64,000 nt of DNA, from positions 2,470,789 to 2,534,788 of the forward strand of contig NZ_KE386569.1 in the NCBI RefSeq assembly GCF_000427625.1, in the 5' to 3' direction. Of the stretch, positions 1 through 64,000 are shown piece by piece. This DNA comes from Methylobacter luteus IMV-B-3098. GTDB lineage: Bacteria; Pseudomonadota; Gammaproteobacteria; Methylococcales; Methylomonadaceae. The notes beneath the pieces are model-generated. The model was not told the DNA's origin, ran no database searches, and was given only the letters and a program-made list of their open reading frames with translations. The position numbers and the translations under genes are program-made. Each line of letters starts with the position of its first letter. Within the stretch, counting starts at the first letter, position 1.

Positions 1-114
1 TTTATTCAATTCAACGGCGATTCTTTTGCCTGTTAAACCCATGTCAGCTATTACATCGGCTACATGCGAGTTTTCAGCAACCTCACGGATTTCGCCATTT
101 ACATAAACAATCAT
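1..114 (-). CDS. thiS: ThiS sulfur carrier protein, N-terminal part
   Basis: The first 38 codons of a minus-strand gene starting with ATG at 114 and running off the window. The peptide begins MIVYVNGEIREV, has the ubiquitin-like beta-strand start of ThiS, and continues through DVIADMGLTGKRIAVELN, which matches the family pattern before the central region. ThiS carries sulfur as a C-terminal thiocarboxylate for thiamine thiazole synthesis; the diagnostic C-terminal Gly-Gly lies outside the window. It begins 14 bases after the DAHP synthase stop codon, so the two are probably co-transcribed. In many bacteria thiG follows thiS, which would be to the left of the window. Confidence 0.8.
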   Translation of the reverse strand, partial: MIVYVNGEIREVAENSHVADVIADMGLTGKRIAVELNK

Positions 115-128
115 GTATAAACTCCGGC

Positions 129-1199
129 TTAATTCTCTATAGTTCTGCGTTTCTGTACCGCGATGGCAAGATCTTCCAACAGCTGCACCGTATCTTCCCA
201 GCCCAGGCAGGCATCGGTGATGCTTTGCCCGTATATTAATGGCCGCCCCTCAAACACATCCTGCCGGCCCGGCTTAAGATGGCTTTCTATCATAACGCCC
301 ATGATCCGGCGATCGCCGTTCGCTATTTGCCCGGCCACATCCTCGCCTACAATAAGCTGGCGCTGGCATTGCCTTAAGCTGTTGGCATGACTGAAGTCGA
401 TCATGATATTCGGTCTGAGATTAGCTTTTTTCAACCCTTCCGCTACCTTCTCGACACTGACGGCATCGTAATTGGGAGCATCATTTCCGCCTCTGAGAAT
501 GATATGCACGTCCTCATTGCCGGTGGTTGAAAAGATGGCCGAATGCCCGGCCTTGGTCAGCGACAGGAAATGATGCGGACTCATGGCCGCACCTATCGCA
601 TCAATGGCGATCTTGATCGTACCGTCTGTGGCATTCTTGAATCCGACTGGGCAGGACAGGCCTGAAGCCAGCTCGCGGTGAACCTGGCTTTCGGTGGTTC
701 GAGCGCCGATGGCGCCCCAGGCAATCAAATCTGAAACATATTGCGGCGTAATCAGATCCAGGTACTCGGTCGCCGCCGGTATGCCAGCAGTATTCAAATC
801 GAGTAATAATTGCCTGGCGACGCGCAAACCTTTATTGATGTTAAAGCTGGAATTAAGATCCGGATCGTTGATCAGGCCCTTCCAACCCACGGTCGTGCGA
901 GGTTTTTCAAAATAAACCCGCATCACGATCGACAAGTCATCTTTTAATTCATCCTTAACCGCTTTCAACCGTCGCGCATACTCCTTGGCGGCATCCGTGT
1001 CATGAATGGAGCAGGGCCCCACCACCACCAGCAGTCTGTCATCCTGACCGGTCAGTATCTTGTGAATATCTTCCCTTGCTCGCAGAGTCGTTTGTGCCGC
1101 CGCTTCGGTAATAGGCATTTCATCATGCACCTGAACAGGCGCAATGACTTCTTGAGTGGCACAAATTCTCAAGTCGTCAGTATTGTATTTCGTTTGCAT
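129..1199 (-). CDS. aroG: 3-deoxy-7-phosphoheptulonate (DAHP) synthase, class I
   Basis: Catalyses condensation of phosphoenolpyruvate with erythrose 4-phosphate, the first step of the shikimate pathway, in the cytosol. The 356-residue length equals that of E. coli AroF/AroG/AroH enzymes. Visible signatures are VVGPCSIHD at residues 59-67 (metal-binding Cys63), VYFEKPRTTVGWKGLINDP, GARTTESQVHRELASGLS, IDFSHANS and GVMIESHL. Which feedback type it is (Phe, Tyr or Trp) cannot be decided by eye, so the symbol is a class label. The start is the ATG at 1199. A thiS gene follows closely in the same orientation. Confidence 0.93.
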   Translation of the reverse strand: MQTKYNTDDLRICATQEVIAPVQVHDEMPITEAAAQTTLRAREDIHKILTGQDDRLLVVVGPCSIHDTDAAKEYARRLKAVKDELKDDLSIVMRVYFEKPRTTVGWKGLINDPDLNSSFNINKGLRVARQLLLDLNTAGIPAATEYLDLITPQYVSDLIAWGAIGARTTESQVHRELASGLSCPVGFKNATDGTIKIAIDAIGAAMSPHHFLSLTKAGHSAIFSTTGNEDVHIILRGGNDAPNYDAVSVEKVAEGLKKANLRPNIMIDFSHANSLRQCQRQLIVGEDVAGQIANGDRRIMGVMIESHLKPGRQDVFEGRPLIYGQSITDACLGWEDTVQLLEDLAIAVQKRRTIEN

Positions 1200-1643
1200 G
1201 GGAGCTGTAACCAGGGCTTTATAACTGGATAAAATATTGTAACTTTTTCATTTTAACCGTTTTTATCATCTTTTTGTTAGTTTTTGCTATTAGAATGATG
1301 GGATATGGCTAAGTCAGGCTGGATCAGCCCCATTGTAATGAAAAACACGGATAGAAATAATATTCTCAAGCGAGTGCGGGGTAGCAAATCAGACAGCGTT
1401 TGCGGAAATACTGGCGCACTGAATGCTATCAATGAATGGAAATTCAAAAAACAATTGACGGAGTACCGGCAGAGACAGCGTATCGTTGCGGGTACTACAG
1501 TTTATATTATAAGAAATAGCTGAGGCTGCAGCTCAAACAGGCAGGCTCTGGCTCAACATTGCTTATTTGCAAAAGGTTCAAGACATGCGAGCGGATTGAA
1601 ATCAGCCGCCCGCATTAACTGCAAAAAATCACTCAAAATATAC
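1200..1643. other. Intergenic stretch without a convincing gene
   Basis: About 440 bases between the divergent-to-convergent neighbours. The 1200-1300 part is AT-rich and probably carries the promoter of the DAHP synthase gene. A 72-codon plus-strand reading frame at 1305-1523 has no recognisable motif, no clear ribosome-binding site and unremarkable composition; I do not call it. No strong hairpin or repeat was seen. Confidence 0.5.
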
Positions 1644-2156
1644 TTATAGAACAACGCTCAGATTCTCGTCATCATACAAGCGTGTTTTTTTCCAGCCATT
1701 GAATTTGCTGTCATAAAAAGTCAGATCGTTATCGATGGCATATTCATAACAGCTTCTAAACAGCCGTGCTGTCCGAAATGCATGCAATTCATCATCGGCT
1801 GTCACTTTTTCTATATTGCCAACCTGAAAAGTCTTGTTCCTGGATTTGCCGTTGCTGACCCAAAAAACGGTATAGCACAGATAACTTTTATCTTTTCTGT
1901 GGTCATATTTGATGGTTCTGGATACGCCGGTAACACCGGTCGTGGTTTTATTTTTAGGCGGTTTGAGAAAGCGGGTCTTGCTGCCCTTTAATACCACCAG
2001 CATTTGGTCGCGCCAGGTGATGGCGGCCTTTAAAGATTTACCTTTGTTTCCCCACAATTTATGCGAAAAATAACGGCTGCTCTCTTTACCGCGCCTTACT
2101 ATACGTACCTGAAAACCAAACACATCTGGCTCAGTAATATGTTTATGTTTTGCCAT
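1644..2156 (-). CDS. AP2/ERF-like DNA-binding domain protein
   Basis: A 170-residue basic protein that appears to hold two AP2-like units. The second (about residues 90-140) has GVTGVSRTIKYD, a central YTVFWVSNGKSRNKTFQVG strand pair and then helix-like residues up to ARLFRSCYEYAI, the three-strand plus helix layout of AP2 domains. The first (about 12-60) reads GFQVRIVRRG...RYFS...GKSLKAAITWRDQ, again AP2-like. Bacterial AP2 domains are best known attached to HNH homing endonucleases; no HNH motif is visible here. The protein may bind DNA, either as a regulator or as a remnant of a homing element. Flanked by intergenic DNA on both sides. Family assignment is from pattern only. Confidence 0.6.
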   Translation of the reverse strand: MAKHKHITEPDVFGFQVRIVRRGKESSRYFSHKLWGNKGKSLKAAITWRDQMLVVLKGSKTRFLKPPKNKTTTGVTGVSRTIKYDHRKDKSYLCYTVFWVSNGKSRNKTFQVGNIEKVTADDELHAFRTARLFRSCYEYAIDNDLTFYDSKFNGWKKTRLYDDENLSVVL

Positions 2157-2428
2157 GGATTTAAACTCGTCAAACGAATTGCTAATTAAATTTAACAGCC
2201 AAACTAGGCAGCCAAATTTTTGTCTCTTTGAAGTATCAAGCTTTTCTTATTTTTTTGTAAGCTGATGATTACAAATTATCGCTAAAGTTCAAATAAAAGC
2301 AAGTAAAAATCATAACAATATAGACAATTCCCGACTAATTTAGTGTAGAATAAATTTATTCCACTCTTTCGGTGGTTAATGACGAGTTAATAACCTTTTG
2401 TTTTTCATTGTTTTTTTGGAGATAATCG

Positions 2429-3031
2429 ATGAGCGTACTAGTAGGTAAACAAGCACCCGATTTTACAGTTCCCGCTGTTTTAGGTGATGGCCAAATAGTT
2501 GATTCATTCAGCTTTTCAGAAGCCACTAAGGGTAAATATGCTGTATTAGTTTTCTATCCATTGGATTTTACATTTGTTTGTCCAAGTGAACTGATCGCTT
2601 TAGACCATCGTATTGATGAGTTTAAAAGTCGCGGTGTGGAAGTGATCGCCGTCTCTATTGATTCCCATTTTACTCACAACGCATGGCGCAACACACCAGT
2701 CAACAAAGGCGGTATCGGTCCTGTCCGTTACACTATGGCGGCTGATTTGTCTCATGCCATCGTTAAAGACTATGACGTGGAAGCTGACGGCGCTGTTGCT
2801 TACCGTGGTACATTCCTGATCGACCGCAACGGCATCGTTCGCCATCAGGTTGTGAACGATCTGCCTTTAGGCCGTAACATGGATGAATTGCTGCGTATGG
2901 TTGACGCCCTTCAATTCCATGAAGAACACGGCGAAGTTTGTCCGGCAGGCTGGAACAAAGGCGACACAGGTATGAATGCAAGCCCGACCGGCGTTGCGGA
3001 ATATCTGGATAAAAATGCTGAAAAACTGTAA
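2429..3031 (+). CDS. Typical 2-Cys peroxiredoxin (AhpC/TSA family)
   Basis: Thiol peroxidase that reduces hydrogen peroxide and organic or nitrogen peroxides in the cytosol. The 200-residue protein shows the peroxidatic cysteine in DFTFVCPSE (Cys51) and the resolving cysteine in EHGEVCPAGW near residue 171, plus the conserved VSIDSHFTHNAW stretch. A good ribosome-binding site (TTGGAGAT) precedes the ATG. The 270-base upstream region is AT-rich and could hold a regulated promoter, but I cannot assign an OxyR site by eye. A strong terminator follows directly, so it is probably monocistronic. The reductant (AhpF or thioredoxin) is not decided by the sequence. Confidence 0.93.
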   Translation: MSVLVGKQAPDFTVPAVLGDGQIVDSFSFSEATKGKYAVLVFYPLDFTFVCPSELIALDHRIDEFKSRGVEVIAVSIDSHFTHNAWRNTPVNKGGIGPVRYTMAADLSHAIVKDYDVEADGAVAYRGTFLIDRNGIVRHQVVNDLPLGRNMDELLRMVDALQFHEEHGEVCPAGWNKGDTGMNASPTGVAEYLDKNAEKL

Positions 3032-3054
3032 GAACGGCTAATTCGTCTTATATC

Positions 3055-3086
3055 GGCGCATTGTATAAACACAATGCGCCTTTTTT
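3055..3086 (+). terminator. Rho-independent terminator after the peroxiredoxin gene
   Basis: Perfect 10-bp stem GGCGCATTGT/ACAATGCGCC with loop ATAAAC followed by six T. It starts 24 bases after the peroxiredoxin stop codon and also faces the convergent gene at 3094. Confidence 0.9.
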
Positions 3087-3093
3087 GTGCCTG

Positions 3094-3381
3094 TTAGTTT
3101 TTTTGAGTCGCCGCATCGGCCAATAATTTTTTTCTAATTAGAAATGCAGCGAAGACGCCTACAATGGCCGGTATCTGTGTCAGCAGAAACGTACCCGTCG
3201 CGCTTTTGGCAACCAGCCCTGACAGCAGATTAACGACGGACAATTTAACGACCCACCAGGCAATCCAGTACCCCATCAGTCCTATGACAGCCCATTTGAC
3301 AGGCTGCTCACCATTTTCTCTGGCCGTTAAAAAAAACCAAACAAGTACCGCAATTCCGGCTAATTTAGCTAATAGTAACAT
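3094..3381 (-). CDS. Small hypothetical membrane protein
   Basis: A 95-residue hydrophobic protein, not recognised. Three predicted membrane segments: about residues 3-20, 28-55 (rich in Trp: YWIAWWVVK) and 62-83, then a short charged tail. Its ATG is preceded by GAGGTGGGAAG on the minus strand, a good ribosome-binding site, which supports it as a real gene. It converges on the peroxiredoxin gene and diverges from asmA. No function can be proposed. Confidence 0.65.
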   Translation of the reverse strand: MLLLAKLAGIAVLVWFFLTARENGEQPVKWAVIGLMGYWIAWWVVKLSVVNLLSGLVAKSATGTFLLTQIPAIVGVFAAFLIRKKLLADAATQKN

Positions 3382-3519
3382 CTTCCCACCTCAATTTAGT
3401 TATTATGACTAACATGATCATATCTGATGCGGCTAGAATTTAACCCATAGCCGCACTCAATCTGACAATCATATTCCATAATAGATCATCATTACATCTT
3501 TTTAATACAGGAGAAAATT

Positions 3520-5631
3520 GTGGGAAAGCCGCTTAAAATCATCCTTTCGATACTTGCAGCACTGGCTTTACTGATCATAGTTGTCATAAGCGCTTTATTC
3601 ATTTTTATTGATCCCAATGATTTCAAACCTGAAATACAGGCCGCTGTTAAAGACAAGATCGGTCGGGAACTTACGCTGGAAGGTGATTTAAAATTATCGG
3701 TTTTCCCGTGGCTGGGTATTTCAACGGGCAAAATGACGCTGAGTAATGCAAAAGGCTTCCAACCCAAACCCTTTGCCGAAATTGAAGAAAGCGATATCAA
3801 CGTCAAATTGCTGCCGCTGTTATCGAAAGAGATCGAAGTCGATCGCATCGTTTTAAAAGGACTGACCGTCAACTTGGCCAAGAACAAACAGGGAGTCAAC
3901 AACTGGCATGACCTGACCGATACAAAACCTGAGCCTCCTGCCGCTGACAGCGGTGCACAAGATACTCAACCAACGGACGAAGCACAAACGCTGTTGTCTA
4001 TTGGCGGCATTACCATAGAAAATGCCCGCGTTGACTGGGACAACCAAAAAAGCGGAAAACACCTGGAAATAAAAGACGTCGATCTTAATACGGATAAGAT
4101 TGTTTTTGACAAGCCTTTCTCTGTTAATCTGGCTCTGACCGTTTTAAATGCCCAGGCTAACCTGACTGAATCGATCAAACTGACCACCGATTTAACTGTT
4201 AACGATAAACTCGATAACTTCCGATTAGCTGACGTCAATCTACAGACCACGACGGCGGGCGAAAAAGTTCCGGGCAAATCCCTGACAGCGGCCTTAACGG
4301 CAACCGATGTGTTGCTTAACTTGGCCAAGCAGGACCTCAAGATCTCAACATTACGGGTTGAATCAGGCGCTTTAAAAGTTGCCGCCGACATAACCGGCAC
4401 CCGGATTAAAGACCAGCCCTTATTCCAGGGGCCTGTTACGGTCGCCCAGTTCAATCCGGTACAGGTCATGAAGCAACTGGCGATAACGCCGCCGACCATG
4501 CGCGATGTCAATGCCCTCACCCGCCTAGCCATGAATTTCAGCCTGCAGGCCACTGACGACTCGGCCGACCTGCAAAATCTGGTTATTAAACTGGATGATA
4601 CGACTATAAAAGGCTCGGCCGGCGTCAACAACTTCAGTCAACCGGCGATCGCTTTCAATTTGACTGCCGATGCGGTCGATATCGATCGCTATCTGGCGCC
4701 TGAAAAAGAAACCGATAAAAAATCCAAACCCATAGCCAGCCCGGCAGTCACCACGGCGGCCGCCGCTTCCTTATTACCTGTTGAAACCTTGCGGAAACTG
4801 AACGCCAACGGTGAGCTGACATTGCATAAAATGAAGATCAACAACCTGAACATGCAGGACATCCATCTAAAACTCAGCGCCAAAAACGGCATTGTGACCA
4901 CGCAACAGAACGTGAATCAGTTCTATCAAGGCAGCTATTCCGGTAACCTGAACATGGATGTACGCAATAGTCAGCCTGTGCTGGCCGTAAATGAAAAAAT
5001 CAACCGCGTTCAAGTTGAGCCCTTGTTAAAAGATTACAAAGGCGAAGCCCGAATGCGCGGCGTCGTCAATGCTTCGGCCCAACTGAAGGCGCAAGGCAAT
5101 AACAAGGACGAAATTAAATCCTCGCTTAATGGTCAATTGAGCTTCCTGTTCAAAGATAGCGTCATCCTAGGTTTTAATTTGCAGAAAATCATCGACAACA
5201 GCAAAGCCCTGATCAAGGGCGCGCCTTTACCGACTGACAACAAGCATGACCAAACGCTGTTTTCGGAAATCACCGGCACGGCAATCGTCAACAACGGCGT
5301 GCTTAGCAACAATGACCTTGTCGCTCAATCCTCGAAATTGCGTGTCAACGGCAAGGGCAATGCCAATCTTAATACCGAGACACTGGATTATAAAATCAAC
5401 GCCATGCTGCTGAAGTCGCCCGATGCCAATACCGGACAGCAAGCCGAGAAAATGACGGTCGCCATTAATGTTGGCGGCACGTTCAGCAAGCCCTCTTACA
5501 CAATCGATCCTTCATCTTTATTGACTGAAAAAAACAAGGCCAAAATCGAAGAGAAAAAGCAGAAGCTACTGGACAAACTCGACAAAAAATTAGGCCCCGG
5601 CGCCAGCGATCTGTTAAAGCGCATTTTCTGA
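3520..5631 (+). CDS. asmA: AsmA family outer-membrane assembly-related protein
   Basis: A 703-residue inner-membrane-anchored periplasmic protein. It opens with one transmembrane segment (about residues 6-30, KIILSILAALALLIIVVIS) followed by the AsmA signature DPNDFKPEIQAAVKDKIGRELTLEGDLKLSVFPW, and ends with a low-complexity Lys-rich helix. AsmA proteins belong to the AsmA/TamB/YhdP group linked to lipid transport and envelope integrity. The start is a GTG at 3520 preceded by CAGGAGAA. The stop codon is one base before mutY starts, so asmA-mutY-yggX looks like one transcription unit. It is somewhat longer than the roughly 617-residue E. coli AsmA. Confidence 0.85.
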   Translation: MGKPLKIILSILAALALLIIVVISALFIFIDPNDFKPEIQAAVKDKIGRELTLEGDLKLSVFPWLGISTGKMTLSNAKGFQPKPFAEIEESDINVKLLPLLSKEIEVDRIVLKGLTVNLAKNKQGVNNWHDLTDTKPEPPAADSGAQDTQPTDEAQTLLSIGGITIENARVDWDNQKSGKHLEIKDVDLNTDKIVFDKPFSVNLALTVLNAQANLTESIKLTTDLTVNDKLDNFRLADVNLQTTTAGEKVPGKSLTAALTATDVLLNLAKQDLKISTLRVESGALKVAADITGTRIKDQPLFQGPVTVAQFNPVQVMKQLAITPPTMRDVNALTRLAMNFSLQATDDSADLQNLVIKLDDTTIKGSAGVNNFSQPAIAFNLTADAVDIDRYLAPEKETDKKSKPIASPAVTTAAAASLLPVETLRKLNANGELTLHKMKINNLNMQDIHLKLSAKNGIVTTQQNVNQFYQGSYSGNLNMDVRNSQPVLAVNEKINRVQVEPLLKDYKGEARMRGVVNASAQLKAQGNNKDEIKSSLNGQLSFLFKDSVILGFNLQKIIDNSKALIKGAPLPTDNKHDQTLFSEITGTAIVNNGVLSNNDLVAQSSKLRVNGKGNANLNTETLDYKINAMLLKSPDANTGQQAEKMTVAINVGGTFSKPSYTIDPSSLLTEKNKAKIEEKKQKLLDKLDKKLGPGASDLLKRIF

Positions 5632-5632
5632 T

Positions 5633-6691
5633 ATGACCCCATCAGTTTTCCAACAAAATATCCTCGACTGGTTTGACCAGCACGGGCGAAAAGATCTGCC
5701 CTGGCAGAAAGACATTACGCCTTATCGCGTCTGGCTTTCCGAAACGATGCTGCAACAGACTCAGGTTGCGACCGTGATCGCCTATTTCAACGTCTTTACC
5801 GAAAAATTCCCTGACATAGAAAGTCTGGCGCAAGCATCTATCGATGACGTGCTGCATCTCTGGTCTGGATTGGGCTATTACGCTCGCGCCCGCAACCTGC
5901 ATAAAACGGCACAGCTGATTGTTGAGAAAGGCCGTTTTCCTGATACGCTAGATGAGCTTGTCGCACTGCCCGGCATAGGCTTATCGACAGCCGGCGCCAT
6001 ACTGAGCATCGCTTTCAAAAAAAGCCATCCTATCCTGGACGGCAATGTAAAAAGAGTATTGGCACGATTCAAAGCCGTGCCCGGCTGGCCCGGCAACAGC
6101 AACGTCAATAAGGAACTGTGGCTGCTCAGCGCTCATTATACGCCCACAGCCCAGGCCGCGGACTACACACAGGCCATGATGGATCTGGGTGCTACCATTT
6201 GTACGCGCAGCAAGCCCGCTTGTCATGCCTGCCCGCTTAAGGACAATTGCCTGGCCAGAATGACCGATAATATCGCCGCCTTCCCGGCACCGAAACCCGC
6301 CAAATCCTTGCCGGTCAAACAACGGGTGTTTTTATTGCTGCGTAATAACCTTAACCAGGTATTGCTGGAGAAAAGACCGCCTGCCGGTATCTGGGGAGGC
6401 TTGTGGAGTTTGCCTGAATTTGACAGTATTGATATGGCAACCGCCTGGTGTTTGGCGAGAAACATGCCCATCATTAGCCAAAAACTAATGACAATGCGGC
6501 GTCACACCTTTTCCCATTATCATCTGGATTTCACACCGCTTATTATTCAAACCAATAACCCTATCAATATTGTGATGGAAGCCAATCAAACTGTCTGGTA
6601 TAAAGCGGAACAAATTCACAACTTGGGGATAGCGGCGCCGATCAAGCTGCTATTGCAACAGCAATCCACTATCGAGGACAACGATGACTAG
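5633..6691 (+). CDS. mutY: A/G-specific adenine DNA glycosylase MutY
   Basis: Removes adenine mispaired with 8-oxoguanine, preventing G:C to T:A changes. The 352-residue protein has the catalytic Glu37 in WLSETMLQQTQV, a helix-hairpin-helix around LPGIGLSTAGAIL, the catalytic Asp in HPILDGNVKRVLAR, and a 4Fe-4S site C-X6-C-X2-C-X5-C (CTRSKPACHACPLKDNC). The C-terminal Nudix-like domain (from about residue 230) includes PPAGIWGGLWSLPEF, which reads the oxidised guanine. It begins right after asmA and overlaps yggX by eight bases, as in other gammaproteobacteria where mutY and yggX are neighbours. Confidence 0.97.
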   Translation: MTPSVFQQNILDWFDQHGRKDLPWQKDITPYRVWLSETMLQQTQVATVIAYFNVFTEKFPDIESLAQASIDDVLHLWSGLGYYARARNLHKTAQLIVEKGRFPDTLDELVALPGIGLSTAGAILSIAFKKSHPILDGNVKRVLARFKAVPGWPGNSNVNKELWLLSAHYTPTAQAADYTQAMMDLGATICTRSKPACHACPLKDNCLARMTDNIAAFPAPKPAKSLPVKQRVFLLLRNNLNQVLLEKRPPAGIWGGLWSLPEFDSIDMATAWCLARNMPIISQKLMTMRRHTFSHYHLDFTPLIIQTNNPINIVMEANQTVWYKAEQIHNLGIAAPIKLLLQQQSTIEDNDD

Positions 6692-6956
6692 ACTGGTTAA
6701 GTGCGTTAAATTGGGAATAGAAGCCGAAGGTTTAGATGCGCCACCTTTTCCAGGGCCTAAAGGTCAGGAAATATTTGAAAAAGTATCTAAACAGGCCTGG
6801 CAGCAATGGTTAAGTAAACAAACCATGCTGATCAACGAATATAAACTGGCCAGCTTCGACCCGAAAGCCAGAGCCTTTTTAGCAGAAGAAAGAAGGAAGT
6901 TTCTGTTTGAGGGCAATACCGACATGCCTGAAGGCTACGTGCCGCCCAAGTCCTGA
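6684..6956 (+). CDS. yggX: YggX, probable Fe(2+)-trafficking / oxidative damage protection protein
   Basis: A 90-residue cytosolic protein that opens MTRLVKCVKLG with the single conserved Cys7, followed by DAPPFPGPKGQEIFEKVSKQAWQQWL and ends with PEGYVPPKS, all hallmarks of YggX. The family protects iron-sulfur clusters from oxidative damage and is linked to MutY activity. Its start overlaps the mutY end by eight bases, so translation is probably coupled. Confidence 0.96.
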   Translation: MTRLVKCVKLGIEAEGLDAPPFPGPKGQEIFEKVSKQAWQQWLSKQTMLINEYKLASFDPKARAFLAEERRKFLFEGNTDMPEGYVPPKS

Positions 6957-6966
6957 TTAAGAGCCT

Positions 6967-7003
6967 ATCAAATGTGTAACACGAACAATGTTGCACATTT
7001 GAT
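6967..7003. terminator. Inverted repeat between convergent yggX and rho
   Basis: Stem ATCAAATGTGTAACA/TGTTGCACATTTGAT, 15 bp with one G-T wobble and a 7-base loop. There is no clean T-run, so it may be a bidirectional terminator of weak type or a small repeat. It sits in the 66-base gap between the two stop codons. Confidence 0.55.
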
Positions 7004-7022
7004 GTATCTGTTCCCGCCTGAA

Positions 7023-8279
7023 TCAACGCTTCATTGATTCAAAAAATTCAGCGTTAGTCTTGAAATCCTTCAGTTTGCCTACCAGAAATTCCGAAGCAGC
7101 TGTTTCATCCATCGGCTGCAGGATTTTGCGCAGGATCCAGGTTTTCTGCAAGCTTTCCGGGTCAACCAGATATTCTTCACGACGCGTGCCTGAACGGTTG
7201 ATATTGATGGCCGGATAAATACGTTTTTCCGCGATCTTGCGGTCCAGGTGCAGTTCCATGTTGCCGGTGCCTTTGAACTCCTCATAGATCACCTCGTCCA
7301 TTCGGGAGCCGGTATCAACCAGCGCCGTGGCTATAATCGTCAAACTGCCGCCTTCCTCGATGTTGCGCGCCGCACCGAAAAAGCGTTTTGGTTTTTCCAA
7401 CGCGTTCGCATCGACACCACCGGTCAATATCTTTCCAGAAGACGGAACCACGGTGTTATAAGCTCTGGCCAGCCGCGTAATCGAGTCTAACAAAATGACT
7501 ACATCGTATTTATGCTCGACCAGACGGCGCGCTTTCTCGATCACCATCTCCGCGACCTGTACGTGGCGGGTTGCCGGTTCATCGAAGGTGCTCGAAATAA
7601 CTTCACCGCGCACGCAACGCTCCATTTCCGTGACCTCTTCAGGACGTTCATCGATCAGCAATACGATCAGATAGCACTCGGGATTCTTTTCAGCGATGGA
7701 TTGCGCCAGACTTTGCAGGATCATGGTCTTGCCGGCTTTCGGCGGTGATACGATCAGACCACGCTGGCCTTTGCCGATAGGCGCGATTAAATCGATAATG
7801 CGTCCGGTTAAGTCTTCACTAGTGCCATTGCCTTTTTCCAGAACAAACCGTTGATTGGCAAATAAAGGGGTCAGGTTGGAGAAGTGGATTTTGTTTTTGG
7901 TGTTTTCGGGGGATTCAAAATTGATCTGTTCGACTTTGAGCATTGCAAAATAACGCTCATTGTCTTTAGGCGGCCTGATCTTACCGCTGATCGTATCGCC
8001 TGTCTTTAATGCAAAGCGCCTGATTTGGCTGGGCGAGACATAAATATCGTCGGGACCCGCTAAATAGGAACATCCCGGAGTACGTAAAAAACCAAAACCA
8101 TCCTGCAGAATCTCCAGAACGCCATCGCCATAGATATCCTCACCGCCTTTTGCCTGCTTTTTCAGGATAGCAAATATCAAATCCTGTTTACGGGTTCTGG
8201 CAACGTTTTCAATTCCCAGCGACTCGGCTATTTCAATAACTTCACTGATTTGTTTTAGTTTTAACTCGGTTAGATTCAT
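7023..8279 (-). CDS. rho: Transcription termination factor Rho
   Basis: Hexameric RNA-dependent ATPase that ends transcription and separates RNA from polymerase. The 418 residues match the usual length of about 419. Visible parts: N-terminal helix bundle (MNLTELKLK), RNA-binding OB fold around GFGFLRT, Walker A SPPKAGKT near residue 180, Walker [17 protein letters not shown], the Q loop and the R loop ([29 protein letters not shown]). It lies downstream of trxA in the same orientation with 180 bases between, the common gammaproteobacterial order. Confidence 0.98.
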
Positions 8280-8458
8280 AAAAGATGACTCAAGGGTATA
8301 CGGTGTGGACCGTAACTAAGCAAGATAGGATTAGATTTTAGGGATGTAGTTTATCGGGCGATATGTCTGAGAGCGCCTGATGCGGCACCCGATAAGTATA
8401 ACTTAAATACCCAGACCCGTCCAAGCTTTTTGTGACGGGCTGAGCCAAGGTTTCTTCT

Positions 8459-8785
8459 TTATATATTGCTGTCAATAAAGGCGGCAAGTTGCGATTTTGT
8501 CAATGCGCCTACTTTAGTGGCTTCCACTTCGCCTTTTTTAAACAGCATCAATGTTGGAATACCGCGTACGCCATAGTGTTGCGGAGTTAATGGGTTTTCG
8601 TCGATATTCAGTTTAACAACTGCTAACTTATCTTGGTAATCCTTGGCAATTTCATCCAGAATCGGTGCTATCATTTTACATGGCCCGCACCATTCAGCCC
8701 AATAATCAACCAGCACAGGACCGTCCGCTTTAATAACAGTTTCGTTAAAATCACTATCATTTACATGAAGGACTAAGTCGCTCAC
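8459..8785 (-). CDS. trxA: Thioredoxin 1
   Basis: Cytosolic disulfide reductase of 108 residues with active site WCGPCK (Cys33 and Cys36), the buried Asp27 in VLVDYWAEW, and the cis-proline loop RGIPTLMLF. The start is a GTG at 8785 preceded by TTTGGAGAAATA, a good ribosome-binding site. A clear promoter lies just upstream. It is divergent from rhlB and followed by rho. A weak hairpin at 8416-8439 may end part of the transcripts before rho. Confidence 0.97.
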
Positions 8786-8813
8786 ACTATTTCTCCAAAA
8801 TTTAAAAGTTAAG

Positions 8814-8843
8814 ACTATAGGAGGGATGGCGTTATTTTGTCAA
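8814..8843 (-). promoter_or_regulatory. Sigma-70-type promoter for trxA
   Basis: On the minus strand: TTGACA (8843-8838), an 18-base spacer and TATAGT (8819-8814), ending 28 bases before the GTG start codon of trxA. A perfect -35 and five of six matches at -10 make this a strong candidate. Confidence 0.7.
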
Positions 8844-8885
8844 TCAATTTCAGCCGACAGGTTTTTTACGTTATGCTATTGTTCT

Positions 8886-10169
8886 ATGAACAAGACACAT
8901 TTAACAAATACCCGCTTCAGCAATCTGGAATTATCTGACTCCATTTTGCAAGGTCTGAAAGAGGCCGGCTTCAATCACTGCACGCCAATACAGGACAAAG
9001 CTCTGCCTTTACTGCTGCGAGACAAGGATATCGCAGGCCAGGCGCAAACCGGAACCGGCAAAACCGCCACATTCTTGCTGGCCACCTTTCAGCGCCTGAT
9101 CAATGACGCCAGTGAAAAAATCAAAAATCCCAGAGCCATCATTCTGGCGCCGACACGCGAACTGGCCATTCAGATTCATAAAGATGCGCAACTGTTGGGC
9201 AGACATCTCAATCTCAAGCTGGCGCTCATCTATGGCGGCACCGATTATCAGAAACAGCTCGATAGCCTGAAGGCGAGTGTCGATATTATTATCGGCACGC
9301 CCGGCCGCATCATCGATTTTTACAAGCAAAATGCCTTTACGCTGGACAATGTGCAGGTTTCCGTCATGGACGAGGCCGACCGCATGTTCGATCTGGGCTT
9401 TATTAAAGACATACGCTACCTGCTGCGGCGCATGCCGGCACCCGAGAAGCGCTTGAACATGCTGTTTTCGGCGACTTTATCGTATAAAGTGACTGAGCTC
9501 GCTTACGAGCATATGAACAATCCGATCCTGATACGCATTGAGACCGAGGAAGTCACATCCAAGGCCATACAGCAAAGCGCGTTTTGTCCGTCCAATGAGC
9601 AAAAAATCCCGCTGTTGCTGGGCATTTTGAACAAACATCAGCCGCAACGCAGCATTATTTTCGTCAATACCAAGCGCTGCGCCGAGCAGCTGAATGATTA
9701 CCTTAATGCCAACGGCTACAAAACCGCAGCCCTAAGCGGCGATGTACCTCAGGAAAAACGCCAGCGTCTGCTCAATGATTTTCAGGAAAACAGAATCACG
9801 CTGCTGATTGCGACCGACGTCGCAGCCCGGGGCCTGCATATTGCAGATGTCTCGCACGTTTTCAATTACGATCTGCCGCAGGATGTCGAGGATTATGTGC
9901 ACCGGATCGGCCGGACCGCACGCTTTGGCGCCAGCGGTGAGGCAATCAGCTTTATTTGCGAGGAATACGCCTATTCCATGCCCGATATCGAAGCTTATAT
10001 AGGCCAGAAAGTGCCAATCAAACCGATTACTGCCGACCTGTTAGCTGCCGAGGTCATTAAACCCGAGCGAAAAAGCAGAGCGCCGGCGCAGGAAAAACGT
10101 CCCGATCAAAAACGGCCGCGCCCGCGTCGGCCTAAAGCCCGGCCATCAGCTCCCGAAAATCCTCAATAG
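8886..10169 (+). CDS. rhlB: ATP-dependent RNA helicase RhlB
   Basis: DEAD-box helicase that serves the RNA degradosome. The protein (427 residues from the chosen start) has the Q motif FNHCTPIQ, AQTGTGKT, PTRELA, DEAD (MDEADR), FSATL and HRIGRTAR, ending in a basic Arg/Lys/Pro-rich tail. I chose the internal ATG at 8886 because it yields MNKTHLTNTRFSNLEL, matching the RhlB N-terminus; a frame extension begins at 8826. The trxA/rho neighbourhood is typical for rhlB. Its last 38 bases overlap the end of the convergent yrfG gene. Confidence 0.94.
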   Translation: MNKTHLTNTRFSNLELSDSILQGLKEAGFNHCTPIQDKALPLLLRDKDIAGQAQTGTGKTATFLLATFQRLINDASEKIKNPRAIILAPTRELAIQIHKDAQLLGRHLNLKLALIYGGTDYQKQLDSLKASVDIIIGTPGRIIDFYKQNAFTLDNVQVSVMDEADRMFDLGFIKDIRYLLRRMPAPEKRLNMLFSATLSYKVTELAYEHMNNPILIRIETEEVTSKAIQQSAFCPSNEQKIPLLLGILNKHQPQRSIIFVNTKRCAEQLNDYLNANGYKTAALSGDVPQEKRQRLLNDFQENRITLLIATDVAARGLHIADVSHVFNYDLPQDVEDYVHRIGRTARFGASGEAISFICEEYAYSMPDIEAYIGQKVPIKPITADLLAAEVIKPERKSRAPAQEKRPDQKRPRPRRPKARPSAPENPQ

Positions 10170-10788
10170 CAGGAAAATCGATTATTTCCTTTTTAGGCAG
10201 TTGCGTATCGGGCCTGCTGACCGAAATCAGGTGTTCTATCCCGAACTGCCTGGCTGAGTTCAAAACCGCCAGGCTGTCATCTATCAACAGCGTATTGTGT
10301 TTTTCAAACGGTTGCAGCCTCTGCAGCAGGTGCCAGAATTCGGCATGTTCCTTGGGGAAGCCCAGCGTATGGGAACTGATGATGTCATCGAAAAACCGGT
10401 GCAGGCAGGTTTTTTCCATTTTAAGACCCAAGCTGTCCTTGTGCGCATTCGTGACCAGTAAGACCTTGCGCGGAGACTGATGTACTTTTTCCAGAAATTC
10501 GACGACATGCGGCAATACCGCGATCAGCCCCGCTATTTCGGCTTTCAATCCGGCGATATTGAGTTCTAGCGCCTCGCTCCAGTAATCAAGGCAATACCAC
10601 TCCAACCGACCTTCCATACTTTTGAAACGCGGCTCCAGCAACTGCTTAGCCTCCACAATTGCTATACCCTGCTTTTCAGCGAATTTCAGCGGCACGAATT
10701 CCTTCCAGAAATGATTATCGAAATTCAAATCCAGCAACGTGCCGTCCATATCCAGCAGTACCGTGTCAATTTTGTTCCAATCGATCAT
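10132..10788 (-). CDS. yrfG: GMP/IMP nucleotidase YrfG (HAD superfamily)
   Basis: A 218-residue HAD-type phosphatase with motif I VLLDMDGTLLDL, motif II VLLVTNAH, a lysine motif FPKEH and the acidic motif LLIDDS. The stretch FWKEFVP and WYCLDYWSEAL is characteristic of YrfG, a purine 5'-nucleotidase. It is divergent from nudE, as in E. coli, where both act on nucleotides. Its 3' end overlaps rhlB by 38 bases in antisense. Confidence 0.88.
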   Translation of the reverse strand: MIDWNKIDTVLLDMDGTLLDLNFDNHFWKEFVPLKFAEKQGIAIVEAKQLLEPRFKSMEGRLEWYCLDYWSEALELNIAGLKAEIAGLIAVLPHVVEFLEKVHQSPRKVLLVTNAHKDSLGLKMEKTCLHRFFDDIISSHTLGFPKEHAEFWHLLQRLQPFEKHNTLLIDDSLAVLNSARQFGIEHLISVSRPDTQLPKKEIIDFPAIEDFRELMAGL

Positions 10789-10835
10789 AAGAGTGCGTTA
10801 TATTTACAAAAATCATTTCAGTTAAACATACAAAA

Positions 10836-11384
10836 ATGGCCCAAAAACCAACCATTCTCAATAAGACCATTATCGCGAAAAGCCGTTTATTTCGTATTGA
10901 ATCACTGGATCTTCAATTCAGCAACGGCGTGCAGCGCAATTATGAACGTCTGGCCCGGGGCAAATCCGGCGGTGCCGTGCTGATCGTGCCCATGCTCGAT
11001 GCCGACACCGTATTATTGATCCGGGAATACCTGGCTGGCGTCGACCGTTACGAGCTGGGCTTGCCGAAAGGCAAAACCGATGCCGGCGAATCGTTTCTCG
11101 AGGCAGCCAACCGGGAGCTTAAGGAGGAAGTCGGCTTCGGCGCCAGAAATCTGCACCATTTAAGCTCTTTTTCTGTCGCCCCTTCTTATCTGGAACATAT
11201 GACCGAAATCATCATCGCCCAGGACTTGTACGCCGAAAAACTGCCCGGCGACGAACCTGAAGAGCTGGAAGTCATTCCCTGGAAGTTGAAGGACATCAAT
11301 GCTTTGTTGGCTACAGGCGAATGCACGGAGGCGCGCTCAATTGCAGCCTTATTCATGGCGCTGGAATATTTCAAAGCGCAGTAA
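10836..11384 (+). CDS. nudE: ADP compounds hydrolase NudE
   Basis: Nudix hydrolase of 182 residues that cleaves ADP-ribose, NADH and diadenosine polyphosphates. The Nudix box is intact: GKTDAGESFLEAANRELKEE followed by VGF. The N-terminal part (TIIAKSRLFRIESLDLQFSNG) and the YELGLPKG entry to the box match NudE. It is divergent from yrfG with about 47 bases between starts. Its stop codon abuts the stop codon of the convergent batD gene with no gap. Confidence 0.9.
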   Translation: MAQKPTILNKTIIAKSRLFRIESLDLQFSNGVQRNYERLARGKSGGAVLIVPMLDADTVLLIREYLAGVDRYELGLPKGKTDAGESFLEAANRELKEEVGFGARNLHHLSSFSVAPSYLEHMTEIIIAQDLYAEKLPGDEPEELEVIPWKLKDINALLATGECTEARSIAALFMALEYFKAQ

Positions 11385-13094
11385 TCACAAGCGATATAGC
11401 GGTTCCAAACCGGAATCCGACGTTTGTGCGATTCTCTCCCGGGCTTTATTTTCACTGAACGCCTGGAACAGTCTTTTCCCTTGCCACTGACGGGCATCCC
11501 TGCCATACAGCACCTGATTCAACAGCTGAATTTCATCCCTTAACCGGGCATCACAACAGAATGCGATAGCGCCGAGATTCGTGGCATCAAATTTTTGCCG
11601 CCCCCAATCCAGCAGGGCCTCCTTGGCGGCCACGGCATCATCATCGCTACAGGCCTGCTTTAATCTTTTAATGCTGTCATTCAAATTTACTTCAGCAGCG
11701 GCCGCTTGCGGTACGGGCTTCTGGGCTCGCCGCCTGGAAAGAAAATAAATCAGCGTCGCCAGCCAGCCCACCGCCAAAAATCCTGAAACCCCTAGCCAGA
11801 TATTGGTTTGCCGAGCCTGTCCGGGCAGTGACAATTCAACCGTTTCAGGCCTTGCCGCTGCATCAACCGGCGCCTTGGCCGGGACCGGAGCGGCTGCCTC
11901 GCCTGCCGCTGCGACAGCATGAATCGTTGTTTCCGGAATCGTGGCGATTTCCATTTGCTGAGTCCCGGTATTAAACCAGGGCACTTCGATGGCCGGCAGT
12001 TTATAGCCGCCCTCCTTCGACGGAATCAAGGCTATTTTTTCTTCTCTGAGGGCAATCACGCCGTCACCATTTTTCTGTTCCTTAAGCACCGGCTGGTCAG
12101 GATAGCTTTTTAACTGATCCTGCGTTTTGGCGGTGCTTAGCTCAGGCAACTGGCTGACTGTGGTGCCTTTTGCCAATAGCTTCAAGGTTCGCGTCAGCGG
12201 TTCCCCGACTTTCATGTGTTCGATATCGCCCGACCATTCCTGATTTAATTGCAGTTGTTCGGCCGGCAGCCAATGCTGTCCCGTAAAAGACGATGCGGCC
12301 GGCTTTACATCCAGCGCTACGGTTCGGGAAGCGACGCGCCGGGTTTTGGTCATACGGGGATTAAAGAAACCACCGAAGCTCGGGCGAGTCGCTGTCACGA
12401 CCTGCGCCGTCAATTCCAGAGGCTTGATGGTCATGCGGCCGCTTTTTTGCGGAAAAATCGCATACTTGCGTTCGGTCACCCAATAATCCGCGCCATTGAT
12501 CTGCATGCTGTAATTGCTATCATCGCCGAGTTTTTCAATGACGGCATCGGCCAGTTCCGGCTCATTCAAACTGGCCTGCGAAATTTCGACCTTGCGATAC
12601 AAACGCATGGTATAGAGAACCTGGGATTGCACATAAGGGTCTTCAGGAGACGCCTCAACTTCCATAAATAAGTCGCTATCGACAGGCAGATCCTTATTGG
12701 CCGCGACTTCGGTTACCTGCACAGTTGCTGTCTGACTCACATCATCGCCAAATTGTACGGCCGGCACGGTCAGATTACCGGCATGTTTGGCCATGACTTG
12801 CAGCACCCACTGAATGGTTTTGCTGGATGTGCCGTTGATCCATGACGAGTGGGTGCTCTGACTCTGTCCCAATATCTCGAAATCCTGTTCGAGCGGCGTG
12901 AAATCAGGATCATCATCCGGCGAGTCGGTGGCCGTATACGTGATCTGAAAGGATTCATTAAGATTGACCGAACTGCGGTCTACCGCAACATTGATTTCTG
13001 CCGCCGAAAGCCACGGCGCATTCAAGAGCAATAGAAAAAGCAGCGTCGCTTGGCATGAAGTGGCTGTTAACAATTTCAGTAATCTCATGTTCAT
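11385..13094 (-). CDS. batD: BatD-like oxygen tolerance protein
   Basis: Last gene of the MoxR/Bat operon. From the ATG at 13094 the 569-residue protein has a signal peptide (LLFLLLLNAPWLSAAE), a long periplasmic beta-rich region with the BatD pattern NVAVDRSSVNLNESFQITY near the start, and one membrane segment near residue 430 (IWLGVSGFLAVGWLATLIYFLS) followed by a cytosolic helical tail. Bat proteins are thought to form an envelope complex with the VWA proteins; the function in tolerance to oxidative or envelope stress is known only loosely. The longer frame to 13157 adds 21 residues lacking a signal-peptide look, so I rejected it. Confidence 0.82.
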   Translation of the reverse strand: MNMRLLKLLTATSCQATLLFLLLLNAPWLSAAEINVAVDRSSVNLNESFQITYTATDSPDDDPDFTPLEQDFEILGQSQSTHSSWINGTSSKTIQWVLQVMAKHAGNLTVPAVQFGDDVSQTATVQVTEVAANKDLPVDSDLFMEVEASPEDPYVQSQVLYTMRLYRKVEISQASLNEPELADAVIEKLGDDSNYSMQINGADYWVTERKYAIFPQKSGRMTIKPLELTAQVVTATRPSFGGFFNPRMTKTRRVASRTVALDVKPAASSFTGQHWLPAEQLQLNQEWSGDIEHMKVGEPLTRTLKLLAKGTTVSQLPELSTAKTQDQLKSYPDQPVLKEQKNGDGVIALREEKIALIPSKEGGYKLPAIEVPWFNTGTQQMEIATIPETTIHAVAAAGEAAAPVPAKAPVDAAARPETVELSLPGQARQTNIWLGVSGFLAVGWLATLIYFLSRRRAQKPVPQAAAAEVNLNDSIKRLKQACSDDDAVAAKEALLDWGRQKFDATNLGAIAFCCDARLRDEIQLLNQVLYGRDARQWQGKRLFQAFSENKARERIAQTSDSGLEPLYRL

Positions 13095-13143
13095 TATCAC
13101 GTATTTGAAGGGTGTGGCGGTACAATTGCTCCGGTCATGCTGT

Positions 13144-14949
13144 TTACCAGGCGGCATCCGAACCCGACCGGGCCTTGCTGTCTGATTGCTGTTCCCTCTG
13201 GCCGTATTGGTACAAAAATTTGCGTTTCAAAAGTCCTGCCGGGTCGTCAGGAATCCGATTGAGCCATTGTTCATTGGCCTGTGTCGTTTCGTCCTTGGTT
13301 TCAGCCGGAGGCTGCTCTGCCTGTTGAGCGGCTTGTTGCTGCGCATCATCCTTGTGCTGTTGACCTGGCTGCTGGCTCTTTTCGGCGTCCTGTTTTTCTT
13401 GCTCGGACTTGCTTTGTTGTTGCTGATCTTTCGGCTGCTGCTGTTTGTCCGACGGTTGTTGATCGGATTCATTATTCTGTTTTTGCTGATCGCCGGATTG
13501 ATCCGATTGATCGCCATCTTTTTGCTGCTGCGAATTATCCTTGGACTGCTGCTGATTATCGTCTTTTTGCTGCTGTTGATCCTGTTTCTGTTTTTCCAGA
13601 GCTTTTTCGACGATCTCCTTGTTATATTGAGCGTCTTTATCGTTGGGATTGATTTTCAACGCCTGATCGTAAGCTTTTAAAGCCTCTGCCAACTTCCCTG
13701 CCTTCGCTAGTGCGTTGCCCTGATTGTAAAAACTGTCGGCCGTGCCGGTATTGTCCAGGCTCGCCAGCGCTTCGTTATACTGACCGGCCTTATAGTGAGC
13801 CGCCGCTTTCCAGTCCTGATTTTCAAACAGTTGCGCGGCTTTTCCATAGTCGCCTTGTTGAAACGCCTGCTGCGCCCGCTGGTCTTTTGTGCGCCATAAA
13901 TCCTGCCAATCCAGAGCATAGCTGTTTTTCGGCAGCGGCAATAACAGCAACAAGGCCGCGCATAGCAAACCTTTTCTGAACGTCAGCGCCGCCAGCGGCA
14001 AAACCAGCAATAAAATCCAGGGGCCTGTGTCCTGCCACTGATTCAGTAAGCCATCCTTTTTCTCGGCTCCCTGTTGCCGTACGGGCTTGTCCAAAGCCGC
14101 CAGCAAGGCATCAATGTCGCTGTCGTCGGCGGTTATCGATTGGAATATGCCGTGCCCTGTCTGCGCCAGTTTTGTCAATTCATCGGCATTTAGTTTGGTG
14201 ACCACGATATCATCCTGTTCGTCTTTTAAAAAGCCGCCGTCCGGCAGCGCGATCGGCGCCCCCTCGGCGGTTCCGACGCCCAATATCGACAGTTGATAAC
14301 TGCCCAGTGATTTTACCGTCGGCAGGGTTTCATCGACATCGACGCCATCGGTCACGAGCAATAACTGGCCTTTCTGAAGACCGGCCTGTTTGAACAGCTC
14401 CAGTGCTTTTTCCAGAACCACGGCCGTATTGCTGCCCTGGCTGGGCATGATGTTGGTGTTTAACGCTTCGAGTTGGCTGGCTATGGTTTCGGTATCATCG
14501 GTCAGCGGCGTTACCGTAAAGGCATCGCCGGCATAAACCAGCAACGCAGTCTGGCCGTCTTTTCGCTGTTTCAGAATATCGGCAATTTTATAGCGCGCGC
14601 GCGTCAGGCGGCTCGGTTTGATATCGGCCGCATCCATGGACAAGGAAAGGTCCAGAGCGATGACCAGTGCCGAGTCATTACGAAAGACCGGCGCCGGTTG
14701 TCGTTCCCAGGTCGGGCCTGTCAGCGCGATGATCGCCAGAAAAGCGGCAACGGCACCTGCCGTCAGCGGCCAGCGGCTTTGCCCGACTGCCTTTTCCTGT
14801 AGGAGATAAGGCAAAAGGGCCGCGTCGCAGACTGCCGACCAGTTGCCTTGCCTGAGTTTGCTCCTCAGCATTAAAACCAGCAGCACGCCATACGGTATCA
14901 AGGCCAGCAGCCAATAGGGTCTGATGAAGTGAAATTCAGCTAGATTCAT
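13144..14949 (-). CDS. BatB-type VWA protein fused to a TPR (BatC-like) region
   Basis: From the ATG at 14949 the product has 601 residues. Order: two N-terminal membrane segments, a VWA domain (about 70-290) with the metal-site motif ALDLSLSMD, a membrane segment (WILLLVLPLAALTF and a following hydrophobic stretch), then TPR repeats (QQGDYGKAAQLFENQDWKAAAHY, ...NQGNALAKAGKLAEALKAYDQALKINPND) and a 150-residue Gln/Lys/Asp-rich tail. In some genomes BatB and the TPR protein BatC are separate genes; here they form one. The start overlaps the batA stop by four bases (ATGA), so translation is coupled. The low-complexity tail gives spurious long frames on the opposite strand. Confidence 0.87.
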   Translation of the reverse strand: MNLAEFHFIRPYWLLALIPYGVLLVLMLRSKLRQGNWSAVCDAALLPYLLQEKAVGQSRWPLTAGAVAAFLAIIALTGPTWERQPAPVFRNDSALVIALDLSLSMDAADIKPSRLTRARYKIADILKQRKDGQTALLVYAGDAFTVTPLTDDTETIASQLEALNTNIMPSQGSNTAVVLEKALELFKQAGLQKGQLLLVTDGVDVDETLPTVKSLGSYQLSILGVGTAEGAPIALPDGGFLKDEQDDIVVTKLNADELTKLAQTGHGIFQSITADDSDIDALLAALDKPVRQQGAEKKDGLLNQWQDTGPWILLLVLPLAALTFRKGLLCAALLLLLPLPKNSYALDWQDLWRTKDQRAQQAFQQGDYGKAAQLFENQDWKAAAHYKAGQYNEALASLDNTGTADSFYNQGNALAKAGKLAEALKAYDQALKINPNDKDAQYNKEIVEKALEKQKQDQQQQKDDNQQQSKDNSQQQKDGDQSDQSGDQQKQNNESDQQPSDKQQQPKDQQQQSKSEQEKQDAEKSQQPGQQHKDDAQQQAAQQAEQPPAETKDETTQANEQWLNRIPDDPAGLLKRKFLYQYGQREQQSDSKARSGSDAAW

Positions 14950-15926
14950 GACAACCTCACGCGGGACAGTGCAATCACGGCCGCCAGCAACAGCGCGCCC
15001 GCCAGCGGCCAATAGTACAGTTCGCTTCTGGGCCTGAAGTATTGTTTGTCTTTTTCCGCCGGCTCCAGTTGATCCAGCAACTGATAGATGTTGTTGAGCT
15101 CATCGGTATTTCTGGCCCGAAAATAAACGCCACCGGTTTTTTCAGCGATGGCCGTCAGGGTTTTCTCATCGAGATCCTGGGACGGATTGACTTTCTGGGC
15201 GCCGAAAAAGCTGCGCACGAGCATTTCATCGGCGCCGATGCCGATCGTGTAGATTTTTAACTGGTTTTCGGCAGCCAGTTCGGCCGCTTTCAGCGGCGAT
15301 ACTTCGCCGGCGGTGTTCGCGCCGTCCGTCATCAGGATCAGAACCCGGCTGTTGACCTCTTGATTCTTGAGGCGTTTGACAGCCAGACCGATTGCATCGC
15401 CGATCGCGGTATTGTCGCCGGCCAGGCCGATCGCCGACTCATCCAGCAAGGTCATGACCGTTTTTCTGTCGAAAGTCAAGGGCGTCTGCAGATAGGCCTG
15501 CGTGCCGAACAGAATCAATCCCAGCCGGTCGCCCACGCGCCGGTTGATGAAATCGCCGGCCACCCATTTGGTCGCCGTCAACCGGTCCACGGCCTGCTTG
15601 TTGATGACAAAATCCTCGACTTCCATGCTGCCCGATAAATCCACGGCCAGCATCAGATCACGGCCGCTGACAGCCTGCTCGATCGGATCGCCCAGCCATT
15701 GCGGCCGGGTGCAGGCTGCGATCAGTAAAATCCAAGCGATGGCCGCCGCCAGGAACGGCCATCGCCTGGTTTGGGAAACAATGTGCGTATCGCCCTCGGA
15801 AAAATCGTCCAGAAAAGGGACTTTTAAAGCGGCCTGTTCGACGGGTTTATGCGCAGGCAGCAGCCAGCGGATCAGTAAAGGCAATGGTAAAAGGCTGAGC
15901 AGCCAGGGCCATTCGAAGTGAATCAT
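14946..15926 (-). CDS. batA: BatA-type VWA domain protein
   Basis: A 326-residue membrane protein: an N-terminal membrane anchor (WPWLLSLLPLPLLIRWLLP), a second segment near 58-70, a VWA domain (about 85-290) with the metal-ion site MLAVDLSGSMEVEDF, and a C-terminal membrane segment (YYWPLAGALLLAAVIALSRV). It faces the periplasm and presumably pairs with the neighbouring BatB-TPR protein. The gene overlaps its upstream and downstream neighbours by four bases each, a compact operon. Confidence 0.9.
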   Translation of the reverse strand: MIHFEWPWLLSLLPLPLLIRWLLPAHKPVEQAALKVPFLDDFSEGDTHIVSQTRRWPFLAAAIAWILLIAACTRPQWLGDPIEQAVSGRDLMLAVDLSGSMEVEDFVINKQAVDRLTATKWVAGDFINRRVGDRLGLILFGTQAYLQTPLTFDRKTVMTLLDESAIGLAGDNTAIGDAIGLAVKRLKNQEVNSRVLILMTDGANTAGEVSPLKAAELAAENQLKIYTIGIGADEMLVRSFFGAQKVNPSQDLDEKTLTAIAEKTGGVYFRARNTDELNNIYQLLDQLEPAEKDKQYFRPRSELYYWPLAGALLLAAVIALSRVRLS

Positions 15927-16393
15927 TTTTTTGCCTGGGCTTTAAGCCAGTCTTCGCACAGACTGATTAATGGTGGAATTTCCTCATCGGCCAGCTGCGT
16001 TTTTCGGTAAGGCGCATCGCTCAAATGCCGGCCAATCCCTTCGCTGAAAGGCGAACCTGTGACCGAGCAGTCCAGATAAGCCAGCCATGCCTGGCCTGTC
16101 AGGCCGGCCGCTTGCGTTCTGGGCGATACGCTGATCGCGACGCGCCGGATCAGTACGGAAAGCTCGGTCACTTTTCCGTGGTTGTCGAGCCTCTTGTCCT
16201 GTTTGATTTGCGCCAGTATTTTTTTCGCGGTTTTGATGGCGGTCTTGCGAGTCAGACGCTTGTATAGCCAGACAAGCAAAACGATCAGTAAGGGCGCCGA
16301 TATGGCTATGAGCCACCAGCCGATAGCCGGGGGCCACCAGCCGATGGCTTCCGGCATATGGATGTCTTTTAAGGGAAGTTGAGCCGGTTCCAT
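15923..16393 (-). CDS. DUF4381 domain membrane protein
   Basis: A 156-residue protein with a single membrane segment at about 22-43 (GWWLIAISAPLLIVLLVWLY) then a cytosolic helical domain. The starting PLKDIHMPEAIGWWPPAIGWW is the signature of DUF4381 proteins, which occur almost only in MoxR/DUF58/VWA operons. Its role is unknown; by position it could connect the DUF58 protein with BatA. It overlaps batA by four bases and abuts the DUF58 gene. Confidence 0.85.
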   Translation of the reverse strand: MEPAQLPLKDIHMPEAIGWWPPAIGWWLIAISAPLLIVLLVWLYKRLTRKTAIKTAKKILAQIKQDKRLDNHGKVTELSVLIRRVAISVSPRTQAAGLTGQAWLAYLDCSVTGSPFSEGIGRHLSDAPYRKTQLADEEIPPLISLCEDWLKAQAKK

Positions 16394-17347
16394 TTATCTA
16401 TGCCCCAACAAATATCTTAAACGATGCACCGGATCATCATCGGTACTGCATTGCATGAAAGCCAGCCTTCTGCTTCGGGCCAGCTGAGCCAGGCGCTGCT
16501 GGCGCAGGGCGAAGCGTTGCTGATACTGCAAAGCCGCGCTGGAATCGGCGTCCACGATTACATCGCGCACATCATCGGTAAACCGGTAGCGGCCTTTGGC
16601 GGGCAGCGCGCTTTCCAGCGGGTCATGGACCATGACCAGGACCACGTCGCAGTGTTGCGACAGTTTTAACAGGTGCGTTTCGGCTTTGTCATTCAACCCG
16701 CGAAAATCGCTGATGATGTAAACGCGACTGCCGGGACGGGCATGTTGCGTCAAGCGCGCCAGCACGTGTTCCAGCGTACTGGTAGAGGCGACAGTATCCG
16801 CCTCATTGACTGGGCGACTGAAGTCGCCCCCGCAGACGATGGCATTGAGAAACCGCAAAACCGCATGCTTGCCGTTTTGCGGCTTCAATTCGCGGCAGGC
16901 CGTATCGGAAAATATCTGGCCACCGATCCGGTCGCCTTGATGCTGCGCCGTCCAGGCCAGCAGGCCTGCCAGCTTGGCTGCCAGGACCGACTTGAAGACG
17001 CCGCGCGTCGCGAAATGCATGGCGGCCCGGTTATCGACGGAAATGAATATCGGCCGCTCGCGTTCCTCGCGGAACAGCTTGGTATGGGGCTTGCCGGTGC
17101 GGGCCGTCACGCGCCAGTCGATGCTGCGAATATCGTCGCCGGGCTGGTAAAGCCTCGCTTCGTCAAATTCCATGCCCCGGCCCTTGAAGCGCGAGACATA
17201 GCCGCCGCTCTGTGCCGAGCGTATCGCGGCATGTTGCAGGTTCAAGCTGGCCGCGGGTTTGGCAAGATCGATCAAGGTTTTGAGCGATACTGAAACCAGC
17301 TCGTCGGATGATTGTCGGGCATTGTTTGCCCGTTTACTGAAAAACAT
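16394..17347 (-). CDS. DUF58 (VWA-like) protein
   Basis: A 317-residue soluble protein beginning MFFSKRANNARQSSDELVSVSLKTL. The DUF58 core is clear: GRGMEFDEARLYQPGDDIRSIDWRVTARTGKPHTKLFREERERPIFISVD. The start at 17347 is chosen because its ATG shares one base with the moxR stop (TGATG), giving coupled translation, whereas the longer frame to 17572 runs antisense-like through moxR and encodes an implausible Arg/His/Cys-rich extension. DUF58 proteins are regular partners of MoxR ATPases. Confidence 0.9.
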   Translation of the reverse strand: MFFSKRANNARQSSDELVSVSLKTLIDLAKPAASLNLQHAAIRSAQSGGYVSRFKGRGMEFDEARLYQPGDDIRSIDWRVTARTGKPHTKLFREERERPIFISVDNRAAMHFATRGVFKSVLAAKLAGLLAWTAQHQGDRIGGQIFSDTACRELKPQNGKHAVLRFLNAIVCGGDFSRPVNEADTVASTSTLEHVLARLTQHARPGSRVYIISDFRGLNDKAETHLLKLSQHCDVVLVMVHDPLESALPAKGRYRFTDDVRDVIVDADSSAALQYQQRFALRQQRLAQLARSRRLAFMQCSTDDDPVHRLRYLLGHR

Positions 17348-18339
17348 CAAGGTACGGCAATTCTGGCAATGAGCTCTCTGATGAAATGATCGGTCGTGAT
17401 GCCTTCGGCCTCGGCTTCGTAAGACAGTATCAGGCGATGGCGCAGGACATCGAATGCCATGTCCTGAATGTCTTCGGGGCTGACAAAGTCGCGCTGCACC
17501 AGCCAGGCTTTGGCCCTGGCACAACGGTCCAGCGCAATGCTGGCTCTGGGGCTCGCGCCGTATTGCAGCCATCCGGCCAGATCCTTGCCGTAAGCGCCGG
17601 GATTGCGCGTCGCCAGCACGATTTGCAGCAAATAGTCTTCAAGGCTGTCAGCCATATAGAGATCCAGCACTTCGTTGCGGGCATCGAATAAGGTCTTTTG
17701 GTCGACAGGTTCAAATTTGGCGCCGTCTTTTACTGAAGTCAGCCTTGCTTCGGTTCGGGCCAGCTGCAGGATGCTTTTTTCGTGCTCCGGTTTCGGATAA
17801 TCGATTTTGACATGCAGTAAAAAACGATCCAGTTGCGCTTCGGGCAACGGATAAGTGCCTTCCTGTTCGATAGGATTTTGCGTTGCCATGACCATGAACA
17901 GTTGCGGCAGGGGATAAGTCGCTTGGCCGACTGTTATCTGGCGCTCGGCCATGGCTTCCAGTAGCGCAGCCTGCACTTTGGCCGGCGAACGGTTGATTTC
18001 ATCGGCCAGGATCAGGTTATGAAATAAAGGCCCTTTTTGAAACTCGAAACTGCCCTGCTGGGGACGATAGATTTCGGTACCGGTTAAGTCGGCCGGCAGC
18101 AGGTCCGGTGTGAACTGCACGCGATGAAAGTCACCTTGAATGCCTTTGCTCAAGATATTGATTGCTCTCGTTTTGGCAAGGCCCGGCGCTCCTTCAACCA
18201 GAATATGGCCATCAGCCAACAAGCCGATCAGCATTCTTTCAACAAGCACATTCTGGCCGATAATTTCTTGATTAATATAGGTTTTCAGTCTTAATAACGA
18301 CGATTGACTGGTACTTTTATTGCTGTTTTGTTCCGACAT
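17347..18339 (-). CDS. MoxR family AAA+ ATPase
   Basis: First gene of the six-gene Bat operon, 330 residues. Walker A GAPGLAKT (50-57), Walker B LILADEINRSPAKVQAALLEAM, sensor 1 MATQNPIEQEGTYPLPEAQLDRF and the MoxR-specific DYPKPEHE are visible. MoxR proteins act as chaperone-like ATPases working on the VWA partners encoded downstream. The intergenic region upstream also holds the clustered DnaA boxes described at 18340-18741. A second MoxR gene is at 60819-61739. Confidence 0.93.
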   Translation of the reverse strand: MSEQNSNKSTSQSSLLRLKTYINQEIIGQNVLVERMLIGLLADGHILVEGAPGLAKTRAINILSKGIQGDFHRVQFTPDLLPADLTGTEIYRPQQGSFEFQKGPLFHNLILADEINRSPAKVQAALLEAMAERQITVGQATYPLPQLFMVMATQNPIEQEGTYPLPEAQLDRFLLHVKIDYPKPEHEKSILQLARTEARLTSVKDGAKFEPVDQKTLFDARNEVLDLYMADSLEDYLLQIVLATRNPGAYGKDLAGWLQYGASPRASIALDRCARAKAWLVQRDFVSPEDIQDMAFDVLRHRLILSYEAEAEGITTDHFIRELIARIAVP

Positions 18340-18741
18340 AGTCCAATTGTATGTTTTAGATCCATGGCTTGGAGGGCATTAAGCCGCGCCAACAAAAATT
18401 AATAACCGAAGCTGAAGGTTATCCCCTTATAAACAATCTTTTTGTGAAAAAGTTCCTTATTATTTTATACAGATATTTCGACTGGCGGCATAGAGTAACT
18501 TCTGTATATAACGATGAGTTACCTGTGGATTACGGTGTGCACAATCTCAACAGCCAAGTTATCCACAAGCTGCGCACAGAATGTGGATAACATTAACCGC
18601 AAATTAGTATCTACTTCAAGCTGTTGATATTAAATAATAAATAACACTTATCAACAGGTCTTGTCGGCGTAATAGTAACAATAGGTTTTTAAATATTTTA
18701 TTTTGTTATGATTACAGTCGAGAAAATAAACGGTCATCGTC
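18340..18741. other. oriC: Candidate chromosomal origin (oriC): clustered DnaA boxes and AT-rich stretch
   Basis: A 402-base gene-free region between divergent genes. Perfect DnaA boxes: TTATCCACA at 18559-18567 and its inverse TGTGGATAA at 18582-18590. One-mismatch boxes: 18524-18532 (TGTGGATTA) and 18648-18656 (TTATCAACA). A weaker match is TGTGCACAA at 18536-18544. An AT-rich run follows at about 18621-18720. The rough base skew of flanking genes also changes polarity in this part of the window. The moxR operon promoter and the peptide transporter promoter must lie here too. The alternative is that the boxes only regulate transcription; the rpmH-dnaA gap has no good box. Confidence 0.6.
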
Positions 18742-20082
18742 ATGGATATCTATAAAACCAAACCGGGTTCATCTGATACGCTGCCAACCGGCATCCCTTA
18801 CATCGTCGGCAATGAAGCGGCCGAACGCTTCAGCTATTATGGGATGCGGGCCATTCTGGTAATTTTTATGACTCAGTATCTGGTGGACTCAGCGGGTCGG
18901 CCCGATGTCATGTCTGAAAATGAAGCCCAGGGCTATTTCCATTTATTTGTCTCGGCTGTGTATTTAATGCCGCTGTTCGGAGCTTTACTGGCTGACAGCT
19001 TGCTAGGCAAATACCGCACGATTATTTATTTATCGCTGATTTATTGCCTGGGGCATTTTGCCCTGGCGGTTGACGATACACGCATCGGTTTGCTGATCGG
19101 GCAGGGGCTGATCGCTATTGGTGCAGGGGGCATAAAACCTTGTGTTTCCGCAAATGTCGGCGATCAGTTTGGTGTGAATAACCGGCATTTAGTCGGTAAG
19201 GTCTTCAGCTGGTTTTATTTTTCCATCAACCTGGGCGCGTTCGCTGCTATGCTGGTTATTCCATGGCTGCTGCATCATTATGGTTCCTCGGTGGCCTTTG
19301 CCGCTCCCGGTTTTTTAATGCTGCTGGCCACGCTTACGTTCTGGTCGGGCCGTTACCGCTATGTGCATGTGCCGCCGGCCGGCATGGCATTTATCAGAGA
19401 GATGTTCAGCACTGTCGGCTTGACGACGCTAAAAAAGTTGGCGTCTGTTTACGCTTTTATTGCTATATTCTGGGCTTTATTCGAACAGATCGGCTCATCC
19501 TGGATATTGCAGGCGCAAAAAATGGACCTGATAGTTTTTGGAGTTGAACTGTTGCCATCGCAAATTCAGGCAGCCAATCCGCTACTGATCATGGTGCTGA
19601 CGCCGTTGTTTTCGTATGGGATTTACCCGTTTATAAACCGGTTTATTGAATTGACGGCACTGAGAAAAATGGTGATCGGTTTGTTCCTGACCGCGCTGGC
19701 TTTCGCCATTGCCGGTTTCATACAAATTGATATCGATAATGGTTTGGCTCCGTCTATTATCTGGCAACTGCCGGCATATTTGCTGCTGACGTCAGCCGAA
19801 GTCATGGTTTCGGTGACCTGTCTTGAGTTCTCTTACACTCAAGCGCCCAAGACTATGAAGTCATTTATCATGGCGTTTTATTTTCTGTCGGTAGCTGCCG
19901 GCAATCTGTTGACCAGCGCCGTCAATTTTTTGATCCAAAATGCCGATGGTTCCAGCAAACTGGCCGGTGCGGATTATTTCTGGTTTTTTGCCGGCTTAAT
20001 GTTGGTTACTGCTGTGCTGTTTTTGTTTTCGAGCCGTTACTACACTGAGCAGTCCTATTGGCAGGATGAGCAAAGTTCCTGA
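18742..20082 (+). CDS. POT/PTR family proton-dependent peptide transporter
   Basis: A 446-residue polytopic inner-membrane protein of the major facilitator fold with about 12 or more membrane segments. The POT signature NEAAERFSYYGMRAIL (ExxERFxYYG, proton coupling) is at residues 27-42, and GKVFSWFYFSINLGAF matches the second family motif. It probably imports di- or tripeptides with protons. It stands alone after the DnaA-box region; the next gene begins 55 bases downstream and may be a separate unit. Slightly shorter than the usual 480-500 residues. Confidence 0.9.
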   Translation: MDIYKTKPGSSDTLPTGIPYIVGNEAAERFSYYGMRAILVIFMTQYLVDSAGRPDVMSENEAQGYFHLFVSAVYLMPLFGALLADSLLGKYRTIIYLSLIYCLGHFALAVDDTRIGLLIGQGLIAIGAGGIKPCVSANVGDQFGVNNRHLVGKVFSWFYFSINLGAFAAMLVIPWLLHHYGSSVAFAAPGFLMLLATLTFWSGRYRYVHVPPAGMAFIREMFSTVGLTTLKKLASVYAFIAIFWALFEQIGSSWILQAQKMDLIVFGVELLPSQIQAANPLLIMVLTPLFSYGIYPFINRFIELTALRKMVIGLFLTALAFAIAGFIQIDIDNGLAPSIIWQLPAYLLLTSAEVMVSVTCLEFSYTQAPKTMKSFIMAFYFLSVAAGNLLTSAVNFLIQNADGSSKLAGADYFWFFAGLMLVTAVLFLFSSRYYTEQSYWQDEQSS

Positions 20083-20137
20083 TATCACCTATAATCTTTC
20101 AATCTTACTTTTATACATAAACATATTGGGGAGTGCG

Positions 20138-20713
20138 ATGCGATTTACACTGGTTTTTCTGGGAATCCTTTTTTCCGCCCATGCGTCTGCCGGCGTTTAT
20201 AAATGTACGGGTGCCGATGGTAAAACGGCTTATCAATCAAAGCCATGTGTAGAAGGACAACGTAATATCGAGCTGAATGTTAAAACCGGCGGCTCAACTG
20301 ATTTGGATGAACAACAAAAACAACAGCTGGAACAGCAGAAAAAACTTGATCAAGACAAGCTTGAACAAGAGAGGTTGAAACAAAGACAGGCGCAGTTAAA
20401 ACTGGCAGCCGCCAATGAAAGTGCCAAAAATCAGTTTCTAATCAAGAATAATCCAAAGAAGTTTTCAGCTTATGCAATTCCCCCTTATCAGCTTGATCAA
20501 CTGCCTGATGTGGTTAAAAATCACCAGAATCGTTTGCCGGATATTGAGCGTTTCAGAAGGCAGGCGGCAGAGCAGGCTCTAGCGACCGGGACGTGCAGCC
20601 GCGTTGAAGCATCGGAACTCAATGCAAGAAGCACCCAGGATGCGCTGGTCTTTTTGATCAATTGCAGCAGCGGCAAAAGTTTTTATTTTACCGAACAGGA
20701 ATTAACCAGATAA
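20138..20713 (+). CDS. DUF4124 domain protein, exported
   Basis: From the ATG at 20138 (GGGGAG upstream) the 191-residue protein has a signal peptide (MRFTLVFLGILFSAHASAG) then the DUF4124 domain VYKCTGADGKTAYQSKPC with its conserved cysteine pair, a Gln/Lys/Glu-rich coiled-coil-like stretch (about 60-105) and a C-terminal domain with two further cysteines (CSRVEASEL, INCSSGKSFYF). DUF4124 proteins are periplasmic and of unknown role. The longer frame to 20066 overlaps the transporter and lacks a signal-peptide start. Confidence 0.8.
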   Translation: MRFTLVFLGILFSAHASAGVYKCTGADGKTAYQSKPCVEGQRNIELNVKTGGSTDLDEQQKQQLEQQKKLDQDKLEQERLKQRQAQLKLAAANESAKNQFLIKNNPKKFSAYAIPPYQLDQLPDVVKNHQNRLPDIERFRRQAAEQALATGTCSRVEASELNARSTQDALVFLINCSSGKSFYFTEQELTR

Positions 20714-20720
20714 CTGCCCT

Positions 20721-21551
20721 ATGAATCCATCAAAAACCATATTGATCACGGGCTGCTCTAGCGGCATCGGTTATGTCACGGCCATCGAATTAAGAAAGCG
20801 CGGTCATAACGTCATAGCTTCGGCAAGAAAGCCTGAAGATGTCGCCAGATTAAGCAGGGAAGGATTTACCGCCGTACAGCTGGATCTGGCCGACAGCGAC
20901 AGCATCCGCCAGGCGGTTCGACAAGTGGTTGCATTAACGGATGGAAACATTGATGCGCTGTTTAATAACGGGGCATTCGGACAGCCCGGCGCTGTTGAGG
21001 ATTTAAGCCGCGATGTGCTGCGCTTCCAGTTTGAAACCAATCTGTTCGGCACCCATGAGCTGACTAGTCTGCTGATTCCCGTTATGCGCCAGCAGGGCCA
21101 TGGCCGCATTATTTACAATAGCTCAGTGTTGGGATTCGTCGCAATGACTTACCGCGGCGCTTACAACGCCAGCAAATTCGCGCTGGAAGGCCTGGCCGAT
21201 ACATTACGGCTCGAACTCCATGGCAGCAATATTCATATTTCGCTGATTGAGCCCGGTCCGATCTTGAGCGATTTCAGAAAAAACGCATTCGAGCTATACA
21301 AGAAAAATATTGATCCGACTCGCAGTGTCCATAAGGAAATCTACAAAAGTATGGAAGTACGCCTGCAGAAAGAGGGCGCTGCCGCGCCATTTACTTTGCC
21401 CCCTGAGGCCGTCGCCGAAAAAGTCGTTCATGCGCTGGAAGCCAAGCGGCCTAAACTGCGTTATTACGTCACTTTCCCGACTTATTTGTTCGGTTTTCTT
21501 AAACGCATGCTGCCCGTGTCATGGATGGATGGGCTGCTGCGAAAGGCGTGA
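20721..21551 (+). CDS. SDR family oxidoreductase
   Basis: A 276-residue short-chain dehydrogenase/reductase. NAD(P)-binding TGCSSGIG at 10-17, NNGAFG (the NNAG variant), the active Ser in YNSSVLGF, and catalytic YNASK followed by FALEGLADTLRLEL. The Arg-Lys at the end of beta-2 (ASARKPED) suggests NADPH. The C-terminal hydrophobic part (TFPTYLFGFLKRMLPVSWMDGLLR) resembles the membrane-associated branch. The substrate is unknown. It starts seven bases after the DUF4124 gene and is followed three bases later by the CPXCG gene. Confidence 0.88.
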   Translation: MNPSKTILITGCSSGIGYVTAIELRKRGHNVIASARKPEDVARLSREGFTAVQLDLADSDSIRQAVRQVVALTDGNIDALFNNGAFGQPGAVEDLSRDVLRFQFETNLFGTHELTSLLIPVMRQQGHGRIIYNSSVLGFVAMTYRGAYNASKFALEGLADTLRLELHGSNIHISLIEPGPILSDFRKNAFELYKKNIDPTRSVHKEIYKSMEVRLQKEGAAAPFTLPPEAVAEKVVHALEAKRPKLRYYVTFPTYLFGFLKRMLPVSWMDGLLRKA

Positions 21552-21554
21552 AAT

Positions 21555-21746
21555 ATGCACGGCTTGAAAGAAGTCGACGTGATCTGTCCTTATTGCGGTC
21601 AATCCATTGATATTATTGTGGATACTACTTTGGACGCACAGGAATATTACGAGGATTGCCCAGTTTGTTGCGCGCCTATTTTATTTTTATTGTCTGTCGA
21701 TGAAACCGGAGAAATCTATCTCGATCTTAAAAGGGATGATGAGTAA
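21555..21746 (+). CDS. CPXCG-motif cysteine-rich protein
   Basis: A 63-residue protein with ICPYCG near the N-terminus and CPVCCAPI in the middle, together a likely zinc-binding C-X2-C/C-X2-C site. This fits the small CPXCG family of unknown function found widely in gammaproteobacteria. It is translationally close to the SDR gene (three bases between). The rest is acidic. Confidence 0.8.
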   Translation: MHGLKEVDVICPYCGQSIDIIVDTTLDAQEYYEDCPVCCAPILFLLSVDETGEIYLDLKRDDE

Positions 21747-21902
21747 TATTCATTCTCATTCAGTTTTAAATTTTTTCTGTGCTAAAATGCCGCGCTCTGC
21801 GTAGCCATTATTAATTTGAATTCTTGCTTTCCCGCATAAACTCTCATTTTAATCGTTATGTCTGAACACTATAAATAACAATATCTGAGGTTTACTAGCC
21901 AA

Positions 21903-22286
21903 ATGAAAGCATTAAAAAAAATCGCGGTTTCTTTATTTGTAGCCATTTCCCTGGCTTCAGCTTCCACAGCTTTTGCTAAAAATCCTACAGGCGAAGAAGT
22001 GAAAGTGGCTATCGATGACACTGTTGCTAAAGTAGAAGAATCTATTGCCGCCATCGAAAAAGGCGCCGACAACGAAGCCGTTATGTCATTGATTAATGAC
22101 GCGCGCCAACTGCAAAAAAATATTTCCAACAATGAACTGGATTTAAAACGCAATAAAGCCAGTTCCAAATTAAAAGCAGCACGTATTGAAGCCAGCAAAA
22201 ATGAAATGCAGGCCTCTGAACAGTTGTTGAAAGAAGCTTTAGCCGGCTTTCAAGAAATAAAGGAAATATACGCTAAAACTCACTAA
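21903..22286 (+). CDS. Secreted helical protein, paralogue 1
   Basis: A 127-residue protein with a signal peptide cleaved after STAFA (about residue 25). The mature part is predicted all-helical and highly charged (VAKVEESIAAIEKGADNEAVMSLINDARQLQKNI..., KLKAARIEASKNEMQASEQLLKEALAGF). No cysteine or heme motif. It resembles its neighbour at 22530-22916 in length, signal peptide and the shared KASSKLKAAR / KANNKLKSAR stretch, so the two are tandem paralogues. The ATG is preceded by CTGAGG. Function unknown; a periplasmic helical bundle or metal-binding protein is possible. Confidence 0.75.
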   Translation: MKALKKIAVSLFVAISLASASTAFAKNPTGEEVKVAIDDTVAKVEESIAAIEKGADNEAVMSLINDARQLQKNISNNELDLKRNKASSKLKAARIEASKNEMQASEQLLKEALAGFQEIKEIYAKTH

Positions 22287-22529
22287 TGCCTATCAGGTCG
22301 GATTTGATTATTTATAATTGAATCTGGCCTTTCTATAATTAGCAGCAGCTTTATTTTTTTAAGGCTCTAAATTTCCCCACCTAATCTAATCTTTTTCGGT
22401 CGCCTTAACGATTGAAAATCTCCAAAATGTGTTAGAATTATCGCCGGTAGATAACTCTTAACCATGCAAATCGCTAGTTATACTGCCGATATAACTCGAA
22501 ATAACTACAACTTGTGGGATTAGTGCAAT

Positions 22530-22916
22530 ATGAAAATCTTAAAAAAAGTCTTACTGTCTTTATTGATTGCAGCCTCAATGGGAGCTGTTTCAACTTCAGC
22601 TGTTGCGGAAGGAGATAAAGGCAGAATCGTGTACGCGCCTGCTGACGCGATTAATATGACTCTGGATAAAATCAAAGCTGCAATTGATGCAATCAAAAAC
22701 GGCTCAGAAGGCGCGGCTGTTGCTGAATTGATTAAAGAAGCATCAGATACAAGCAAAGAAATCAATGCTAATGATAAAGTAGACGTAGCACGCTCAAAAG
22801 CGAACAACAAGCTGAAAAGTGCACGCAATCATGCTAAAAACAATTCTTTGCAAGAAGCAGAGCAAGAATTGCAAAATGCTGAAAAAGCTTTCAACGATCT
22901 GAAAGGATTGCTGTAA
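22530..22916 (+). CDS. Secreted helical protein, paralogue 2
   Basis: A 128-residue exported protein with a signal peptide ending near AVAEG. The helical region has LDKIKAAIDAIKNGSEGAAVAELIKEAS followed by ANNKLKSARNHAKNNSLQEAEQELQNAEKAF, mirroring the preceding gene. The pair is separated by 243 bases, each with its own leader, so each may have its own promoter. A strong hairpin follows the stop codon. No known family recognised with confidence. Confidence 0.75.
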   Translation: MKILKKVLLSLLIAASMGAVSTSAVAEGDKGRIVYAPADAINMTLDKIKAAIDAIKNGSEGAAVAELIKEASDTSKEINANDKVDVARSKANNKLKSARNHAKNNSLQEAEQELQNAEKAFNDLKGLL

Positions 22917-22924
22917 GAACATCA

Positions 22925-22970
22925 AGCTATATCAGGACAACTTTCAGAGTCCTGATATAGCTGCTCCTTT
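22925..22970 (+). terminator. Hairpin terminator after the second secreted paralogue
   Basis: Perfect 14-bp stem AGCTATATCAGGAC/GTCCTGATATAGCT (22925-22938 and 22949-22962) with a 10-base loop, then GCTCCTTTT. The T-run is short, but the position 9 bases after the stop codon fits a terminator. Confidence 0.7.
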
Positions 22971-23336
22971 TCCCCGACATACTTCCTTAATTTCTGATTA
23001 TTTTCCCCGCGTTAGGGAAAGTAAAAATATCAACCACATCAATAAATTAAGTTATTGAAAATGTAAAAATGGTGTAAAAGCCTCTATTTCATTTTCAAAA
23101 ACAAATTTTATCACCATTAATAACCGGCCAATTGCAGCTGTAGTGATTTCGTCTGATAGCGGTTGCTAAATTCAAGTTGCTGCTTAACCAAATCAGACTT
23201 CAGCCATTTATTTTTGAACGGATACAGCCGAATGCCTCGAAGCATCAGTTAATAGGCATGCCATGTCCATGTCATAGCTTAGGCAGGTTACTGGATAACC
23301 CCATGCTATCCTGAACAGTTTATGTGGATAGAAAAT
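22971..23336. other. Intergenic stretch with no gene seen
   Basis: About 365 bases between the terminator and the stop codon of the minus-strand gene at 23337. It is AT-rich near 23020-23120. I see no reading frame with start and codon pattern, no tRNA-like fold and no repeat shared with the rest of the window. Confidence 0.5.
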
Positions 23337-23903
23337 CTATCTTTCTTCTGTGTTTTGATTAGAAATCTGATCCATTGCTTCTAAATCAGTCGGTGACGTT
23401 TTATCAATTGAACTCTTCCTGCACATCTTGGCGACAAACTCCATTTTTTGTTGAATCTCATGGGGTGGAAGTGTGCCCGTGCTTTGAACTTTCTGAAGCA
23501 GCTTAAAATCTTCATAACTCAGACGGCCGTACATATGCTTACTGGCACAGCTACAGTAGGCCATGATTAAATTTTCTGGCACACCGTAATTTTGGATGGA
23601 AACTCGTTGACTGTGATAACAACTCGCATAAATTGATTGCACAAGTTCCTTTTCAAACTCACTTGTGCCAGCTAAAGTGTGAGGTTCATCGAACGCTGGT
23701 GTACTAGCGTAGTCTCTATAAGAGTATCTACCATATTCTTCTCCTGAGGCAATAAGGGGATGGCATTGCAGACTTACCAGGGCCAAAGCTGATATTGTCA
23801 AGCATTGCCGGATTCTAAATGGCCTCTTATATCTGTTAGCGAGATGCAAGGCTCCAGTTAACACACCGCAAGATAGTAAATATACAATCATAATTCCAGG
23901 CAT
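23337..23903 (-). CDS. Hypothetical exported protein with conserved cysteines
   Basis: A 188-residue protein, not recognised. It has a hydrophobic N-terminus (GIMIVYLLSCGVLTGALHL), a second hydrophobic stretch (CLTISALALVSLQCHPLIASGEE) that could be the true signal peptide if translation starts inside, and a C-terminal domain with cysteines at ASCYHSQR, AYCSCASKHMYG and KMCRKSS. Four or five cysteines in an exported domain suggest disulfides. The start at 23903 is uncertain. It stands alone and diverges from the OmpA-like gene. Confidence 0.55.
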   Translation of the reverse strand: MPGIMIVYLLSCGVLTGALHLANRYKRPFRIRQCLTISALALVSLQCHPLIASGEEYGRYSYRDYASTPAFDEPHTLAGTSEFEKELVQSIYASCYHSQRVSIQNYGVPENLIMAYCSCASKHMYGRLSYEDFKLLQKVQSTGTLPPHEIQQKMEFVAKMCRKSSIDKTSPTDLEAMDQISNQNTEER

Positions 23904-24120
23904 GGTTTAAATAAGGTGCAACAGGATCAAGAATAAAATAATGTTTTTTAGAGCTTGAAGTGGCAAAATCTAAAAATCATTTTATATCAGTATAGCTTAT
24001 ATACTTCGCATGAAACCGTGACCGATATTGAGATTTCTCTCTCGGCTCGGGTCCAAGTCGAGGAAAAGAGGATTTACGCTAGCCGAAGTGAATTCTACGG
24101 AACAACTGGAGTATTTCATA

Positions 24121-24921
24121 ATGCGCAGAGCCATTACCGCGATTTCATTTACGTTGTCTGGAGCATCAGTACTGATTTTTATTTCAGCGCTATTAATTCC
24201 TATACTGAGAGAATCGGCTCCACAGAGGGAGAATAGCAAAACAGATGTCTATAAATCGTCCAGCTCCCTTAAGAAAACTATCGAAAAACCGAAACTGGAA
24301 CAAACGCAGAGCCCCGCTGTCACTAATAAAACAGAATCATCCATAAAACAGTTTAAGGGCGTTGTCGGTCTTCCATCGTCTGCTACGTCAAATAATAACG
24401 AAGTTGATAATAACCGGAAGGATTTGAGTGCTATACAATCACTACAAACCTCTCCTGAAACAACTATTTCACGAATCCGTGAGAAATCGCCAGAACCGGT
24501 AAATCCAATGGACACAGAGGAAAAACGCTCTTCTCAGCACAAACCGATGCGCCTACTCGTTCTCGGCGGAGGCTCGTTTTCTCCGGGGCAGATAAAACCT
24601 GATGCAAACGCACAAAAAGCAATCGATGGAATTATTCCACTTATCAAAGGGCGGTCCTTGGATAAGGTCATCGTTGAGGGACATGCCGACAAATCGATAC
24701 CGGATGGCTTTAGCCCTATTCAAGCTTTTAAATGGAATAAAATCATCTCAATGCAGCGTGCAAAGGCAATCGCCCTAGTGCTGAAGCAAAAAGGAGTCGC
24801 CAGCGACAGAATCATTATTAAGGGCCTTGGCGATACTGTTCCGCTTGCTTCCAACCTTACTAGAGAAGGGCGGTCGAAGAATCGTCGAGTAGAGATAATA
24901 CTCACTCCTACTCGAGAGTAA
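24121..24921 (+). CDS. OmpA-like C-terminal domain protein, membrane-anchored
   Basis: From the ATG at 24121 (CTGGAG upstream) the 266-residue product has one N-terminal membrane segment (AISFTLSGASVLIFISALLIPIL), a Ser/Lys-rich linker of about 110 residues, and a C-terminal OmpA-like domain with VIVEGHADK, MQRAKAIALVLKQKGVASDRIIIKGLGD and REGRSKNRRVEIIL. This domain binds peptidoglycan in known members. The layout (inner-membrane anchor plus OmpA domain) is like MotB-type or TolR-like partners rather than a porin. It is upstream of the ExeA-like ATPase, another peptidoglycan-linked family, so the pair might work together. Confidence 0.72.
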   Translation: MRRAITAISFTLSGASVLIFISALLIPILRESAPQRENSKTDVYKSSSSLKKTIEKPKLEQTQSPAVTNKTESSIKQFKGVVGLPSSATSNNNEVDNNRKDLSAIQSLQTSPETTISRIREKSPEPVNPMDTEEKRSSQHKPMRLLVLGGGSFSPGQIKPDANAQKAIDGIIPLIKGRSLDKVIVEGHADKSIPDGFSPIQAFKWNKIISMQRAKAIALVLKQKGVASDRIIIKGLGDTVPLASNLTREGRSKNRRVEIILTPTRE

Positions 24922-24926
24922 TATTT

Positions 24927-25165
24927 AAAAACCAGGATAGTCTGGTCAGTGAGCCGCTGGATGCCAGTGATGGGCTTTTGCTTTTTCTCACACAGAATTG
25001 CACATCACCTCTGAATCGTCCGGCAGAATTTTTGTTTAAAGGGATATTAAGAAGTATTTTCTCAACAAGGGCAGTCGTTGCCTGTTGATTATAGATGAAG
25101 TGCATAAGATTTCAGACGCTGTACTGAAGCGTATCCATCTTTTGAATAATATGGAACAAGGTAGT
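24927..25165 (+). pseudogene. Decayed partial copy of the ExeA-like ATPase gene
   Basis: This stretch aligns by eye with 25373-25622 inside the following ATPase gene: shared blocks include GCTTTTTCTCACACAG, CGGCAGAATTTTTGTTT, TGCCTGTTGATTATAGATGA and GTGCATAAGATTTCAGA. The copy has a one-base loss after CACACAG, an in-frame stop in TTTGTTTAAAGG, and small deletions near 25060, so it cannot encode protein. It ends exactly where the intact gene's start codon begins, which extends the open frame artificially back to 25085. The likely history is tandem duplication followed by loss of the first copy's outer parts. Confidence 0.8.
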
Positions 25166-26227
25166 ATGTATACAAATCATTTTTCATTACAAAGCCTGCC
25201 GTTTGAAAACGTTTCTGATCCAGCATGTTTTTTCGAACAAGGCGATTATAGCCGTGTGCTCAGCCGCATCATCGATAGCTTATGGGCGGGAAGAGGCTTA
25301 ATGGTGGTGGTGGGGCCAATTGGCACAGGAAAAACCACCTTGAGCCAAAAACTCATAGTGTCTATCCCTGAGAAAACCAGAATCATTTGGTTGGGTGAGC
25401 CGCCGGATACCAGTGAAGAGTTGTTGCTTTTTCTCACACAGGAATTGCACATCACCCCTGAATCGTCCGGCAGAATTTTTGTTTTAAGAGATATTAAGGA
25501 GTATTTGCTCAAACTCAATAACGAGGGCAATCGCTGCCTGTTGATTATAGATGAGGTGCATAAGATTTCAGATGATGTACTGGAGTGCATCCGGCTCTTG
25601 AATAATCTTGAATATGGTAGTATTAAACTTATCCAAATGCTCCTGATTGGGCAGGAGGAATTCCTCGATAAACTGTCCCGGCCTGATCTGGAGTCGTTTA
25701 AACAGCGCATTGCCTGGCTAGAGGCTATTGGCAGAATGACTCCTTTGCAAACACATGAATATATTAAGCATCGATTGAAAGTAGCGGGGAGTCAGTCAAA
25801 AATTTTTACTGATGATGCTATTGAAACTGTCGTAGGCGCTGCTCGAGGCACTCCTCGCTTAGTTAATACGTTTTGCGATAGAGCCCTTCGTGTCAGCTAT
25901 GAATCCAACAAAACTATAGTTGATCTGGATAGTGTGAGACGGGCGGCCGATGAAATAGGGTTGGGGAGCGAAGTTTATTTATGGCTGACGAACCGTCGGG
26001 GAGAGAAAACGGCGCAAAATGGTGCACCGCAAGCTCCATCCTTAAAGGACAAATCCAACGCGGCTGCATCCAATCCAAGAAGAAGAGAAACAGCTCCTGT
26101 TGACAAACCCCGGTCAGCAGCACGTACACATCAGGATAATTCCTCGTGGACGATTCCGATATTGCTGCTGTGTGGCTCTATTGTATTGTTTGCGGCGAGT
26201 CTTTGGTTTTACATAGTACACACGTGA
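25166..26227 (+). CDS. ExeA/GspA-like AAA ATPase
   Basis: A 353-residue ATPase beginning MYTNHFSLQSLPFENVSDPACFF, the usual ExeA opening. Walker A GPIGTGKTT (50-58), Walker B CLLIIDEVHKIS, a sensor region LLIGQEEFLDKL and the RGTPRLVNTFCDRAL motif are intact. One membrane segment lies at the very C-terminus (IPILLLCGSIVLFAASLWFYIV). Full ExeA/GspA proteins carry a periplasmic peptidoglycan-binding domain after the membrane segment; here the protein ends there, so it is a short form. ExeA helps assemble the secretin of type II secretion through peptidoglycan. No secretion genes are in the window. Confidence 0.85.
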   Translation: MYTNHFSLQSLPFENVSDPACFFEQGDYSRVLSRIIDSLWAGRGLMVVVGPIGTGKTTLSQKLIVSIPEKTRIIWLGEPPDTSEELLLFLTQELHITPESSGRIFVLRDIKEYLLKLNNEGNRCLLIIDEVHKISDDVLECIRLLNNLEYGSIKLIQMLLIGQEEFLDKLSRPDLESFKQRIAWLEAIGRMTPLQTHEYIKHRLKVAGSQSKIFTDDAIETVVGAARGTPRLVNTFCDRALRVSYESNKTIVDLDSVRRAADEIGLGSEVYLWLTNRRGEKTAQNGAPQAPSLKDKSNAAASNPRRRETAPVDKPRSAARTHQDNSSWTIPILLLCGSIVLFAASLWFYIVHT

Positions 26228-26648
26228 GCGGAAACTCGACATTTTAACTTCTGAAATCTTGTGGCAGTTGTAGTTCGCTCATTGCGTGGAGTCCCAAACC
26301 TAGCTCTCGCTATCAGGGACGTTCAGCTAACGAATGAATAGAGGGATTACTATCGTGTCGTTGATAATTCGATGCCACTATTGATTTTATGCACTCCGAG
26401 CATCGAATAATATAAATGTAGCGGCTACAAGCCTTTTTCAAACAATTGTAGTGTAAATGGGCTGCTTGAATGAGTCGTAATGGATAAAAGCAGCGCCAAC
26501 TAACTCTATATTGACTTGAAAAACATTATTTTACTGTCATTGACAGGTTGACTAAATCTTTGAATTAAATTGCGACAATTAGATTGCAAATTATTGCAAT
26601 TGTAATTTAATGGATTATGAAACGAGTTGGAATGGCGTGACACAACGA
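26228..26648. other. Intergenic stretch with no gene seen
   Basis: About 420 bases between the ExeA-like gene and the stop codon of mnmE. AT-rich, particularly 26500-26620. No reading frame, tRNA-like structure or strong hairpin was recognised; it may contain decayed sequence from the neighbouring variable region. Confidence 0.5.
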
Positions 26649-27998
26649 TCACTTTCCGATACAGAAACTAGAAAATATCTTACCCAACAAATCGTCCGGC
26701 GTAAATTTGCCGGTAATTTCCCCCAGACTGTTCTGGGCTTGTCTTAAATCTTCTGCCACCAGTTCTCCGGCTTGGCTATCCTGGAGTTGGTGTAATGCGC
26801 TCAGGACAAATTCATGGCCTTTTCTCAAGGCTTCGATATGGCGCCTTCGGGCGATAAACACATTATCGGTTTGCTCATGGTAGCCCATGCATTGCTTCAG
26901 ATGCTGCCTGAGCAATTCCATGCCGGCGCCTGTTTTAACGGACAGGTGAATTTCACAGCTTGCCGCCATCTGCCGAATTTCAGGTTCCCTATCGACTAAG
27001 TCTATTTTGTTATAAATTTTAGTGATGCTGACGTTGTCCGGCAAATAAGGCAGCAGTTGTTGCTCATCTTCGTTTTCGCGACTGTCCAGCAGCAATAAGA
27101 TTCTGTCAGCCTGTTTTATTTCTTCCTGGGCTCGGCGTATGCCTTCTTTTTCTACAGCGTTTTCGCTTTCTCTCAAACCGGCCGTGTCGATCACATGCAA
27201 AGGCATGCCATCGAGTTGAATACGTTCTCTTAAAACATCACGCGTGGTGCCGGCGATATCGGTGACAATGGCAGCGTCATGTCCGGCCAGGGCATTGAGC
27301 AGACTGGATTTGCCGGCATTGGGCTTGCCTGCCAGCACGACTGTCATGCCGTCGCGTAACAGGCGGCCTTGCTGGGCGGTTGCTTGAATCTGTTCGATTC
27401 GCTCCAGCAAGCTGGTGATACGGTTTTCTACGACCCCGTCGCTTAGAAAGTCGATTTCTTCATCGACGAAGTCAATAGCGGCTTCGACATAGGTGCGAAG
27501 TTCAGTCAGCTCGGCAACCAGCGCGTTGACCTGTTCCGAAAAAAGACCCTGCATGGATTTCTGGGCGGAGCGCACGGACTGTTCAGTGCTGCTTTCTATC
27601 AAATCCGCAACGGCTTCGGCCTGCGCCAAGTCGAGTTTGTTATTCAGGAAAGCGCGCTCGGTAAATTCGCCGGGATTGGCCAATCGAACGCCCAGCGACA
27701 GGACGCGCCGCAACAACATATCCATTACCACAGAGCCGCCGTGCCCTTGAAGTTCAAGCACGTCTTCACCGGTGTAAGAGGCGGGCGCAGGAAAATAGAG
27801 CGCAATGCCGGAATCAATCGCCGAGCCGTTCTCGTCGAGAAAAGAGGAAAACAGCGCTAGCCTGGGTTGCAGAGGTTTGGTAAGAAGCTGTTTGGCTATA
27901 GCCGGAACGCTAGAGCCTGAAATGCGGATAATACCGACACCACCATTCCCTGGCGGTGTTGCAATCGCTGCAATGGTATCAAAGTTTTCGATGTCCAC
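26649..27998 (-). CDS. mnmE: tRNA uridine-5-carboxymethylaminomethyl modification GTPase MnmE
   Basis: Works with MnmG to modify the wobble uridine of certain tRNAs. The 449 residues contain the formyl-THF-binding N-terminal domain (TIAAIATPPGNGGVGIIRISG), a helical domain, the GTPase with Walker A GKPNAGKSSL, TDIAGTTRDVLRE, DTAGLRES and NKIDLVDRE (NKID), and the catalytic C-terminus FCIGK. It is the last gene of the rpmH-rnpA-yidD-yidC-mnmE cluster; the partner mnmG starts at 62493. Confidence 0.97.
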   Translation of the reverse strand: MDIENFDTIAAIATPPGNGGVGIIRISGSSVPAIAKQLLTKPLQPRLALFSSFLDENGSAIDSGIALYFPAPASYTGEDVLELQGHGGSVVMDMLLRRVLSLGVRLANPGEFTERAFLNNKLDLAQAEAVADLIESSTEQSVRSAQKSMQGLFSEQVNALVAELTELRTYVEAAIDFVDEEIDFLSDGVVENRITSLLERIEQIQATAQQGRLLRDGMTVVLAGKPNAGKSSLLNALAGHDAAIVTDIAGTTRDVLRERIQLDGMPLHVIDTAGLRESENAVEKEGIRRAQEEIKQADRILLLLDSRENEDEQQLLPYLPDNVSITKIYNKIDLVDREPEIRQMAASCEIHLSVKTGAGMELLRQHLKQCMGYHEQTDNVFIARRRHIEALRKGHEFVLSALHQLQDSQAGELVAEDLRQAQNSLGEITGKFTPDDLLGKIFSSFCIGK

Positions 27999-28007
27999 TA
28001 ATACACG

Positions 28008-29711
28008 TTATTTTGCTTCGTTGATCTGTTTAGTAATATACCACTGTTGAATGATAGACAAGGTATTATTGACTACCCAGTACAGAACCAGACCAGCCGG
28101 GAAGAACAGGAAGAAAATGGTGAACACGATAGGGAACATTTTCATTATCTTGGCCTGAATCGGGTCAATCGGCGCCGGATTCAGACTTTGCTGGATTTTC
28201 ATGGTAATACCCATCAACACGGGTAACACATAAAAAGGATCCATGGCCGATAAATCCTGTATCCACAACAGGAAGGGCGCCTGACGGATTTCAACCGTTT
28301 CAACCAGTACCCAGTATAAGGAAATGAAAACCGGGATCTGAATCAGAATCGGTAGACAGCCGCCTAAAGGATTGACCTTTTCACGTTTGTACAAATCCAT
28401 CATTTCTTTATTGAAACGCGGTCTGTCATCGGCGAAGCGTTCCTGCATTTCTTTAAGGCGCGGCTGAATCTTACGCATCTTCGCCATTGATCGGTAACTG
28501 GCTTGTGACAGCGGGAAGAACAGCAGCTTAATACATAAAGTTACGCCAATAATCGCCCATCCCCAGTTACCAACCACGTTGTATATTTGATTCAGTAACC
28601 AGTAAATAGGCTTGCCGATAATAGTTAGCCAGCCATAATCAACGGTCAGTTCCAGACCATTGGCGATGTTTTCCATCATCGGTTGAATTTTAGGGCCGGC
28701 AAATAACTGCGTGGCAAACTGGACATTGGAATTGCTGGGCACGGTGACGGGTGCGGAATAGGCGCCAATCACATAATGCTCATTCTGTAGCTCTTTAGTA
28801 TAGAAATGGTTTTCCTGATCGGCAGGCGGAATCCATGCGGCAGCGAAATAATGCTGAATCATGGCCGTCCAGCCACCTTTAGTCGTGACGTTCAGATTCT
28901 CCTCGGCCATATCATCAAAGTCTACTTTCTGATATTTTTCTTCCTCGGTATAAAGCACGCCGCCAGAGTAGGTTCTGATAAAGGTATTGCCTTTGTCATC
29001 CTGATAAGGCACACGCATCAACTGGCTGTACTGTCTGCCGGTCCAAGGTTGCGCGGAATTATTCTGTACTTTCTGTTCCAGGCCGATTTGGTAACTGCCG
29101 CGTTTAAACGTAAATAATTTGGTCACGACCAGACCACTGCTGTCGGTCCAGGTCAACGGCACCGTCAATGACTCCTGGCCGGGTTCCAGCACGTAGCTGT
29201 CTTTTTCATTGGTGAAAATGGTATGGTGCGAAGCCGCGCCTGTTGAACCGCCTTCGGTTATCAAACCGCTTTGCGCCACAAATAATTTGTCCGGGTTGCT
29301 ATCGAACAAGCGAGTCGGTGCAAGATTTTTTTCCGAAGCCGGCAAGCCAAGCATGTCGCGCAAACGAATAACGACTGTATTTTCTTTTTCTACCGGATAA
29401 GTCAGCAGATCCAAGTTACGCACAGTGCCGCCCTGGGTATCTATTTCCAAGGCCAGTACATCGGTTTTTACTTTAATGATTTTTGCTGAAGGCAGGGCTA
29501 CGGACGGTACGGCCGAGGTCTCCTGCTTGGCGGTTTCTGTTGGTGCAGGGGTGCCGGTTGCGGAAGGCAGATCTTCCTTAGCGTTTGTGGTATTGGGATC
29601 TGTCACTGTAGCTACGGGTGGTTTGGGACCATAATCCACTTGCCACGCCTGCCACAGCATAAAAACGAGCATTGCAAAAACAACGATCAATATAAATCTA
29701 ATATTATCCAT
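28008..29711 (-). CDS. yidC: Membrane protein insertase YidC
   Basis: From the ATG at 29711 the 567-residue protein starts [23 protein letters not shown] (first membrane segment), followed by a proline/threonine-rich linker, a large periplasmic P1 domain (about 80-350) and the conserved insertase core near the C-terminus ([46 protein letters not shown]). The shorter start is preferred because it matches YidC and because the longer frame reads through the end of yidD. Inserts proteins into the inner membrane with or without SecYEG. The start overlaps the yidD stop by eight bases. Confidence 0.96.
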
Positions 29712-29940
29712 TCTTATTATTACCAATTTTTTCTGGAACGGGATCAATGCCACCTTCATGAAAAGGGTGGCATTTTGATAATCTTCTGAGCGTGAGATAG
29801 GAGCCGATTATGGCGCCATGGAGCTGAAGCGCTTCCAAGGCATAGGCGGAACAGCTGGGGTAGAAGCGACAGTTATTGCCAAGCAAGGGGCTAATAAAGT
29901 ACTTGTAAAACTTTATGAGTGTTATGAGTATGAATCGCAT
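29704..29940 (-). CDS. yidD: Membrane protein insertion efficiency factor YidD
   Basis: A 78-residue protein with the family hallmarks: [31 protein letters not shown] and [20 protein letters not shown]. An amphipathic helix at the start associates with the inner membrane. It sits between rnpA (19-base overlap) and yidC (8-base overlap), the standard order, which argues for translational coupling. Confidence 0.96.
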
Positions 29941-30290
29941 CGGGTTACCAACTTAAGCCAATGCCTTTCCAAAGACTTTCTTAACAAGTCCGGCGGAGCA
30001 TCTGCAGCATCCCTGCGAGCCAAAACAACAATGTCTATATTCCCTAGGTCTTGTTGCTTTAATCGATAGCTTTCCCGGACAATACGTTTAATTACATTCC
30101 GTTGTACTGCCTTTTTTATATTTTTTTTGGCAATTGCCAAGCCTAGCCTTGGATGATCGAAATCATTCCTGATGGCTAACAGCGTGAAATATTGGTCGCT
30201 TGATTTTACAGGCTTAGCAAAAACCTTTTTATATTCAGCCGGTTTCTTTAACCGTAACTGCGGGGGAAAACTGAAAACTTTCTCAGTCAC
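29922..30290 (-). CDS. rnpA: Ribonuclease P protein component
   Basis: A 122-residue basic protein that assists the RNase P RNA in maturing tRNA 5' ends. The RNR motif is visible in [16 protein letters not shown]; the N-terminal central cleft residues ([30 protein letters not shown]) and [15 protein letters not shown] also match. It follows rpmH by 11 bases and overlaps yidD by 19. Confidence 0.96.
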
Positions 30291-30301
30291 GCACCGGTCA
30301 A

Positions 30302-30436
30302 TTAAACCGCTAATTTGGCGCGACCTTTCGCTCTACGTGCGTTCAAAACTTTACGACCACCGCGTGTCGCCATTCTTGCACGGAAACCGTGAGTTCTGAC
30401 GCGTTTGATTTTACTAGGTTGGTATGTTCTTTTCAT
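30302..30436 (-). CDS. rpmH: 50S ribosomal protein L34
   Basis: A 44-residue gene. The translation begins [20 protein letters not shown] and ends KGRAKLAV, which is L34. It opens the rpmH-rnpA-yidD-yidC-mnmE cluster and is divergent from dnaA, the classic arrangement in many bacteria. Confidence 0.97.
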
Positions 30437-30492
30437 TGACTTAAGACCTGATCAGATAAGTGTTAACAAAAACGGATAAAAAAGACGTTGGA

Positions 30493-30521
30493 TGATAAAA
30501 TAAAGAATATAGCCCTGTCAA
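30493..30521 (-). promoter_or_regulatory. Possible promoter for the rpmH cluster
   Basis: On the minus strand: TTGACA (30521-30516), a 17-base spacer and TTATCA (30498-30493), about 57 bases upstream of the rpmH start. The -35 is perfect; the -10 matches TATAAT only partly. Confidence 0.4.
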
Positions 30522-30606
30522 TTCTGTAGTGCATTGTTTTATTGTTGTATAGTGGCAACCAAGCAAAATTCCTTACATTTAAAAATCAATATCTTAATAT
30601 ACTTCG

Positions 30607-31923
30607 ATGAGCTCAATCTGGAATAACTGCCTTTCTAAGCTTGAAAATGAAATCTCCAGTTCCGATTTCAGTACTTGGATACGGCCGCTTCAGGCCATAG
30701 AAAGCGACGGACACATTAAACTGCTGGCGCCTAATCGATTTGTGTTGGATTGGGTCAAGCAACATCATTTTGCCAAAATTGAAGAAACCATCCATGAGTT
30801 TTCCAATGGCACGTTAAACCTGATTCTTGAAATCGGTTCTAAAAAATCGACCGCGCCTGTCGCCGCAACGATTGCCAAACCGGCCGAAACCAAAAAGGCC
30901 AGCCCCAACTTTCTTAATAAAGCATTTACTTTTGATAATTTTGTCGAAGGCAAATCCAATCAATTGGCCAAGGCAGCATCGATCCAGGTTTCCGAAAACA
31001 TCGGCAAGGCTTATAACCCGCTGCTGATTTACGGCAGTTCCGGGTTGGGTAAGACCCATATGATGCATGCGATAGGCAATGCCGTTTTACAAAAGAATCC
31101 ATCGGCCACGATTGTTTATCTGCATTCGGAAAAATTCGTACAGGATATGGTCAAGGCACTGCAACAAAATTCCATCAATACCTTTAAGGAATATTATCGC
31201 GGCGTTGACGTACTGCTGATCGACGACATTCAATTTTTCGCCGGCAAGGAACGCTCGCAGGAAGAGTTTTTTCATACCTTCAATACCTTGCTGGAAAAGA
31301 AACACCAGGTCGTGTTGACCTGCGATAAATATCCGAAAGAGATTATCGGGCTTGAAGACCGTTTGAAATCGCGGTTCGGCTGGGGACTTCCTGTTTCAAT
31401 TGAACCGCCGGACATGGAAACGCGGGCCGCTATTTTGATGAAGAAAGCGCATCTGGCGAATGTGGATCTGCCTCAGGAAGTCGCATTTTTTATCGCGAAA
31501 AGAATTCCGTCCAATGTGCGTGATCTGGAAGGCGCATTAAGACGCGTGATTGCCAATGCGCAGTTCACGGGCCGCGAGATCACGACCGAATTCACCAAGG
31601 AGGCGTTGCATGATCTGATCTCCCTGCAGGATAAATTGGTCAATATAGACAACATTCAAAAGACTGTCGCAGAGTACTTCAAAATCCGCGTAGCCGATTT
31701 GTCGTCCAAAAACAGACGGCAGTCCATTACCCGGCCGCGGCAAATGGCCATGTGCCTGGCTCGGGAATTGACCTCGCACAGTTTCCCCGAAATCGGCGAA
31801 GCTTTCGGTGGCCGAGATCACACGACCGTCATGAATGCTTGCAAACGCATTAGTGAGCTCAAGGAAGCCGATAGCAAGGTTGCCGAAGACTATTCCAATC
31901 TGTTGAGAACGCTATCGCATTAA
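30607..31923 (+). CDS. dnaA: Chromosomal replication initiator protein DnaA
   Basis: Binds DnaA boxes and opens the origin. The 438-residue protein has an N-terminal DnaB-interaction domain ([27 protein letters not shown]), Walker [10 protein letters not shown] (about 142-150), Walker [26 protein letters not shown], and the DNA-binding signature [15 protein letters not shown] at the C-terminus. A little shorter than the E. coli protein (467) because the linker is short. The intergenic region behind it contains a perfect DnaA box at 31936. Confidence 0.98.
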
Positions 31924-32105
31924 CCGTGAGAAAGCTGTGGATAAAAACGCCTGTTATTAACAGCCCAGGTTTAGCTACAGTCAAGACACATGCAGTTACA
32001 ACTTTAACCACATTATTTTTAACAAGCTAGCTTATTGATTATTAAGGTAAAAATCGAGTTTTCAACAGTTTTATGCCAGCTAGTAATAACAAAAAAATTC
32101 TTTAT
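31924..32105. promoter_or_regulatory. dnaA-dnaN spacer with DnaA boxes
   Basis: Perfect box TGTGGATAA at 31936-31944 and a one-mismatch box TTAACCACA at 32004-32012, plus TTTTCAACA at about 32057. The spacer is AT-rich in its second half and must carry the ribosome-binding site of dnaN. These boxes could allow DnaA control of dnaN transcription, or be a minor origin element. The cluster is thinner than at 18.5 kb. Confidence 0.45.
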
Positions 32106-33257
32106 ATGAACTTTATTATTAATAGAGAAGAACTTTTAACGCCCCTGCAGCAAATAGTCAGCGTTATAGAAAAAAGGCAAACCATGCCGATTCTTTCGAA
32201 TGTCTTGCTGGTGATTGAAGATAATCGGCTGATATTAACCGGTACCGATCTTGAAATTCAGATCGTGGCTAAAATCGAGATCGGCACGGCGACCTCCGGA
32301 GCCATCACGGTTCCGGCCAGAAAATTCCTGGATATCTGCCGATTGCTGCCGAGCGGAGCTGAAATCAAGTTCGAGCAGGATGATGATACCGCCAGGGATG
32401 GTGCGTATGCCGCAAGCCCGTCGGGAACGGGCGCGGAGAAAGTCAAAATTTTATCCAACCGCAGCCGCTTTTCCTTAAGCTGTCTGCCCGCGGATAATTA
32501 TCCCGAATTTTCCGAATCGGATTTCGAGCATCAATTCTTTATCAATGCCGGCAAATTTAAAAGAGCGCTGGAAAAAACCATCTTCTGCATGGCTAATCAG
32601 GATGTCCGTTATTACTTGAATGGTTTGTTACTCCATATTTCCAACAGCAAATTAAAACTGGTGGCTTCTGACGGCCATCGCTTATCCATTTATGAAGATC
32701 AGTTGGATCAGGCAACAGGCTATGAAGCGAGGATCATTCTGCCCAGAAAAGGCGTTTTGGAGCTGAGCCGGTTGCTCGATGATCCTGATGCTGAACTCAG
32801 AGTTGAATTTTCCAGCAACAACATCAGAATTTTTATCAAGAATCTGGTGTTTTCGGCCAAACTGGTCGATTCAAAGTATCCCGATTTCAGCAAGGTTTTC
32901 CAGCAGACGTTTTTTAATCAGATCCATATCCAGAAGCAGCTGCTGAAAGAAGCCTTGACCCGGGTTGCGATCCTGTCGAATGAAAAATTTAAAGGCGTTA
33001 CGCTCGATATTGCGCCGGACAGTTTAAGAATCAGCACACACAATCCTGAGCATGATGAGGCCGAGGAAGAACTTTTTATCGAATACATCGGCGAGCCTTT
33101 ATCAATCGCCTTCAATGCGCAATATTTACTGGACGCCGTTTCAAATCTGGATTCCGAATTGGCCGTACTGACCATTGCCAGCAATGCGAGCACGTGCTTC
33201 ATCGATGAACCCAATGATGTTTCGTACAAATTTATTGTCATGCCGATGAGGCTCTAA
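32106..33257 (+). CDS. dnaN: DNA polymerase III sliding clamp (beta subunit)
   Basis: From the ATG at 32106 the protein is 383 residues and starts MNFIINREELLTPLQQIVSVIEKRQTMPILSN. Three clamp domains are visible, with PARKFLDICRLLP, SRFSLSCLPADNYPEF, DVRYYLNGLLLHI, DGHRLSIYE and the C-terminal PMRL. Compared with E. coli DnaN it has an insertion of about 15 residues in domain 1 (DTARDGAYAASPSGTGAEK, around residues 86-105) between two beta strands, likely a surface loop. I prefer the internal start to the frame extension at 32073. Confidence 0.96.
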   Translation: MNFIINREELLTPLQQIVSVIEKRQTMPILSNVLLVIEDNRLILTGTDLEIQIVAKIEIGTATSGAITVPARKFLDICRLLPSGAEIKFEQDDDTARDGAYAASPSGTGAEKVKILSNRSRFSLSCLPADNYPEFSESDFEHQFFINAGKFKRALEKTIFCMANQDVRYYLNGLLLHISNSKLKLVASDGHRLSIYEDQLDQATGYEARIILPRKGVLELSRLLDDPDAELRVEFSSNNIRIFIKNLVFSAKLVDSKYPDFSKVFQQTFFNQIHIQKQLLKEALTRVAILSNEKFKGVTLDIAPDSLRISTHNPEHDEAEEELFIEYIGEPLSIAFNAQYLLDAVSNLDSELAVLTIASNASTCFIDEPNDVSYKFIVMPMRL

Positions 33258-33265
33258 TATTAAGG

Positions 33266-34342
33266 ATGAGCTTGCTGAAACTGGATATTTACCATATCAG
33301 AAATATCCAACAGGAATCTATCAGGCCTTCTCCAACAATCAACTTTATTGTTGGAGAAAATGCCAGTGGCAAAAGCTCGCTGATAGAGGCTATTTTCATT
33401 CTAGGCCGGGCCAGGTCTTTTCGTTCCGTATCAATTAAGTCCGTTATCAGCTTTGATCATCAGTATTTAATAGTTTCAGCACAAACTTTACAATCAGATG
33501 GCAGTCATCGCCATTTGGGCATTCGGCTGGACGGGAAAGATTTTGAAGTTCGGATCAATCAGCAGTCCACGCAAAAAAGGTCTGACTTAGCCTATGCTCT
33601 GCCACTGCAATTGATTCATCCAAAGAGTTATGAATTACTCGATGCCGGCCCTCAAGTCAGACGCGAATTCATAGACTGGGGTGTTTTCAACGATCAAAAA
33701 AATTTTTTACCGGCCTGGCGCAAATTCAAGAAAGCACTGGCGCAACGCAATTCCTTGTTAAAAACGAAGCATCTCGAACAAATCAATGTTTGGGATAAAG
33801 AATTGGTTTATTACGGTACAATAGTCAATAACTGCCGCCAACAGTACCTGCAGAAGTTCAAGCCTGTCTTTATTGAAATTCTCAGTCGATTTCTCGACAT
33901 TGGTCATATAGACATCAAGCTTTTATCGGGCTGGGATTGCGCAAAGGCATTTCAGCAGATTCTAACCGAGGATATGGATAAAGATCTGCGTTATGGATTT
34001 ACTCACAGCGGGCCGCATCGTGCTGATTTTCAACTGATGGTTAATGACAGGTTGGCTAAGGATTTTGTTTCACGTGGTCAGTTGAAGTTATTGGTATTGA
34101 GCCTGAAGCTTGCGCAGGTTCAGTTGCTGGCTGATGAGCGCGGCAATATCGGCTGCATTTTGATTGATGACTTTGCCGCCGAGCTGGATGTGGCTAACCG
34201 TGCCAAACTGCTGGCTTATCTGGCTGAATTACAATGCCAGGTATTTATCACAGCAACCGAACAGGCTGATCTTGGGGATTTGAACCAGTTAAAAGAATAT
34301 AAAATGTTCCACGTGGAACATGGACATATAAAATCAATGTAA
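33266..34342 (+). CDS. recF: DNA replication and repair protein RecF
   Basis: A 358-residue SMC-like ATPase that loads RecA at gaps through the RecFOR pathway. Walker A GENASGKSSLIEAI (about 31-44), the signature region FVSRGQLKLLVLSLKLAQ and Walker B CILIDDFAAELD are visible. It starts eight bases after dnaN. The last part of the reading frame contains a parS site, and another parS begins right after its TAA. Confidence 0.96.
   Translation: MSLLKLDIYHIRNIQQESIRPSPTINFIVGENASGKSSLIEAIFILGRARSFRSVSIKSVISFDHQYLIVSAQTLQSDGSHRHLGIRLDGKDFEVRINQQSTQKRSDLAYALPLQLIHPKSYELLDAGPQVRREFIDWGVFNDQKNFLPAWRKFKKALAQRNSLLKTKHLEQINVWDKELVYYGTIVNNCRQQYLQKFKPVFIEILSRFLDIGHIDIKLLSGWDCAKAFQQILTEDMDKDLRYGFTHSGPHRADFQLMVNDRLAKDFVSRGQLKLLVLSLKLAQVQLLADERGNIGCILIDDFAAELDVANRAKLLAYLAELQCQVFITATEQADLGDLNQLKEYKMFHVEHGHIKSM
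34305..34320. other. parS: parS site 1 (ParB-binding), inside recF
   Basis: TGTTCCACGTGGAACA is a perfect 16-bp palindrome and matches the known parS consensus (TGTTNCACGTGNAACA). It lies within the last codons of recF (encoding MFHVEH). ParB binds such sites near the origin to segregate chromosomes; parAB genes are not in the window. Confidence 0.85.
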
Positions 34343-34358
34343 TGTTTCACGTGGAACA
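34343..34358. other. parS: parS site 2 (ParB-binding), recF-gyrB spacer
   Basis: TGTTTCACGTGGAACA differs from a perfect palindrome at one pair and matches the parS consensus. It begins with the base after the recF stop codon and is 22 bases from site 1. Both sites are 1 to 4 kb from dnaA, as expected for origin-proximal parS. Confidence 0.85.
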
Positions 34359-34373
34359 TTACGGCAACAATAG

Positions 34374-36803
<2,430 letters not shown>

Positions 36804-36805
36804 TC

Positions 36806-37600
36806 ATGCTGACTTATCCGAATATTGATCCGATTGCCATCAGCCTGGGACCGCTGAAAGTCCACTGGTATGGCCTGATGTATCTGATAGGCTTTGCCGC
36901 CGTATGGGTGCTTGGCAAAAAAAGAGCCGAACAGCCGTGGTCGCCTGTTAAACCCGAAGCGATAGAAGATCTGGTGACCTACGGTGCCTTGGGCGTCATT
37001 CTGGGCGGCAGGATCGGCTATATTCTGTTTTACAACTTTGGCGAGTTCCTGAACAATCCGCTTGTCCTGTTCAAGATATGGCAGGGCGGCATGTCATTTC
37101 ACGGCGGCATGCTGGGCGTATTTATCGCGATGTGGCTGTTCGCGAAGAAACAGCGGTGCACGATGCTGCAGCTGACCGATATCATTGCGCCGCTGGCGCC
37201 TATCGGCCTGGGCGCCGGCCGTATCGGCAATTTCATCAATTCGGAACTATGGGGTCGGACGACCGATGTGCCCTGGGCCATGGTGTTTCCGAATGGCGGA
37301 CCGCTGCCACGGCATCCTTCGCAACTGTATGAAGCGTTTCTGGAAGGCGTCGTGTTATTCGCGATTCTCTGGATTTATACCAGCAAACCCCGGCCGACCA
37401 TGGCCGCGACGGGCCTGGCGGTCATGCTGTACGGCTGTTTCCGGTTTTTTGTCGAGTTCTTCAGAATGCCCGATGCGCATCTGGGTTATCTGGCGCTGGA
37501 TTGGGTCACGATGGGGCAGATACTGTCTACGCCCATGATTATCATTGGCGCCCTGATATTTTATTTTGCCCATAAAAAAGTACATGCAACAGTATCTTGA
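36806..37600 (+). CDS. lgt: Prolipoprotein diacylglyceryl transferase
   Basis: A 264-residue polytopic inner-membrane enzyme that adds diacylglycerol from phosphatidylglycerol to the cysteine of prolipoproteins. Core motifs [23 protein letters not shown] and the Lgt signature [16 protein letters not shown] are present. It starts two bases after gyrB and overlaps thyA by 17 bases, so gyrB-lgt-thyA may be co-translated in part. Confidence 0.96.
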
Positions 37601-38417
37601 TCTGCTTGATAAAATTTTTAAGGAAGGAAACCTGAAAGGCGACAGAACCGGCAGTGGCACGTTGTCGATTTTTGGCCATCAGATGCGCTTTGCCCTGGAT
37701 CAGGGTTTTCCGCTGGTCACGACCAAAAAAGTCCATCTGAAATCGATCATCCACGAATTGTTGTGGTTTCTGAAAGGCGATACGAATCTGGCTTATCTGC
37801 ATCAGCATCAGGTGAGTATCTGGGACGAATGGGCCGATGAACAGGGTGATTTGGGGCCTGTGTACGGGCGGCAGTGGCGCTCATGGCCTGCGCCCGATGA
37901 CAGGCATATAGACCAGATCCTGCAGGTTATAGAACAGCTCAAATCGACGCCGAACAGCCGGCGCATTATCGTTTCGGCCTGGAACGTGGCCGATTTGCCT
38001 GATGAAGGCGTCAGCCCGCAGCAGAATGTTGCGCAGGGCAAAATGGCCCTGGCGCCCTGCCATGCGTTTTTTCAGTTCTATGTGGCCGGCGGCAAGCTAT
38101 CCTGCCAGCTCTACCAGCGCAGCTGCGACACGTTTCTGGGGGGGCCGTTCAATATCGCCAGTTATGCGTTATTGACGCATATGGTGGCTCAGCAGAGCGA
38201 TTTGGCAGTCGGCGATTTTATCTGGACCGGCGGTGATGTGCATTTGTATCTGAACCATCAGGAACAGGCCAGGCTGCAATTGACGCGTCAGCCCTATGCG
38301 CTGCCGAGGCTAAAAATAAAGCGCAGGCCGGCATCGATATTCGATTATCAGTATGACGATTTCGAGATTATCGATTATCAGGCGCACGAATCTATCAGAG
38401 CGCCTATTTCCGTGTAG
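37584..38417 (+). CDS. thyA: Thymidylate synthase
   Basis: Makes dTMP from dUMP with methylene-tetrahydrofolate. From the ATG at 37584 the 277-residue protein starts [15 protein letters not shown], as in known ThyA; the frame extension to 37566 is less plausible. Visible: [38 protein letters not shown], the active-site Cys in [11 protein letters not shown], and [21 protein letters not shown]. An insertion of about 13 residues ([13 protein letters not shown]) lies between AWNVADL and MALAPCHA compared with E. coli. Its stop codon is part of the hairpin at 38413. Confidence 0.96.
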
Positions 38418-38487
38418 GCTGGGTTGATAAACCCGGCATTTCGAAGCCGCCTATGCCGGGTTTACTAAAGGTCCAACCCGGCCTACA
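38413..38487. terminator. Nested inverted repeat shared by thyA and asparaginase ends
   Basis: Outer stem TGTAGGCTGGGTTG (38413-38426) pairs with CAACCCGGCCTACA (38474-38487), one G-T wobble; inner stem AAACCCGGCAT/ATGCCGGGTTT (38429-38439 and 38453-38463) is perfect. The thyA TAG sits in the left outer arm and the TAG of the convergent asparaginase gene in the right outer arm. No T-run follows, so it is either a bidirectional terminator or a palindromic repeat element. Confidence 0.65.
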
Positions 38488-39499
38488 CATGCTCGCAAGC
38501 AATATCCCGATTGATGAAGTCCATAATTTGCCGCTCGTCGCTGAAATTGCCATAAGCCAGCAACAGCTTCACATAAGCCGCCTCCAGCGACATGTTCCAG
38601 AGCATTTTCGCGCCTTCTTGCAGTAATTCGCGCGTGCTTTCGTAAGCGTTATCGGATTTGATGGACGGAGCCAGATAGACTTTGATGCCGCGTTCCCGGC
38701 ATTGCTTGATAAAGACCAGCAGTGAAAACTGATCGCCCCATTGCGTCGAGGAACAGGCCGTGCCGGAATGATATAAATCGTGCAGCACCGCATCGACCGC
38801 ATCCAGATTAATATAACTATAATCCAGCCCCGGATACGGCTTGATCAGCAGAACGCGTTTGGAGAAATCGGCCTTCAACGGTATGGGCTGGCGTAATTTC
38901 TGCGTGTCTATAAAGCCGTTCCGAGTAAAGGCGCCATTGACGAACCGGCAATGGCTTTTGCCCTGCACGCTCATGAAATCGCCACCCAGTTGCAGCGATG
39001 ACGCCAGGCGCGTGCCCCGGTGCAGTTGCGTGGTCTGGTTGCGGTTGGTGTAGGGGACAAAGACACCGGCTTCACGTCGCTGCAGGATAAACTCAACGGC
39101 GCAGATAAAATTGGGCAGGCCGTTGGCGTCGGGATCATCCAGTGGACTATCGCTGGAAACGAGCAGAATCGGAATATCCAGCGCATTAAAGTACAAACCG
39201 AGCGCCGACGCGGTGAAAGCCAGCGTATCGGTACCGTGTGTGACGATGATGCCGTCATAAAGACCAAGATCCTGATCCTCAATGACGGCAATCAGCTTTT
39301 CCCAGACGACCGGCGCGAGATTCTCGCTCAGGATCTGAATGGGCTGTACGCTGTGAAAGCTGATCTGCTCATGGCTGGCATGGTGCTGCTGAAACAACTG
39401 AATCAATTTGTACGGCGCCGCCTCGGACGTGTTGATTGTGCCTCCGATCGCTGTAGAGCCGATGGTTCCGCCTGTGAATACAACCAGAATATTTTTCAT
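38483..39499 (-). CDS. Asparaginase family protein
   Basis: A 338-residue enzyme expected to hydrolyse L-asparagine. It has the first active-site Thr in VVFTGGTIGS (residues 6-15) and the second in VTHGTDTLAFTASAL, both needed for catalysis, plus a conserved SDSPLDDPDANG region. Type I (cytosolic, ansA) is more likely than type II because no signal peptide precedes the motif. It lies between thyA and folA on the opposite strand and stops inside the shared hairpin. Confidence 0.85.
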   Translation of the reverse strand: MKNILVVFTGGTIGSTAIGGTINTSEAAPYKLIQLFQQHHASHEQISFHSVQPIQILSENLAPVVWEKLIAVIEDQDLGLYDGIIVTHGTDTLAFTASALGLYFNALDIPILLVSSDSPLDDPDANGLPNFICAVEFILQRREAGVFVPYTNRNQTTQLHRGTRLASSLQLGGDFMSVQGKSHCRFVNGAFTRNGFIDTQKLRQPIPLKADFSKRVLLIKPYPGLDYSYINLDAVDAVLHDLYHSGTACSSTQWGDQFSLLVFIKQCRERGIKVYLAPSIKSDNAYESTRELLQEGAKMLWNMSLEAAYVKLLLAYGNFSDERQIMDFINRDIACEHV

Positions 39500-39561
39500 A
39501 GTATGATGCAGTGTTTTATTAATAATACCTTAAAGAATATCAAAGCAATTTGCGCATTAAA

Positions 39562-40053
39562 ATGAAAATATCACTTATCGTCGCGATGGCGAGCAATCGG
39601 GCTATCGGCATCAATAATCAATTACCGTGGCATTTATCGGCCGATCTTAAACGCTTCAGGCAAATCACCATGGGTTCGCCTATTCTAATGGGCAGAAAAA
39701 CCTATGAGTCGATAGGCAGGCCCTTGCCCGGCCGCACGAACGTGATTATCAGCAGGGACCCGGCCTACAAACAGGAAGGCTGCCTGGTTTTTAATGATAT
39801 TGAAACAGCGATAGAAAGTTGCTGTCAAAAGTTCCAGGAGGTTTTTGTGATTGGCGGCTCGGAGCTTTATAAATCGATGCTGCCGAGAGCCGATACGCTT
39901 TATGTGACCTTAATCAATAAAGAATTTTCAGGCGATGCTTTTTTCCCGGAAATTGATACCCAGCATTGGGCCGAGGTGGCGCGCGAGGATGTTGACAACG
40001 ATCCTGACGCCGGATTCAGTTATAGTTTTATAAAGTACGAAAAAACTAATTAA
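39562..40053 (+). CDS. folA: Dihydrofolate reductase
   Basis: Reduces dihydrofolate to tetrahydrofolate, the cofactor consumed by thyA. From the ATG at 39562 the 163-residue protein starts MKISLIVAMASNRAIGINNQLPWHLSADLKRF, with the family Trp and substrate-binding Asp27-type residue in LPWHLSADLKRF, then TMGSPILMGRKTYESIGRPLPGRTNVIISR and FVIGGSELY. A TTG start 12 bases upstream is possible but weaker. Confidence 0.96.
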   Translation: MKISLIVAMASNRAIGINNQLPWHLSADLKRFRQITMGSPILMGRKTYESIGRPLPGRTNVIISRDPAYKQEGCLVFNDIETAIESCCQKFQEVFVIGGSELYKSMLPRADTLYVTLINKEFSGDAFFPEIDTQHWAEVAREDVDNDPDAGFSYSFIKYEKTN

Positions 40054-40147
40054 AACAATATGTTATGTAAATTTTGACTGTAACGCGGGATTGAAGGGCA
40101 TAGGCCGGTCTGTTAACCAATACTATCAAGCATAAGGAAGGGTAAGA

Positions 40148-41878
40148 ATGACTCACTCACTCAATTACGGCAGACGTCAGTTTTTACAATATTCCGCTTT
40201 CGGTGCAGCGGCCGCGCTTTTTCCTGAACTACTGCTGGCCAATCCGAAGTCGGCAAGAAGCAGTCCGACGCCGAGTTTTAAGCCCGATGTGGAAATTGAA
40301 TTTTCGGCGCGCGAGGTATTCGTGCCTATTTTGAACAATGGCTCTAAAACCAAAGTACAGAAATACTTCGCCAAATTACTGAAAGGCCCTGAAAATACTG
40401 TACAGTCAATAGAAGACAATTATTTGGGCCCGACCCTCACACTTGCTAAAGGCCAAAAAGTCAGAATTTACTTTGACAATAATCTATCTGAACATTCGAT
40501 CATGCACTGGCATGGTATGCATGTGCCGCAAAAAAGCGATGGTCATCCGATGTACTCAATTGAGCCCGGCGAGCGTTTTGTGTATGAGTATGAAGTCCTG
40601 AACAATGCCGGCACCAGTTTTTACCACTCACATGCGCACGAATTGACAGGCTCGCAAGTTTATTTCGGACTGGCTGGTTTGTTGAAAGTCACTGACGAGG
40701 AAGAAAAAGCGCTGGGCCTACCCACCGGTGAATATGATCTGCCGCTGGTCATTCAGGATAAGCGCTTCAATAGTCACAGCCAGCTGCAGTATGTGCATGG
40801 CATGCATGACCGTATGATGGGCTTTCTGGGTGATACGATTCTGGTCAATGGCAAACCCAATGCCGAATTCTCCGTTAAATCGCGCGCATACCGGTTTCGG
40901 GTATTGAATGGCTCGTCATCGCGCATCTATAAGCTGGGCTGGGATGACGGTACGCCGCTGACAGCGATTGGGTCCGCTCTCAGTTTGTTGGAAAAGCCCG
41001 AGACCAAGCCCTATATTATGCTAGGACCGAGCGAACGGTTCGATTTATGGCTGGATTTCAGCGGCCGTCCAGTCGGTTCGAAGCTGGTCTTGTACAGTTT
41101 GCCTTTTAGTGGCGCCATGCCGCCCATGTTTGAGCGCATGCACAGAGGAAGAGGCAGACAGGGCGGTATGGGCATGATGGGCAGGATGGACATGATGACC
41201 AGTGATCTGGGGCAAGGCGATAAATTCCCGATCGCGACATTCAATGTTACCGAGAAAGTCAGTGACTCTCCAAAACTACCGGTGCAATTGGCACGTCTGA
41301 AACGGCTGACTGAAAAAGATGTCGACAACGCCGATAGCCCGTTGCCGATTGCGATTACCGAAAGACACATGCGGCCGCTGGTGAATGGCAGACCCTTCTC
41401 ACTGGATGAAGTTATGGAGATCGAGAAGGTCAAGCTGGGTTCGATCAAGAAAATCAAGATTTATCATTCTCATGCAGAGCATCAGCAGCATGAAATGTCT
41501 TCGCAATCAAACAACCATGACATGGAGGGCATGGGCCACGACAGCATGGGCGGCAGAGGTAGCGGCATGGGCATGATGGATGAGATGGGCGGCGGCATGA
41601 TGGGAGGCATGATGATGGCCATGGCGCACCCAATCCATCTGCATGGCCAGCAGTTCCAAGTGTTGTCGCGCAAGGAGGGGCATGTCAACCGGGAAGATTA
41701 CGAGACCGTCAGACACGGCTTTATCGACGTTGGCAGGAAAGACACGGTGCTTGTCATGCCCGGGGAAGAAGTCGAAATCATCAAGCCGTTCCAGGACTTT
41801 AAAGGCCTGTTCCTATATCATTGCCATAATCTGGAACATGAAGACCTGGGCATGATGAGGAACTTTTACGTGTACTGA
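40148..41878 (+). CDS. CueO-like multicopper oxidase, Tat-exported
   Basis: A 576-residue periplasmic enzyme. It begins with a twin-arginine signal (GRRQFLQYSAFGAAAALFPELLLA). All four copper ligand motifs are present: HWHGMHVPQ, HSHAHE, HPIHLHGQQF and HCHNLEHEDLGMM. Two methionine-rich loops (RQGGMGMMGRMDMM near 340 and a His/Met-rich stretch about 450-490 with GGGMMGGMMMAMA) resemble the copper-binding segments of CueO and CopA, enzymes that oxidise Cu(I) and protect from copper toxicity. It stands alone, with a terminator after it. No regulator such as cueR is near. Confidence 0.9.
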   Translation: MTHSLNYGRRQFLQYSAFGAAAALFPELLLANPKSARSSPTPSFKPDVEIEFSAREVFVPILNNGSKTKVQKYFAKLLKGPENTVQSIEDNYLGPTLTLAKGQKVRIYFDNNLSEHSIMHWHGMHVPQKSDGHPMYSIEPGERFVYEYEVLNNAGTSFYHSHAHELTGSQVYFGLAGLLKVTDEEEKALGLPTGEYDLPLVIQDKRFNSHSQLQYVHGMHDRMMGFLGDTILVNGKPNAEFSVKSRAYRFRVLNGSSSRIYKLGWDDGTPLTAIGSALSLLEKPETKPYIMLGPSERFDLWLDFSGRPVGSKLVLYSLPFSGAMPPMFERMHRGRGRQGGMGMMGRMDMMTSDLGQGDKFPIATFNVTEKVSDSPKLPVQLARLKRLTEKDVDNADSPLPIAITERHMRPLVNGRPFSLDEVMEIEKVKLGSIKKIKIYHSHAEHQQHEMSSQSNNHDMEGMGHDSMGGRGSGMGMMDEMGGGMMGGMMMAMAHPIHLHGQQFQVLSRKEGHVNREDYETVRHGFIDVGRKDTVLVMPGEEVEIIKPFQDFKGLFLYHCHNLEHEDLGMMRNFYVY

Positions 41879-41885
41879 CAGCCGT

Positions 41886-41910
41886 AGCGGAGACTCAAGT
41901 CTCCGCTTTT
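41886..41910 (+). terminator. Terminator after the multicopper oxidase gene
   Basis: Stem AGCGGAGAC/GTCTCCGCT with loop TCAA and a short T-run (TTTT). It begins eight bases after the stop codon and overlaps the end of the convergent apaH gene by two bases. Confidence 0.8.
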
Positions 41911-42748
41911 AACAGGCCGAGGAAATCTTATCGGGTTTTCTGGCGCCAGGGCAGTCAATACTGAAACGCTGCACGTTTTCGCCCAGCTTCAATGCGGTCA
42001 GCTGGCCGCCCCAAAGACAGCCGGTATCGATGGCGTAGCAGTTATCGCCTTCGTAATAGCCCAACGAGGACCAGTGGCCGAAGATGATGCGCATGTTGGC
42101 GCTTTTGCGTTTGGGTGTCTGGAACCAGGGCATCAGTTTTTCAGGTTGTGAGCCTAGAGGCCCGCTATTGATGAAATCGAGCCGGCCGTAAGCATCGCAA
42201 TAACGCATGCGCGTGAAGCAATTGATGATAAACCGTAATTTGGCCATGCCTGTCAGCGTAGGCGACCAGATATCGGGTTTGTTGCCGTACATGTGCGTTA
42301 ACAACCGCTGATAATCGGGGCTTCTTAGCGCTCTCTCGGCAAATAAGGCCATTTTACGGGTCTTGTTGAAATCCCATTGCGGCGGCAGACCGGCATGCAG
42401 CAGGCAGAACGCGTCGTTATAATGAAACAGCGGGCGGTGCCTGAGCCAATCGAGTAATTCATCGCGATCCGGCGCCTCCAGCACCTGAGTCAGCGTACCG
42501 TGCTTATTAGCCAATCTTGGCGAACAGGAGGCGGCCAGCAAATGCAGATCGTGGTTGCCGAGCACGGTCACGGCGGCATCGCCGAGGGCTTTGACAAAAC
42601 GTAGAGTTTCCAGCGACTTCGGCCCACGATTGACCAGGTCGCCCGCGAACCAAAGCTGATCCGTGCTTTCATTGAAGGCGATGGCATCCAGCAGTCGTAG
42701 CAACTCATCATAGCAGCCCTGAAGATCGCCAATGGCATAGATAGACAT
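41909..42748 (-). CDS. apaH: Bis(5'-nucleosyl)-tetraphosphatase, symmetrical (ApaH)
   Basis: A 279-residue metal-dependent phosphatase that cleaves Ap4A into two ADP and can remove Np4 caps from RNA. The phosphoesterase motifs are YAIGDLQGCYDEL, WFAGDLVNRGPKSLETL and TVLGNHDLHLL, followed by HAGLPPQWD. It is directly downstream of apaG, with four bases between, as in other gammaproteobacteria. Confidence 0.96.
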   Translation of the reverse strand: MSIYAIGDLQGCYDELLRLLDAIAFNESTDQLWFAGDLVNRGPKSLETLRFVKALGDAAVTVLGNHDLHLLAASCSPRLANKHGTLTQVLEAPDRDELLDWLRHRPLFHYNDAFCLLHAGLPPQWDFNKTRKMALFAERALRSPDYQRLLTHMYGNKPDIWSPTLTGMAKLRFIINCFTRMRYCDAYGRLDFINSGPLGSQPEKLMPWFQTPKRKSANMRIIFGHWSSLGYYEGDNCYAIDTGCLWGGQLTALKLGENVQRFSIDCPGARKPDKISSAC

Positions 42749-42752
42749 TTAA

Positions 42753-43130
42753 CTAATGCAGGATTCTGGGGATTGACAGCGTGAATCGTGGGATAAACGC
42801 ATTGAAATCATCGCCATCATCGGAATGCATCGTGTAATTGCCCTGCATCGTGCCGACCGGTGTCGCTATCATGGCTCCGCTGGTGTAGCTGTAAGTTTCG
42901 CCGGGTTTGATATAAGGCTGCTCGCCGACCACGCCGTCGCCGCTGACTTCCTGGACCTTGCCGTTGGCGTCGGTGATCAGCCAGTGGCGCGTCAGCAGCT
43001 TGGCCGGGACTTCGCCGGCATTGGTAATCGTAATCGTATAGGCGAAAACATAGCGGTTCTCATCAGGAGAAGATTGCGCTTCTACGAATTGCGGCTTGGC
43101 TTCAACTAATATTTTGTTTTTTTCGCTCAT
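42753..43130 (-). CDS. apaG: ApaG (Co2+/Mg2+ efflux-related) protein
   Basis: A 125-residue single-domain protein of immunoglobulin-like fold. The start at 43130 gives MSEKNKILVEAKPQFVEAQSSPDENRYVFAYTITI, and the family motif GVVGEQPYIKPGETYSYTSGAMIATPVGTMQGNYTM is complete. ApaG is found next to apaH; its role is not well fixed. The longer frame to 43193 has no support. Confidence 0.94.
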   Translation of the reverse strand: MSEKNKILVEAKPQFVEAQSSPDENRYVFAYTITITNAGEVPAKLLTRHWLITDANGKVQEVSGDGVVGEQPYIKPGETYSYTSGAMIATPVGTMQGNYTMHSDDGDDFNAFIPRFTLSIPRILH

Positions 43131-43202
43131 TATTAGATGATATAGATTGATAATGTGGTTATTTGATCGTAACTTACCAGCAAACGCAAGCACCTATTCC
43201 GC

Positions 43203-43460
43203 ATGAAACACAAAGCCGGCTTTTTTATTTTGTTATTTGCATTGTCAGGCATGTCTTACGCGGAAGATAGCAAAGATCTGTCCGTGTCGGCGGTATTAAT
43301 GCGGCTGTAAGCAAATACCTCGATCATGATCAAAAACACTCGCACAACCATCATCAAGCTTCTCGAAAAAGCCGGCGCCAGGGAAGAGGGCAATCCGCCG
43401 ATTGAGGACATCCTGTCCAAAATGCCGGGAAGCCGCAACAGAAAAAATAATTCGTTATAA
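43203..43460 (+). pseudogene. Decayed small exported protein gene
   Basis: A reading frame starts with a good signal peptide (MKHKAGFFILLFALSGMSYAED) but hits TAA at 43308-43310 after 35 codons. The same frame stays open after the stop to 43460 and codes a plausible tail (KLLEKAGAREEGNPPIEDILSKMPG). A second frame over 43290-43400 gives GGINAAVSKYLDHDQKHSHNHH, which would continue the exported protein if one base were lost. So the gene seems broken by a stop or a frameshift; alternatively the 35-residue peptide is real. Divergent from apaG and 20 bases before mpl. Confidence 0.45.
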
Positions 43461-43480
43461 ACACCGATCAGGATAAGACA

Positions 43481-44833
43481 TTGCATATTCACATCTTAGG
43501 CATTTGCGGAACATTCATGGGCGGCCTTGCGCTGATTGCAAGGCAGCTGGGCTATCAGGTCAGCGGGTCGGACCAGAATGTGTATCCGCCCATGAGCACC
43601 CAGCTCGAACAACAAGGCATACAATTGATGGAAGGTTATCGCGCCGAAAACCTCGATGGCAAGCCCGATCTGGTCATTATCGGCAACTCCCTGTCGCGCG
43701 GTAATCCGGAAGTCGAAGCGGTACTGAACCGGGGCCTTAAATACGTATCCGGCCCGCAGTGGCTGTCGGAGCATGTATTGCAGGACAAATGGGTGCTGGG
43801 CGTGGCCGGCACGCACGGCAAGACCACCACGACCAGTATGCTGAGCTGGATACTCGAGCATCAGGGCTTCAAGCCCGGCTTTCTGATCGGCGGCATCCCG
43901 CTGAATTTCGGTATTTCGGCCAGGCTCGGCGACTCCTCGTTTTTCGTCATCGAGGCCGATGAATACGACAGCGCCTTTTTCGACAAGCGCTCCAAGTTCG
44001 TGCACTACCGTCCGCGCACGGCCATACTGAACAACCTGGAATACGACCATGCCGATATCTTCCCCGATCTTGATGCTATCAAGCGCCAGTTTCACCATCT
44101 GGTGCGGACCGTGCCGGGCGAAGGCCTGATCATCAGCCCCAAGAGCGAAGCCAATATCAATGACGTTCTGGCCATGGGTTGCTGGACGCCGGTCACCCAC
44201 ACCTCGATCGATGCCGATGCGCCGTGGAATGCCCGGTTGATCAAAGCCGATGGCAGCCAGTTCAAGGTGTTGCTGGACGGCAAGGAGCAAGGTACGGTCG
44301 AATGGACCCTGACCGGCCGTCATAACGTCTACAATGCCCTGTCTGCGATCGCGGCGGCCCGGCATGTCGGCATCCTGGCCGCCGATGCCATAACGGCGCT
44401 GGCGCAGTTCCAGAACGTCAAGCGGCGCATGGAAGTCATCGCCCGCATCAACAATATCACGCTCTATGATGACTTTGCCCATCACCCTACCGCGATAGCG
44501 ACGACGCTGGACGGCCTGCGCAAACAGGTCGGGCACGAGCGCATCATCGCCATCGTGGAGCCCCGCTCCAACACCATGCGCATGGGCGTGCATACGCAAA
44601 CGCTGGCGCAATCCCTGAACGGCGCCGATCAGGCCCTGATCTACCAACCGCCCGGCATGGGCTGGGATTTGAGCGAGCTGAAGAAATACGCCGATAATAT
44701 TGAAATTTGCCACTCGCTGGATGAAATCATCACTAAACTTAAATTCGAGGCGCGCTATGGGGGCCATTTCGTGCTGATGAGCAATGGCAGCTTCGGCGGC
44801 ATCTATCAGCGCCTGCAAAATGAATTGAGTTAG
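43481..44833 (+). CDS. mpl: UDP-N-acetylmuramate:L-Ala-gamma-D-Glu-meso-DAP ligase Mpl
   Basis: Recycles cell-wall tripeptide by joining it to UDP-MurNAc. The 450-residue Mur-ligase fold shows HILGICGTFMGGLALIARQLGYQVSGSD at the start, the ATP loop GVAGTHGKTTT, EADEYDSAFFDKRSKFVHYRP, NLEYDHADIF and DDFAHHPTAI near the C-terminal domain. The start is TTG at 43481 with AGGATA upstream, the only start in frame before the conserved first strand. A long antisense frame covering the same stretch is a shadow. Confidence 0.95.
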   Translation: MHIHILGICGTFMGGLALIARQLGYQVSGSDQNVYPPMSTQLEQQGIQLMEGYRAENLDGKPDLVIIGNSLSRGNPEVEAVLNRGLKYVSGPQWLSEHVLQDKWVLGVAGTHGKTTTTSMLSWILEHQGFKPGFLIGGIPLNFGISARLGDSSFFVIEADEYDSAFFDKRSKFVHYRPRTAILNNLEYDHADIFPDLDAIKRQFHHLVRTVPGEGLIISPKSEANINDVLAMGCWTPVTHTSIDADAPWNARLIKADGSQFKVLLDGKEQGTVEWTLTGRHNVYNALSAIAAARHVGILAADAITALAQFQNVKRRMEVIARINNITLYDDFAHHPTAIATTLDGLRKQVGHERIIAIVEPRSNTMRMGVHTQTLAQSLNGADQALIYQPPGMGWDLSELKKYADNIEICHSLDEIITKLKFEARYGGHFVLMSNGSFGGIYQRLQNELS

Positions 44834-44910
44834 CTATAAATACCGCGGAGCTTTATTTATGATCTTCGCGGTGAATAAAAAAAATAAATGGATTAACCCG
44901 GGAGCGCATC

Positions 44911-47900
44911 ATGAGTCGTATCATCTGGCTGTTACTAATTATGTTGTTTTTTTCCCCGACCGCGCCGGCAAAGCCGTTAACGCCGGAACAGGTGCCGGAG
45001 CCTCTCAAACCCTGGGTCAACTGGGTGCTGCAGCATGATCGGGACCGTACCTGTCCTTTCCTTTACAACAGCTACGAGCAAAAGCGCTGCAGCTGGCCGA
45101 CTCAGCTAAGCCTCGACATCATGCCGGAAAAAGGCGTTTTCACGATCAGCTGGAAAGTCTATCAGGAAAGCTGGATCAGCCTGCCGGGCAATCATGACTA
45201 TTGGCCGCTTAACGTAACGGCTAATAACAAGCCTGCGCTGATTATGGACAAAGACGGCAGGCCGTCGATCAAACTGGAAACCGGCGCTTACGAGATCAAG
45301 GGTCAGTTTCTATGGGAGTCGCTGCCGGACAATCTGACGATCCCCGAAGACACCGGGCTGATCAGCCTGCATATCAACGGCAACGCCATACAGACGCCCA
45401 TCGTTAAAAACGGACAGCTGTGGCTGAAGGACAGCGACAGTGGCCGGAAAAAGCCCGAAGACCAGCAGAACAGCCTCGATCTGCAGGTGTTCCGTAAAAT
45501 CATTGATGACGTGCCGTTACGGATTCTGACGCGCATGGATCTGGAAGTCTCCGGCACGCAACGCGAAATCAAACTGGCGCTGCCGCTGCTGGAAGGCTTT
45601 ATCCCGCTACAGTTGCAAAGCCAGCTGCCGGCCCGTCTGGAGCCTGACGGGCAATTACTGGTCCAGGTGAGGCCCGGCCGCTGGCAGATCGAACTGCTGG
45701 CAAGAAGCACGGGCGAGCTGAACGCGATACCGTTAACGGCACAGAAAGACTGGCCGAAAGAGGAAGTTTGGGTTTTCAATGCGGTTCCGCAACTGCGCGT
45801 GGTTGAAATTGAAAACTTAAGCGCGGTCGACCCGAGCCAGACCAATCTGCCCGAGGATTGGAGAAGCCTGCCCGCTTATCGCATCAATCAGGGACAAGCC
45901 ATGCATTTCAAGCTGATACGCCGGGGCGATCCGGAACCCGAGCCGAACCAGCTCAACTTGACGCGGAAGCTGTGGCTGGATTTTGACGGCGCAGGCTATA
46001 CGGTCAATGATCTGATCACCGGCCGCATGACCCGCGGCTGGCGGCTCAATGCCTTGCCTCGGACGCAGCTGGGCCAGGTCATGCTGGACGGCCAAAGCCA
46101 GCTCATCACCCGCGATGGCGACAGGCAAGGCGTGGAAGTCAGACGGGGGCGCCTGACACTGGAAGCCGACAGCCGCATCTCAGGCGGCATTAGCACTTTC
46201 AGTGCGGTCGGCTGGGCGCAGGACTTTCATAACGTCAGCGCCGAACTGAACCTGCCGCCGGGCTGGCGCCTGCTGGCGGCCGGCGGCGTCGACAATGTGC
46301 CGGACAGCTGGATGGCGCGCTGGACATTGCTGGATTTGTTCCTGGTGCTGATCGCGGCGCTGGCGACAGGGCGCCTGTGGAATCCGATCTGGGGACTGTT
46401 TGCCCTGCTGACGCTGGCGCTCATCTGGCATGAGCCCGGCGCGCCCCATTTCGTCTGGCTTAATATTCTGGCTGCGACGGCGCTGATCAAGGTCCTGCCG
46501 CCGGGTAAGTTCCTTAACTTTATGAACTGGTACCGCGCCGCTGCCTGGCTGGCTTTGATCGTGATCGCGATCCCTTTCATGGTTGATCAGGTACGCACGG
46601 GGCTTTATCCGCAACTGGAAAGGCCCTGGCAAACGATCATGCCCCAGGAATATCCGGCCACGGCCGCGATGGCCCCGCAGCCGGAAGCGATGATCATGCA
46701 GGAACAGATGATGAGGAAATCGATGCCGGAGCAGACCGCATCGGGTGCCGCCGTTGATAAAGACGAGGCGGTCAGCTTCGAGCGCATCGATCCCAACGCC
46801 AAAATCCAGACCGGTCCGGGCCTGCCGCAATGGCAGTGGACCAAGATTCATCTGTCCTGGAATGGCGCCGTGGATAGTGGGCAGGAACTGCATTTATGGT
46901 ATCTGTCCCCGGTCATGACCATGCTGCTCAATTTTCTGCGTGTAGCGTTGATCACCGTTTTGGCCCTGCTGATGTTCGGTGTCGCCGAAAAATTCAAATT
47001 CAACCTGAAAACGGCGACGCCGATGCTGCTGGGATTTTTACTGCTGCCGATGCTGTCGCCACAACCGGCCTATGCCGATTTCCCCGATCAGGCCATGCTC
47101 GATGAACTGCGGGGCAGATTGCTGGAAGCGCCCGATTGTTTGCCGGGCTGCGCGCAGATTCCGCAGATGCACCTGGCCATCACGGACAAGGCCTTGACGC
47201 TGACGTTAAAAATTCATGTCCGGCAATCCGTGGCCGTGCCGTTGCCTGCCGAATACGAGCAATGGTTTCCAAGCCAGGTCTCGGTTGACGGCGAAGCCGC
47301 CCAGGGGCTTTACCGCAGCGGCAACGGTTTATGGATCAATCTGAGTGAAGGCGAGCATCAGGTGGTGCTGAGCGCTGAGCCGGTGCTGAACCGGTTCACG
47401 CTGCCGCTGCCTCTGAAGCCTCATCACGTCACTATCGAAGCGGCCGGCTGGCAGGTCAGCGGCACGCAGGAAGACGGCCGTGTCGACGATCAGCTGCAAT
47501 TCACCCGCATCAGCCAGGCGCAGGCAGCCAGCAAGACTACGCTGGAACCCGGCGTTCTGCCGCCGTTTGTCAGCATCAAGCGCACCTTGCAGTTGGGTTT
47601 GGACTGGCGCGTCATCACACAGATCAATCGGATTTCACCGGCCGATTCGGCCGTGGTCATCGCCGTGCCGCTGCTGCCGGGCGAATCGGTCACGACGGCG
47701 GGCGTGCGCGTTAAGGACGGCAAGGTCGAGGTCAATATGCCGCCGCAGCAGACCTTCATGGAATGGCAATCGGTACTGAAAAAATCCGCACAAATCGATT
47801 TGACGGCAGCGCCAACGGACCGCTGGCAGGAAATCTGGACAGCCGATGTCAGCCCGATCTGGCATATCGAAGCCTCGGGCATTGCCATGATCCATCAAAA

Positions 47901-48924
47901 CCATGATGGAGGCTGGTCGCCAATATGGCGTCCGTGGCCTGGCGAGAAGGTAACACTGAAAATCACGCGGCCGCAGCCAGTGGAAGGCCAAACCCTGACG
48001 ATTGATAACAGCCGGCTCAGCATTAAACCCAGCAAGCGCCTTCAGGAAGCCGAACTGAAAATCAGTTTGCGCAGTTCCCAAGGCGCGCAGCATACGCTGA
48101 CCCTGCCCGAAAATGCCGTGTTGCAATCGGTCATTATCGACGGCGCGATTCAGCCCCTGCGGCAAAAAGGCCGCACGTTGACCGTGCCGATTCATCCCGG
48201 CAGGCAGGATATCACGCTGAACTGGCAGCAGGCGCTCGAAATGGCGACCGTCATTACTACGCCACAAGTGGATCTGGGCCAGGACAGTGTCAATGCCAGC
48301 CTGAATATGGGCCTGGGCCAGGACCGCTGGGTGTTGTTTACCATGGGGCCCAAATTCGGGCCGGCCGTTTTGTTCTGGGGCGTTCTGATCGTGATCGTGA
48401 TTATATCGCTGGGCCTGGGCAAAATCCGCTTGACGCCGTTAAGAAGCTGGCACTGGTTTTTATTGCTGGTCGGGCTCAGCCAGATACCGATTGTATCAGC
48501 CGTGGTCGTGGTTGCCTGGTTAATCATCCTGGGCTGGCGGTCAAGCAGACCGATCGCTCAAGCCGATTATTTCAATATACTGCAGGTTGCTATCGGCTTA
48601 ATGACACTGGTATCGCTGGGCCTGCTGTTCGCGGCCGTCGAACAGGGTCTGCTGGGATCGCCCGATATGCAGATTACCGGCAATCAGTCCTCGGCTTTCA
48701 ATCTGAACTGGTACCAGGATAGAAGCCCGTCGACCCTGCCGACCGCGACGCTGGTTTCGGTGCCGCTGATCGTATACCGGTTGCTCATGCTCGCCTGGTC
48801 GTTATGGTTGGCCGTGTCGCTGCTGAACTGGCTCAAATGGGGCTGGGGATGTTACTCGCGCGGCGGTCTCTGGAAGAAAAAACCGGCCAGGCAGGAAGAG
48901 GAAGTGGTTGAGCCGGAGAAATAG
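44911..48924 (+). CDS. Large envelope protein of two related halves
   Basis: A 1337-residue protein not assigned to a known family. It has a signal peptide (IIWLLLIMLFFSPTAPAK), a periplasmic beta-rich region starting with the cysteine pair in DRDRTCPFLYNSYEQKRCSWPTQL, then about four membrane segments (residues 470-580), a linker, one more hydrophobic stretch that looks like an internal signal sequence ending PQPAYADFPD (near 720), and a second cysteine pair LEAPDCLPGCAQIPQMHLAI beginning a second beta-rich region. The C-terminus (about 1140-1320) holds four to five membrane segments. The halves look like an internal duplication. It follows mpl by 77 bases. Confidence 0.75.
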   Translation: MSRIIWLLLIMLFFSPTAPAKPLTPEQVPEPLKPWVNWVLQHDRDRTCPFLYNSYEQKRCSWPTQLSLDIMPEKGVFTISWKVYQESWISLPGNHDYWPLNVTANNKPALIMDKDGRPSIKLETGAYEIKGQFLWESLPDNLTIPEDTGLISLHINGNAIQTPIVKNGQLWLKDSDSGRKKPEDQQNSLDLQVFRKIIDDVPLRILTRMDLEVSGTQREIKLALPLLEGFIPLQLQSQLPARLEPDGQLLVQVRPGRWQIELLARSTGELNAIPLTAQKDWPKEEVWVFNAVPQLRVVEIENLSAVDPSQTNLPEDWRSLPAYRINQGQAMHFKLIRRGDPEPEPNQLNLTRKLWLDFDGAGYTVNDLITGRMTRGWRLNALPRTQLGQVMLDGQSQLITRDGDRQGVEVRRGRLTLEADSRISGGISTFSAVGWAQDFHNVSAELNLPPGWRLLAAGGVDNVPDSWMARWTLLDLFLVLIAALATGRLWNPIWGLFALLTLALIWHEPGAPHFVWLNILAATALIKVLPPGKFLNFMNWYRAAAWLALIVIAIPFMVDQVRTGLYPQLERPWQTIMPQEYPATAAMAPQPEAMIMQEQMMRKSMPEQTASGAAVDKDEAVSFERIDPNAKIQTGPGLPQWQWTKIHLSWNGAVDSGQELHLWYLSPVMTMLLNFLRVALITVLALLMFGVAEKFKFNLKTATPMLLGFLLLPMLSPQPAYADFPDQAMLDELRGRLLEAPDCLPGCAQIPQMHLAITDKALTLTLKIHVRQSVAVPLPAEYEQWFPSQVSVDGEAAQGLYRSGNGLWINLSEGEHQVVLSAEPVLNRFTLPLPLKPHHVTIEAAGWQVSGTQEDGRVDDQLQFTRISQAQAASKTTLEPGVLPPFVSIKRTLQLGLDWRVITQINRISPADSAVVIAVPLLPGESVTTAGVRVKDGKVEVNMPPQQTFMEWQSVLKKSAQIDLTAAPTDRWQEIWTADVSPIWHIEASGIAMIHQNHDGGWSPIWRPWPGEKVTLKITRPQPVEGQTLTIDNSRLSIKPSKRLQEAELKISLRSSQGAQHTLTLPENAVLQSVIIDGAIQPLRQKGRTLTVPIHPGRQDITLNWQQALEMATVITTPQVDLGQDSVNASLNMGLGQDRWVLFTMGPKFGPAVLFWGVLIVIVIISLGLGKIRLTPLRSWHWFLLLVGLSQIPIVSAVVVVAWLIILGWRSSRPIAQADYFNILQVAIGLMTLVSLGLLFAAVEQGLLGSPDMQITGNQSSAFNLNWYQDRSPSTLPTATLVSVPLIVYRLLMLAWSLWLAVSLLNWLKWGWGCYSRGGLWKKKPARQEEEVVEPEK

Positions 48925-48928
48925 CTTT

Positions 48929-48991
48929 GTAGGGTACGCATACCCTACTGCTAAGCAAGAAGAGGCCGTGATTTTGAGCCGGAGAAGTAAT
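48929..48991. repeat. Small hairpin plus duplicated gene tail
   Basis: GTAGGGTA (48929-48936) pairs with TACCCTAC (48941-48948), loop CGCA, no T-run. Behind it, 48957-48991 resembles the last 30 bases of the preceding gene (both contain GAAGAGG...GTG...TTGAGCCGGAGAA), with two added bases. It looks like the end of the gene was copied across the hairpin, possibly as a target duplication of a vanished small element. Confidence 0.5.
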
Positions 48992-49014
48992 TTCCAGGAT
49001 GCTATGAATTATTT

Positions 49015-49042
49015 ACCACGAAGAACACGAAGTTCACGAAGA
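49015..49042. repeat. Outer inverted repeat, left arm
   Basis: Contains ACCACGAAGAACACGAAG followed by TTCACGAAGA, with CACGAAG-like units. The complement-strand mate is at 50098-50125; the two arms agree at roughly 22 of 28 positions and enclose the IS1595-family element. Confidence 0.6.
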
Positions 49043-49063
49043 CAAAAAAACAAGGCTCTTATT

Positions 49064-50074
49064 GGATTCCAGGGAGATACCCAACCATTGCTGAAAGCTT
49101 GAATTTGAGGTTCAGTATCCCCAGATAGGACGGATGATTACCTTACCTCAACTATTAGACAATGCCAAATGCTTTGAAACGATTCGCGTCCTGCGCTGGC
49201 CGGATAAAGTCTCTTGTCCCCATTGCGGCTCAGAAGCCATAATCAAGCAGGGCAAGGATGATACCCAGTCTGAAAGGCAGCGTTACAGCTGCAAGGCCTG
49301 TCAGCGCAAATTCGACGATTTAACCGGTACGATTTTCGCGGGTCACCATCAACCCTTGAAGATCTGGGTGCTGTGCTTGTATTTTATGGGCTTGAACTTA
49401 TCGAACGCGCAGATTGCCCGTGAGCTGGATTTAAATGAAACGGACGTTCAGCCAATGACCCAGCAGTTGCGGTCAGGGATCGTCAGCAAAAGACCAGTGG
49501 TGGTGCTGGAAGGCGAAGTCGAATGCGACGAAGTTTATGTGGTAGCCGGGCATAAAGGCCAACCGGAAGCCGTAAAAAAAAGGCCGAAAAGGTCGGCGTA
49601 ACCGCTTAAAAGGTGCGCGTGGACGCGGTACGCTGGCCAAGGAAAAGCCGCCGATATTGGGCATGATTCAACGCGGCGGACCAGTGGTCATTCAGATGCT
49701 GGACAATGTTCAGCAAACGACCATCCAGCCTGTGATTCAAAGCACCATAGCGCCGGGTACGCTCATTTACACCGATGAATATGCGATTTATGACCGCCTG
49801 GAGTCATGGGGATACGCGCGAAAAAGCGTTTGCCATGGTGCCGGGGAATATGCGCGCGATGAGGACGGTGATGGGTTTTATGAAGTGCATGTGAACACAA
49901 TGGAAGGGTTTTGGTCGCTGCTGCGTTCCTGGTTACGCCCGCATCGCGGGATTTCTCAAGCGCATCTGCCCATTTATTTAGGCTTTTTCGAGTTTGTCCA
50001 TAACGCCAGAAAACGCGGTAAAGCGTTATTAAGTTCTCTGTTGGAGCTGATTATCAGCTAACTCCCTGGAATCC
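49064..50074 (+). mobile_element. IS1595-family insertion sequence
   Basis: About 1011 bases, bounded by perfect 13-bp inverted repeats GGATTCCAGGGAG (49064-49076) and CTCCCTGGAATCC (50062-50074). It encodes one transposase frame broken near its middle; the transposase ends directly before the right repeat. I could not find a clean 8-base target duplication at the ends; the bases outside the inverted repeats continue as an imperfect inverted repeat out to about 49015 and 50125, so the element was either built with longer ends or entered an existing palindrome. Confidence 0.85.
49134..50061 (+). pseudogene. IS1595-family transposase with frameshift
   Basis: Two reading frames together make the enzyme of about 305 residues: 49134-49601 carries an N-terminal zinc ribbon (CPHCGSEA, CKACQRKF) and the first catalytic Asp in VECDEVYVVAGHKGQPE; 49657-50061 (open back to the run) carries the second Asp in IYTDEYAIYDRL and the HVNTMEGFWSLLRSWLRPHRGIS motif with the third acidic residue. 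They are split at eight consecutive A (49574-49581). One A fewer or two more would restore the frame, giving GRKGRRNRLKGARGRG. Either a mutation or slippage on the run, as known for some insertion sequences. Confidence 0.75.
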
Positions 50075-50097
50075 ATTATGAGCCAAAAACAATACAA

Positions 50098-50125
50098 TCT
50101 TCGTGTTCTTAGTGCCCTTCGTGGT
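50098..50125. repeat. Outer inverted repeat, right arm
   Basis: TCTTCGTGTTCTTAGTGCCC followed by TTCGTGGT, the inverted partner of 49015-49042. The two arms would form a palindrome if the insertion sequence were removed. Confidence 0.6.
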
Positions 50126-50174
50126 TTTATGTATCGGCTTAATAACGGTTATTCAAGACGATGAGTAATTAGGC

Positions 50175-50891
50175 ATGTCGGTTTTTAACTTCCAGCAGTT
50201 CTCGGTTCAGCAACAGCAATCGGCCATGAAAGTCTGCACCGACAGCGTTTTATTCGGCGCCATGGCGCCTGTTAACGAAGGCGATCGGGTACTCGATATC
50301 GGCGCGGGCACGGGGCTGCTGTCACTGATGGCCGCGCAACTGGGCGCCGCAAGCGTGACGGCCGTGGAACTGGCTGAAGAGGCTTATCGGGAATGCGGCA
50401 TCAATTTTGGAGCAAGCCCGTGGGCAGATCGCCTCGAGGCGGTGCATCAGGATATTCAAAGCTTTCACCTGAAGGCTGGACAATCATACGATCTGGTTAT
50501 CAGCAATCCGCCGTTTTTCGAAAATCATTTCAGGTCGGGCGATCCGTTCAGAAACATCGCCCGGCACAACGACCGGCTTTGCTATGCCGATTTGATCGAG
50601 ATTGCTGATCGTCTGGTTTCGCCGCAGGGTTTGTTGTGTCTGCTGATGCCCGTTCATGCCGTAGCAAAGCTTGCCGCTATCGCACTGGCATCTGGTTTCT
50701 ATCTGGTCAGGCAGACTGATTACCATGGCTATGCACATAACGGGGCCAAAGTTGCCGCGCTGATTTTCAGCCGGATGGACGCTGATTTTGTGAAGGAGAG
50801 GCTGACTATCTATGAATCGACAGGTGTTTATACGCGGACCAGCGAACAGTACTTGTCGCCGTTTCTGCTGCGATTTTCAAAGGATCGGTAG
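50175..50891 (+). CDS. trmN6: tRNA1(Val) adenine-37 N6-methyltransferase TrmN6 (YfiC)
   Basis: A 238-residue SAM-dependent methyltransferase. It starts FNFQQFSVQQQQSAMKVCTDSVLFGAMAP (typical opening), SAM-binding VLDIGAGTGLLSLMAAQ and the catalytic NPPF motif in LVISNPPFFENH. These identify the YfiC/TrmN6 family. It stands just outside the IS-related repeat and is convergent with the glycine-zipper lipoprotein gene. Confidence 0.9.
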   Translation: MSVFNFQQFSVQQQQSAMKVCTDSVLFGAMAPVNEGDRVLDIGAGTGLLSLMAAQLGAASVTAVELAEEAYRECGINFGASPWADRLEAVHQDIQSFHLKAGQSYDLVISNPPFFENHFRSGDPFRNIARHNDRLCYADLIEIADRLVSPQGLLCLLMPVHAVAKLAAIALASGFYLVRQTDYHGYAHNGAKVAALIFSRMDADFVKERLTIYESTGVYTRTSEQYLSPFLLRFSKDR

Positions 50892-50943
50892 GATAGCGAC
50901 AGAACACACATCCCTGTGTATCTGATTGATGGCGGAAATGGGA

Positions 50944-51366
50944 TTAGTTGATGACGCGGTGTCCACGTTGTCTCAGACAGCTGGAATAGGCTCTTTTGTA
51001 AGCTTCTCTTGCTTGGTAGCCTTGATATGCGCCGCCGCTGAGGCCCAGCGCCGCCGCGCCGATAGCCGCGCCTTTGCCGGGATCGCCCGTGATCGCGCCT
51101 AAAGCCGCGCCGCCGGCGCCGCCGATCAGGCCACCTACTGCGGCCCCTTTAGCACCTTCAGTCAATGTGCCGCCGGCGCTTTGGTCCGCGATTTGACCAC
51201 ATTCCGCCATGTCTTGATTGAGCCGGTAAGCGTTAGGATCATTATACGTGTCGACAGTCGGTGTCCATCCACCGCCGAGGCTGTTCATCATGCCGCCTTG
51301 ACCGGCGCAAGCAGTAATGAGCGTGCTGGCCATGAAAACGATGCCGACGGTATTTAATTTTTTCAT
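50944..51366 (-). CDS. Glycine-zipper outer-membrane lipoprotein
   Basis: A 140-residue protein with a lipobox in TLITAC (cysteine near residue 20), an acidic middle (NQDMAECGQIADQS) and a glycine-zipper stretch GAAVGGLIGGAGGAALGAITGDPGKGAAIGAA followed by GGAYQGYQAREAYKRAYSSCLRQRGH. Proteins of this design sit in or span the outer membrane; exact function unknown. It stands alone, convergent with trmN6. Confidence 0.85.
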   Translation of the reverse strand: MKKLNTVGIVFMASTLITACAGQGGMMNSLGGGWTPTVDTYNDPNAYRLNQDMAECGQIADQSAGGTLTEGAKGAAVGGLIGGAGGAALGAITGDPGKGAAIGAAALGLSGGAYQGYQAREAYKRAYSSCLRQRGHRVIN

Positions 51367-51462
51367 TGTAGTACCTTGTATTGAGTGATTGTTCGCTTGA
51401 AGTTTAGTTAATTATTTCTGAATAGCGCATGAATGCAGGCGCCGTAATTTAAACTAAAGTTA

Positions 51463-53942
51463 TTAGAGTTCCCTTAAAACCAGAAGCGGTGATTTATTAA
51501 CCACATCCCGCACGCCCCAGTATCCGGCCAAGCCCACGAATAGCGCGCCTATCAACGGCATAATAACCCACAAGTAGATATTGGGCACATATTCCATATG
51601 CATGACCTGTGTATATAAAGTATAGAGGATAATTTCCGAAATCAACACGGCGAGCAAGCCGGATATCAAACCCAGCAAGGTAAATTCAATCAGGTGGGTT
51701 TTTCTCAGGAATGCACGGTTTGCGCCCAGCGTGCGCATTAAAGCGCCGTCGTAAACCCGGTCATCCAGCGTCGTATAAACGGCCGCGAACAGAACCGTGA
51801 AACCGGCCAGCAAGGCGAAGTACAGCAGGTAATTGATGGCCGCCGTCAGCTGGGTCAGAATGGTTTTGAACTGCTGCAGAATCAAATCGACTTCCAGCAG
51901 GGTGGTGCTGGGAAATTTTTTGACCAGATCGTTTAAAAAGTTTTTTTGGGCTTCAGGCAGGTAAAAACTGGTGATGAAAGTGCTCGGATAGCTTTCCAAC
52001 GTGCCGGGCGAGAAAATCATGTAAAAGTTGGGTTTCATCGTGTCCCACTGCAGATCGCGCAGGCTGGATACGGTCGCCTCAAACTGCTCGCTGCCGACAG
52101 TAAAGGTCAGCTGGTCTCCCAACTTGATTTTCAGGCTCTTGGCCAGCTTTTGCTCGACGGAAACCAGCCCGGTTTTATCCGATTGCCACCAGCGGCCGGC
52201 CGTGATCTTATTGTCCTCGGGCAGCTCTTTCGACCAGGTCAGGCTTAATTCCCTGTGCGTGGCGTTTTCGCCCTGCGTATCCTTGCTGACGACTTGCTGG
52301 ACCGGCGTATGGTTGATCTCGACCAGACGCCCCCTGACGACAGGATAAAAACGGCTGCCGGTGACTTGCCACTGATCGAGCTCTTGCTGAAACGCCTGTT
52401 GCTGGTCCGGAAAAATGTTCAGCGCGAAATGATTGGGCGCGTGTTCGGGCAGTTGCTTGTGCCAGTTGTCGAGCAAGTCGGTGCGCACGGTGAAACTGAG
52501 CACCATGGCCACCAGCGTCATGCTGAAAGCCAGTATCTGGCTGACGCTGGCCCGGCTGTTCCTGAACAGGCCCTGCAGGCCGAAGCGCCAGATCAGACTC
52601 ATATGCGGCAGCAACCGGCGGGACACTGTCAGCACGCCATAAACCATAAGTCCCAAGAGCAGTAGCGCCAGCAAGCCGACGCCGATAATCGTCGCGGTCA
52701 TTTTGATGTCGTCGGTATAGCGCCAGATCAACACCGACACCAGGCCGATGGCCAGCCCGTAGATCAGCCATGCGCTGCTCGGCAAAGGCTCCAGATCGCG
52801 GCGCAGCACGCGCAGCGCCGAAACTTGTTTCAGACGCAGGATGGGCGGCAGCGCGAAGCCCAGCAAAATGACCATGCCGGTAATGAAGCCGAAAAAAATC
52901 GCCAGCAGGCCGGGATTGGCGACTTGCGCAGGCAGCAGGTTTCTTAACAGATGGAACAGTGCTTCCTGGGCAAACCAGCCCAATAGACAGCCGGCGGCGC
53001 TGGCCAATAGGCCCAGGACGACAAACTGGCAACTATACAGCCAGAGGATTTCGCGCTGTTTGCAGCCCAGGCAGCGCAGTATGGCCGTCGTATTGAAGTG
53101 CCGTTCCGTATAACGGCGCGTCGCCATGGCGATGGCGACGCCCGCGATCAGAATCACGACGATGCTCGACAGGCCCAGATAACGTTCGGCGCGGCTCAAT
53201 GCCGAGCCCAGCTCCGGACGGTCTTCATGAATGTCCATCAGCCGTTGCGACGGATTCAGCTGCGGTTTGACCCAGCGGTTAAATGCGGATAGGGACTTGC
53301 TGTCGCCGCTGAACTGAAAGAAATAATGCACATGACTGCCGGGCTGTATGACTCCGGTGGCTTCGAGGTCCTGCTGATTGATCATGACGCGCGGCGAGAA
53401 GCTGTAAAAATCGCCGCGCTTGTCGGGCTCATAGGTAATGATGCGGCTGACGGTCAGTTTTTTCTCGCCGACGGTCAGGGCATCGCCCAGGTTCAGTTTG
53501 AGCGCAGACAGAATGCGTTTGTCCACCCAGGCCGTGCCGGGCTCCGGGCCTTTATCGACGCTCGTTTCGGCCGAATAATCCGAGGTCGTGGTCTTCAGAT
53601 AGCCGCGCAGCGGGTACAAGGCGCTGACGGACTTGATGCCGGCCAGCAGCAGTTCGTCTTTTTCCATCAATACGCTCGAGAACTCGACCGTTTGAGCCTG
53701 GTCCAGTTTGAGCTGGCTGGCCTTGGCGAGCCAGAGTTCAGGAATCGGGGCCGTGCTTGAAATGACCAGATCGGCCGCCAGAAACTCGGCCGCTTGCGTG
53801 GTCATGGTGCGTTGCAGGCGGTCGGCGAACAGCGAAATGGCTGTTGAACTCGTGACCGCAATGATCAGGGCCAGCACCAGTATGGTCAGTTCGCCAGACC
53901 GGCTGTCCCGCCATAACAATCGCAGTGCCAAATTAAACCGGG

Positions 53943-53946
<4 letters not shown>
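51463..53946 (-). CDS. ybbP: ABC transporter permease, FtsX-like (YbbP)
   Basis: An 827-residue inner-membrane protein with about 10 membrane segments: a first segment in ELTILVLALIIAVTSSTAISLFADRL, a periplasmic domain to about residue 260, then two FtsX-like blocks (e.g. RYTERHFNTTAILRCLGCKQREILWLY and DRVYDGALMRTLGANRAFLRKTH). It overlaps ybbA, its ATPase partner, by four bases, and tesA is next. In E. coli ybbAP encodes an exporter of unknown substrate next to tesA. Confidence 0.9.
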
Positions 53947-54630
<684 letters not shown>

Positions 54631-54632
<2 letters not shown>

Positions 54633-55236
54633 GATGATTAGGTTTTTATTTGCCTTGATAGTTTCGCTAATGCCCATAACGGCCATGGCCAAATCGATTG
54701 TCGTACTCGGAGATAGTATCAGTGCCGGCTACGGAATTGAAGTCAAACAAGGCTGGGTGGCTTTGTTGCAGGAAAAACTGGCTCAGGCAAACAGCCATTA
54801 TGTGATCATTAACGCCAGTATCAGCGGCGATACGACGGCCGGTGGTCTGGCGCGCATTGACAAACTCCTGGACACGCATAAACCCGATGTTGTGCTCGTG
54901 GAGCTGGGCGCCAATGACGGCTTGCGCGGCCTGCTGCCCAGGCTGGTGAAAGATAATCTGGCCGAAATTACGCGGCGCGCCCAAAAAGCCGGTGCAAAAG
55001 TCCTGCTATTGAGCATGAGAATCCCGCCGAATTACGGCAAGCGCTATACGGAAATGTTTTATGATGTCTACCCGCAATTGTTGAAGGAGTTGGGCGTACC
55101 GTATATGCCTTTCATTCTCGAGGACGTTGCGCTGGTAAAGGAACTGATGCAGCCGGATGGCTTGCATCCCAACGCCAAGGCGCAGCCGATGATTGCGGAC
55201 AAAGTCTGGGTAAACTTGCAGCCGTTATTGAAGTAG
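54631..55236 (+). CDS. tesA: GDSL esterase/lysophospholipase TesA
   Basis: A 201-residue periplasmic hydrolase with a signal peptide (FLFALIVSLMPITAMAK). The SGNH blocks are intact: LGDSISAGYG (active Ser), ASISGDTTAGG, ELGANDGLRG and the catalytic DGLHPNAKAQ. Thioesterase, protease-like and lysophospholipase activities are known for the family. TTGAGGATAC precedes the ATG. It is divergent from ybbA. Confidence 0.95.
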
Positions 55237-55431
55237 CCCAGGATAAAGCGCAAGTCGCTGTCTTTACCAATATTAATAGCGATGCCCTTATCAAGCCCCG
55301 GGCAACGCTGATCCCAATCATTGGCTGAGACGAAATAATCGCGCTATATTACTGATTATCCGGCTTGCCAATGGCTCATGTAGAGCCGAGCCGACGGCAA
55401 GGTGGTTACGTATCACTATAACAGGTATTCA

Positions 55432-55872
55432 ATGAGAGATTCGCCCATGAAACTGACGCTGGAAAAAGCCAACCAAATCATACAAGGAGCTACTCGTAAG
55501 GCCCGGCAATTGAAGCTTGCGCCGCTGACCGTGGTCGTTTTGGATAAAGCCGGCCATTTAAAGGCCATGCAAAGAGAAGACGGTGCTACCGTGATCAGGC
55601 AGCAGATTGCAACGGCAAAAGCCTGGGGTGCGGTCAATATGGGTATTTCATCGCGAAGCCTGGAAGCTGTGGCGGAACAGCGGCCGGAGTTTATGAGTGC
55701 TCTGGTCGGCATGACCGATGGCAAAATAATGCCGGTTCCGGGCGGCGTTCTGATCCGCGATGAGGGCAATAACCTGATAGGCGCCGTCGGCATCAGCGGC
55801 GACGTTTCAGATCAGGATGAGCGTTGTGCGATTGCCGGAATAGAGGCGGCAGGATTTATTGCCGGCGTTTAG
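55432..55872 (+). CDS. GlcG/HbpS family heme-binding-like protein
   Basis: The 146-residue product is mostly MKLTLEKANQIIQGATRKARQLKLAPLTVVVLDKAGHLKAMQRED and ends GGVLIRDEGNNLIGAVGISGDVSDQDERCAIAGIEAAGF, the fold and final motif of the HbpS/GlcG (DUF336) family. Some members bind heme or degrade stress products; others have no known role. The start could also be ATG at 55447. No neighbour hints at its function. Confidence 0.82.
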   Translation: MRDSPMKLTLEKANQIIQGATRKARQLKLAPLTVVVLDKAGHLKAMQREDGATVIRQQIATAKAWGAVNMGISSRSLEAVAEQRPEFMSALVGMTDGKIMPVPGGVLIRDEGNNLIGAVGISGDVSDQDERCAIAGIEAAGFIAGV

Positions 55873-55917
55873 GCTGTCCAGACGTTGAGCTGTCTTAAGA
55901 GAATGTGTTTGTTTACA

Positions 55918-55946
55918 AAGAACACAGAGTAAAACTCTGTGTTCTT
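55918..55946. terminator. Perfect inverted repeat downstream of the GlcG-like gene
   Basis: AAGAACACAGAGT/ACTCTGTGTTCTT, a 13-bp stem with a 3-base loop and no T-run on either strand. It lies between convergent genes and may terminate both, or be a protein-binding palindrome. Confidence 0.5.
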
Positions 55947-55972
55947 AAAAACTGGCTGGATTTATTTTAGTT

Positions 55973-56245
55973 TTATTTGGCCGGTTTGGCGGGTGCTGGT
56001 TCGGGTACTGGAACCGGCGCGGCGTCTTGAGACAGGGAGTGCTTAGAAGGCTGTTCCAATTGTGCCCGTCGGTTGCCTTCGCCATAAAGAGTCATGGCTA
56101 CCATAAATAAAATGGTCGAGATTATGAGAATCCAGAAACGATCCGGTTTCTTCATAAAGAATAAAGGCCATTGCGGCTTAATCATGCCGACAACGAAAAA
56201 GAGTACAGTCAGGATTCCGATGTTAAAAGCGGCGTATATCATCAT
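55973..56245 (-). CDS. Small hypothetical membrane protein
   Basis: A 90-residue protein, not recognised. Two membrane segments (about 3-20 IYAAFNIGILTVLFFVVGM and 34-53 WILIISTILFMVAMTLYG) are followed by an Ala/Pro-rich tail (PVPVPEPAPAKPAK). It stands alone, convergent with the GlcG-like gene and divergent from qmcA. Confidence 0.6.
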   Translation of the reverse strand: MMIYAAFNIGILTVLFFVVGMIKPQWPLFFMKKPDRFWILIISTILFMVAMTLYGEGNRRAQLEQPSKHSLSQDAAPVPVPEPAPAKPAK

Positions 56246-56504
56246 TGGTATTTACCCATTAACTTACATTTGGATGAAGTTGCATTATTATTAATCAAGC
56301 GGTTATTTCACCACAGCGGGCTATTTTAAAGGTTTCATTGATTTGATTCCGAAAATTTACTGTGGTCTCATTCAAAAAGATGCCGTATTTCAAAATCCGG
56401 TATCAGACCATGCCATCAAGGTGGTCAAGTGTTCATGAAATGACACAGAGATGTCAAATAGAGCGCCGGGAAAGGTTTTTCGCAAATAAAAATAAGGGGG
56501 GTGT

Positions 56505-57425
56505 ATGAGTGGTTTTTTTCTAGCGTTACTGGTTTTTGCCGTGGTGCTGGTGTTCATGAGCGTTAAATCCGTGCCTCAGGGCATGGAATATACGGTCGAG
56601 CGCTTCGGCAGATACACCAGCACGCTGACGCCGGGGTTGAATATCATCATGCCGGTCATAGATCGTATCGGCAATAAGATGATCATGATGGAACAGGTCA
56701 TGGACGTGCCTTCGCAGGAAGTCATCACCAAGGATAACGCCATGGTCACGGTCGACGGCGTGGTTTTTTTTCAGGTCATGGATGCCGCGAAAGCCGCTTA
56801 TGAAGTCAGCAAGCTGGACTGGGCTGTCTTGAATCTGGTTATGACCAATATCCGTACGGTCATGGGATCGATGGACCTGGATGAATTGCTGTCGCGTCGC
56901 GATGATATCAATGCGCGATTATTGGCCGTGGTTGACGATGCCACGACCCCTTGGGGCATCAAGGTCACGCGCATTGAAATCAAGGATATCGCGCCGCCCA
57001 AGGATCTGGTTGAGGCGATGGGCCGGCAGATGAAAGCCGAGCGCTTGAAACGCGCATCCATCCTTGAGGCGGAAGGCGCGCGGCAATCAGAAATTCTGCG
57101 AGCCGAAGGCGAGAAGCAGGCCGCCATTCTGGAAGCCGAAGGCCGCAAGGAAGCCTCGTACCGCGATGCCGAGGCCAGGGAGCGTCTGGCTCAGGCGGAA
57201 GCGAAAGCGACCTTGATGGTGTCGGAAGCGATCAGCAAGGGCGATATCCAGGCTGTTAATTATTTCATCGCGCAAAAATACATCGAATCCTTACAGCGTA
57301 TCGCCGCGGCCGATAACAGCAAACTGATTTTCATGCCGCTGGAGTCATCGAGCGTGATCGGTGCTATCGGCGGCATTTCGGAGCTGGCGAAAGAAGCGAT
57401 GGCGAAAGCCAATCCTCCGGCCTAG
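56505..57425 (+). CDS. qmcA: SPFH/stomatin-like protein QmcA
   Basis: A 306-residue membrane-anchored protein with one N-terminal segment (FFLALLVFAVVLVFM), the SPFH domain (VPQGMEYTVERFGRYTSTLTPGLNIIMPVIDRIG; RTVMGSMDLDELLSRRDDINARLLAVVDDATTPWGIKVTRIEIKDI) and a coiled coil with repeated EAEGARQSEILRAEGEKQAAILEAEG. Such proteins make large membrane microdomain cages. The NfeD partner follows by 10 bases. AAAATAAGGGGGGTG gives a strong ribosome-binding site. Confidence 0.93.
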   Translation: MSGFFLALLVFAVVLVFMSVKSVPQGMEYTVERFGRYTSTLTPGLNIIMPVIDRIGNKMIMMEQVMDVPSQEVITKDNAMVTVDGVVFFQVMDAAKAAYEVSKLDWAVLNLVMTNIRTVMGSMDLDELLSRRDDINARLLAVVDDATTPWGIKVTRIEIKDIAPPKDLVEAMGRQMKAERLKRASILEAEGARQSEILRAEGEKQAAILEAEGRKEASYRDAEARERLAQAEAKATLMVSEAISKGDIQAVNYFIAQKYIESLQRIAAADNSKLIFMPLESSSVIGAIGGISELAKEAMAKANPPA

Positions 57426-57435
57426 AGGTTGCAGC

Positions 57436-57879
57436 ATGGCGGAACTGGAAATTGTTTTTTGGTATTGGTGGATAGCGGCGCTGATGTTGCTGATCATAGA
57501 AGTATTGGCGCCCGGCTTTTTTTTCCTATGGATGGCGGCTGCGGGATTTATAACGGGCTGTCTGCTGTTGTTGATGCCGTCCATCAGCCTGGACATTCAG
57601 CTGGGTGTATTCTCGGTATTGTCGGTATTGGCCATCGTCGCCGGGCAATATTATGCAAAAAAACACCCTATAGTATCGGATCAGCCCTTGTTGAACAGGA
57701 GAGGCGCTCAGTATATCGGCAGGGTATTCAGCCTGTATGAGCCGATTGTGAATGGGCAGGGCAAGATAAAAGTCGATGACTCGATCTGGAAGGTGCATGG
57801 GGAAGACTGCGATATCCATACCAAGGTAAGAATCACGGCTATTCGCGGTATTGTCTTCGATGTCGAAAAAGTCGAATAG
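57436..57879 (+). CDS. NfeD-like membrane protein
   Basis: A 147-residue protein from the ATG at 57436, with three membrane segments (residues about 8-27, 29-47, 54-75) and a C-terminal OB-like beta domain (GAQYIGRVFSLYEPIVNGQGKIKVDDSIWKVHGEDCDIHTKVRITAIRGIVFDVEKVE). This matches the short YbbJ-type NfeD, partner of SPFH proteins. It is in an operon with qmcA and converges on tgpA. Confidence 0.9.
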   Translation: MAELEIVFWYWWIAALMLLIIEVLAPGFFFLWMAAAGFITGCLLLLMPSISLDIQLGVFSVLSVLAIVAGQYYAKKHPIVSDQPLLNRRGAQYIGRVFSLYEPIVNGQGKIKVDDSIWKVHGEDCDIHTKVRITAIRGIVFDVEKVE

Positions 57880-57901
57880 CTCTTAAAGCCCGGTCACGAA
57901 G

Positions 57902-59872
57902 CTAATCTTCGGTTTTAAACCGCGTGACCAGTTTATGCAGCTGTTTCAGGTCTTTCTGGCCTGAACTCTGGCCGTAGCGCAGCCTGATGAACACATCCGT
58001 GATCTGATCAATCTGCGCTGACTGTTCGGGCAGCCTTACTTTCACGCGTTCGGCAAAATCCTTTGCGCCTTCGCTTTCGCTTCTTACGACTCCTTTGCGA
58101 GCAAGCTTTTTGCAGAAACGGTTATAGAGGCGCAAAGTCCGGTCGGTCGATTTTTGTTTCCGATATAACAGAAACCAGCTCAGTACCGCTATTATCAAGC
58201 CGATCAGGCCGATCATGCTGTAAAGCATGGTCTTGATGTTTTGTATGCCCCATGAAGACAAAAGCTGCAATTGACTCATGCTATTATAGTTGATAACCCA
58301 GCGCTGCCAGTTGTAATCGGCACTGTTCCAAAGCTGGCGGGTCTGTTTCAGCCAATCGAAGGCGACCAGGGTTTGGGGGGTGGGGCTGACGAATGTGACG
58401 ATGCCGCTGGCGATTTGCTGATCGACATTGACATCCTGCTCGATTCTTTCCGGCGCAACGGCTGCCGTCGGATCAACCCGAACCCAGCCTTTGTCCTGCA
58501 GCCAGACTTCGGCCCAGGCATGGGCGTGGGCTTGTCTTATTTCCAGAAAATTGCCGATCTTGTTCAGTTCGCCGCCTTGATAACCGGACACAATGCGCGA
58601 TGGAATGTCGGCGACACGCATTAAATAGACGAATGCCGCTGCATAATGGCTGCAAAATCCGTAGCGCGTTTCAAATAAAAACGTTTCAATCGGATTTTCC
58701 TCCATTAACGGCGGCGTTAACGTGTAATAAAAGTTCTCGTTTCTGAAATGCGTCAGCAACTGCTGAATATAGGTTTCGGGCGGGCTGTCAAAGCCGTGCA
58801 GTTGCCGGACCAACTGGCTGATTTTATCGGACGGTTTGCCTGGCAGCTGCGTTGCGTCCTGATATTCAGTTTTCGTGATATAGCCGGTGTTGTATCGCGG
58901 ATACGACGTCACTTTATATTCGGCGCGTTTACCAGGCAATTCCGTGCTGATGAGCTGATTGTTAGCGTTCAGTCTTAATGGCGGCTGGTATTCGGCCGGC
59001 ATATCCAGTGCAAAAACCCAAGGGTTATCTTGCGGCTCCATTAACAAGGTGTACCGATAGGGTGCGCCGGTAAATTTAGGCGTATCGAGAAATCTATTAA
59101 AATCCTTGTGTACTGACTGCGTCCAGAGTCGGCCATCCGTATGCGTCAAGACCGGCCCGCGCCAGTAACGTTGATCTGACGGCGGGATGGCGCCTTTGAA
59201 TTTAACCCGGAAAACCAGTTCGTCCGATAAGCCGAGGTTGCTGATGGAACCCGGTTCCATACTGTCGCTCAAGCCTGTTTTGGCCTGATGATTTTCGCTA
59301 AGCAGCATTAAACGCGGCGCTTCAACGCGGGGGAACAGAATGAATAGCACGCCAGCAATGGGCATGGCTTGAGCAATGATAACGGCCGCCGTTTTTAATG
59401 CCGGCAGTGTCCGCGGCTGCAGACTGTTAATACAGACCAGCGTCGCAAACAGTGTGCAGCAGACGGCAAGGATGTAAACGCCCACGAGGATGTTTTGTTC
59501 ATATAAGAACTGCGAGGCGGCGACAATGAATGCCAGGTAAGTGATCAAATAGATATCGCGTTCCGTCTTGATCTCCAGTAATTTGAGCGCCAAACCGATA
59601 ACGAACAGGCTGGTTCCCGGATCACGCCCGAACAGGCTTTGATGCTGGCTGTACAGCAGCCCTACACCGAGGACCGTCAGTAACAGAACAAACCAGCTAG
59701 CGGGCAGCCAGTCTGGCTTCCAGATGCCGATAAAGCGCCAGCCCAAAAGCAGGAAGAAAAAACCCAGAACAGCAGCCGGCAGATGATAAACATGCGGAAA
59801 AACGATCAGTCCTATGGACGACAGTAAAAAGATCAGGACGTTTTTATTAAATCTGTTAAATTCGCCGCGCAT
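57902..59872 (-). CDS. tgpA: TgpA-like transglutaminase-domain membrane protein
   Basis: A 656-residue protein from the ATG at 59872. Six or so membrane segments come first, then a periplasmic transglutaminase-like domain with catalytic Cys in ETRYGFCSHYAAAFVYLMR (about 407), His in AHAHAWAEVWL (about 450) and Asp in WVRVDPTAAV, then one more membrane segment near 545 and a cytosolic helical tail. It is the third gene of the second MoxR operon, the usual arrangement for TgpA. Possible role in peptidoglycan or envelope protein processing. Confidence 0.9.
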   Translation of the reverse strand: MRGEFNRFNKNVLIFLLSSIGLIVFPHVYHLPAAVLGFFFLLLGWRFIGIWKPDWLPASWFVLLLTVLGVGLLYSQHQSLFGRDPGTSLFVIGLALKLLEIKTERDIYLITYLAFIVAASQFLYEQNILVGVYILAVCCTLFATLVCINSLQPRTLPALKTAAVIIAQAMPIAGVLFILFPRVEAPRLMLLSENHQAKTGLSDSMEPGSISNLGLSDELVFRVKFKGAIPPSDQRYWRGPVLTHTDGRLWTQSVHKDFNRFLDTPKFTGAPYRYTLLMEPQDNPWVFALDMPAEYQPPLRLNANNQLISTELPGKRAEYKVTSYPRYNTGYITKTEYQDATQLPGKPSDKISQLVRQLHGFDSPPETYIQQLLTHFRNENFYYTLTPPLMEENPIETFLFETRYGFCSHYAAAFVYLMRVADIPSRIVSGYQGGELNKIGNFLEIRQAHAHAWAEVWLQDKGWVRVDPTAAVAPERIEQDVNVDQQIASGIVTFVSPTPQTLVAFDWLKQTRQLWNSADYNWQRWVINYNSMSQLQLLSSWGIQNIKTMLYSMIGLIGLIIAVLSWFLLYRKQKSTDRTLRLYNRFCKKLARKGVVRSESEGAKDFAERVKVRLPEQSAQIDQITDVFIRLRYGQSSGQKDLKQLHKLVTRFKTED

Positions 59873-59877
59873 GATGT

Positions 59878-60822
59878 TCAAAACAGGGCCAATGCTTCCA
59901 GGCATTTTTGAGCTTGAGTGGGACCGTGGCCGGGTGCCACCTTATGACCGGGCAGCGATAAGCCATAATCGATGCCGGCTTTGTCGGCATCGATTATCCA
60001 GCGGCATAACTGGCTTAAGCGCTCTTCGACATGATGGCCCGCAGTTGCATCATAATCGAGCCAGATTTCGGTCGGTTCTTCTCCGCCGTATTGCTTGCTG
60101 AACAGGCCTTGTCCTTTGGCGAAAGCTTTCCAGTGTATCTGTTTGATCGGGTCGCCGGCCTGATATTCGTGTATGCCGTAAAAATCGTCCATCCCTTTTT
60201 TGTTGTATCCTTGCCCGGATTGTACTGATGATGATTCCGGCAAGGGGGCATCGGCGCTGGCGGGCTTTGGATAAACCAACACCTTGAGATTTAACTGAAC
60301 CGGAGACCATGCACGAAACAAGCCCAGAGGATAGGTGCTTGAGATCGTGACGGTGCCGGCTTCATGCCAGCCTCTTTTTTGTGTCGTTGAATATAGAGTA
60401 ATCAAGCGCCTGCTGTCTGCCGCCAGCGTCAGGTTTTCGGTTTTTTGCAGCGTCAGTTGTAGATTATAGCGCTCGATCGGGGTCGGGTTATTGATGTGAA
60501 TTTCAAACCCTGCCGCTTCCTCCGCAAACACGGATTTGCCGTGGCCTTTATAAAGAGTCAGGCCGGACAGTGAATTAAAGCTGTGCAAGATAGCGATAAA
60601 AAAGACACTGGACAGTAAAAAAGTCAGCAAATAGGCCAGGTTGTTGTTATAGATAAAGGCGACAAGCAATAACAACAAATTCAGTACGAGAAAACCCAGA
60701 CCGCGCTTTGTTGGTAGAATAAAGATGCGCCGGTGACTCAGCACCACAGGTTTATCAGTGGCTTTTTCACCGGCGATAAACCGGCTGCGGCGCCAGCGTT
60801 CATTCAATGTTATTGAACTCAA
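59878..60822 (-). CDS. DUF58 protein of the second MoxR operon
   Basis: A 314-residue protein with two N-terminal membrane segments (GLGFLVLNLLLLLVAFIYNN and AYLLTFLLSSVFFIAILH), unlike the soluble DUF58 protein at 16394-17347. The DUF58 core is DDFYGIHEYQAGDPIKQIHWKAFAKGQGLFSKQYGGEEPTEIWLDYD. The start overlaps the moxR stop by four bases and it precedes tgpA by five bases, so the operon is tight. Confidence 0.9.
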   Translation of the reverse strand: MSSITLNERWRRSRFIAGEKATDKPVVLSHRRIFILPTKRGLGFLVLNLLLLLVAFIYNNNLAYLLTFLLSSVFFIAILHSFNSLSGLTLYKGHGKSVFAEEAAGFEIHINNPTPIERYNLQLTLQKTENLTLAADSRRLITLYSTTQKRGWHEAGTVTISSTYPLGLFRAWSPVQLNLKVLVYPKPASADAPLPESSSVQSGQGYNKKGMDDFYGIHEYQAGDPIKQIHWKAFAKGQGLFSKQYGGEEPTEIWLDYDATAGHHVEERLSQLCRWIIDADKAGIDYGLSLPGHKVAPGHGPTQAQKCLEALALF

Positions 60823-61739
60823 TGGATTGCCACTTTTTCTAATAAAGGCGCGACGATGGCTTCCGAATGGCTATGGCCGGATCTCAAACGATGTCCGGCT
60901 ACGGCGGCCAGCACGGCTTGGATATCTTCCGGAATAACCGCATCACGGCTGTCCATAAAAGCCCAGGCTTTAGCTGCGGTAAGCAGCGCTAGCCCGGCAC
61001 GAGGGGATAGCCCGCAGTGATAATCCGGTGATTCGCGCGTGTAGGCGATGATGGCCTGTAAATAATCCAGCAAGGCAGGAGATGCATAAACTTGTGTGAC
61101 AGCCTGTTGCATTCGCAGCAGTTGTTCGGGAGGCAATCGAACCTCGAGCGATTCAATCAGGCTATGCCGGCTTTGACCGGTCAGTAAGGCCCTTTCGGCA
61201 TCAGGATCGGGATAGCCGAGCTCTAGTCGCATCAGAAATCGGTCCAATTGCGATTCAGGCAGCGGAAAGGTGCCTATTTGATGCGACGGGTTTTGTGTGG
61301 CAATAACGAAGAAAGGTTGCGGTAATTCATAGGTCTTGCCTTCAATCGTAACCTGGCGCTCCTCCATCGCCTCCAACAGCGCGCTTTGCGCTTTTGGCGT
61401 GGAGCGATTAATTTCATCGGCCAGTATCATCCGATTAAAAATCGGGCCGGCATGAAACTTAAACGCGTGGTTTTGGGTATCAAAGACTGAGCTGCCGAGA
61501 ATATCGGCCGGTAATATATCACTGGTAAATTGTATGCGTTGATAGTTCAACCCGAGCAGTGTCGCCAGTGTATGCGCCAGCGTGGTCTTGCCGACGCCGG
61601 GCATGTCTTCTATCAACAAATGGCCGCGTGATAGCAGACAACACAATGCAAGACGAATTTGATGCTGTTTGCCGAGAATAATCTGATTGGCCGAGTCCAG
61701 TAGCTGATTAATTGCATTTTGCATAAGGGGTGATAGCAT
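60819..61739 (-). CDS. MoxR family AAA+ ATPase (second copy)
   Basis: A 306-residue ATPase with Walker A MPGVGKTT (46-53), Walker B MILADEINRSTPKAQSALLEAMEERQVTIEG, sensor 1 IATQNPSHQIGTFPLPESQLDRFLMRLELGYPDPDAE. It belongs to the MoxR subclass found with DUF58 and TgpA. It differs in sequence and operon context from the copy at 17347-18339, so the two are old paralogues. Start may be 61739 or the Met five codons later. Confidence 0.93.
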   Translation of the reverse strand: MLSPLMQNAINQLLDSANQIILGKQHQIRLALCCLLSRGHLLIEDMPGVGKTTLAHTLATLLGLNYQRIQFTSDILPADILGSSVFDTQNHAFKFHAGPIFNRMILADEINRSTPKAQSALLEAMEERQVTIEGKTYELPQPFFVIATQNPSHQIGTFPLPESQLDRFLMRLELGYPDPDAERALLTGQSRHSLIESLEVRLPPEQLLRMQQAVTQVYASPALLDYLQAIIAYTRESPDYHCGLSPRAGLALLTAAKAWAFMDSRDAVIPEDIQAVLAAVAGHRLRSGHSHSEAIVAPLLEKVAIH

Positions 61740-61848
61740 GCTAGGTTGAATGAGGTCTTATATAACTCAAGTACGGTAAAGCCTGTTTTGCAGTATAGAG
61801 CAAGCTTCTGATTTAAGCAGGATTCAAGGCTAAGAAGCAAGGATTTAT

Positions 61849-62202
61849 ATGAAAGAATATGAAGAAATACGCAGCAGTCTGATAGAAATGCTGGAAGATC
61901 TGGATGAGCGTCTGGCTAAAATTACCGACCATGTCAAACATACGGATGAACCTTTGGAAAAGGATTTTGCCGAACAGGTGACACAGAAGGAAAATGATGA
62001 AGTGTTGGATTATCTGGGCAACGCGACCCGGGCGGAAATAGAAAAGGTAAAGCAGGCCATTGCCAGAATAGACAGTGGTGAATACGGTACATGCGTTGTC
62101 TGCGGGGAACCGATCAACAAGGAGCGGCTGAAGGCTCTGCCTTATTCGAATATGTGTATCAAATGCGCCAGTCAGAAAGCGGATCAATCTAGAAGACGTT
62201 AG
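61849..62202 (+). CDS. TraR/DksA family zinc-finger protein
   Basis: A 117-residue protein with an N-terminal helical part (KEYEEIRSSLIEMLEDLDERLAKI) and a C4 zinc finger C-VVC...CIKC at about 87-108 (YGTCVVCGEPIN, YSNMCIKCASQ). Members may bind RNA polymerase through its secondary channel as DksA does; this one is shorter than DksA (about 150), so I do not give it the dksA name. TAAGAAGCAAGGATTTAT precedes the ATG. It diverges from the second MoxR operon. Confidence 0.85.
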   Translation: MKEYEEIRSSLIEMLEDLDERLAKITDHVKHTDEPLEKDFAEQVTQKENDEVLDYLGNATRAEIEKVKQAIARIDSGEYGTCVVCGEPINKERLKALPYSNMCIKCASQKADQSRRR

Positions 62203-62410
62203 ATGCGGCTGATGAATTGAAACAGGAGGTTTTTCCGATACCACCGAGCAGTGGTATCGGAAAAACCTCCTGTCTTGCATGCTTTGCTTTACGGCTGTAT
62301 TTGCTTTTATCACGAAAGGTTTGCGCTTTGTTAAACTGATGAGCGTACTTCGCGACAGGATTCTGCAACGGGACCGTTACAAGTTCGCGCTGATTTTTAC
62401 GATTTTTCAT
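62189..62410 (-). CDS. Small basic DUF7230-like protein with hairpin-derived tail
   Basis: A 73-residue protein. The first 50 residues (MKNRKNQRELVTVPLQNPVAKYAHQFNKAQTFRDKSKYSRKAKHARQE) resemble a small conserved basic family in gammaproteobacteria. AAGGGGAAAATC precedes the ATG. The last 25 residues are coded by a long perfect hairpin and overlap the convergent zinc-finger gene by 14 bases, so this tail may be accidental. The longer frame to 62521 is not supported. The family label is from memory. Confidence 0.6.
   Translation of the reverse strand: MKNRKNQRELVTVPLQNPVAKYAHQFNKAQTFRDKSKYSRKAKHARQEVFPIPLLGGIGKTSCFNSSAASNVF
62222..62273. terminator. Perfect 23-bp hairpin at the end of the zinc-finger gene
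   Basis: The left arm runs 62222-62244 (ACAGGAGGTTTTTCCG...) and the right arm 62251-62273; the arms are exact complements with a 6-base loop CGAGCA. Each arm contains a five-base A or T run. It sits 20 bases past the stop codon of the TraR/DksA-like gene and inside the reading frame of the convergent small gene. Likely a bidirectional terminator. Confidence 0.75.
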
Positions 62411-62492
62411 GATTTTCCCCTTATAATAGAGCAGAGTTTGTATAACACTATACAACGCATTAATATAGCATTTTTTAGAGTACTTAACGCTT

Positions 62493-64000
62493 GTGAAATT
62501 TAAAAAAGATTTTGATGTCATTGTTGTCGGCGGTGGTCATGCGGGTACAGAAGCTGCGTTGGCGGCGGCCCGATGTGGCGCAAAAACACTGTTGTTGACG
62601 CAAAATATCGACACCCTGGGGCAAATGAGCTGCAACCCTGCCATCGGCGGCATTGGTAAAGGTCATCTGGTTAAAGAAGTGGACGCGTTAGGCGGGATTA
62701 TGGCGCGCGCCATTGATCACGGCGGCATTCAGTTTCGCACCCTGAACGCCAGTAAAGGCCCGGCGGTTAGAGCCACACGCGCTCAGGCTGATCGTAAATT
62801 GTATAAGCAGGCGGTTAGAAGTGCGCTTGAAAATCAGCCCAACCTGTCCATATTTCAGCAAACCGTATCGGACCTGATGGTTGAAGCTGACAGAGTGGTC
62901 GGCGTTAAAACCCAAATGGGTTTGAGCTTTATAGCCAGAGCCGTGGTATTAACGACCGGCACTTTCCTGGGCGGTAAAATCCATATCGGCCTGGAAAATT
63001 ATAGCGGCGGCCGTGCCGGCGATGCGGCCTCGATTGCTTTGGCCGAGCGCTTGCGCGAACTGCCTTTCCGTATCGATCGCTTGAAAACCGGCACGCCGCC
63101 GCGTATCGATGGCCGCACGATTGATTTCAGTAAACTGGACGTGCAGCACGGCGACGACCCGGTGCCGGTTTTTTCCTTTCTCGGCAAGCGCGAACAGCAT
63201 CCGCGGCAAATACCATGTCACATAACACGTACTAACGGTAAAACTCACGATATCATCCGCTCCGGTCTGGATAGATCGCCGCTGTATTCGGGCATCATAG
63301 AGGGCATCGGTCCGCGTTATTGTCCGTCCATTGAAGATAAAATTGTGCGTTTTGCCGATAGGGATTCGCATCAGATTTTCGTCGAGCCTGAAGGGTTGGA
63401 CACGCATGAAATCTATCCGAACGGCATCTCCACCAGTCTGCCTTTCGATGTCCAGTATGAATTCGTGCGTTCGATGCTGGGCTTTGAGAATGCCGAAATC
63501 GTGCGTCCCGGCTATGCTATCGAATATGACTTTTTTGATCCCAGGGATCTGAAATTCTCACTGGAAACCAAGCATATGCAGGCATTGTTCTTCGCGGGGC
63601 AGATCAACGGCACGACCGGTTACGAAGAAGCGGCCGCGCAAGGTCTGATTGCCGGCCTGAATGCGGCGCGTCTGGTGCAGGGGCTGGAAAGCTGGTGCCC
63701 TGGCCGCGATGAGGCTTATATCGGCGTTATGATCGACGACTTGATTACGCGCGGCACGCAAGAGCCGTACCGCATGTTCACCAGTCGGGCCGAATACCGG
63801 TTATTGTTACGGGAAGACAATGCCGATCTGCGCTTGACTGAAAAAGGTCGCGAATTGGGTCTGGTCGATGATGAACGCTGGCTGGCTTTCGAGAGCAAGC
63901 GTGAAGCCATTGCCAGGTTGCAGGGCGATCTGAAAAAGAAATGGGTCAGGGTTGAAACAGAGGAAGCTGATCAGGTTGCCGAATACTGGGGCAAACTTTT
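62493..64000 (+). CDS. mnmG: tRNA uridine-5-carboxymethylaminomethyl modification enzyme MnmG, partial
   Basis: The first 502 codons of the gene (full proteins are about 630 residues); the frame continues beyond the window. From the GTG at 62493 it reads [35 protein letters not shown] (FAD binding), then [44 protein letters not shown] and [38 protein letters not shown]. It modifies the wobble uridine together with MnmE. The ribosome-binding site is weak; the start is set by the conserved N-terminus. Confidence 0.95.

Follow-up and report, generated by a model that had tools for sequence, protein, structure and literature searches.

The gene-free interval between the divergent moxR and POT genes of Methylobacter luteus (18340-18741) is very probably the genuine main origin of replication (oriC), displaced from dnaA, and the module in the dnaA-dnaN gap its relict or auxiliary. 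Positions are those of the window, the whole 64-kb stretch of DNA that was analysed (G000:C1:2470789-2534788), in a 5.03 Mb genome of four contigs, of which C1 has 4,543,119 bases. A preliminary description had proposed a displaced oriC about 12 kb from dnaA, and the proposal is supported by the skew minimum, by the change point of the skew and by IHF-like and trio-like elements in 18 loci. The probable main site is beside moxR; a second, weaker module at dnaA-dnaN had been missed. Since that module is there, displaced may mean duplicated, the old copy not having been entirely lost.

The interval separates moxR (17347-18339, minus strand; MoxR AAA ATPase, PF07726, from ORF and domain match) from a gene for a POT family peptide transporter (18742-20082, plus strand; PF00854, from domain match). 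It is free of genes as had been described, with no ORF of at least 100 aa overlapping it on either strand, and a box scan recovered the four DnaA boxes of the preliminary description. Two perfect boxes are opposed (18559-18567, plus; 18582-18590, minus) and two have one mismatch: TAATCCACA (18524-18532, minus), with a matching place in all four genus members including this one, and TTATCAACA (18648-18656, plus), a terminal R1-like box also identified by alignment and pattern. An IHF-like site, CAAGCTGTTGATA (18617-18629, minus), was called by match to the IHF consensus, and relatives carry a similar site at the same position. Thirteen nucleotides past the terminal box, sequence and alignment indicate a DnaA-trio-like run, TAATAGTAACAATAG (18670-18684, plus), in the layout of the basal unwinding system (BUS) of PMC8287927. 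The AT-rich stretch that follows (18685-18716) is, from its composition, presumed to be part of the unwinding element; the earlier report of an AT-rich run holds, with 90% AT at 18680-18699 and 75% at 18700-18719. The order of elements is box array, IHF-like site, R1-like box, 13-nt spacer, trio-like run and AT-rich stretch.

The interval has a DnaA-box cluster in non-coding DNA, as expected of an oriC, and, as judged from sequence, an unwinding element (AT-rich, with a DnaA-trio) beside a box. An E. coli-type origin would add an IHF site between R1 and the array together with an encoded IHF, and both are present by sequence match, the IHF-alpha gene giving a profile match over the cut-off. 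The GATC-rich DNA and SeqA of that type were not found: 18340-18741 has one GATC in 402 bp, and a search of the genome for PF03925 at E 0.001 gave nothing, although it did detect the E. coli control. Single-strand DNA folding of 18500-18741 gave z = -4.3, as expected of an inverted box pair, and is not counted as evidence.

The 64-kb window contains 22 DnaA boxes with at most one mismatch (12.1 expected). Four boxes in 124 bp, or two perfect boxes within 23 bp, arose in 0/300 simulated windows (first-order, whole window, 1-kb local composition). The genome has 52 perfect boxes, and by eye 18559/18582 is the sole pair closer than 300 bp besides nine palindromic pairs with a 14-bp offset. The latter form a two-perfect-box palindrome, TTATCCACA-5-TGTGGATAA with a variable 5-bp centre, found on three contigs (G000:C1 268674, 3423677, 3568653, 3831640, 3902588; C2 80535, 262067; C3 25396, 79740); two of these places were read and by eye have no common neighbour gene. 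Dispersal of the palindrome to nine other places could suggest that the cluster arose by chance or is the remnant of a mobile element. We regard this as having next to no probability, in view of the simulations, of the difference in offset (14 in the palindrome, 23 in the moxR-POT gap) and of the conservation of position and elements beside the same gene across genera. A plasmid or transposon origin was also considered and was rejected, as the neighbouring ORFs that were scanned include no such gene. The moxR gene is followed by DUF58, BatA/BatB-like VWA and BatD-like genes, an operon of MoxR-Bat type (11385-17572). The closest named records of MoxR are from Methylobacter and other Methylococcaceae/Methylococcales, at 87-90% identity, records very near the window possibly being excluded; they point most likely to a methanotroph of the Gammaproteobacteria.

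Conservation was assessed in the aligned moxR upstream regions of 18 loci, the window's own included. The pool they came from comprised 30 loci found by the search for relatives, together with 80 named ones. These loci were selected for a visible box cluster, which makes the conservation of the boxes partly circular. The common order is opposed boxes, IHF-like site, terminal box, 13-14 nt spacer, trio-like run and AT-rich stretch; a clean copy of the trio is absent from L156, and of the terminal box from G006 and L140. Element columns are on average 0.72 identical, as against 0.41 elsewhere, and 0/449 circular shifts of the mask are as good. The distance from the 18559-18567 box to the terminal box, taken by hand, is 88-89 bp in 13 of the 18.

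In the whole 5.03 Mb genome, TTATMMACA-N9..18-TARTARTAA is matched once, at 18648. This box-spacer-trio pattern is present in 13/31 genomes (reversed control, 2/31) and, family-wide, in 59/121 (reversed control, 12/121). When 800 kb of the genome was ranked by a composite score, the top place went to 18648 (39) and the next to 32059 (31), which is in the dnaA-dnaN gap, with scores of at most 19 elsewhere; pattern and score both derive from an alignment containing the 18648 site, so that the moxR-side score is partly circular, and this applies less to the dnaA-dnaN sites recovered in relatives. With the cut-off put at 25, a value set after the table had been seen, the moxR module occurs in 10 of 30 moxR loci scored, the window's own among the 10; one of the 30, G029, is only a 38% paralogue. 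The same score is reached by 8/80 named loci (L140, L141, L142, L144, L150, L156, L158, L163), a set in which L143, L180 and L200 have less than 320 bp upstream. The right neighbour varies among relatives (POT, DUF4124 and, by eye, SDR) while the module persists, and a role for the boxes as part of the POT promoter was rejected on this ground. Dense converging box arrays lie upstream of moxR in L061 (G011; eight boxes) and L150 (nine), mostly in 11-12 bp steps, and are much denser than that of the window. We make no claim on the number of module gains and losses, because several inner branches of the MoxR+DnaA protein tree are weak (support 26-64).

The second module lies downstream of dnaA (30607-31923, plus strand; TIGR00362, 592 bits). 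The most likely start of dnaN (plus strand, to 33257) is 32106 rather than the ORF start at 32073, judging by the N-terminus in relatives, and this would set the gap at 31924-32105. The preliminary description had one perfect box there and none in the rpmH-dnaA gap. The box scan agrees on the rpmH-dnaA gap and on the perfect box (31936-31944, minus), but there is more: a one-mismatch box, TTAACCACA (32004-32012, plus), within what appears from element scan, composite score and alignment to be a degenerate copy of the whole module. Its other elements are an IHF-like site with one mismatch (32028-32040, minus), whose TTGATT core is identical in eight aligned genomes, a degenerate terminal box, TTTTCAACA (32059-32067, plus; element scan), and a DnaA-trio-like run, TAGTAATAACA (32081-32091, plus; element scan and alignment). 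The two modules of the window are 13.4 kb apart in the same orientation; in five two-module genomes measured the distance is 9-30 kb.

Across relatives the dnaA-dnaN module (score of at least 25) was found at 14/29 dnaA loci. Among 28 genomes scored at both sites, eight from five genera have both modules (G000-G003, G006, G008, G017, G018), two the moxR module alone (G011, G013), six the dnaA-dnaN module alone (G005, G012, G015, G020, G027, G030) and twelve neither. Five of the twelve belong to the same family (G004, G009, G010, G014, G016), and in one of these, G014, dnaN stands apart from dnaA and is preceded by a module. In G011 the best dnaA-dnaN score is 9, which amounts to no module, and there are 8 boxes at moxR. 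In the eight two-module genomes the element columns at dnaA-dnaN are 0.85 identical, as against 0.58 elsewhere, and 0/184 shifts are as good, although the IHF core was picked as an element after that alignment had been viewed. The terminal box is off consensus in most of the eight (TTTTCAACA, TTATTAACA); it is TTATCAACA in G001 and in the first of two tandem copies in G018. The dnaA-dnaN gaps of L076 (G018) and L087 (G005), at least 494 and at least 437 bp long (both measured to a projected start, which makes them some 33 bp too short), each seem to hold two tandem origin-like modules; in G018 the 3' end of dnaA is repeated ahead of the second copy.

Base skew switches sign in this region. The cumulative GC-skew minimum, over the 400 kb examined, is at window 15,697, which now locates a switch point that the preliminary description had left open. 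This is 2.9 kb from the box cluster and 14.9 kb from the dnaA start, and an oriC is expected at such a minimum, a measure that does not separate the two modules within the genus. The tallies that had first suggested a change in skew proved sound (mnmE third positions, 146 G and 104 C on the plus strand; rho 2-kb skew negative), and a minimum at rpmH-dnaA or mnmG, which had been named as the outcome that would speak against displacement, did not occur in this genome. Between 1.38 and 2.49 Mb the 20-kb stretches sampled mostly have negative skew, with one exception at 2.37 Mb (+0.049), and onward from 2.49 Mb round the contig to 1.15 Mb they are mostly positive; the sole dif-like site at up to three mismatches is at 1.2208 Mb (1220820 on C1), where the skew reverses again. 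Should C1 represent the complete circular chromosome, its two replichores, computed by hand from the dif-like site (1220820) and the module (2489436), would be very unequal at about 1.27 and 3.27 Mb, which agrees with the sampled skew. By the same hand measure those of G001 and G003 are nearly balanced.

In G008, G013 and G017 the skew minimum is 0.2-0.7 kb from the moxR module, and in G011 it matches neither site, being about 30 kb or more from both. In G001 and G003, of the window's own genus, it is nearer dnaA-dnaN (1.4 and 1.6 kb, as against 14.6 and 10.8 kb to moxR, by hand). Plain GC skew was rejected as a discriminator, as the comparison of G001 and G003 with G000 shows that it cannot separate sites 9-13 kb apart. 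A model of third-codon-position skew with a strand term and one change point was therefore fitted. In the window's genome it gave the box site an advantage of 3.2-3.7 scaled log-likelihood units over either dnaA or dnaA-dnaN, and it favoured moxR over dnaA-dnaN in six of seven genomes (G000, G003, G008, G011, G013, G017; the reverse in G001), with small margins in G013 (0.2-0.7 units) and G003 (0.6). For G011 the best change point falls close to 948 kb, at a distance of about 38 kb from the moxR module of that genome. Of two controls whose only module is linked to dnaA or dnaN, G005 peaked exactly at the module and G014 was off by about 16 kb, so that the method can be called useful but not reliable.

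These data bear on the proposal that oriC is still at dnaA-dnaN, the moxR cluster serving as a DnaA-titration or reactivation locus (datA- or DARS-like) or as a DnaA-controlled promoter of moxR or POT. Loci such as datA and DARS are box clusters that bind DnaA without initiating. The proposal would be in keeping with the skew minima of G001 and G003 and with a module at what is presumed to be the ancestral place, where the order-level relatives G020, G027 and G030 score 25-29. We consider it improbable: of the two modules the one at moxR is the stronger and includes a predicted unwinding element, the change point favours it in most genomes fitted, and G011 lacks a dnaA-dnaN module. The trio-like run and the skew minimum would further speak against titration.

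Skew in the interval between the modules (moxR to dnaA) gives a second view. At third positions it is +0.036, -0.032, -0.008 and +0.006 in the four genus members, with bootstrap errors of 0.02-0.05 (0.02-0.06 over all genomes), which is why single genomes do not decide between the modules. It is positive in the six of seven genomes whose change point favours moxR, and in the other genera it is so throughout (G008, G011, G013, G017 and both contig sides of G018, where the between side has +0.058 and +0.021). On the far side of dnaN the skew is negative instead of positive in G008, G011 and G018 (from three ORFs in the last). Skew would fit moxR firing in other genera and both sites, or a recent switch, in the window's genus; the pattern is also within error of a moxR-only origin.

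Both modules might instead be competent origins of one chromosome, cells starting at either with a preference that differs by lineage, which we judge unlikely. The case draws on the co-occurrence of the modules in eight genomes from five genera, on the conserved dnaA-dnaN element columns (elements picked once the alignment was known), on between-module skew near zero within the genus (G003 and G002), and on G001, which has TTATCAACA at dnaA-dnaN and is the only one of seven genomes whose skew points there. G018 has the same box at that place, yet its between side is positive, and the skew of the other genera favours moxR. The off-consensus terminal box of most two-module genomes also argues against competence at dnaA-dnaN, and conservation ahead of dnaN may reflect the dnaN promoter. 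A displaced main origin at moxR remains our preferred explanation.

A bipartite oriC consists of two close box clusters that share one unwinding element. In the window a distance of 13 kb lies between the clusters, and a trio-like run accompanies each of them. That the two might cooperate as one bipartite origin through a long DNA loop is very improbable, although two same-orientation box clusters flanking dnaA do loosely resemble the bipartite origins of PMC4403523. Those origins are close together, whereas the spacing here is 9-30 kb and varies among the five genomes, some genomes moreover keeping one module only.

The family scan found two or three distinct matching places in 10 of 121 genomes (G001, G010, G018, G048, G053, G071, G081, G096, G098, G108), places being counted by hand with a CCACA, CAACA or ACACA box required and overlaps merged. 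The second place in G071 looks like chance, and G048 and G108 are pattern matches; five of the genomes were read in detail. G096 (L290) has two modules in tandem upstream of dnaA, G098 (L285) an inverted pair 1.6 kb apart and G081 (L286, L287) three modules on one contig. G053 (L288, L289) has one at dnaA-dnaN and another 15 kb off on the opposite strand. G010 (L231, L238, L241) has three on three contigs, two of them alike and none on the dnaA contig; the interval from dnaA to dnaN is short in this genome and carries two degenerate boxes. The box-spacer-trio module seems to be readily duplicated and moved in this family. One might go further and see two competent oriC modules of the same design as an old state, spanning five genera, from which other lineages kept one module or multiplied them; we hold this to be doubtful.

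The oriC of E. coli comprises an unwinding element, R1 box, IHF site and array, with an oppositely oriented distal box. The moxR-POT gap, too, lies off dnaA; its unwinding element, R1-like box, IHF-like site and array follow one another as these parts do in E. coli, and its distal box is likewise oppositely oriented. It differs in its moxR and POT neighbours, its GATC content and the result of the SeqA search. In PMC10225481 the E. coli oriC sits between gidA and mioC, and in PMC8287927 it is separate from dnaA and its BUS score is relatively weak, unlike the clear trio-like repeat here. The same text gives 10-13 bp as the peak of spacer lengths in basal unwinding systems. As portrayed in PMC8287927 and PMC6669920, the B. 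subtilis incC system likewise has a terminal box, a spacer (13 nt here), a trio-like run and upstream distal boxes; the present site differs in lying off dnaA, in an added IHF-like site and in showing no second proximal box. Putative double origins were described for Ralstonia, Ochrobactrum and Dehalobacter, and two Pseudomonas aeruginosa elements discussed, in PMC4403523, which calls for experimental tests. They too are two origin-like intergenic regions per chromosome, one beside dnaA, whereas here the two regions agree in a detailed layout and occur together in five genera, at distances of 9-30 kb in the genomes measured. The matches listed from the open-licence literature included no paper on the oriC of Methylococcales. 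Origins displaced from dnaA are a familiar phenomenon, and what sets this case apart is the long-lived double module.

We propose a mechanism whose protein steps, from DnaA and IHF binding through unwinding to initiation, are all inferred by analogy with known origins. DnaA would load on the box array of the moxR-POT gap, and a bend of IHF type, placed between array and terminal box, would draw the array near. A DnaA filament would then spread from the R1-like box (18648-18656) over the 13-nt spacer onto the trio-like strand (18670-18684), the AT-rich stretch would open and forks would depart both ways. The weaker dnaA-dnaN module is presumed to be the ancestral origin of the order. It retains every element type, although its terminal box is weakened; this would suit a relict, or an auxiliary of low efficiency, and the copy would be the minor of the two.

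The arrangement carries a caution, that dnaA alone is an unsafe guide for placing the origin in this group. An origin could move through a two-origin intermediate or by a single shift at once, and natural intermediates would tell which. Some relatives have only the dnaA-dnaN module, others only that at moxR and others both, the element set being the same at the two sites, and the question of two natural origins can therefore be tested by ordinary read-depth sequencing. If both modules are competent, the family would offer a natural sequence of stages in the hand-over of an origin, and cells could start at either site.
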